Virus record (IMG/VR): IMGVR_UViG_3300042516_000682
Span: 1 to 27,291 of that record
Length of the DNA stretch: 27,291 nt
Origin: a virus
Direction: 5' to 3' (one strand)
Shown here: piece by piece, positions 1 through 27,291 of the stretch
Numbering within the stretch: the first letter of the stretch is position 1
Layout: the number at the start of each line of letters is the position of its first letter
Made by a program: the position numbers and the translations under genes
The notes under the pieces: model-generated
Seen by the model: only the letters and a program-made list of their open reading frames with translations
Databases searched by the model: none
What the model was told of the DNA's origin: nothing

Positions 1-107
1 ATAGTAACAGGCTTGATCGGTGGTGTGCACTAGGTATATACGTGAAATAGGAAATTATTAAACTAAACAAAGAAGTAAAGTTTCCAAGGTAAAGACAAAC
101 TAAATCA

Positions 108-151
108 CCTATATATATAAATGTCTTTGTCTTTATATGTATATATATAGG
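108..151. repeat. 12-bp AT-rich inverted repeat
   Basis: CCTATATATATA at 108-119 is the exact reverse complement of TATATATATAGG at 140-151, with a 20-base spacer. It could be a hairpin, a protein-binding dyad or an easily melted site. There is no T-tract typical of an intrinsic terminator directly after either arm. Role unknown. Confidence 0.6.
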
Positions 152-190
152 ACACCTTTCTGCCTGTGCCTTACTGCGCTTGGGTGAGCG

Positions 191-211
191 GGTGTCCACT
201 TGGTGTCCACT
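191..211 (+). repeat. Tandem decamer GGTGTCCACT (two copies, third at 22-31)
   Basis: GGTGTCCACT occurs at 191-200 and again at 202-211. A one-base variant, GGTGTGCACT, lies at 22-31. Two of the three copies are followed by AG. The copies flank the AT-rich inverted repeat, an arrangement reminiscent of iterons or operator sites, but three copies are too few to be sure. Confidence 0.45.
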
Positions 212-282
212 AGACCTTAAAAGGTAGACTATTGGCAAAATGGGGTATTTTATGGGGTTCTCCACAACACGTTGCAGAGAGT

Positions 283-298
283 GGGGACATTTGTCCCC
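283..298. repeat. Palindrome GGGGACA-TT-TGTCCCC, copy 1
   Basis: A 16-base near-perfect dyad with 7-bp arms and a 2-base centre. It lies 8 bases beyond the stop codon of the leftward gene at 307-525. It could act as a transcript-end hairpin or as a binding site for a dimeric regulator. The same sequence occurs near 1056 and 1512. Confidence 0.65.
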
Positions 299-306
299 AA
301 CCCTTT

Positions 307-525
307 TCAAATAGCCCACTTCGCACGAGCCAAGGCGACAGTCGTTGTTACGAACCAGCCATCGTTGAACCCGTCATTGATGCCCCGTTTCTTGCGTGCA
401 TTTTGTGCCGTCCTTTCATGGTCGTGGATTTTCATGATGCCGTTAGGCTCTCGTTGGAACTCGGTGATGAAGCCGTCCTCTTTGTAGATGACGACCCAGC
501 CTGTTGCGTTGTGTTTGATTTTCAT
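307..525 (-). CDS. Small phage protein of unknown function (72 aa)
   Basis: A 72-residue leftward ORF. The start is well supported: the minus strand carries AAGGAG (534-539) eight bases before the ATG. The protein is hydrophilic, mixed-charge and rich in aromatic residues near the N terminus (GWVVIYKEDGF), with a basic stretch ARKKRG in the middle. I see no membrane segment, cysteine motif or catalytic signature and do not recognise a family. It is the last of four leftward genes and is followed by a GGGGACA-type palindrome that may end the transcript. An opposite-strand ORF of 99 codons covers the same bases but lacks a convincing ribosome site. It is likely an early or host-takeover gene by position, which is inference. 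Confidence 0.7.
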   Translation of the reverse strand: MKIKHNATGWVVIYKEDGFITEFQREPNGIMKIHDHERTAQNARKKRGINDGFNDGWFVTTTVALARAKWAI

Positions 526-545
526 GGTTGATTCTCCTTGGTTGG

Positions 546-719
546 TTAGTTAAAGCGGATACATGGACTGCTACTGCTAAAGCGTAGGTACAAACGGGTG
601 CAAAGGGTGTGTCGCTTGTTGCCTGATGCCATAAGCATTGGGCGCTTGATTGCTTTGCGGGTATAGCGGTGGCGTTTAAGGGTGTTAGCCTTGTGCCTGC
701 TTTGTATTGGGATTTTCAT
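546..719 (-). CDS. Very basic 57-residue micro-protein
   Basis: A short leftward ORF, 57 codons, found by reading the minus strand between two better-supported genes. Its ATG overlaps the TGA of the upstream gene in an ATGA arrangement, and AAGGA lies seven bases upstream inside that gene's end, so translational coupling is likely. The product begins MKIPIQSRHKANTLKRHRYT and is strongly positive (many Lys and Arg, almost no acidic residues) with a serine run near the C terminus. The composition suggests nucleic-acid binding, but no family is recognised. Alternatively it is a chance ORF, though the coupling and ribosome site argue against that. It ends 21 bases before the start codon of the next leftward gene, just upstream of that gene's ribosome site. 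Confidence 0.5.
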   Translation of the reverse strand: MKIPIQSRHKANTLKRHRYTRKAIKRPMLMASGNKRHTLCTRLYLRFSSSSPCIRFN

Positions 720-940
720 ACCTGTTCCTTGTATGTTCTAAACCAAAAGGCTAGGCTTTCGTCTGTGCCTGACCTTTCATCTGACGGGTCGTTGCTGAAC
801 CTGAGTGTGAAATACCTATCGCATTTGTACATATCAGCAAGTTGGTAGTCTTGGATAGGCACAAGCACAGTCCCTAAGAACTGACAGGCAGGGCAGGTGT
901 GTTCATACAAAGGTGTTGCTAAGTGTTTCATTGATGCCAT
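716..940 (-). CDS. Small protein with a CPAC motif (74 aa)
   Basis: A 74-residue leftward ORF with AGGAG (947-951) six bases before the ATG. An internal Met at codon 4 is an alternative start but is less well placed. The protein has a CPAC pair (Cys16, Cys19) and a lone Cys40. That is half of a typical zinc ribbon, so metal binding through a dimer or a redox role is possible but not shown. The rest is a mix of short beta-like and acidic stretches, ending in an aromatic segment FWFRTY. No family is recognised. It is the first member of a coupled pair with the 57-residue gene. Similar little Cys-containing proteins are common in phage accessory regions. Confidence 0.7.
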   Translation of the reverse strand: MASMKHLATPLYEHTCPACQFLGTVLVPIQDYQLADMYKCDRYFTLRFSNDPSDERSGTDESLAFWFRTYKEQV

Positions 941-1055
941 GATTTACTCCTGTGTTGTGGTACTTGTTGTGGAATGTCGGGCGATTTGACAGAAAACGAA
1001 ACAGCAGAGAAGCCTCGCCCGCTCGACTTGCTCTGCTTATTCTGTACAACTTGTT

Positions 1056-1071
1056 GGGGACAAATGTCCCT
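1056..1071. repeat. Palindrome GGGGACA-AA-TGTCCC(T), copy 2
   Basis: The same dyad as at 283 and 1512 but in inverted orientation (centre AA instead of TT) and with the last arm base changed to T. It starts three bases beyond the stop codon of the leftward gene at 1074-1490, again consistent with a transcript-end structure. Confidence 0.65.
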
Positions 1072-1073
1072 GA

Positions 1074-1490
1074 TTACTTGGCGAACGCCAACTCAACAGC
1101 CTTGAGCACTTGCGCCTTGGTCATGCCCCATGACTTGATTGCCTTAGACTTGACAGCGATGGGGTCAACCTTCTTGCTCGTGTGGCTCGAAGCCTTCTTA
1201 GTCACCTTGTGATACGGGGCGACGTTGCGTTGCCATTGCTTCGTTGCGGCGTCGTGCCGTTGTTCCCTCTCGCAAGACTCGTCAGAGTAAAAGTACCAAG
1301 ACCCTCCAACGGATTGCTGAAAGTAAATCGTCTCCCCGTATTTCTCCCCGTAAGCCTCGGCGTGAGCCTGAGCCAAAGACTCCACAACATCTTCGGGTAG
1401 GTACTTCTTATTACCCAAAGCGTTTGCCAAATCCGTTGCCCATGCGAGTTTGCTGGATACGAACGACTTGTATGATTTGATTAAAGACAT
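1074..1490 (-). CDS. Uncharacterised basic phage protein (138 aa)
   Basis: The leftward frame stays open to 1553, but the best start is the ATG at 1490, where the minus strand carries TTGGAG eight bases upstream. The longer version would have to start inside a palindrome-containing leader and lacks a ribosome site. The 138-residue product has an N-terminal helical part with an aromatic segment, GGSWYFYSDESCEREQ, around residues 62-77. It ends in a Lys/Ser-rich stretch followed by a predicted amphipathic helix (MTKAQVLKAVELAFAK). I do not recognise a family. The gene is bracketed by GGGGACA-type palindromes on both sides, so it looks like a self-contained cassette. The positive C terminus may bind nucleic acid (inference). 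Confidence 0.7.
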   Translation of the reverse strand: MSLIKSYKSFVSSKLAWATDLANALGNKKYLPEDVVESLAQAHAEAYGEKYGETIYFQQSVGGSWYFYSDESCEREQRHDAATKQWQRNVAPYHKVTKKASSHTSKKVDPIAVKSKAIKSWGMTKAQVLKAVELAFAK

Positions 1491-1511
1491 TTTGATTCTC
1501 CAAAAGAAAGC

Positions 1512-1527
1512 GGGGACATTTGTCCCC
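1512..1527. repeat. Palindrome GGGGACA-TT-TGTCCCC, copy 3
   Basis: Identical over 16 bases to the copy at 283-298. It lies 21 bases upstream of the start codon of the leftward gene at 1074-1490, overlapping the position expected for its leader or an operator. This placement differs from copies 1 and 2, which sit just after stop codons. Confidence 0.65.
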
Positions 1528-1554
1528 ATTGATAGATACACATTGCTGTGCAAC

Positions 1555-1570
1555 CGAGAACTGTTTCTCG
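1555..1570. repeat. CGAGAA-CTGT-TTCTCG dyad
   Basis: Six-base arms 1555-1560 and 1565-1570 separated by four bases, upstream of the leftward gene at 1074-1490. It has the size of a dimeric repressor operator, but no repressor gene is visible in the window. Confidence 0.4.
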
Positions 1571-1866
1571 ATGATTAAATGTACCATTCCGTGCGGTTTT
1601 GGCGACTTTCATCACCCACCCGATACCCACCAACCTGTTAGGCAATCATGCGGGCATAGCACATAGATCACTGTTCCTTAGCCGCAAAACTAAAAAATGT
1701 CAAAAGTTGTATAAAATCAACAACATACAGCAAAATTTTATAAAAAAATGAGGGGGGTATGTCAAAGATTAGACAGATGGTAGGTGGGGGTAGTAGCACC
1801 AAAGTATGCGAAGCTAAAAAGCCACCACCCCCGGGTCCACGTGAAGGACACGCCTAGTATACAAAT

Positions 1867-1894
1867 AAAAAAACCCCCACGGATTAGGTGGGGG
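1867..1894 (-). terminator. Leftward intrinsic terminator candidate
   Basis: CCCCCAC (1874-1880) pairs with GTGGGGG (1888-1894) around a 7-base loop. Seven A residues precede it on the plus strand, so on the minus strand a GC-rich 7-bp hairpin is followed by seven T. It would stop transcription running leftward from the packaging side into the small leftward genes. Confidence 0.6.
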
Positions 1895-1900
1895 CTAAAG

Positions 1901-1921
1901 CGTGAGAATCGGTGACTCACG
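1901..1921. repeat. Hairpin CGTGAG / CTCACG
   Basis: Six-base inverted repeat (1901-1906 and 1916-1921) with a 9-base loop. It is the second of four hairpins in a row upstream of the terminase genes. No T-tract follows on either strand. Confidence 0.45.
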
Positions 1922-1929
1922 ACAAGGAA

Positions 1930-1961
1930 CCGTGGTCCAAACGAAGGAGTAAAAACCACGG
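1930..1961. repeat. Hairpin CCGTGGT / ACCACGG
   Basis: Seven-base inverted repeat (1930-1936 and 1955-1961) enclosing an 18-base loop that contains the Shine-Dalgarno-like sequence AAGGAG, although no start codon follows it. Third member of the hairpin series. It might be an RNA element of the late leader or part of the packaging site. Confidence 0.5.
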
Positions 1962-1984
1962 TAAGGAAAGTATACACAAAAATT

Positions 1985-2012
1985 AAAAAACCGAGTACAC
2001 TACGTGTACTCG
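1985..2012 (-). terminator. Nine-bp hairpin with A-tract; leftward terminator or packaging-site element
   Basis: CGAGTACAC (1992-2000) pairs perfectly with GTGTACTCG (2004-2012) around a 3-base loop. A run of A precedes it on the plus strand, giving a U-tract for leftward transcripts. It ends 30 bases before the small-terminase start codon, so a role in terminase recognition is an alternative. Confidence 0.5.
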
Positions 2013-2042
2013 TGAGCACCACACGCAACCAAAGGGGAAATT

Positions 2043-2627
2043 TTGTTTTTAGAGCATTTAGTTTCCGCATCCGCCGCAGACTTTGTTCCTGACATTCTGT
2101 CAGAGAGTAGCCCTTTTACCCCCGCAGAATCCCTCACCCCAGCGCAAACACTCAGCGCCCAGCACAAAACCAGCCAGTGGCTAAAAGACTTTGCAGACGA
2201 GGACGACGAGATTCTGTCCGAAGCCCAGCAAGAAAAGGTAGCAGACGCGTTCAACGCCCTGACCACCCAAGACCCCCGAGCGAAGCAGCGCCTTTTAGAA
2301 TTAGACCTCCCAGAAGAGATAAAAAGTGCCGTTGGTATGGTGACGGCCTACCAGTGGAAGTTTGTCGAGCAGGCGGAAAGTTTAAGGTCGATGAGTGTAT
2401 CAAAAATAGTAAAAGAAACCGACCACCCAGACGCCCGTATACGCCTTAAAGCCTTGGAATTACTAGGAAAAGTGACGGAAGTGGCCCTGTTTACAGACAG
2501 AGTCCAAATAAAAAACGAAGATGTAAGCGACGAAGAGCTCGATGCTCGGATCAAAGAGAAGTTGGGGCGGTATATGGGGGCAGTAGACATCGTAGATGTA
2601 GACGAACTGCCCGAAAAAAGCGAATGA
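2043..2627 (+). CDS. terS: Terminase small subunit (probable)
   Basis: Encodes a 194-residue acidic, largely helical protein. The start is taken as TTG at 2043, because AAAGGGG lies five bases upstream and no ATG or GTG occurs early in the frame. Assignment rests mainly on context: it directly precedes the large terminase and overlaps it by ATGA (2624-2627), the classic translationally coupled order. The central and C-terminal parts (for example ARIRLKALELLGKVTEVALF) look like the oligomerisation helices of small terminases. No clear helix-turn-helix is visible at the N terminus, which is Ser/Ala/Pro-rich. Small terminases bind the packaging site as a ring and load the large subunit. The hairpin series just upstream may be its target (inference). 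Confidence 0.7.
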   Translation: MFLEHLVSASAADFVPDILSESSPFTPAESLTPAQTLSAQHKTSQWLKDFADEDDEILSEAQQEKVADAFNALTTQDPRAKQRLLELDLPEEIKSAVGMVTAYQWKFVEQAESLRSMSVSKIVKETDHPDARIRLKALELLGKVTEVALFTDRVQIKNEDVSDEELDARIKEKLGRYMGAVDIVDVDELPEKSE

Positions 2628-4156
2628 ACCTAGATTTTTTCACACCGCAAGAGGCCATGGCAGCGCAAATGGCGCTCAAAGACATGAATACGGTTGAAAA
2701 ACAGGCATTTTTAGCTGATCTTGAAAAAAAAGAACATCGGTTTGGGCTACATGCAGCGCAAACGAACCCCATTGAGTTTGCCAAACGTGTATATCCGGGC
2801 TTCAAAGTAGGCCCCCACCACAAAAAGCTGGCTAAGATATTCCAAGATGTGATTGACGGCAAGAAGAAGCGCGTCATAATCAACATAGCGCCACGTATGG
2901 GTAAATCGGAGTTCTCGTCTTACTTGTTCCCCGCCTATTTTTTAGGGAATTTTCCTGAAAAGAAGATCATCATGGGAACGCACACGGCGTCTCTTTCCGA
3001 AGACTTTGGCAGGCGTGTAAGGAACTTAATTGATAGCGAAGAATACAGAGAAGTGTTCCCAAACACCGTCGTTGCCGACGATCAGAAAGCGGCTGGGAAG
3101 TGGAGTACTGGTGCTGGTGGTCAGTATTACGCAGCTGGTGTTGGCGGGGCTTTGGCTGGTCGCGGTGCAGATCTTTTCGTAATTGACGACCCCCACTCCG
3201 AACAGGACATGAAGGCCAACAGCCGTCTGGGCTTTGATAATGCGTGGAGCTGGTTCCAAACCGGACCTTTGCAGCGTCTGATGCCGGGCGGGGCGATCAT
3301 TGTCATCATGACCAGGTGGTCGTTGCTAGATTTGACAGGGCGTTTGATTGACTACCAGATCAAAAACCCGGACACCGTTCCTTGGGAAATTGTGGAACTT
3401 CCTGCAATCTTAGATGCGGGTACCGACCACGAGAAAAGCCTGTGGCCTGCCCAGTGGAGCCTAGAAGCGCTGAACAATACAAGACAGTCCATCGACCCAC
3501 GCTACTGGAACGCCCAGTACATGCAAAACCCCACGTCAGATATGTCCGCTTTAGTAAGCCGCAAGGACTGGAAAGTATGGGAAGCAGATGATCCACCCCC
3601 GTGCGAGTACATCATCCAGTCATGGGATACGGCGTTTGAAACCAAGAACAACTCGGACTACTCTGCGTGCACAACGTGGGGAGTTTTTTACAATAACGAG
3701 GACCGCGGCAGCCCCAACGTGATACTGCTCGATGCGTTTAAAGATCGGATGACTTTCCCGGAACTCAAAGAAATTGCACTAAAGCATTACAAAGAGTGGA
3801 CGCCTGACGCATTCATTGTGGAGAAAAAGGCGGCGGGTGCGCCGTTGATACAAGAACTTAGACTCATTGGGATACCCGTACAAGAATTCTCCCCCTCACG
3901 CGGCAACGACAAGATGGTGCGACTAAATGCGGTAGCTGACCTATTCAGTTCAGGCAAAGTATGGGCGCCAGATACCCGCTGGGCACGCGAAGTGATTGAG
4001 GAAATTGCGTCCTTTCCAGTTGGCGAACACGATGACTTCGTGGATACTACGACTCAGGCACTGCTGCGCTATCGGCAGGGGGGCTTTATCAGTCTCGAAA
4101 CGGATGAAAAAGACGAGTTAACTTACAAATACCGCAGACGTGCGGCGTACTACTAG
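2624..4156 (+). CDS. terL: Terminase large subunit (ATPase-nuclease packaging motor)
   Basis: A 510-residue protein of normal length for large terminases. Visible motifs in order: Walker A-like APRMGKSE (89-96), Walker B LFVIDD (184-189), the MTRW segment typical of motif III (229-232), then an RNase H-fold nuclease domain. That domain has candidate metal-binding acids at SWDTAF (Asp335), FIVEKK (Glu400) and the HDDFVD cluster (470-473). The ATPase half drives DNA translocation through the portal; the nuclease half cuts concatemers. It starts by ATGA overlap with the small subunit and is followed eight bases later by the portal gene. The deviant Walker A without the usual GxxG spacing is common in phage terminases. 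Identity is secure; whether packaging is headful or cohesive-end cannot be read from the sequence. Confidence 0.95.
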   Translation: MNLDFFTPQEAMAAQMALKDMNTVEKQAFLADLEKKEHRFGLHAAQTNPIEFAKRVYPGFKVGPHHKKLAKIFQDVIDGKKKRVIINIAPRMGKSEFSSYLFPAYFLGNFPEKKIIMGTHTASLSEDFGRRVRNLIDSEEYREVFPNTVVADDQKAAGKWSTGAGGQYYAAGVGGALAGRGADLFVIDDPHSEQDMKANSRLGFDNAWSWFQTGPLQRLMPGGAIIVIMTRWSLLDLTGRLIDYQIKNPDTVPWEIVELPAILDAGTDHEKSLWPAQWSLEALNNTRQSIDPRYWNAQYMQNPTSDMSALVSRKDWKVWEADDPPPCEYIIQSWDTAFETKNNSDYSACTTWGVFYNNEDRGSPNVILLDAFKDRMTFPELKEIALKHYKEWTPDAFIVEKKAAGAPLIQELRLIGIPVQEFSPSRGNDKMVRLNAVADLFSSGKVWAPDTRWAREVIEEIASFPVGEHDDFVDTTTQALLRYRQGGFISLETDEKDELTYKYRRRAAYY

Positions 4157-4164
4157 GAAAAATT

Positions 4165-6621
4165 ATGAGCATAGAAAAATCGCTGTACCAAGCACCCATG
4201 GGCTTAGAGGCATTAGCCGGCGAACCTGACATTGAGGTAGAGATCGATGACCCAGAAGCGCTGCGGATTAGCGTTGAAGGCGAAGAAATTCTAGAGTTTG
4301 AGAAAGGCGACGGCATTGCTGGCGACTTTAATGAGAACTTAGCGGAAGTACTTTCGTCCAGCCTGTTGCAAAGCATAGCGTCTGATTTGGCAGAAGACAT
4401 CAGCAACGACATCGCTTCGCGCAAAGACTGGGAAGAGATGTACAAGGATGGTATTACACTCTTGGGCCTCAAATTTGAGGAAAGAACCGAGCCATGGGAC
4501 GGCGCTTGCGGGGTATTTCACCCGATGATTACAGAAGCAGTAGTACGCTTCCAGTCAGACACCATCATGGAGACCTTCCCAGCCAGAGGTCCTGTAAGAA
4601 CACAGATTATTGGTAAAGAAACGCCAGAGAAAAAAGAAGCGGCGATGCGTGTCCAAGAAGACATGAACTACCAGCTCACCGAAAAGATGCCTGAGTACCG
4701 CCCCGAGCACGAGAAGATGTTGTGGAACCTGCCAAGTGCTGGTTCGGCGTTTAAAAAGGTGTATTTTGACCCCAGCATCGGCCGGCAAGTGTCGATGTTT
4801 ATTCCGGCTGAAGATGTGATCCTGCCGTACGGCATCTCCGAAATTAACACCAGCCACCGCATCACCCACCGGATGCGCAAGAGCAAGAATGACCTCTTGA
4901 AGCTAATGAACGCCGGGTTTTACGTGGATGAAGAACTGGGTGAGCCAGACAAGTTTACAAGCGACATTCAGGAACGCAAAGACAAAGAGACTGGCTTCTC
5001 GGCTAGCTACGACGACCGCTTTGAGATGTACGAAGCGCACGTTGACCTTGATATTGAGGGCTTTGAGGACCGGGGCGAGGACGACGAGCCTACCGGGATT
5101 GCACTACCTTACGTGGTAACGATGTTGCGCGGCACCAACACCATCTTGGCAATTCGTCGTAACTGGAAAGAAGAAGACCCGCTTAAGATAAAACGCCACC
5201 ACTTTGTTCACTATCAATACATTCCGGGATATGGCGCCTATGGCTTCGGTTTATTTCATCTTATCGGCGGTTACGCTAAGTCTGCTACTAGCATCATGCG
5301 GCAACTCGTCGACGCAGGAACCCTCTCTAACTTGCCCGGCGGTCTCAAAGCCCGTGGCTTGCGCATAAAGGGTGATGACACACCCATCGCTCCAGGTGAG
5401 TTCCGTGACGTAGACGTTGGTAGTGGCTCGATCCGCGACAATATTCTCCCGCTTCCGTACAAAGAGCCTTCAATGGTTCTGTCGGGCTTGATGGATAAGA
5501 TTGTCGAAGAAGGCCGTCGTTTTGCCGCAACATCAGATATGAAGATTGCCGACATGTCTGGTAATGCACCAGTTGGTACGACGCTGGCTATTCTTGAGAG
5601 AACCTTGAAGGTGATGTCTGCTGTTCAGGCACGCGTTCACTACTCGATGAAACAGGAACTTCAACTCTTAGCCGGCATTATTCGCGACTACACTGATGAT
5701 GAGTACACCTATGAGCCAGAAGAAGGCACCCCACACGCCAAGAAAGCGGACTACAGCAATGTTGAGGTTTTGCCTGTATCGGATCCGAACGCAGCGACCC
5801 TCAGTCAACGCGTTGTCCAGTACCAAGCGGTTATTCAACTGGCGCAGATGGCGCCACACATTTACAACCTGCCAGTTTTACACCGTCAGATGTTGGAGGT
5901 GCTGGGTATTAAGCACGCAGATAAGCTGGTACCGCTTGAAGAAGATCAGAAGCCAACTGATCCAGTTTCTGAGAACCAGAATGCGCTAAGAGGCAAACCG
6001 CTCAAGGCGTTCCAGTATCAGGACCACGAAGCCCACATCAAGGTACATACGTCGGCTATGCAAGATCCCGTTGTTATGCAGCTTATTGGGCAAAACCCAC
6101 AGGCGCAGGCGATTATGGGCGCAATGCAGGCACACATCGCTGAGCACGTTGGCTATGCCTACCGTCAGAAGATAGAGCAAGCACTTGGTGTATCTCTACC
6201 TAACCAAGAAGACGAGTTGCCAGAACAGATGGAAAAAGAGATCAGCCGCCTGATGGCAGAAGCCTCTGGTCAGGTTCTTGCCGAGTCCAAAGCAATGATG
6301 GCGCAGCAACAAGCCCAACAAAATGCGCAAGATCCGGTATTACAACTCCAGATGCAGGAACTTCAGATTAAGCAGAAAGAAGTAGCGCTTAAAGAAAAAA
6401 AGCTGATTACGGATGCTGCCGCTAAAGCGGACGAGCTACGGATCAAAGAAGCTGAAATCATGTCTAAAGAGCAGATTGCGGGCATGAACGCGCAGATTAA
6501 AGTCGCGCAGGCCGATAAGGCACAGGCCCTCAAGGAAAAAGAGTTTGCGGTATCTACGGGAGTAGACATGGCGTATAAACGCGCCTCGTTACTAAAGAAA
6601 GAAAAACCAACAAAGGACTAA
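4165..6621 (+). CDS. Portal protein with long helical C-terminal extension (818 aa)
   Basis: The dodecameric ring at the head vertex that admits DNA and anchors the neck. The product is 818 residues, longer than most siphovirus portals and closer to the large P22-type portals. The core (about residues 70-540) carries family-like segments: EPWDGACGVFHPMI around 108-121, FIPAEDVILPYG, and a crown/wing region with HHFVHYQYIPGYGAYGFGLF near 346-365. From about residue 700 onward the protein is dominated by Gln, Lys, Glu and Ala with heptad character (QMQELQIKQKEVALKEKK), suggesting a coiled-coil barrel. AGGA lies upstream of the ATG. Position between terminase and scaffold supports the call. The acidic N terminus (residues 15-50) is probably disordered. 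Confidence 0.88.
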   Translation: MSIEKSLYQAPMGLEALAGEPDIEVEIDDPEALRISVEGEEILEFEKGDGIAGDFNENLAEVLSSSLLQSIASDLAEDISNDIASRKDWEEMYKDGITLLGLKFEERTEPWDGACGVFHPMITEAVVRFQSDTIMETFPARGPVRTQIIGKETPEKKEAAMRVQEDMNYQLTEKMPEYRPEHEKMLWNLPSAGSAFKKVYFDPSIGRQVSMFIPAEDVILPYGISEINTSHRITHRMRKSKNDLLKLMNAGFYVDEELGEPDKFTSDIQERKDKETGFSASYDDRFEMYEAHVDLDIEGFEDRGEDDEPTGIALPYVVTMLRGTNTILAIRRNWKEEDPLKIKRHHFVHYQYIPGYGAYGFGLFHLIGGYAKSATSIMRQLVDAGTLSNLPGGLKARGLRIKGDDTPIAPGEFRDVDVGSGSIRDNILPLPYKEPSMVLSGLMDKIVEEGRRFAATSDMKIADMSGNAPVGTTLAILERTLKVMSAVQARVHYSMKQELQLLAGIIRDYTDDEYTYEPEEGTPHAKKADYSNVEVLPVSDPNAATLSQRVVQYQAVIQLAQMAPHIYNLPVLHRQMLEVLGIKHADKLVPLEEDQKPTDPVSENQNALRGKPLKAFQYQDHEAHIKVHTSAMQDPVVMQLIGQNPQAQAIMGAMQAHIAEHVGYAYRQKIEQALGVSLPNQEDELPEQMEKEISRLMAEASGQVLAESKAMMAQQQAQQNAQDPVLQLQMQELQIKQKEVALKEKKLITDAAAKADELRIKEAEIMSKEQIAGMNAQIKVAQADKAQALKEKEFAVSTGVDMAYKRASLLKKEKPTKD

Positions 6622-6624
6622 ACG

Positions 6625-6831
6625 ATGGATTTGTTAACAATGGACTTTGTTCGGGCGATGCGGGAAAAGATTCGTTCGGACATGAACAACTTTACGGATG
6701 ACATGGCTAACGGCCAATGCCAAGACCATGCGTCCTATAAAGAGCTTTGCGGGGTGATTCGAGGTCTAGCCTATGCAGAGCGTCACTTACTTGACCTCGC
6801 TGAAAACTTAGAAAGAGCCAACGATGAGTGA
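6625..6831 (+). CDS. Small helical protein between portal and co-chaperonin (68 aa)
   Basis: A 68-residue, mostly alpha-helical, mildly acidic protein. AAGGA lies about seven bases before the ATG, and the ORF begins three bases after the portal stop and overlaps the next gene by eight bases, so it is embedded in the head operon. Its two predicted helices and the pattern YKELCGVIRGLAYAERHLLD resemble small proteins found beside portal genes in environmental podoviruses, for which I know no function. No membrane segment or cysteine motif is seen (a single Cys at about residue 29 and one in YKELC). A role in portal or procapsid assembly is inference from position. Confidence 0.75.
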   Translation: MDLLTMDFVRAMREKIRSDMNNFTDDMANGQCQDHASYKELCGVIRGLAYAERHLLDLAENLERANDE

Positions 6832-7252
6832 AACCATCGCATTACCGGAATCTGAATTAATCCTGCCGCCGGGCGTATCTGTCCCAAAAGTGGATCATGA
6901 GTTTGAAACAGCCGAGCAAAAGGCGCAATCCCTACCAGAACCAAAGGGTTGGCGTTTGTTGTGTGCACTGGTTGAAGTCGGAGACACGTACTCTAGTGGA
7001 ATTATCAAAGCCGACGCAGTCGTAAAAACTGAGGAAATCACTTCCCCTGTGTTGTTTGTTGTAAAAGTAGGCCCCACCGCCTATGACGCCGAGAAGTTCC
7101 CACAAGGCCCATGGTGCAAGGTTGGAGACTTTGTTATTACCCGTCCATATTCCGGGACGCGGATCATGATTCACGGAAAAGAGTTTCGCTTGATTAATGA
7201 CGATCAGGTCGAAGCGACAGTCGAAGACCCCCGCGGCATTTCGCGCGTTTAA
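6824..7252 (+). CDS. GroES-like co-chaperonin
   Basis: A 142-residue protein whose residues 41-135 read like a Cpn10/GroES fold: an opening strand (KGWRLLCALVEVG), a mobile-loop region YSSGIIKAD (56-64), VVKVGPTAYD (79-88) matching the chaperonin-10 'G.V..VG' strand, KVGDFV (99-104) matching the conserved 'GD.V', and INDDQVEATV (124-133) matching the end of the fold. The IVL-type tripeptide that contacts GroEL is replaced by GII-K, so contact may still be possible. The first 40 residues are an acidic/proline-rich extension absent from cellular GroES. No chaperonin-60 gene occurs in the window, so it would work with host GroEL. T4 Gp31 is the precedent for a phage co-chaperonin serving capsid folding; here the gene lies between portal and scaffold, which fits that role. 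Confidence 0.75.
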   Translation: MSETIALPESELILPPGVSVPKVDHEFETAEQKAQSLPEPKGWRLLCALVEVGDTYSSGIIKADAVVKTEEITSPVLFVVKVGPTAYDAEKFPQGPWCKVGDFVITRPYSGTRIMIHGKEFRLINDDQVEATVEDPRGISRV

Positions 7253-7263
7253 AGGAGCTACAC

Positions 7264-8235
7264 ATGGCAAATGATGACTTTAAGTTTCCTCACGAAATAG
7301 AGGAAGAAAATACGGGTAAACCCGAACAAGACATCGAAATTGATATTGACGCTGAAGGTGATGTGTCAATTGAAATCGAAGATGACACCCCCGAGCGCGA
7401 CCGCAGAGCAAAACCGCTTGACCACGACGTTGAAGATCCAACCGACGAAGAAATCGAGAATTACACTCAAGGTGCGCAGAACCGGATTAAACAGTTAACC
7501 CACGCACGGCACGACGAAAGACGCGCTAAAGAAGCAGCTCAGCGTGAAAAACAAGAACTTGAGCGTTTAGCCCAGCAGTTCATGGAAGAGAACAAGCGTC
7601 TCAAAGAGTACGTCAACAGTGGTCAAACTACTTTCCAAGAAACACTGCAAGCTAAAGCCGAAGCAGAAATGGAAATGGCACGCCGTAAATACAAAGAAGC
7701 GCAGGAATCCTACGACTCCGATGCTATGTTAGCGGCGCAAGAAAATTTGACAGAAGCCAAGATGCGTTTGGAATCTGCAAAAAATTTCAAGCCAACCCCT
7801 TTACAGATAGAAAGAAATGATGTACAAACGTATCAATCAGTACCAGAAGCACCAAGTCTCGACGATAAAACCTTGCGCTGGCAAGCAAAAAACCAGTGGT
7901 TCGGGACACCAGGGTACGAGGAACTAACAGCCTTTGCGCTAGGGCTGCACCAAAAACTAGTGACTACGGGGGTAGATCCCCGCTCTGATGAATACTTCGA
8001 GCGCGTTGATGCTCGCTTAAAACAGGTGTTCCCCGACGTGTTTAAAAGCACTGAGGCGGCTAGAGCAGAGCCTTCAAAGAAACCTGCAAATGTTGTGGCT
8101 CCTGCCACTCGTTCATCGGGTGCCAAGAAAACAATCAAACTGACTACGACCCAAGCCCGCTTGGCCGAAAAGTATGGATTGACCCACAAACAGTATGCAC
8201 AGGAAGTTCTTAAATTGGAGACTCAAAATGGCTAA
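7264..8235 (+). CDS. Capsid scaffolding protein
   Basis: A 323-residue, highly charged protein with AAGGAG eight bases before the ATG. The N terminus (1-65) is very acidic with alternating Asp/Ile/Glu. Residues about 73-170 form a long charged coiled coil (KEAAQREKQELERLAQQF), and a conserved-looking C-terminal half contains KNQWFGTPGYEELTAFALGL. The C terminus is basic (TTTQARLAEKYGLTHKQYAQ), as expected for the capsid-binding end of scaffolds. Placement between portal and major capsid protein is diagnostic. Its job is to template procapsid assembly and then leave. I see no protease motif, so head maturation may be protease-free or use another gene. Confidence 0.82.
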   Translation: MANDDFKFPHEIEEENTGKPEQDIEIDIDAEGDVSIEIEDDTPERDRRAKPLDHDVEDPTDEEIENYTQGAQNRIKQLTHARHDERRAKEAAQREKQELERLAQQFMEENKRLKEYVNSGQTTFQETLQAKAEAEMEMARRKYKEAQESYDSDAMLAAQENLTEAKMRLESAKNFKPTPLQIERNDVQTYQSVPEAPSLDDKTLRWQAKNQWFGTPGYEELTAFALGLHQKLVTTGVDPRSDEYFERVDARLKQVFPDVFKSTEAARAEPSKKPANVVAPATRSSGAKKTIKLTTTQARLAEKYGLTHKQYAQEVLKLETQNG

Positions 8236-8680
8236 TACCCGCACACCACGAGATTTAGAAACTCGCGAAAAAAACCCAACTCGTTATGTTTACAAACCAG
8301 CGAGTACATTACCCGATCCAACACCCGATCCAGATTATGATTTTTTCTGGGTGGCTATTTCGATTGCAGGGCAGGAACATGCAACGAATTTGTCTCAAAA
8401 ACGACGTGATGGTTGGGAACCTGTTAAAGCAGTAGATCATCCTGAGCTTCAGGTGGTTGGTAACAAAGACGGAAACGTTGAAATTGGTGGGTTGCTTTTG
8501 TGCAAAGCACCAAAAGAGATGATTGAAAGTCGGCGTCGCTACTATGACCAAAAAGCCCAGAATCAGATGGACTCTGTTGACAACAGTTTTATGAAAAACA
8601 ACGATGCTCGTATGCCTCTCTTTAGTGATCGCAAGACCACGGTAAGTAAAGGCGGCGGCTTCGGTAACGGCAGTAAATAA
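8228..8680 (+). CDS. Conserved head-module protein (150 aa)
   Basis: The frame is open from 8195, but the ATG at 8228 is preferred: TTGGAG lies eight bases upstream and the start overlaps the scaffold stop by eight bases. The protein has an ordered centre with a beta/alpha pattern (FFWVAISIAGQEHATNLSQK, then RRDGWEPVKAVDHPE), a strand GGLLLCKAPKEMIESRRRYY and a polar tail ending in GGGFGNGSK. I recall similar proteins between scaffold and capsid genes in marine and freshwater podoviruses, annotated only as hypothetical. The position suggests a virion or procapsid component, and no enzymatic motif is visible. Confidence 0.75.
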   Translation: MANTRTPRDLETREKNPTRYVYKPASTLPDPTPDPDYDFFWVAISIAGQEHATNLSQKRRDGWEPVKAVDHPELQVVGNKDGNVEIGGLLLCKAPKEMIESRRRYYDQKAQNQMDSVDNSFMKNNDARMPLFSDRKTTVSKGGGFGNGSK

Positions 8681-8702
8681 CTTTTAATTTAGGAGATTTA
8701 TT

Positions 8703-9329
8703 ATGGCTTATCCAAGCGTAACAGCTCCATACGGTCTAGTTCCGATCAACAGCGTAGATGGCAAACCCTACGCTGGTGCAACCCGTCAATTGCCAATCGA
8801 TAGTGCTTATAACACTGCGATTTTTAACGGGGATATCGTGGCTTTGGTCGATGGTGGCACTATTGCAAAATCAGGCGTTACAGACGACTCTACAACTACC
8901 GCTGCTAACTACACCTATGGTGTATTTGTTGGCGTTCAGTATGTAAATGCTCAAGGTCAAACAGTTCAAGCTCAGTACTATCCAGGTAATGCTGCTGCTA
9001 CTTCTGCTGTGGCTTATGTTGTTGACGATCCTATGGCTGCTTTTAAAGTAGCTGTTGTACTCGCAAACAGCGCTATATCTTCGACAAACCGTAGCATTGT
9101 CGGTGTAAACATGGCAATCGACCAAGGTACAGGTAGCACTACTACTGGTAACTCTGGTATGGGCGTTCTAGCTCCTACCAATAACCTAGGTAACGCTGCA
9201 ACGCTGCCAGTTCGTGTTGTTTCTGTAATCCCTGAAACCGCGACTAGCGCAACAGCCTTCACTGAAGTAGTAGTGAAGTTGAACAATCCACAGATTCTCC
9301 GGGCCGTTGGCTTGGATTACGCTGCTTAA
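8703..9329 (+). CDS. Head decoration/minor structural protein (probable)
   Basis: A 208-residue Ala/Val/Thr/Gly-rich, beta-type protein preceded by TTAGGAG seven bases before the ATG. The N terminus (AYPSVTAPYGLVPINSVDG, then AGATRQLPI) and the VDDPMAAFKV segment near residues 108-117 match a group of phage proteins encoded just before the major capsid gene that I know as structural or decoration-like. The C-terminal segment ILRAVGLDYAA is also typical. It probably coats or stabilises the capsid surface. Its distinctive Thr/Asn-rich loop region (SIVGVNMAIDQGTGSTTT) may be exposed. Function is inferred from position and recollection of the family, not from catalytic or binding residues. Confidence 0.65.
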   Translation: MAYPSVTAPYGLVPINSVDGKPYAGATRQLPIDSAYNTAIFNGDIVALVDGGTIAKSGVTDDSTTTAANYTYGVFVGVQYVNAQGQTVQAQYYPGNAAATSAVAYVVDDPMAAFKVAVVLANSAISSTNRSIVGVNMAIDQGTGSTTTGNSGMGVLAPTNNLGNAATLPVRVVSVIPETATSATAFTEVVVKLNNPQILRAVGLDYAA

Positions 9330-9341
9330 GGAGCTTAAAAA

Positions 9342-10244
9342 ATGGCTATTTCACGCGCACAACTACTGAAAGAGTTGCTCCCAGGCTTAAACGCATTGTT
9401 CGGTTTAGAGTACAAGCGTTACGGCGAAGAGCACAAAGAGATCTACGAAACAGAGAAATCTGAGCGTAGCTTCGAAGAAGAGACCAAGCTGTCTGGCTTC
9501 TCTGCTGCACCAGTCAAGAACGAGGGCTCAGCCATCGCTTATGACAATGCACAAGAGGCATTCACAGCTCGCTATACACACGAAACCATTGCTTTGGGTT
9601 TCTCAATCACTGAAGAAGCGATTGAAGATAACTTGTATGACAGCCTCTCTGGCCGTTATACCAAGGCTTTAGCTCGTGCAATGGCATACACCAAGCAAGT
9701 TAAAGCTGCTTCCGTGTTGAACACAGGCTTTACCGTTAATGGCGGTGATGGCGTTCCTTTGTTCTCCACCCAGCATCCTTTAGTTTCTGGTGGCACAAAC
9801 AGCAACCGTCCTACAACTGGCGCTGACTTAAACGAGACTTCTTTGGAAGCCGCCGTTATTCAGATCGCTGCTTGGACCGACGAGCGCGGTTTGCTCATCG
9901 CTGCAATGCCACGTAAATTGGTAATTCCACCATCACTGCAATTCGTTGCAACACGTTTGTTGGAAACCAACCTCCGCGTAGGCACAGCCGATAATGACAT
10001 CAACGCAATTAAGAACAATGGCTCGATCCCAGAAGGTTACACCGTTAACCACTATCTGACCGACAACAACGCATGGTTCTTGACCACTGATGTTCCAAAC
10101 GGCATGAAGCACTTTGAGCGTATGCCTTTGTCCAATAACATGGACGGAGACTTTGACACTGGTAACGTACGTTACAAGTCACGTGAGCGTTATAGCTTCG
10201 GCTATTCTGACCCACTTGGCATGTTCGGTTCGCCAGGCGCTTAA
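9342..10244 (+). CDS. Major capsid protein
   Basis: A 300-residue protein with a strong AAGGAG site. Visible capsid-like features include an N-terminal helix (LLKELLPGLNALFGLEYKRY), the acidic E-loop-like stretch EKSERSFEEETKLSGF (about residues 39-54), ITEEAIEDNLYDSL (92-105) and a central helix in AMAYTKQVKAASVLN. Further on are the pattern DGVPLFSTQHPL (about 135-146), a P-domain-like sheet and the C-terminal FGYSDPLGMFGSPGA. The family resembles the HK97-fold major head subunits of the Mu gpT-like type. It forms the icosahedral shell. An intrinsic terminator lies 21 bases after the stop codon, as is common after highly expressed capsid genes. Confidence 0.88.
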   Translation: MAISRAQLLKELLPGLNALFGLEYKRYGEEHKEIYETEKSERSFEEETKLSGFSAAPVKNEGSAIAYDNAQEAFTARYTHETIALGFSITEEAIEDNLYDSLSGRYTKALARAMAYTKQVKAASVLNTGFTVNGGDGVPLFSTQHPLVSGGTNSNRPTTGADLNETSLEAAVIQIAAWTDERGLLIAAMPRKLVIPPSLQFVATRLLETNLRVGTADNDINAIKNNGSIPEGYTVNHYLTDNNAWFLTTDVPNGMKHFERMPLSNNMDGDFDTGNVRYKSRERYSFGYSDPLGMFGSPGA

Positions 10245-10264
10245 TCAGCACCTAAGTTGTATAG

Positions 10265-10290
10265 ACCCCGCCCAAAAAGCGGGGTTTTTT
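10265..10290 (+). terminator. Intrinsic terminator after the capsid gene
   Basis: ACCCCGC (10265-10271) pairs with GCGGGGT (10279-10285) around a 7-base loop, followed by a run of six T (10285-10290). It is the strongest rightward terminator in the window and divides the head operon from the following genes. Confidence 0.88.
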
Positions 10291-10305
10291 ATTTGTGTAA
10301 ATCAC

Positions 10306-10334
10306 TTGCACAAAGCCAAAATAGTAGTAATATT
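10306..10334 (+). promoter_or_regulatory. Candidate sigma70-type promoter after the terminator
   Basis: TTGCAC (10306-10311) and AATATT (10329-10334) are separated by exactly 17 bases, with 4-5 of 6 matches each to the consensus. It would start transcripts near 10341, giving a leader of about 90 bases before the next gene. The placement right after a terminator supports it, but a chance match cannot be excluded and no sequence elsewhere in the window confirms a repeated phage promoter. Confidence 0.4.
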
Positions 10335-10381
10335 ACGGTACGTCTAGGAACTTTTTACTTGTATCGACTGACCTAGCAGAC

Positions 10382-10413
10382 GTTATAGAGACGATACGAG
10401 GATGTGCTATAAC
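10382..10413. repeat. Leader dyad GTTATAG / CTATAAC
   Basis: Perfect 7-bp inverted repeat (10382-10388 and 10407-10413) with an 18-base loop, ending three bases before the GGAG of the next gene. In the RNA it would place a hairpin just upstream of the ribosome site. The right arm also looks like an extended -10 (TGCTATAAC), but a start there would remove the ribosome site. Confidence 0.5.
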
Positions 10414-10429
10414 ACGGAGATTTTCAACT

Positions 10430-10993
10430 ATGGCAAGAACTACCTTTTCGGGTCCAGTGGCATCCGACAACGGCTTTATCACTGATATTACCAATACCTC
10501 AACAGGTGCAGAAACATTCAACGCAAGCGTAAGCGAAGTCACTATGACTGGCGCTGGCGGTACTGGCGGTCGCAGTCTGTTTCAATTAAACGCTGATGCT
10601 GCTTTGGGTTCATTCTCAAATGCGCTAAAAGGAATTACCGTTTACGGAGCTACTGGCTCTACTTCAGGCTTAGGTTCAGCTGTAGTTGCTGAATTAACCC
10701 TATCAGCTGGAACCTCTACTGGCACATATGCTCCTCTTGAAATTGAACTTAATGCTCCAGCAAGTGCATCAACTGGAACAAGAACTTCATTTATTTATGC
10801 TTCGACTCAAGGTGATAACGTAGCTACCATTGATACTAACGGTGTATTTTTTAACCTCCAAGGTTTAACAGCGGGCGCAGGAAAGATGTTGGTTGCAGGA
10901 GCAACTCTTGGAACCGCTTTTGGCGGTTTGCGTGTACGGGTTGGTAGTGCTAACTACTGGGTTCCTTTGTACGCTGCTCAACCAACTGCCTAA
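10430..10993 (+). CDS. Structural protein, Gly/Thr/Ala-rich (187 aa)
   Basis: First gene after the mid-operon terminator, with GGAG ten bases before the ATG. The 187-residue product is low in charge and rich in Ala, Gly, Ser and Thr, with alternating beta-strand pattern throughout. The N terminus (MARTTFSGPVASDNGF) and the C-terminal LRVRVGSANYWVPLYAA match a type of phage protein usually lying after the capsid gene that I have seen labelled as hypothetical or structural. A beta-rich surface or fibre-like head protein is the likeliest role. There is no signal peptide or membrane segment. It has its own promoter and leader dyad, hinting that its transcription is separated from that of the capsid gene. 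Confidence 0.7.
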   Translation: MARTTFSGPVASDNGFITDITNTSTGAETFNASVSEVTMTGAGGTGGRSLFQLNADAALGSFSNALKGITVYGATGSTSGLGSAVVAELTLSAGTSTGTYAPLEIELNAPASASTGTRTSFIYASTQGDNVATIDTNGVFFNLQGLTAGAGKMLVAGATLGTAFGGLRVRVGSANYWVPLYAAQPTA

Positions 10994-11163
10994 TGGCTGC
11001 GTTAGATAAAGAATACCTGTTGGATTTGAGAAATCAGGCACTTGAGCAACGGCAAAAGTACTCAGATCTTATCCAACAGGCTAACGGAGCAATTGCAATG
11101 GTGGACGTTTTGTTGACTGAATTAGATCGACAAGACCCACCAGCAGAACATAAAGAGGATTAA
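10993..11163 (+). CDS. 56-residue helical micro-protein
   Basis: A short ORF read directly from the sequence: the ATG overlaps the stop of the previous gene by one base (TAATG) and it ends two bases before the next start codon. The product (MAALDKEYLLDLRNQALEQR at the N terminus) is a charged, probably single long helix with a hydrophobic heptad and a second helix ending in LLTELDRQDPPAEHK. Tight packing between two structural genes and perfect coupling support it as real. Similar small helical proteins with an N-terminal 'LRxQxLxxRxQxxxxL' pattern occur in phage structural regions. Function is unknown; a chaperone or assembly peptide is possible. Confidence 0.65.
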   Translation: MAALDKEYLLDLRNQALEQRQKYSDLIQQANGAIAMVDVLLTELDRQDPPAEHKED

Positions 11164-11165
11164 TT

Positions 11166-11651
11166 ATGGCAATGCAATATGACGTAAAGTCAGCACACAT
11201 AAGTGCATCTGGTGTGGCGGTTGGGTACAGAACTCGCTTAAAAGGCGTTGTTATGTCTCCATCTGAGTCGCAGACATTAAATGTGGCGTTTTGTGACAAC
11301 ATAAGCGTTTCTGGTACTTATGATGTTCCTGGAAGTACGGTATGTACTGTAACCATTGCTAATCATGGACTATCTAATGGAGATCGAGTTTATTTAAACT
11401 TTACTTCTGGATCGTCTTCGGATAACACTTTTACAGTTTCAAACGTTGCAACCAGTACTTTTACAGTAGCGGTAGCTTCAGCGACAACAAGCGGTAATGT
11501 AACGATGTATGCTGCTGTTTTAATTGAGCTTGATTGTTCTTCTGCTACGGCTTTTTATACAATGATTCCAGGTGAGGGCATTCTTGCTGAGCAAGGTATT
11601 TATGTTGGTCTTCCTAGCGCAACTGTAACCACTACATTGTTTTACGGCTAA
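11166..11651 (+). CDS. Beta-rich structural protein with HGLSNGDRV module (161 aa), paralogue 1
   Basis: Start ATG at 11166 with AGAGGA upstream. Three parts are visible: an outer N-terminal strand set MQYDVKSAHISASG with RLKG (residues 3-26), a central insertion of about 65 residues containing TIANHGLSNGDRVYL (63-77), then SNVATSTFTV (92-101), and a C-terminal part IPGEGI...GIYVGL ending in FYG. The central part looks like the small beta module that databases often call the E1 FCCH-like domain in phage proteins. The flanking parts are shared with the next gene, so the two are tandem paralogues. A virion surface role fits the position. Cysteines at about 43, 60 and 124 could form bonds, though this is not evident. 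Confidence 0.7.
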   Translation: MAMQYDVKSAHISASGVAVGYRTRLKGVVMSPSESQTLNVAFCDNISVSGTYDVPGSTVCTVTIANHGLSNGDRVYLNFTSGSSSDNTFTVSNVATSTFTVAVASATTSGNVTMYAAVLIELDCSSATAFYTMIPGEGILAEQGIYVGLPSATVTTTLFYG

Positions 11652-11653
11652 TC

Positions 11654-12136
11654 ATGCAATATGACGTTAAATCGTATCATGCTTCAGCGTCTGGAAACGC
11701 CACAACTAGTCCTGTGCGTTTAAAAGGCATTACCGTTACTACTGGTACGGTATCAGCAAGGAACATGGCAGTTGCAAATCCCGCTGTTTCTAAGTCTGGT
11801 ACTTGGAGCAGAACGGGAACAGCAGTTACGGTTACGATTAATGACAATGGGTTAGCGAACGGGCAACGGGTATTTTTAGATGTTGCTGCTGGAACGACCA
11901 TGCGAGACGGCGTTTACGAAGTATCTAATGTAACAACAAATACATTTACCGTTGTCTCAGTGACATCAGGAGCGGCGACTGGTACAGTTACAATGTACAC
12001 AGATATTTATTTAGAAGTTGATACGTTTAACACAGTTGGTTTACCCATTAAGATTCCAGGCGAGGGCATTAATTGCCCAAACGGGTTCTTTGTAGGGGTT
12101 GGATCAAGCGTAACTGCAACGGTGATATATGGCTAA
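11654..12136 (+). CDS. Beta-rich structural protein, paralogue 2 (160 aa)
   Basis: Begins two bases after the previous stop and shares the same plan: MQYDVKSYHASASG, RLKGIT, a central module with TINDNGLANGQRVFL (61-75) and SNVTTNTFTV (91-100), then IPGEGI, FVGVGSSVTATVIYG. The module carries NDNGLANG in place of NHGLSNG. Sequence divergence from paralogue 1 is large outside the conserved anchor motifs, so the duplication is old or one copy was imported. Likely a minor virion protein with the same fold. It overlaps the next gene by eight bases, placing both in the same transcript. Confidence 0.7.
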   Translation: MQYDVKSYHASASGNATTSPVRLKGITVTTGTVSARNMAVANPAVSKSGTWSRTGTAVTVTINDNGLANGQRVFLDVAAGTTMRDGVYEVSNVTTNTFTVVSVTSGAATGTVTMYTDIYLEVDTFNTVGLPIKIPGEGINCPNGFFVGVGSSVTATVIYG

Positions 12137-12386
12137 GAAAAAAGGTGTCTCGCTTGCGATTGGTCGTGGTGAAAAGCTGCCTGTATCTAAGGGTGCTGGG
12201 CTTACCGCCAAGGGTCGTGCTAAATATAATGCGGCTACTGGCTCGAATCTAAAGGCTCCACAGCCCGAAGGTGGCGCTCGCAAGCGTTCATTTTGTGCTC
12301 GTATGTCTGGTATGCCTGGCCCAATGAAAGATGAAAATGGAAAGCCTACTCGTAAGGCAGCCAGCTTAAAGAGATGGAAGTGCTAA
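12129..12386 (+). CDS. Small Lys/Arg-rich protein with KSFCAR-like motif (85 aa)
   Basis: An 85-residue very basic protein. It contains GLTAKGRAKYNAATGSNLK (residues 24-42), then ARKRSFCARMSGMPGPMKD and a terminal KAASLKRWKC. The two Cys residues (about 56 and 85) and the rest of the pattern match a conserved little protein I know from marine podovirus structural regions, without known function. The start overlaps the preceding stop by eight bases. Basic composition suggests binding to packaged DNA or RNA, or to an acidic surface of the virion (inference). It opens the cluster of small basic genes up to 14052. Confidence 0.75.
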   Translation: MAKKKGVSLAIGRGEKLPVSKGAGLTAKGRAKYNAATGSNLKAPQPEGGARKRSFCARMSGMPGPMKDENGKPTRKAASLKRWKC

Positions 12387-12650
12387 ATGGATAGTCTTTT
12401 AACCATTGCCATAGCTGCTTGGTCGGGGCTTTTAACTGTATTTTTATCTGTATTAGGGTATATCGTGAACGAAAAGTTTAGCAAGATTAAAGATTTAGAC
12501 GATAAGCTTAATACAACAAGAGTGGAGGTAGCGCGTGAGCACATTACTCGTGAAGAAGTTACAAGAATTACGGATCACATTGATGCAAGGTTTAACCGCC
12601 TTGAAAGCAAAATTGACCAACTTATTCAAAGCAAAATAGCAAATGCCTAG
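12387..12650 (+). CDS. Single-pass membrane protein with coiled-coil tail (87 aa)
   Basis: An 87-residue protein starting immediately after the previous stop. Residues 4-26 are hydrophobic (LLTIAIAAWSGLLTVFLSVL) and form one transmembrane helix; residues 30-85 are charged with heptad character (FNRLESKIDQLIQSK). No signal-peptidase site or lipobox is visible. The gene sits among small structural genes, away from the holin and endolysin, so a lysis role is doubtful. A membrane-anchored virion or ejection component is equally possible. The next start codon overlaps this gene's end by eight bases. Confidence 0.7.
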   Translation: MDSLLTIAIAAWSGLLTVFLSVLGYIVNEKFSKIKDLDDKLNTTRVEVAREHITREEVTRITDHIDARFNRLESKIDQLIQSKIANA

Positions 12651-12924
12651 CGTAAGTAAGAAGCAACACAATTTCATGGCAGCTGTGGCTAACAACCCAA
12701 AGTTTGCCAAAAAAGCAGGTGTGTCTTCCGCAGTAGGGAAGGAATTTTTAACTGCCGATAAAGGCAAAACTTTTAAAGAAGGTGGAACCATGAAAAAGCC
12801 AAATCCATTTATGGAAATGATTGCAAAGAAAAAAGCGGCTGCTGCTAAGAAGCCAGCTAAACCCGCTGCAATGCCTATGAAAAAAGGCGGCGTAGCTAAA
12901 AAGAAAAGCGGAAAGGCTTGCTAA
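12643..12924 (+). CDS. Small Lys/Ala-rich protein with SKKQHNFM motif (93 aa)
   Basis: A 93-residue basic protein. The N-terminal half SVSKKQHNFMAAVANNPKFA (3-22) plus VGKEFLTADKGK forms a conserved-looking motif I recall from phage proteins of unknown function (reminiscent of small S-K-Q-F-M proteins such as DUF3008, uncertain). The C-terminal half is a low-complexity Lys/Ala/Pro tail (AAAAKKPAKPAAMPMKKGG) like histone H1 or bacterial nucleoid tails. It ends in KAC. Expected to bind nucleic acid or an acidic partner. It overlaps the previous gene by eight bases. One of the strongest candidates for a virion DNA-binding peptide. Confidence 0.7.
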   Translation: MPSVSKKQHNFMAAVANNPKFAKKAGVSSAVGKEFLTADKGKTFKEGGTMKKPNPFMEMIAKKKAAAAKKPAKPAAMPMKKGGVAKKKSGKAC

Positions 12925-12926
12925 TT

Positions 12927-13112
12927 ATGAAACATTCAGACATGAGTAAAGACATGCCAATGATGAAAAAAGTCGCTGGTGAGGCTGTTAAAGGCCATGA
13001 GAAGAAGATGCACAAAATGGCTAAGGGTGGTGTAACCCGTGCCGACGGCTGCGTAATCAAAGGCCACACAAAAGGCAAGATGATTAAAATGGCTGGCGGC
13101 GGGAGCTGCTAA
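12927..13112 (+). CDS. RADGC-motif micro-protein (61 aa)
   Basis: The open frame extends back to a TTG at 12918, but the ATG at 12927, two bases after the previous stop, gives the natural start. The 61-residue product is rich in Lys, Met and Gly. It contains RADGCVIKGHTKGKM at residues 38-52, followed by AGGGSC. Nearly the same 15-residue pattern occurs at the end of the next protein. Met-rich segments (MSKDMPMMKKV, KMHKMAKGG) are unusual. Function unknown; tight packing in the operon and the shared motif support that it is translated. Confidence 0.7.
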   Translation: MKHSDMSKDMPMMKKVAGEAVKGHEKKMHKMAKGGVTRADGCVIKGHTKGKMIKMAGGGSC

Positions 13113-13114
13113 TC

Positions 13115-13504
13115 ATGGCTAAATCACCAGACCAAATCGTAGCGGACATTGACCGCAAACAAAACGAAGAAGATCGGGATTTGATTCCTCGTGCTGGTCG
13201 TGCTTTATCGGGTGTTGCTAAAAAAGTTTATGCTGCAGCTACTGGTAAAGGTGCTAAAGATTTTGAACCTAAAGACACAAACTATGGTCCAGGACCTGGC
13301 TTTGAAGATAGGGATGCAGTAAGGTCTCCTGTTGGCGGATATATTGGTTCTGGGGCAGAAATGCGTTCTTTAAATATGGGTAAGAAATCTAAGGCATCAA
13401 AAGCATCTTCAGATTACAAAAAAGGCGGAATGATTAAGTCTTCCGCTTCTAAACGTGCTGATGGCTGCGCTATTAAGGGTAAAACCCGAGGAAGAATGGT
13501 ATGA
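13115..13504 (+). CDS. RADGC-motif protein (129 aa)
   Basis: A 129-residue basic protein starting two bases after the previous stop. The N-terminal part (1-45) is helical and charged, and the middle is Gly/Pro/Asp-rich (TNYGPGPGFEDRDAVRSP). The C terminus KRADGCAIKGKTRGRM (113-128) closely repeats the motif of the upstream 61-residue protein: 11 of 15 positions from RADGC to the final Met are identical. The motif is therefore a portable tail found on two neighbouring gene products. It ends in an ATGA overlap with the next gene. The single Cys in an otherwise Cys-free protein, kept in both copies, suggests a structural or modification role (inference). Confidence 0.7.
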   Translation: MAKSPDQIVADIDRKQNEEDRDLIPRAGRALSGVAKKVYAAATGKGAKDFEPKDTNYGPGPGFEDRDAVRSPVGGYIGSGAEMRSLNMGKKSKASKASSDYKKGGMIKSSASKRADGCAIKGKTRGRMV

Positions 13505-13776
13505 GACCGAGTCGCGGCATGGGGGCGGTAATGCCTAGCAAAATGCCGGGCAAGAAAGTTATTCACCGTAAAGACAAACCGCAAGACGTAGATTTATACG
13601 CCGAAGGTGGTACGGTTAATGCGGCGGGTAACTACACCAAGCCAGAGATGCGCAAACGCATTGTTTCTCAGGTTAAGGCAGCTGCAACTCATGGCACTGG
13701 CGCAGGCCAGTGGTCAGCCCGTAAAGCACAACTCGTTGCTAAGAAGTACAAGGCAGCTGGCGGAGGGTATAAATAA
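13501..13776 (+). CDS. Small basic protein with GQWSARKAQL domain (91 aa)
   Basis: Starts by ATGA overlap (13501-13504) and ends by one-base overlap with the next start codon. Residues 1-30 are a basic leader with PSKMPGKKVI. Residues about 44-90 contain NYTKPEMRKRI, GAGQWSARKAQLVAKKY and AAGGGYK. This second part resembles the short domain catalogued, as far as I recall, as DUF5872, found in phages and in large algal viruses. Its function is unknown; the compact helix-loop-helix composition with many Lys/Arg would fit nucleic-acid binding. The motif is specific enough that the gene is certainly real. Confidence 0.78.
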   Translation: MRPSRGMGAVMPSKMPGKKVIHRKDKPQDVDLYAEGGTVNAAGNYTKPEMRKRIVSQVKAAATHGTGAGQWSARKAQLVAKKYKAAGGGYK

Positions 13777-14048
13777 TGTTTAATTGGCTCTGGAGGTTAC
13801 TCGGTGGCACTAGCGAAATCACAACAAAGCCTGAAGTCGTGGGGCGAGCAGAAGTGGACAACCAAGTCAGGAAAGAAGTCGTCCGAAACCGGCGAGCGGT
13901 ACCTGCCAAAAAAAGCAATAGCCGCGCTAAGCCCGCAGGAGTACGCAGCAACAACACGAGCAAAACGAGCGGGAAAAGCACAGGGAAAGCAGTTCGTCCC
14001 GCAGCCCCCAAAAGTAAAAGCAAAAGTAAAGCCGTTTCGAAAGGTTAA
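13776..14048 (+). CDS. Overlapping small protein with hydrophobic N terminus (90 aa)
   Basis: A 90-residue frame starting with ATG at 13776 directly at the stop of the previous gene, with GGAGGG nine bases upstream. The product starts MFNWLWRLLGG (amphipathic or membrane-active) and continues as a Lys/Arg/Ser/Ala-rich basic tail to its end. Bases 13804-14048 are read a second time in another frame by the next gene, which has its own GGAGG site. This gene has less family support than its partner, but the ribosome site, the coupled start and the full-length opening make expression plausible. An alternative is that it is only a leader frame delivering ribosomes to the GTG at 13804. Confidence 0.45.
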   Translation: MFNWLWRLLGGTSEITTKPEVVGRAEVDNQVRKEVVRNRRAVPAKKSNSRAKPAGVRSNNTSKTSGKSTGKAVRPAAPKSKSKSKAVSKG

Positions 14049-14052
14049 GTAA
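13804..14052 (+). CDS. Small basic phage protein, GTG start (82 aa)
   Basis: Starts at GTG with TGGAGG seven bases upstream. The 82-residue protein begins MALAKSQQSLKSWGEQKWTT and contains SETGERYLPKKAIAALSPQE (residues 27-46), then YAATTRAKRAGKAQGKQF. It matches a recurring small protein of environmental phages that I recognise by these three blocks; its role is unknown. It lies entirely within the 3' part of the frame at 13776-14048 except for the last few codons, and ends three bases before the neck adaptor gene. Being basic and compact, it belongs to the same micro-protein set as its neighbours. Confidence 0.75.
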   Translation: MALAKSQQSLKSWGEQKWTTKSGKKSSETGERYLPKKAIAALSPQEYAATTRAKRAGKAQGKQFVPQPPKVKAKVKPFRKVK

Positions 14053-14055
14053 AAG

Positions 14056-14808
14056 ATGACCGTAGTCGCTAACGCCACATTTAACCTCGATCTCACTGAG
14101 ATCGTTGAAGAAGCTTTTGAGCGCTGTGGCTCAGAGCTGCGTTCGGGCTATGATTTAAAGACTGCGCGTCGCTCCCTCAACCTACTGTTTGCGGATTGGG
14201 CTAACCGTGGTATTAACTTATGGACGGTTGAGCAGGGGCAGATTCCGCTGGTTCAGGGCGTTAATACGTACGACCTGCCGCTAGATACCGTTGACTTACT
14301 TGAGCACGTTATCCGTACAAACCCTGGTGTTCAGAACACGCAGGCGGATTTATCGATTACTAGAATTTCAGTCTCCACATACGCGACAATCCCTAATAAG
14401 TTACAGCAAGCTCGGCCGATCCAAGTGTGGATAAACCGTCAGTCTGGCGCAACATACGCTGGTACAAGCTCTTCTACGCCCCCTGCAGGCGTCGATGCAC
14501 CAAAGATAGTAGTGTGGCCTACCCCTGACCAAGGAGGCGTTGGCGACCCTTATTACACGTTTGTGTACTGGCGTTTGCGCAGAATCCACGACAGCGGCAA
14601 CGGCGTTAATACGATGGACATACCGTTCCGGTTTTTGCCTTGCATGATTGCAGGGCTTGCATATTATTTAGCGATTAAGATTCCGGGCTCGGACGGCCGT
14701 CTGGGAGTTTTAAAAGCACAGTACGACGAAGCATGGCAGCTAGCGGCAGATGAGGACCGAGAAAAAGCGGCGATCCGCTTTGTGCCACGTCGTATGTATA
14801 TTACGTAG
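14056..14808 (+). CDS. Head-tail adaptor, P22 gp4-like
   Basis: A 250-residue protein. The first 90 residues read like the P22 gp4 tail-accessory family: DLTEIVEEAFERCGSEL (12-28), a helix SLNLLFADWANRGINLW (40-56), QGVNTYDLPLDTVDLLEHVI (67-86). A variable loop region with Thr/Ser/Pro follows, and a C-terminal helical end is rich in Glu/Arg (YDEAWQLAADEDREKAAIRF). In P22, twelve gp4 copies bind beneath the portal and extend the channel. The position, immediately before other neck genes, supports the same role. AAAAG precedes the ATG (weak site). Normal length for the family or slightly longer. Confidence 0.8.
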   Translation: MTVVANATFNLDLTEIVEEAFERCGSELRSGYDLKTARRSLNLLFADWANRGINLWTVEQGQIPLVQGVNTYDLPLDTVDLLEHVIRTNPGVQNTQADLSITRISVSTYATIPNKLQQARPIQVWINRQSGATYAGTSSSTPPAGVDAPKIVVWPTPDQGGVGDPYYTFVYWRLRRIHDSGNGVNTMDIPFRFLPCMIAGLAYYLAIKIPGSDGRLGVLKAQYDEAWQLAADEDREKAAIRFVPRRMYIT

Positions 14809-14817
14809 GGGTAGGTA

Positions 14818-15246
14818 GTGCCAAATAGATTTGCATCCGGCAAAATAGCAATTTCGCAGTGCGACAGATGCGGGCAGCGATATAAACTTAAAGAACTGCG
14901 GATTGAGATTGTTAAGACTAAACCTTACCAGCTATATGTTTGTAAGGCGTGTTGGGATCCAGATCAGCCGCAGTTGCAGTTGGGTATGTATCCAGTAGAC
15001 GATCCGCAGGCATTGCGCAATCCACGACCGGATAACACGTATTATCAGGCTGGTTTAAACGGCTTGCAGGTAGACCCTAATGGGGGAAGTACAGAAGACG
15101 GTTTTGGAGGCCCAACAATGGGTAGTAGGGTGTTTCAGTGGGGGTGGAATCCAGTCGGAGGCAGTAGGGGGCCAGATGCAGGATTAACACCAAATGACTT
15201 GGTACAACAAGTAATTGTTGGTACAGTAACGGTAACGACAACATAG
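14818..15246 (+). CDS. Zinc-ribbon neck-region protein (142 aa)
   Basis: Starts at GTG (14818), nine bases after the previous stop, with a GGGGTAGG-type site. Cys15, Cys18, Cys42 and Cys45 in the pattern CDRCG...CKACW form a complete C2-C2 zinc ribbon. Next comes DPDQPQLQLGMYPVDDPQAL and a Gly/Asn/Pro-rich disordered tail containing FQWGWNPVGG. I recall similar zinc-ribbon proteins next to gp4-like adaptors in aquatic podoviruses. In the virion it may stabilise the neck, or it may act as an assembly factor. No catalytic residues are seen. Confidence 0.75.
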   Translation: MPNRFASGKIAISQCDRCGQRYKLKELRIEIVKTKPYQLYVCKACWDPDQPQLQLGMYPVDDPQALRNPRPDNTYYQAGLNGLQVDPNGGSTEDGFGGPTMGSRVFQWGWNPVGGSRGPDAGLTPNDLVQQVIVGTVTVTTT

Positions 15247-15255
15247 GAGCAGAAC

Positions 15256-15471
15256 ATGTTTAAATCAGGCGCAGACGGTATTACTAAACAAGGTAAAACC
15301 AAAGGCAAGAATCTCGGCGATTCAGGCCCATCAGTAGGCATTCAGAAGGGTGCTGGCGGCAAGTCAAGCGGCGGCGGTAAAACCAACGAGCAAATGCTTA
15401 AGCTAGGTCGTGGTATGGCTAAAGTAGCTAATCAAGGCGCACTACGTAAAAGCGCAGGAAGAGGTCGTTAA
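15256..15471 (+). CDS. Gly/Lys-rich micro-protein, ADG-GKTKG motif (71 aa)
   Basis: A 71-residue protein with GGAGC before the ATG. The opening GADGITKQGKTKGKNLGDSG (5-24) aligns with the RADGC motif of the proteins at 12927 and 13115 (A-D-G, then G-x-T-x-G at the same spacing), though Cys is replaced by Ile. The middle is poly-Gly/Ser/Lys, the end KVANQGALRKSAGRGR is basic. No known function. I recall similar proteins from phage neck regions. Low-complexity sequence makes it likely disordered until bound. Confidence 0.68.
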   Translation: MFKSGADGITKQGKTKGKNLGDSGPSVGIQKGAGGKSSGGGKTNEQMLKLGRGMAKVANQGALRKSAGRGR

Positions 15472-15473
15472 TC

Positions 15474-15737
15474 ATGCCTAAATACTCAATGAAACGTGAC
15501 GGTAAAGAAGTTGGTCCTGCCTCAGTTTATGCAGAGCCACACACCATGTCGGGTAAAAAAGTAACGGTTGCTGGCGCCATTAAAGATGAGTCTGGCGCTA
15601 AAGTTATGGATGAGCTTGATATTTCTGTTGGCAAAATCAGCAAAAATTTAGGTAAACCAACCAAAACTTCAGGCATTAAGATTCGCGGTACTGGTGCAGC
15701 TACTAAGGGCGTTATGGCCCGTGGGCCGATGGCATAA
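15474..15737 (+). CDS. Small basic protein ending GTGAATKGVMARGPMA (87 aa)
   Basis: An 87-residue protein starting two bases after the previous stop and overlapping the next start by one base. The front half is an ordered-looking beta stretch (KKVTVAGAIKDESGAKVMDE), the rear half is disordered and basic, with the C-terminal block GIKIRGTGAATKGVMARG. I recall the same block at the C terminus of small proteins in related phages, sometimes fused to other front parts. That suggests a conserved docking tail. Function unknown. It is the last of the basic micro-proteins before the second neck protein. Confidence 0.68.
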   Translation: MPKYSMKRDGKEVGPASVYAEPHTMSGKKVTVAGAIKDESGAKVMDELDISVGKISKNLGKPTKTSGIKIRGTGAATKGVMARGPMA

Positions 15738-16384
15738 TGAATTACGCCGATTTAACGCAAGCGATTCTTGATTATACCGAGTCTTACGAACAGACTTTTA
15801 TAGACAATGTTCCGCTTTTTGTACAGCAATGTGAGGAGCGGGTTTATAACGCCGTTCAGATACCTGCTATTCGTAAGAATCAGGTAGGTAACTTTACACA
15901 GAGCGACAAGTACCTTGCGTTACCTTCAGACTACTTAGCGTCCTTTTCGATGGCGGTTATTCTTGCTGATGGTAGCCAAGAGTTTTTAATCGACAAGGAT
16001 GTTAACTTTATTCGTCAGGCGTACCCGAACCCTACAGATGAAGGCATTCCGCGTTACTACGCTCAGTTTGAGCCGTATACATACATTATTGGGCCAACCC
16101 CAGATGCAAACTACAACGTAGAGCTGCATTATTACTATTACCCAGAATCAATTGTTACCGCTGGCACTTCATGGTTGGGCGATAATTTTGAAACTGTTTT
16201 ACTGTATGGCTCGCTGCGTGAGGCTGTAATCTTCCAAAAGGGAGAGCAGGACATGGTTACGTATTACGAGCAGAAGTATCAAGAATCCTTAGCGTTACTC
16301 AGAGAATTGGGTGACGGTAAAGATAGACGTAGCGCATACCGTGATGGTCAATTAAAATTACCCGTACCAGGGCCAGTTAGATAA
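15737..16384 (+). CDS. Second neck/adaptor protein, SU10-like
   Basis: A 215-residue protein. It starts with a helical hairpin (YADLTQAILDYTESYEQTFI, residues 3-22) followed by FVQQCEERVYNAVQIPAIRK. The middle has the segments LALPSDYLASFSMAVIL, FIRQAYPNPTDEGIPRYYAQ and IGPTPDANYNVELHYYYYPE; the end is helical. These segments are typical of phage adaptor proteins such as those of phage SU10 and other podoviruses, which contact the portal/gp4 ring and the nozzle. I am confident about the family type but less about the exact position in the neck. Length is usual for the family. Confidence 0.75.
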   Translation: MNYADLTQAILDYTESYEQTFIDNVPLFVQQCEERVYNAVQIPAIRKNQVGNFTQSDKYLALPSDYLASFSMAVILADGSQEFLIDKDVNFIRQAYPNPTDEGIPRYYAQFEPYTYIIGPTPDANYNVELHYYYYPESIVTAGTSWLGDNFETVLLYGSLREAVIFQKGEQDMVTYYEQKYQESLALLRELGDGKDRRSAYRDGQLKLPVPGPVR

Positions 16385-16401
16385 ATTTTTAGGAGTTAAA
16401 G

Positions 16402-16833
16402 ATGGCAATTACCCAAGGCATGGCAACAAGTTTTAAAGTTCAACTCTTGAATGGTCAGCACAATTTCACAGCAAACACATTTAAATTAGCACTGTATACC
16501 AGCTCAGCTACTATTAACGAGAACACAACTGCTTATTCAACAAGTAATGAAGTAGCTTCTGCTGGTAACTATTCTGCTGGTGGTAATACTTTATCGGTTA
16601 GCGTAACCCCAACCAACACTGGAAACGTGGCTTTTATCTCGTTCTCAAATACTTCATGGGCAAATGCAACCATTACCGCTAACGGCGCTTTGATTTATAA
16701 CGCTAACTTGGCAAATGCAGCTGTTGCTGTACTAGCATTCGGTGGTGATAAAACTTCAACTAACGGAACCTTTGCAGTTAACTTCCCAACGGCAGACGCA
16801 AGCAACGCAATTATTCGTTTGACAGCTACCTAA
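16402..16833 (+). CDS. Beta-rich virion protein (143 aa)
   Basis: A 143-residue protein with TTAGGAG about ten bases upstream. It opens MAITQGMATSFKVQLLNGQH, followed by FKLALYTSSATINENTTAYS and GGNTLSVSV, then GALIYN and FGGDKTSTNGTFAVNFP, ending in AIIRLTAT. Every part recalls a widespread phage structural protein that occurs in siphoviruses and podoviruses close to tail-fibre genes, without a firmly known function. The product is almost fully beta and Thr/Asn/Ala-rich. It may cap or connect the fibre base. It starts a run of separately translated receptor-binding genes, each with its own ribosome site. Confidence 0.7.
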   Translation: MAITQGMATSFKVQLLNGQHNFTANTFKLALYTSSATINENTTAYSTSNEVASAGNYSAGGNTLSVSVTPTNTGNVAFISFSNTSWANATITANGALIYNANLANAAVAVLAFGGDKTSTNGTFAVNFPTADASNAIIRLTAT

Positions 16834-16847
16834 TCTAGGGGGGCCGT

Positions 16848-17954
16848 ATGGCTTTGGTTCTTAAGGACAGAGTACGGGAGTCTAGTACTACTAGTGGCAC
16901 GGGATCTATAACATTAGCTGGTGCATATACTGGCTATCAGTCGTTCGCCACTGCTATTACTAGTGGGTCTACCGTTTATTACACCATCCACAACACTACA
17001 TCTCCTAATGACGGTGAGTGGGAGGTGGGTGTTGGTACATTTACATCACCATCGACCCTAAGTCGAGACACCGTATTTTCTTCTTCTACTGGCGGTTCAA
17101 AAGTTAGTTTTAGTGCCGCAAGTACTTTGGAAGTGTTTGTTACTCAACCCTCAGAGCAAGCGGTTTACATTAACGATGCGACAGGTAAGGTTGAGGTTTT
17201 TGGTAACGGCACTAATACGGTAGCGTTTACTAATGTAACTTCAGATTTATTTACTGGTAACGCTTCGGCTATTTCTGCTATTAATGCTTCTAATATTTCT
17301 AGTGGAACCATATCCAACGCAAGAACTACAGCTTCGGATGCCAACGGCGCAAGCACTATTGTCTCTAGAGATGCTAATGGATCTTTCACAGCAAACGTAG
17401 GAACATTTACAAGCATTTCAGGCAACGGCGTGTCTTTAACAGCCATTAACGCTTCCAATATTTCTAGTGGTACTTTGGTTGTTGAACGGGGCGGTACAGG
17501 CGCAACAACTTTAACTGGTCTTGTAGTCGGCAACGGCACTTCTGCTATGACTACGGTAACTGCCCCAAGCGGAACAGTCGTAGGAACAACCGATACACAA
17601 ACCCTTACCAATAAACGAGTAACAAATCGTACAGGCTCAAACGGAGCAACAACAAGTGGAAATATTACACCTACTAGCGATACTGCTGACCAATATAATA
17701 TTACTGGTCTTACTGGTACATCTGCTATTCAAATTCCTTCAGGAACACCTACAGACGCACAAAGACTATCCATCCGAATCAAAGACAACGGAACAAACAG
17801 AACATTAAGCTGGGTAACAACGGCTGGCGGTTATCGTGTTATAGGAACTACACTACCATTAACAACAACTGCCAATAAAACAATTTACGTAGGTTGTGTG
17901 TATAACAATGCTGACTCCTTTTGGGATGTCGTAGCAGTAGCAAGCGAGGTATAA
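16848..17954 (+). CDS. Tail fibre protein 1 (368 aa)
   Basis: Residues 1-107 form a conserved N-terminal anchor (ALVLKDRVRESSTTSGTGSI, then DGEWEVGVGTFTSPSTLSRD and VFVTQPSEQ). Such anchors attach fibres to the tail. Next comes a repeat region with INASNISSGTISNARTTA, ANGASTIVSRDANGSFTANV and GTFTSISGNGV. A GGTGATTLTGLVVGNGTSAM segment and the pattern TDTQTLTNKRV follow, both common in trimeric phage fibres. The end YRVIGTTLPLTTTANKTIYV is a beta tip. Part of the repeat region is shared with the fibre at 21352-22566. Function: receptor binding or fibre shaft. GGGG site before the ATG. Confidence 0.78.
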   Translation: MALVLKDRVRESSTTSGTGSITLAGAYTGYQSFATAITSGSTVYYTIHNTTSPNDGEWEVGVGTFTSPSTLSRDTVFSSSTGGSKVSFSAASTLEVFVTQPSEQAVYINDATGKVEVFGNGTNTVAFTNVTSDLFTGNASAISAINASNISSGTISNARTTASDANGASTIVSRDANGSFTANVGTFTSISGNGVSLTAINASNISSGTLVVERGGTGATTLTGLVVGNGTSAMTTVTAPSGTVVGTTDTQTLTNKRVTNRTGSNGATTSGNITPTSDTADQYNITGLTGTSAIQIPSGTPTDAQRLSIRIKDNGTNRTLSWVTTAGGYRVIGTTLPLTTTANKTIYVGCVYNNADSFWDVVAVASEV

Positions 17955-17955
17955 A

Positions 17956-18117
17956 ATGGCTAACTGTGCAGTTATTAAAGACAATTTAGTAGTAAACATT
18001 ATTGTTGCCGAGGTAACCGACCTACCGCCCGAAGGTTGCACTTTGGTGGAAATTCCATTTTGTGACATTGGTTACACATGGGATGGTGTGCGCTTTAATC
18101 CACCACAGGCGCAGTAA
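17956..18117 (+). CDS. 53-residue fibre-associated protein
   Basis: A short ORF read directly: ATG one base after the previous stop, ending directly before the next ATG. The product MANCAVIKDNLVVNIIVAEV, with CDIGYTWDGVRFNPPQAQ at the end, is compact with a beta pattern and two Cys (30-36 region) plus Cys4. I recall small proteins of the 'MANFAVI...GWTYDG..F' kind beside phage tail-fibre genes, of unknown role, maybe fibre tip or assembly factors. The exact fit between two fibre genes makes it very likely genuine. Confidence 0.72.
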   Translation: MANCAVIKDNLVVNIIVAEVTDLPPEGCTLVEIPFCDIGYTWDGVRFNPPQAQ

Positions 18118-20352
18118 ATGGCTAATAGGTATTGGGTAGGCGGTACAGGAACTTGGGATGCTACCGCTGGCTCTAAATGGGCTTTGACTTCAGGCGGTGC
18201 TGGCGGTCAAGCCGTGCCTACTTCTTCTGATGATGTTTTCTTTAATGCTAACTCAGGCGCAAATACTGTAACTATTGGTTCAGGTACTTCTGTTTGCAGA
18301 ATTTTAACCATGACAGGGTTCACAGGAACTCTTGCGTTTGGGACAAACAGTATTGATATTGCTGGTAATAGTGCAACTATATTTACAGGGGCAACCACTT
18401 ATTCTGTAACTGGAACACCAGTAATTAATTGTACCTATTCAGGAGCGTCTGGCGGAAGAACAGTTTTGACAGCATCAACTACAGAAGCAAATTCAGTTAG
18501 TTTTAATATAACTGCTGGAACAGATAGTTGGTCTACTAGCAATGTAGCAAGTTCATTTAAAAATTTAAATTTTACAGGATTTAGTGGAACATTTAGCGGC
18601 ACTTCAGGAACTAGAACTATTTATGGTGATTTAACAATTTCATCAGGAATGAACCCGTATTCTGGGTCTACAATTACTTATAATTTTGCTTCAGCATCAT
18701 CGACACAATTTATTACATTAAATGGTAATACATTAAATGCACCAGTTAGTATCGGAGTAGTTGGAAGCACAAATACAGTTAGGTTGGTTGATAACTTTAC
18801 AATGAGTCCTTCAAGAACTTTAACTTTAACATCTGGAACATTTGATGCTAATAATCAAAACGTAAGTGTTGGGTTGTTTAGTAGCTCAAACTCAAATACC
18901 AGAACGCTCACTATGGGTTCAGGAACTTGGACATTAAGTGGAACTGGAACTGTTTGGAGTACAGCAACAACAACAAATTTAACCTTCAATGTTAATACAG
19001 CCAACATTGTTTTAAGTGATACATCAACAACTGCTAGAACATTTACTGGCGGAGCTTTAACTTACAACACAATAACTATTGGTGGAACTACAGGAATATC
19101 TACCACAACATTTGGCGCAACTGCTAATACTGTAATAGGCACACTAGCCAGTACTAAAACAGTAGCGCATACCATTACATTTTCTGCGGCACAAACAATT
19201 AATAATTGGAATGTAACTGGAACTGCTGGAAACGTGGTAACAGTAAACTCATCTGCTGTAGGAACGCAAAGAACATTAACCTACACAGGTAGCGGAGTAT
19301 CTATGGACTATATGTCCATTAGGGACATTAACTTTTCATATACTTTAGGTGCATCAAACCCTTACCTTGTTTACGCTGGTGCAAACTCCACTAATGGCGG
19401 TAATAACAGCGGAGTATTGTTTCAACCAACTACTGTAAAAGCCTACCTATTAACTACAGGCACTTCTTTTACAACCCCTGCCGATTGGAATAACGCTAGT
19501 AACACTATTCACATGATTGGTGCTGGTGGTGGTGGCGCAACTGCCGCAGTATCGGGAAATAACCGAGCCGCAGGTGGCGGTGGGGGAGGTGGTGGATATA
19601 CAGTCTTAACTAACCAAACTTTAACAGGCGCAATTCCTTACACAATCGGCACGTCTGCTGGTAACGCCAATGGTGGCTCTACAACATTTAACACTACTAA
19701 TACTGCTGGTGGTGGCTCAAAAGGCAATGCTACTACTGCTCCTACTTCGTCAGGTGGTGCTGGTGGTACAGGAACATACGCTGGTGGCACGGGTGGTGTT
19801 GGTGGGTTTGGAACAGCCGCTTCTACAGGCTATGGCTCAGGCGGTGGCGGTGGTGCTGGTGGCTCTAACGGAATAGGAGGCACTGGTGGTAATGGGGTTG
19901 GCGGCTTAGCTGGCACAATTACTGGTGGCGGTGGAGGCGGTAATGGCGGTGGCTCTAACGGAACAAACGGAACATCATCTGTAGGCGGTAACGGTGGTAA
20001 TAACTTTGGTGGCACAGGCGGTGCAACTGGCGGTGCAGGTACTGGAGCAAACGGAACTCTTGGTGGTGGAGGTGCTGGCGGTGGCTCTGGAAGTGCTGGT
20101 GGACAAGGTGGTGCAGGGATAGATATTGCTAATACGATTGGTGGGGGCGGTGGTAAGGGTGGACAAGGCGGTTTAGCTAGTTCGGTAACAACAAATACTG
20201 GTATATATGGTGGTGGCGGTGCTGGTGGCGCTGTTCAGACGGGCGGTACTTTTGGAACTGGCGGTGCTGGCTCACAAGGCGTTATCTTTATTATCTATAC
20301 GCCAGGCGGTGCGCCAGTATCAAACAGTAACTTTTTCTTAATGTTTGGATAA
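18118..20352 (+). CDS. Tail adhesin with glycine-rich tip (744 aa)
   Basis: The largest fibre protein. Residues 1-50 (ANRYWVGGTGTWDATAG, then GGQAVPTSSDDVFFNANSG) are a known beginning of phage adhesin-like proteins. About residues 50-440 are a long Thr/Ser/Asn-rich beta solenoid-like stretch with repeated T-L-T-S-G-T patterns. From about residue 465 (HMIGAGGGG) to 735 there is a glycine-rich region with many G-G-x-G runs, typical of adhesins such as the S16 gp38 type, where glycine helices form the receptor-binding core. It ends GVIFIIYTPGGAPVS and a hydrophobic FFLMFG. The glycine-rich domain is bounded on both sides by ordered sequence, so it is a discrete domain. Very unusual size for one domain. 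Confidence 0.75.
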   Translation: MANRYWVGGTGTWDATAGSKWALTSGGAGGQAVPTSSDDVFFNANSGANTVTIGSGTSVCRILTMTGFTGTLAFGTNSIDIAGNSATIFTGATTYSVTGTPVINCTYSGASGGRTVLTASTTEANSVSFNITAGTDSWSTSNVASSFKNLNFTGFSGTFSGTSGTRTIYGDLTISSGMNPYSGSTITYNFASASSTQFITLNGNTLNAPVSIGVVGSTNTVRLVDNFTMSPSRTLTLTSGTFDANNQNVSVGLFSSSNSNTRTLTMGSGTWTLSGTGTVWSTATTTNLTFNVNTANIVLSDTSTTARTFTGGALTYNTITIGGTTGISTTTFGATANTVIGTLASTKTVAHTITFSAAQTINNWNVTGTAGNVVTVNSSAVGTQRTLTYTGSGVSMDYMSIRDINFSYTLGASNPYLVYAGANSTNGGNNSGVLFQPTTVKAYLLTTGTSFTTPADWNNASNTIHMIGAGGGGATAAVSGNNRAAGGGGGGGGYTVLTNQTLTGAIPYTIGTSAGNANGGSTTFNTTNTAGGGSKGNATTAPTSSGGAGGTGTYAGGTGGVGGFGTAASTGYGSGGGGGAGGSNGIGGTGGNGVGGLAGTITGGGGGGNGGGSNGTNGTSSVGGNGGNNFGGTGGATGGAGTGANGTLGGGGAGGGSGSAGGQGGAGIDIANTIGGGGGKGGQGGLASSVTTNTGIYGGGGAGGAVQTGGTFGTGGAGSQGVIFIIYTPGGAPVSNSNFFLMFG

Positions 20353-20355
20353 GTA

Positions 20356-21342
20356 ATGGCCTTTGGTTTTTTTCCCTACGCTGGAGCGCCCTTTGCGGAT
20401 AGTGGAGAGACCGTTGTTAATGTTTCTGTACAGCTAACAGGTGTCGTTGCTGTTGGACAAGTCGGTAATGTAGACGCTCAGGCTAATGCAGATGTTCTTG
20501 TTACTGGAGTTAGTGCCATAACAAGGCTTGGTAACGTAGAAGTTACTGGTGAAGCAGTCGTTGGTTTGACTAGCGTAAATGCCGTAGGCAGGGTTGGTGA
20601 TGTTGCGTTCTCTGGTGGTGTGACGGTTGATCTAACTAGCGTAAATGCAGTAGGCGTAATTGGAGACGTTGAATTCTCTGGCGGTGTAACTGTAGACCTA
20701 ACTGGCGTTTACGCAGTGGGTCGTCTTGGTAATGTTACAACCCAAACAGAAAACTTTATAAATGTAACTGGCGTAAATGCCGTAGGTGTAGTCGGTAATG
20801 TTGAAGTTCAATCTGGAGCAATAGTTGACCTTACAGGCGTAACGGCGGTTGGGCAAATAGGAAATGTTGCTGTTCAGGCAGGCGCTGTAATTGATATTGT
20901 TGGAATTGCTACTGTAGGTAGGGTTGGCACTGTAACCACCCAAACAGAAAACTTTATTGATGTAACGGGCGTTGCCACAATAGGCCAAATAGGGGACGTA
21001 GACGTTAAAGCAGATGCGGTTGTATTTGTAACAGGCACCCAGGCGATAGGCAGAATAGGCGATGTAACCGTATTTGGCACTGCAACAGTTTTAGTGACAG
21101 GAGTCAAAGCAGTTGTTAAACTAAAGGTTGTAAACGTTTGGGGTAATATTGATACGGATCAGACCCCAAATTGGCAAGATATTAATCCAATGCAGGTATC
21201 GGCATGGAGCGAGATAAACCCAGTTCAAGTAGCAAATTGGCAGGAAATTAACCCAGGAGCTGGTTCTGGATGGACTGAAATAGACCCTAGCCAAACGCCT
21301 AATTGGACGCCTGTTTTAGTGCCTTCGGGCTTTGATAATTAA
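20356..21342 (+). CDS. Tandem-repeat tail protein (328 aa)
   Basis: Starts three bases after the previous stop. After a 24-residue N-terminal leader, about eleven consecutive copies of a 22-residue unit follow (residues 25-266), with the frame V-x-L-T-G-V-x-A-V-G-x-x-G-x-V. Examples are VDLTGVYAVGRLGNV and INVTGVNAVGVVGNV. The last copy is degenerate. Residues 270-322 hold a second repeat of 10-12 residues with W-x-(D/E)-I-(N/D)-P: NWQDINPMQV, AWSEINPVQV, NWQEINPG, GWTEIDPSQT. The regular 22-residue beta period suggests a beta-helix or a stacked fibre shaft. Repeats of this kind are known in aquatic phage fibres. Its role is probably shaft or connection between the adhesins. No trimerisation tip is visible. 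Confidence 0.75.
   Translation: MAFGFFPYAGAPFADSGETVVNVSVQLTGVVAVGQVGNVDAQANADVLVTGVSAITRLGNVEVTGEAVVGLTSVNAVGRVGDVAFSGGVTVDLTSVNAVGVIGDVEFSGGVTVDLTGVYAVGRLGNVTTQTENFINVTGVNAVGVVGNVEVQSGAIVDLTGVTAVGQIGNVAVQAGAVIDIVGIATVGRVGTVTTQTENFIDVTGVATIGQIGDVDVKADAVVFVTGTQAIGRIGDVTVFGTATVLVTGVKAVVKLKVVNVWGNIDTDQTPNWQDINPMQVSAWSEINPVQVANWQEINPGAGSGWTEIDPSQTPNWTPVLVPSGFDN
20428..21153 (+). repeat. Eleven tandem 66-bp repeats inside the fibre gene
   Basis: Each unit encodes 22 residues with consensus V-D-L-T-G-V-x-A-V-G-x-x-G-x-V-x-x-x-x-x-x-x. Copies differ in DNA (synonymous as well as coding), apart from segments such as TCTCTGGTGGTGTGACGGTTG that recur closely in neighbours. Two non-adjacent copies end in the same TTQTENF sequence, indicating block copying by unequal recombination. 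Confidence 0.8.
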
Positions 21343-21351
21343 GGATAAATT

Positions 21352-22566
21352 ATGGCAAGTACATTCTCAACAAGTTTAAAACTAGAACTCATCGGAGATG
21401 GCGACCAGTCGGGTATTTGGGGTCAAACCACCAATACAAACTTAGGCACCCTTTTAGAACAAGCCATTACGGGCGTGGTAGACATTACCATGGCAGACGC
21501 CAACTACACGCTATCCAATTTCAACGGTGTGTCAGATGAGTCTAGGAACGCTGTTTTAGTAGTAGGTGGGACAAATGCTGCAGTGCGGGATGTTATTGCC
21601 CCGTTAGTTGAGAAGCTCTACGTAGTCAAAAACAGCACGGTTGGCGGTTTTGCTATCAATATTCGTGCGGCTAGTGGGTCTTCAGTATCAGTACCTAGCG
21701 GCGCTACTGTCTGGGTTTACTGCGATGGAACTAACTTTAATGCCATTAACACCGAGTCTGTAGGCAACTTTGAGGTCAACGGCAATCTAACCGTTACTGG
21801 CAATACCAATGCGGTAGCTGCAACTTACACAGGCAACGTAGCTGCTTTAAACCTTTCTACAGCTAACTTGGCAGCTACAGGCAACGCAACTGCAACAAAC
21901 TTCATTGGATCAGGGTTAACCCTAACAGCAATCAACGCATCCAATATTAGTGCTGGAACCATAGCAAATGCCCGTACCACTGCGGCTTCGGCAAACGGGG
22001 CATCGACCATTGTAGCCAGGGATTCTAATGGTTCTTTTGCCGCAAACGTAGGAACTTTCGTTTCTATATCTGGTGCGGTATCAGGCAACGGCGCAGGATT
22101 AACCGACATCAATGCTAGTAACATATCTAGTGGAACTATTGCTAATGCCCGTACTACCGCAGCTACGGCTAACGGAGCGTCAACTATTGTTTTACGGGAC
22201 TCTAATGGTTCTTTTGCGGGTAACGTAATTACTGGCACTACTATTTCAGGCACCACAGGTTCGTTTACATCCGTTTCAGGCAATGGCGTAGCACTTACTG
22301 CAATCAACGCCTCTAATATTACTTCTGGCACCGTGGCTACTGCTCGTCTTGGATCAGGTACGGCTAACAGCACGACTTTCCTTCGGGGCGACCAAACATA
22401 CGCAGTGCCTTCTTCTAATGCTACTGCCTTAACAACAACTAATTTTACAATCCAACAGGTTGGAAGTGTCTTGGTATTTCAATATAATGGCGCTAATGTA
22501 GCAGTAATGGATTCAGGTGGTAATTTAACTTCGGCTGGCGCATTTACCGCTGGTGGTAGTGTTTAA
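21352..22566 (+). CDS. Tail fibre protein 2 (404 aa)
   Basis: N terminus MASTFSTSLKLELIGDGDQS, then IWGQTTNTNLGTLLEQAITG and ITMADANYTLSNFNGVSDES, is the well-known anchor of aquatic phage fibres. The segment PLVEKLYVVKNSTVGGFAIN follows, then VSVPSGATVWVYCDGTNFNA. From residue about 150 the protein is built of repeated units: GNGAGLTDINASNISSGTI, ANARTTAATANGASTIVLRD, SNGSFAGNV. These occur two to three times and also once to twice in fibre 1. Near the end TARLGSGTANSTTFLRGDQT and a beta tip AVMDSGGNLTSAGAF are typical for fibres. Function: second fibre or alternate receptor binder. Confidence 0.78.
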   Translation: MASTFSTSLKLELIGDGDQSGIWGQTTNTNLGTLLEQAITGVVDITMADANYTLSNFNGVSDESRNAVLVVGGTNAAVRDVIAPLVEKLYVVKNSTVGGFAINIRAASGSSVSVPSGATVWVYCDGTNFNAINTESVGNFEVNGNLTVTGNTNAVAATYTGNVAALNLSTANLAATGNATATNFIGSGLTLTAINASNISAGTIANARTTAASANGASTIVARDSNGSFAANVGTFVSISGAVSGNGAGLTDINASNISSGTIANARTTAATANGASTIVLRDSNGSFAGNVITGTTISGTTGSFTSVSGNGVALTAINASNITSGTVATARLGSGTANSTTFLRGDQTYAVPSSNATALTTTNFTIQQVGSVLVFQYNGANVAVMDSGGNLTSAGAFTAGGSV

Positions 22567-22581
22567 TTTTAGGAGCAAAAA

Positions 22582-23262
22582 ATGCCAGTATCAATAAACA
22601 ATACACAAATAGTCTTTAACGACGCAACTACGCAGACGACTGCTTTTACAGGTAGTGGCAATGTGCAATTTAGTTTAGCATTACGCACCAGCGCAGTTAA
22701 TTCAAAAGACACTCCATTGGTGTATAGCGGCACGGCTGGAACTCTTACATTCACTGCCCCTACTGGAGTAACAAGAGTTAAGGTAACTGTATATGGCGGC
22801 GGCGGTGCTGGCGGCGCGGGTGCGAGTGACGGATCAGGAGGTCAGAATGTAGGTGGTAGTGGTGGTGCTGGAGGTTATGCTAAAGGAATTTACACAGTTG
22901 TTGCTGGAACTGCATACACAGTTACAGTAGGTGTTGGTGGTACTGCCAATGGCGGTGCTGGTGGAACTTCCTCATTTACTACTTTAATTTCTGCGACTGG
23001 CGGCGGTGGTGGCACAAACGCAAGCATTTTAGGCAATGGAAACCCTGGCGCTAGCGGTACTGGAAGCTCAGGAAATTTCCGCAACACAACAGGAAATGGT
23101 AATGATATTTATTCTGGAGGTGGCGCACCAGGGGGTACAACAGCGGCACAAATTTGGAACGCAAGTAGTGTTTATGGTGCTGGTGGTGACGGTGAGGGTG
23201 GAGAGTTTACAGCAGGTGGCGGCGGCGTTTCTGGTATGGTTTTAATTGAGTATGTTGGTTAA
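22582..23262 (+). CDS. Glycine-rich adhesin 2 (226 aa)
   Basis: Has TTAGGAG about nine bases before the ATG. Residues 1-30 (PVSINNTQIVFNDATTQTTA) are a fibre-type beginning and residues 50-70 hold FTAPTGVTRVKVTVYGGGGA, the usual entry to a glycine-rich domain. From about residue 71 the protein is one-third or more glycine (GGAGGYAKGIYTVVAG, GGAGGTSSFTTLI and others). The C terminus GGGVSGMVLIEYVG closes the domain. It is the same kind of domain as in the 744-residue adhesin, in much smaller format. Probably receptor binding. Confidence 0.75.
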   Translation: MPVSINNTQIVFNDATTQTTAFTGSGNVQFSLALRTSAVNSKDTPLVYSGTAGTLTFTAPTGVTRVKVTVYGGGGAGGAGASDGSGGQNVGGSGGAGGYAKGIYTVVAGTAYTVTVGVGGTANGGAGGTSSFTTLISATGGGGGTNASILGNGNPGASGTGSSGNFRNTTGNGNDIYSGGGAPGGTTAAQIWNASSVYGAGGDGEGGEFTAGGGGVSGMVLIEYVG

Positions 23263-23274
23263 TAAGGAAGCAAT

Positions 23275-23577
23275 ATGAAAAAAGCATTGATTAGCCCAAA
23301 TGAAAGTCCAATTCAACATATTGTTGCTTGGGAACTAAACCCAAACCCTACTATTGCAGTTCCGCAAAAATACATTCCTGTATGGGAAGACTATCCAAAT
23401 TCTTGCCGTGTTGCGGAAGTAGAAGATAATCCTTTTGAAGTTGCACCGCCTTTATTTTGGGTAGATTGTGCAGATGATGTTGTTGCTAACCAGTTTTATT
23501 ACGATACTGTAACTACAGTAATTAACCCTGTTGTAAATGTTCCGTTTCCAGTAATTGAAGGTTTGCAGACAGTATGA
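23275..23577 (+). CDS. Fibre-region small protein (100 aa)
   Basis: A 100-residue acidic protein with AAGGAAG before the ATG. N terminus MKKALISPNESPIQHIVAWE, then PNSCRVAEVEDNPFEVAPPL, FWVDCADDVVANQFYYD and PVVNVPFPVIEG. I recall a group of phage proteins beginning with MKKALISP..ESP, coded beside tail fibres, whose role is unknown, maybe fibre-tip or assembly proteins. Cysteines at 44 and 64. It overlaps the next gene by ATGA (23574-23577). Confidence 0.68.
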   Translation: MKKALISPNESPIQHIVAWELNPNPTIAVPQKYIPVWEDYPNSCRVAEVEDNPFEVAPPLFWVDCADDVVANQFYYDTVTTVINPVVNVPFPVIEGLQTV

Positions 23578-23783
23578 TTAAAACTATCCAAGACTCAATG
23601 GACGGTGGTGAATTTAAGCCACGCCATACTGTTGAAATCTACTGCCCTAACTGCGGGCGTGACGTTGACGAAACCGAACTATCGATGAAAGTATGCGGCG
23701 ACTGCGGCTTTGACCTATCAAATCCTGAACAGCATGTGGCTATCGTAGTGGCGAATTTGTCTTCTGGCGGACAAACTTTGTAG
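23574..23783 (+). CDS. Zinc-ribbon protein (69 aa)
   Basis: A 69-residue protein with Cys24, Cys27, Cys41 and Cys44 in IYCPNCGRD and VCGDCGFD, a complete C4 zinc ribbon. The C terminus HVAIVVANLSSGGQTL is probably a strand plus a tail. It starts by ATGA overlap with the preceding small fibre-region gene. The position between receptor and lysis genes gives no clear hint; small zinc ribbons in phages can be structural or can affect transcription. I see no DNA-binding helix. Confidence 0.72.
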   Translation: MIKTIQDSMDGGEFKPRHTVEIYCPNCGRDVDETELSMKVCGDCGFDLSNPEQHVAIVVANLSSGGQTL

Positions 23784-23786
23784 GTT

Positions 23787-24398
23787 ATGGCTGGAAAGTT
23801 AAATGCAGACGATACGCTGACTAAAGTATTAGCGTACGTAGACTCGCCGTTTAAGCTGGTTGCTGTGGTTGTAATGGGGGTTTTGTGCTTTGGCGGTTAC
23901 ATTATTTATGACCATCGAGAGTTGATTGTTGGTACTTACAAGGAAAGCCAAAAGCTGCCTAGTATTAACAAAGACAGGGTAGATGATGTAGCGGTTCATT
24001 TGTTTAAAACCACTGACGCAGTTTTAGTGACGGTATTTAAGGTTAACCCCTTGCTTGGAACTCGAATACAGTACCGTGCTTACACAACAAACGGTCGGGA
24101 TAAAACGAATGATGGTTTAGATGTAGGGCTATTTACTGGCAACCAAAAGAATAACGAAGATGTAATTAGTTTGATGGCTGGCAATATTCCATGTAACGAA
24201 TACAAAGCAGCCCAGTCAGAGATTGGCTTGTGGTACATAGAAAAAGGGATGCGGTATGGTTGCAGAATTAGTGTGCCGCCTGACCCCAGTAAGTTTGTAG
24301 GGCAGATTACCGTTGGCTGGGAAAAACAACCAGCCGATTTAGAGCAAACAAAAGCAATGCTTTTTATTGCAGCAACTATGTTATCAAGGAGTAAATAA
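23787..24398 (+). CDS. Inner-membrane protein with C-terminal globular domain (203 aa)
   Basis: A 203-residue protein with one hydrophobic segment at residues 22-41 (FKLVAVVVMGVLCFGGYIIY), followed by about 160 soluble residues. Conserved-looking segments are LPSINKDRVDDVAVHLFK, VFKVNPLLGTRIQYRAYT, GLDVGLFTGNQKNNED, GLWYIEKGMRYGCRISVPP and a terminal AKSIM-like helix (AMLFIAATMLSRSK). I recall this protein type directly before holin/endolysin genes in freshwater phages, without an assigned function. The position suggests a role in lysis timing, as an antiholin or spanin-like part, or in superinfection exclusion. Its stop overlaps the holin start by one base, so the two are coupled. Cys residues (about 34, 136, 155) may matter if the domain is periplasmic. 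Confidence 0.7.
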   Translation: MAGKLNADDTLTKVLAYVDSPFKLVAVVVMGVLCFGGYIIYDHRELIVGTYKESQKLPSINKDRVDDVAVHLFKTTDAVLVTVFKVNPLLGTRIQYRAYTTNGRDKTNDGLDVGLFTGNQKNNEDVISLMAGNIPCNEYKAAQSEIGLWYIEKGMRYGCRISVPPDPSKFVGQITVGWEKQPADLEQTKAMLFIAATMLSRSK

Positions 24399-24808
24399 TG
24401 CTAGGACTAGACACCATCGTTGGCGTTGGAATGAAGCTGATTGACAAGCTGATACCTGATCCAGCCGCTAAAGCACAAGCCCAGTTAGAACTAGCCAAAC
24501 TCGCCCAAGACGGCAAACTGGCTGAAATACAGGCTGATACTGCAGAATCCCAAGAAGTCACTAAACGGGCGCAAGCCGACATGGCTAGTGATAGCTGGCT
24601 GTCTAAAAACATACGTCCTATGACTTTAATCTTTATTCTTGGTGGCTATTTTGTGTTTGCAATGATGAGTGCTTTTGGTAATAACGCTAACGAAAAGTAC
24701 GTTGAGCTGCTTGGGCAATGGGGCATGTTAGTCATGTCGTTCTACTTTGGTGGTCGCACCCTTGAGAAAATCATGGACATGAAGTCGAAAGAAAAAGATG
24801 CAAAGTAA
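24398..24808 (+). CDS. Holin, GTA 3TM-type (probable)
   Basis: A 136-residue protein with AAGGAG upstream of the ATG. The N terminus LIDKLIPDPAAKAQAQLELA (14-33) is the signature of the 'holin of 3TMs' family known from gene transfer agents. Next comes a charged helix to about 60, then two hydrophobic segments IRPMTLIFILGGYFVFAMMS (72-91) and GQWGMLVMSFYFGGRTLE (106-123). The first of the three expected membrane segments is weak here and may be the amphipathic N terminus. It overlaps the endolysin by eleven bases. Function: makes lesions in the inner membrane at a set time and lets the endolysin reach the wall. Confidence 0.82.
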   Translation: MLGLDTIVGVGMKLIDKLIPDPAAKAQAQLELAKLAQDGKLAEIQADTAESQEVTKRAQADMASDSWLSKNIRPMTLIFILGGYFVFAMMSAFGNNANEKYVELLGQWGMLVMSFYFGGRTLEKIMDMKSKEKDAK

Positions 24809-25316
24809 TTTTGAACTGTGCCTAGCTAAGATGCTTGCCCACGAGGGTGGCTTTGTAAACCATCCACAAGACCCAGGCGGCATGACTAACCTTGGCGTTA
24901 CTAAGCGGGTCTGGGAAGAGTGGGTTGGGCACGAGGTTGACGAGAAACAGATGCGGGCGCTTACCCCTGAAACCGTTGCACCACTTTATAAAAGGAAGTA
25001 TTGGGATGCTGTCCGAGCTGATGATCTTGTGGCTGGTGTTGACTATTGCGTTTTCGATGTCGCTGTTAACTCAGGTCCAGGTCGTGCCATTAAGTTTTTG
25101 CAGTCGTGTGTTGGGGTTACTGCTGATGGTGGTTTTGGCCCTGCTACTCTGGCTGCCGTAAAGAAAGCCGAAGAAGACCCAGCTAGACTAGTAGAACTGT
25201 ATTGCGCAAAACGGCTAGAGTTCTTACAATCACTAAAGACCTTTGAAACCTTTGGTAAGGGCTGGTCTAGGCGTGTTGCCGAGGTCAAAGAAGAAGCACT
25301 CAAAATGTTAGGGTAA
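24798..25316 (+). CDS. Endolysin, GH108 N-acetylmuramidase with peptidoglycan-binding part
   Basis: A 172-residue protein. Residues 1-90 fit the glycosyl hydrolase 108 family: KMLAHEGGFVNHPQDPGG (11-28) with the family's catalytic Glu (Glu16 in HEGG), TNLGVTKRVWEEWVG and APLYKRKYWDAVRADDL. Residues 95-165 match the usual peptidoglycan-binding domain of this family, including VNSGPGRAIKFLQSCVG and DGGFGPATLAAV. It has no signal sequence, so it depends on the holin. It overlaps the holin by eleven bases. Length is typical of the family (about 160-190). Cleaves the glycan backbone of the Gram-negative wall. Confidence 0.92.
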   Translation: MQSNFELCLAKMLAHEGGFVNHPQDPGGMTNLGVTKRVWEEWVGHEVDEKQMRALTPETVAPLYKRKYWDAVRADDLVAGVDYCVFDVAVNSGPGRAIKFLQSCVGVTADGGFGPATLAAVKKAEEDPARLVELYCAKRLEFLQSLKTFETFGKGWSRRVAEVKEEALKMLG

Positions 25317-25321
25317 ACCCC

Positions 25322-27291
25322 ATGCCGTTACAGAAGTTACAGTTTCGTCCAGGTGTCAACAGAGAAGGTACTGATTACAGTAACGAAGGCGGCTGGTACG
25401 CCTGTGACAAGGTGCGTTTTCGTTCTGGATTCCCTGAAAAAATTGGTGGCTGGATCCGTCTGTCTAATGACACTTTTCTAGGTGTTTGCCGTATTTTATG
25501 GAACTGGATTACTTTGGACGGATCTAACCTTTTAGGAGTTGGAACTAACCTAAAATACTATATTGAGGAAGGTGGCTCGTATAACGACATCACCCCCATA
25601 AGAATTACATTTACCGCAGCCTCTAGCCCAAACACGGTTAATTGCATTGCTACTAGCAACGGCTCTAATGTAGTTACGTTGACCATTGCGAACTATGGCG
25701 GGCTGACTAATGACTTTGTAACCGTTACTGGTGCCAATGCAATTGGGTCGATTACAGCTGCGGATATTAATCAAGAGCACCAGATTACGTATATTGATAC
25801 TGCCAGGTTTTCGTTCGTAGTTGCAAATACAGCCAACACCACAGTAGCTGCTGGTGGAGGCAACACCATTAACGTAGCTTTTCAGGTTAATACTGGCTTA
25901 GATGTTTTTGTTTCGGGTACTGGCTGGGGTGCTGGTACTTGGCCTACTTATATCCAAACTTCACTTACTGACCCCTTTACTTGTACAAGTCCTGGCACTA
26001 GCGTAACCGTAACTCAGACTGCCCACGGTCTTTCTAACGGTAATTCGGTTTACTTTAACAGCATATCTGGTAACGTTTGCGGTATAGCGTCTGCCCCTAT
26101 TATTAAGGCATTTCCGATTACTGTAGTAAATGCCAATGCTTACACTTTCTCAACGGTTATCGGTGGTACAACATACACCACTTCTAATAACGGCCCAACT
26201 GGTGGTACCGTTGTAGTTTCAACTCCCGTAGCCCCGTTCCGTGGTTGGGGCGCTGCCGCTGCTGTGGGGGTTGGTCAGCAGTTACGCCTTTGGACAAACG
26301 ATAACTTTGGTGAAGACCTGTTAATTGCCCCTCGTGGCGGCGGTATCTACTACTGGGATGCAACTTTTGGTGTTTCAGAACGAGCAGTTTTGTTAAATAC
26401 CGTTTCAGATGACGAAGGTTTTGATGGGCAGTTTGTGCCGAATACAACCAATCAGATTATTGGCTCGTCAATCCAACGTTTTGCTATTTGTTTTGGCGCT
26501 AATCCGTATGATCCAAGCGACCCTGATACTATATTTGACCCCCTTTTAGTACGCTGGTCTGACCAAGAAAACCCATACGACTGGGTTCCAGCAGCTACCA
26601 ACCAGTCAGGCGAATTCCGTCTCAATATTGGCTCGTTCATTATGTGTGCGGAGTCTACACGCCAAGAAATTCTGGTTTGGTCTGATGCCGCTATTTATTC
26701 TATGCAGTACTTAGGACCGCCCTACGTCTGGGGCTTTCAGTTGTTGCAGGACAACATCTCCATCATGTCACCCAATGCCGCAATCACGATTAACAATGTA
26801 ACGTACTGGATGGGCGTGGATAAGTTCTTCTCATACACAGGTCGTGTAGAGACGTTGCCGTGTACTTTGTGGAAGTATGTGTTTGAAGACATTAATATTG
26901 ACCAATCGTTTCAAGTATTTGCTGGTTCAAATGAACGGTACAGTGAAGTCTGGTGGTTCTACTGCTCTGAAAATAGTAATCAAATTGACAAGTACGTAAT
27001 TTATAACTACCTCGAGCGGGTATGGTCATATGGCACTATGGATAGAACTGCTTGGCTTGATTCCCCATTACGCCAATACCCGATGGCTGCGTACCCTGAA
27101 GGTGATAAAGTCCTGTACCACGAGGCTAACGTAGATGACGTATCAGGATTATCCCCAGTACCGATTGAGGCGTTTATTCAGTCGTCTGACTTTGACATTG
27201 GTGACGGGCATAACTTTGGGTTTGTATGGCGCATCTTGCCAGACATTACGTTTAACGGATCTAACGCAAACGAACCTAAAGTCACTATGAC
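25322..27291 (+). CDS. Nozzle/hub protein, P22 gp10-like (5' part, runs off window)
   Basis: The frame from the ATG at 25322 stays open for 656 codons and passes the right edge. N terminus MPLQKLQFRPGVNREGTDYS, then GGWYACDKVRFRSGFPEKIG and GVCRILWNWITLDGSNLLGV, is the recognisable start of aquatic podovirus stabilisation/nozzle proteins. Later parts include LRLWTNDNFGEDLLIAPRGG, LLVRWSDQENPYDWVPAATN and LVWSDAAIYSMQYLGPPYVW, fitting a beta-propeller-like body. Two insertion modules are visible: about residues 103-160 (with NDFVTVTGANAIGSITAADI) and about 220-290 (with TAHGLSNGNSVYF at 233-245), the latter like the modules at 11166 and 11654. The upstream ribosome site is weak (TTAGGG ten bases away). 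This protein closes the tail tube and holds the fibres. Confidence 0.8.
   Translation, partial: MPLQKLQFRPGVNREGTDYSNEGGWYACDKVRFRSGFPEKIGGWIRLSNDTFLGVCRILWNWITLDGSNLLGVGTNLKYYIEEGGSYNDITPIRITFTAASSPNTVNCIATSNGSNVVTLTIANYGGLTNDFVTVTGANAIGSITAADINQEHQITYIDTARFSFVVANTANTTVAAGGGNTINVAFQVNTGLDVFVSGTGWGAGTWPTYIQTSLTDPFTCTSPGTSVTVTQTAHGLSNGNSVYFNSISGNVCGIASAPIIKAFPITVVNANAYTFSTVIGGTTYTTSNNGPTGGTVVVSTPVAPFRGWGAAAAVGVGQQLRLWTNDNFGEDLLIAPRGGGIYYWDATFGVSERAVLLNTVSDDEGFDGQFVPNTTNQIIGSSIQRFAICFGANPYDPSDPDTIFDPLLVRWSDQENPYDWVPAATNQSGEFRLNIGSFIMCAESTRQEILVWSDAAIYSMQYLGPPYVWGFQLLQDNISIMSPNAAITINNVTYWMGVDKFFSYTGRVETLPCTLWKYVFEDINIDQSFQVFAGSNERYSEVWWFYCSENSNQIDKYVIYNYLERVWSYGTMDRTAWLDSPLRQYPMAAYPEGDKVLYHEANVDDVSGLSPVPIEAFIQSSDFDIGDGHNFGFVWRILPDITFNGSNANEPKVTM

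Follow-up and report, generated by a model that had tools for sequence, protein, structure and literature searches.

Which role is played by a run of very small, mostly basic proteins encoded between the capsid and connector genes of a phage is the question raised by the locus described here. The window, i.e. the whole stretch of DNA analysed, is a 27,291-base virus record that covers the structural half of a phage of the podovirus type (Table 1). Judged by capsid identity, its nearest isolates are Planktothrix phage Pag-Yong1 and two same-length records (74%), followed by phage DSL-LC04 (67%), the Pelagibacter phages HTVC023P and HTVC027P (65%) and the Roseobacter phages CRP-901/902 (59%). 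Both connector proteins belong to the same Pfam family, and in Pag-Yong1, HTVC023P and DSL-LC04 small genes fill the interval between capsid and adaptor just as they do in the window. We take the cluster to be a late cassette for head and neck, as carried by podoviruses of the Pam1/HTVC023P type.

Table 1. Features of the window, with positions counted from its first base.
Feature	Position	Strand	Properties and evidence
Large terminase	2624		
Portal	4165		
GroES	6824		
Scaffold-like gene	7264		
Capsid, Phage_capsid_4 / Mu gpT-like	9342		profile match
p01, 85 aa	12129..12386	+	DUF6321 (PF19846), Pfam 7.8e-23; pI 10.9; ends WKC; dN/dS 0.05; in 56/56 spanning contigs
p02, 87 aa	12387..12650	+	N-terminal hydrophobic segment and likely coil; neutral, pI 6.1
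p03, 93 aa	12643..12924	+	N-terminal phrog_16759 module (MPSVSKKQHNFMAAVANNP...) and variable basic tail
p04, 61 aa	12927..13112	+	variable body, RADG tag as ending
RADG tag copy in p04	13044..13079	+	DGCVIKGHTKGK
p05, 129 aa	13115..13504	+	variable body, ending ...SASKRADGCAIKGKTRGRMV
RADG tag copy in p05	13460..13495	+	DGCAIKGKTRGR, end two residues further on
p06, 91 aa	13501..13776	+	phrog_17747 module (YTKP..RK...GQWSARKAQ..AKKYKAAGGGY); dN/dS 0.04
p07	13776..14048	+	overlapping frame of p08, unsupported as gene
p08, 82 aa	13804..14052	+	GTG start, GGAGG upstream; phrog_14910 module; predicted folded
Connector/adaptor	14056..14808	+	SU10_adaptor PF24175, 1e-7, 33.1 bits (cut-off 27)
Four-Cys (Zn) protein	14818..15246	+	phrog_28581
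p09, 71 aa	15256..15471	+	RADG tag copy at N-terminus (DGITKQGKTKGK, 15274-15309)
p10, 87 aa	15474..15737	+	constant C-terminus GIKIRGTGAATKGVMARGPMA, second tag type, 15684-15734
Second connector	15737..16384	+	SU10_adaptor PF24175, 7.6e-21, 75.9 bits (cut-off 27)
Holin	24398		
Endolysin	24798		

An earlier note on this DNA had listed nine small basic genes in this interval. All nine open reading frames are present and tightly arranged, as described, and eight of them are genuine genes, whereas the frame at 13776 (p07) is a wrong-frame shadow of the gene at 13804 (p08). In 25 relatives the 13776 frame accumulates 61 in-frame stops at a dN/dS of 2.3, while the 13804 frame shows no stop and a dN/dS of 0.11; of the two, only the latter has a good protein-family match (phrog_14910, 7e-32). 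The list was also incomplete, as it missed the neutral membrane/coil gene p02 in the midst of the set. The pI values of the eight small proteins range from 9.9 to 11.2, compared to 4.1 to 9.5 for all other listed genes of the window, and their net charge amounts to +8.5 to +21 per 100 residues. Median dN/dS values against relatives lie between 0.04 and 0.23 for the seven testable small genes; p05 is without a usable DNA match for this purpose and has homologues in other loci. In marine relatives, the four-Cys protein has lost its cysteines.

Relatives of the locus were collected in two IMG/VR scans, and 56 of the contigs reach from the capsid gene to the second connector. In all 56, which were picked as relatives, so that the order is shown within the lineage, the genes present follow the order p01-p03-p06-p08-adaptor-Zn-p10-second connector on one strand throughout. 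The small-gene set is thus not random. The earlier note had proposed to check whether the set and its order recur among environmental podovirus contigs; both are conserved, and the scattered order that would have spoken against the note's idea is not what we find. Among the spanning contigs, p01 is present in 56, p06 in 53, a tagged protein (see below) and p10 in 52 each, p03 in 45, p08 and p09 in 42 each and p02 in 17. Genes for GroES and scaffold are regularly found nearby in the lineage.

The variable small proteins of the cluster have next to nothing in common besides one short peptide, here called the RADG tag. The motif [RS]ADG[CI]A.[KR]GKT[KR]G[KR]MV occurs in 216 open reading frames from 105 of 168 loci, mostly at the C-terminus; a longer consensus reads KKGG..SASKRADG[CI]A.[KR]GKT[KR]G[KR]MV, in which the search pattern had preset D, G, G and T. 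Tagged frames always lie on the structural strand, number up to five per locus and have a median of 2 residues between tag and stop. In composition-shuffled proteins the tag was found 0 times. When the tag is removed from the 173 C-terminally tagged proteins, the remaining bodies fall into about 59 groups without similarity detectable by BLAST, an upper estimate given low-complexity bodies and some miscalled start sites, and of the 49 genomes with several tags, 47 have bodies that are unrelated to each other. The window holds three copies, in p04, in p05 and, N-terminally, in p09. Copies of the p09 type are the only N-terminal ones, so tag position is not absolute, which counts against the docking reading set out below. 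In many relatives, the p03 tail bears the tag as well, and in one locus (L054) it has been added to the DUF6321 protein.

The distribution of the tag is narrow. A DNA pattern for it gave 26 matches in 20 records, including 14 from IMG/VR and Pag-Yong1, compared to none for the reversed pattern. Scanning IMG/VR by a DNA pattern for the tag alone returned at least 117 new loci. Among the 117 matches listed, lineage core genes are present in 113, and 3 more are fragments bearing p01 or p03; the last is a terminase P-loop matched by chance. The median distance from a tagged frame to the closest cluster gene is 263 bases. Where both anchors are visible, the interval from p01 to the second connector contains the tagged frames, apart from 5 of the 216, which sit just upstream of p01. 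Matches in bacterial genomes comprise three genuine phage-like contigs (L311, L314, L322); the others, L326 excepted, look like chance. The RADG tag is thus essentially confined to this cluster and lineage. A literature search by peptide fragments returned nothing relevant to it and, as far as searched, a portable clade-specific C-terminal tag is undescribed. The module had been called little-described, which holds for the set and the tag, of which we found no description, but less so for its parts, four of the eight proteins being already in Pfam or PHROGs.

To what extent selection acts on the peptide can be read from its codons. The aspartate is encoded by its two codons in a ratio of 109:107, glycine and threonine are encoded by all four of theirs, and third-position agreement among copies is 0.42 inside a genome, compared to 0.43 across genomes. 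This argues for selection on the peptide and for old rather than recently duplicated copies within a genome, and it rules out that the tag arose from a repeat at the DNA level or from recent gene conversion. The age of the tags and the low complexity of the bodies would also suit a single old gene family whose N-terminal parts have diverged past recognition, with the C-terminal peptide as the sole functional domain and no role in cargo. Since the tag also ends DUF6321 and phrog_16759 proteins and starts p09, fusion or transfer would be needed in addition, and we regard such a family as very improbable.

A second tag characterizes the sister phages of the HTVC023P type, in which the C-terminal peptide reads RGxGAAxRGxxFxGV[FK]. 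In HTVC023P itself it terminates two unrelated proteins (RGVGAAIRGHKFIGVK and RGGGAAVRGMGFKGVF), and in the window the corresponding p10 end is RGTGAATKGVMARGPMA. Pag-Yong1 has one RADG tag, whereas HTVC023P carries RGxGAA in its place and DSL-LC04 shows neither at a C-terminus. Scanning for the RGxGAA pattern gave 120 contigs, 116 of them with HTVC023P-type core genes and none with a RADG tag. Although the DNA pattern imposed no nearby stop, 127 of 127 copies end within 5 residues of one, on about 26 unrelated bodies, again an upper estimate from BLAST clusters of low-complexity sequences. Mapped on a capsid-protein tree of 72 rows, tag type changes 10 times, compared to 30 times in shuffles, and thus broadly follows the tree. 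The RADG rows fall into one well-supported set (100/99) together with three RGxGAA and four untagged contigs; one of these four has a tag narrowly missed by the pattern. The three RGxGAA contigs within the RADG capsid clade count against docking. The congruence as such would also be expected from vertical descent without docking, and since capsid, portal, GroES and scaffold share one line of inheritance, each of them is a candidate partner.

Many unrelated bodies, one constant peptide and a position beside the capsid gene lead us to read the tag as a recruitment signal. We tentatively propose, at a probability of roughly 0.36, that it acts as a docking signal which builds unrelated small cargo peptides into the particle in the manner of the T4 internal proteins. 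The cluster comprises two layers. The first consists of the conserved small basic modules (DUF6321, phrog_16759, phrog_17747, phrog_14910), which are probably nucleic-acid binding. The second consists of fast-evolving, apparently mostly disordered proteins whose common part is the short, usually C-terminal peptide. During assembly, this peptide may recruit the small proteins to a lineage-specific component of the particle or its assembly, most likely at the inner surface of the HK97-type capsid or at the portal, and in this way one particle could take up several unrelated cargo peptides. The sequences show the genes and their order, the tag with its narrow distribution, its conservation as protein and its rough agreement with the capsid tree, whereas docking, its partner, a location in the virion, DNA binding and ejection are what we infer.

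In phage T4, the targeting peptide is N-terminal. The tag described here differs in this respect, as it usually lies close to the stop, with p09-type copies as the exception; it is moreover basic, and tagged genes cluster beside capsid and connector genes, unlike those of T4. What the two systems share is that unrelated small phage proteins, in T4 IPI-III, carry one short conserved peptide, as seen here for about 59 bodies and in 47 of 49 genomes. By analogy, the tag may bring small proteins to the capsid or portal. The T4 proteins are packaged in the head, as the tagged proteins would be on the docking reading. They are highly diverse and have only their capsid targeting sequence in common (PMC3012670). 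Encapsulins offer a second comparison: their cargo proteins, unrelated to each other, bear a short conserved and usually C-terminal peptide that leads them into a shell of the HK97 fold (PMC10960027). A short C-terminal peptide is also found here as a sequence feature, whereas enzyme cargo encoded with the shell is not: profile searches gave no enzyme match for any cluster protein, and the shell is a phage capsid. A bolder version of the docking proposal, in which the clade-specific peptides (RADG..KGKTKG and, in the sister clade, RGxGAAxRGxxFxGV) are a capsid- or portal-loading address for an open-ended range of unrelated small cargo proteins that the virion carries and delivers to the host, appears somewhat unlikely to us. 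If the tag loads proteins into the particle, those delivered could be read from the last 20 residues in any such genome. Hundreds of small "hypothetical" proteins of aquatic phages would then become testable delivery candidates, and a peptide by which phage capsids could be loaded with foreign cargo would be at hand.

The same neighbourhood would suit assembly or packaging factors that act in head/neck morphogenesis and are absent from the finished virion, with the tag docking to the phage GroES, the scaffold or the connectors. The genes occupy the interval from capsid to connectors, genes for GroES and scaffold regularly accompany them, and DUF6321 provides a further point. This module (p01: 81.3 bits at a Pfam gathering score of 28.5) is encoded near the capsid gene in T7-like cyanophages and HTVC104P, as is p01: in P-SCSP1u between capsid and tail-tube genes, in S-TIP37 between scaffold-type and capsid genes and in HTVC104P directly after the capsid gene. 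In T4-like cyanophages, by contrast, it forms the C-terminal part of a larger protein adjoining the small terminase gene, as in the multi-module gp114 of Syn9. The passages found in the P-SCSP1u cryo-EM paper make no mention of the DUF6321 product. For cyanophage S-SM1, a virion proteome of 41 proteins was measured (PMC3037559); its DUF6321 protein SSM1_115 is annotated "hypothetical", whereas a nearby gene is annotated "virion structural protein". The missing virion label favours assembly factors over docked cargo and is mildly negative for packaging of DUF6321, with no bearing on the tagged proteins. Many bodies per genome under one tag fit cargo better than a dedicated factor, and we consider assembly factors rather unlikely.

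Charge invites another interpretation, namely that these are nucleic-acid-binding peptides of the infected cell, employed in takeover of genome or ribosome, with the RG- and K-rich tags as RNA- or DNA-binding tails instead of docking signals. It is in line with the net charges given above and with the basic tags: in tagged proteins, the C-terminal tail carries +21 per 100 residues, compared to +5.6 for the bodies. The phrog_16759 module of p03 also adjoins topoisomerase genes in RaK2 and PHA46. It corresponds to phiKZ 165.1 and forms the N-terminus of an 878-aa PHA46 protein; in RaK2 it is carried by ORF156, the RaK2 record being without marks for MS-detected proteins. Since the constraint at specific positions of the tag goes well beyond what charge would require, and since the tag is limited to the structural block of one lineage, this interpretation is in our view unlikely.

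The small proteins had also been likened to nucleoid proteins or histone tails, i.e. to a virion set, free of any targeting tag, that condenses the DNA or is ejected with it. The high pI values and the conserved set agree with this idea. On the other hand, no Pfam or NCBIfam nucleoid profile matches the cluster proteins, the charge of the tagged proteins resides mostly in their C-terminal tail with only mildly basic bodies, and p08 is predicted to fold: its AlphaFold2 model is compact and fairly confident (pLDDT 84, pTM 0.64), with clear fold matches only to unnamed predicted viral proteins and no convincing match in the PDB. The model of the DUF6321 protein p01 is weak (pLDDT 63, low-confidence N-terminus, three short helices) and finds no fold match in the PDB. 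Sequence searches gave no relatives of solved structure for p01, p06 or p08, and these missing matches prove neither a new nor an unrelated fold. As predicted, the set thus combines a folded basic domain with tagged proteins that appear disordered, and "histone tail" fits neither well. The likeness is weak, and a nucleoid-like virion set accordingly seems quite improbable to us. The small virion proteins of P-SS2 are mostly acidic, and none match these cluster families.

The four catalogued modules of the cluster (PF19846/DUF6321, phrog_16759, phrog_17747 and phrog_14910), all without assigned function, also occur in other phage groups, and outside the lineage cluster modules travel separately. 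The p06 module (phrog_17747) is found in HTVC104P and HMO-2011, where, as in most other p08-bearing contigs, p06 and p08 stay close to each other. There the genes nearby are those for tail, lysis or terminase functions and not the capsid gene; in HMO-2011-type phages the neighbours are lysis and terminase genes, and this distance from the capsid gene speaks against docked cargo.

The RADG tag, a short and usually C-terminal peptide on otherwise unrelated small proteins of this phage lineage, does not always follow the capsid. Three contigs (L428, L488 and L533) have a capsid inside the RADG clade of the capsid tree, yet their small proteins bear RGxGAA, the tag of the sister HTVC023P-type phages. 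These are natural tag switches and merit study. On a Patulibacter MAG contig, an acyltransferase-like ORF close to the contig end (162-2003) carries a fused RADG tag, and this fusion is probably a chimeric assembly.

Modules that podoviruses have as separate small proteins are joined in Syn9 gp114 (L185, 4877-6208) into a chain of short modules, including DUF6321, the family of p01, and a stretch resembling the DUF5872-like CRP-902 gp70. The membrane/coil protein p02 lies in the small-gene cluster of the window, and a p02-like protein in CRP-902 adjoins the lysis peptidase gene, a placement which suggests a role in lysis or at the membrane.

Both connectors match the SU10_adaptor family (PF24175); these related proteins enclose the Zn protein, p09 and p10. 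In the marine counterparts of the four-Cys protein the surrounding motif ARGK..AISDR is kept while the cysteines are gone, and metal binding is thus inessential to this family.

The stem behind the capsid gene is a plausible terminator, which would set this gene apart from the structural genes downstream. The tandem paralogues are probably two decoration proteins, and the repeat-bearing protein is likely a tail or fibre component.

Coordinates of features in the window and of their counterparts
Feature	Window	Strand	Counterparts	Remark
Stem	10263-10287	+		9 pairs and T-rich tail; immediately 3' of capsid gene
Tandem paralogues	11166-11651, 11654-12136			near-identical starts (MQYDVKS...)
p02-like protein	12387-12650		CRP-902 (L164) 20317-20550	
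Connectors	14056-14808, 15737-16384			
Four-Cys protein	14818-15246		CRP-902 (L164) 14617-15543; HTVC023P (L163) 20428-20865	
Repeat-bearing protein	20356-21342			repeated units (VTGVNAVGRVGDV...)
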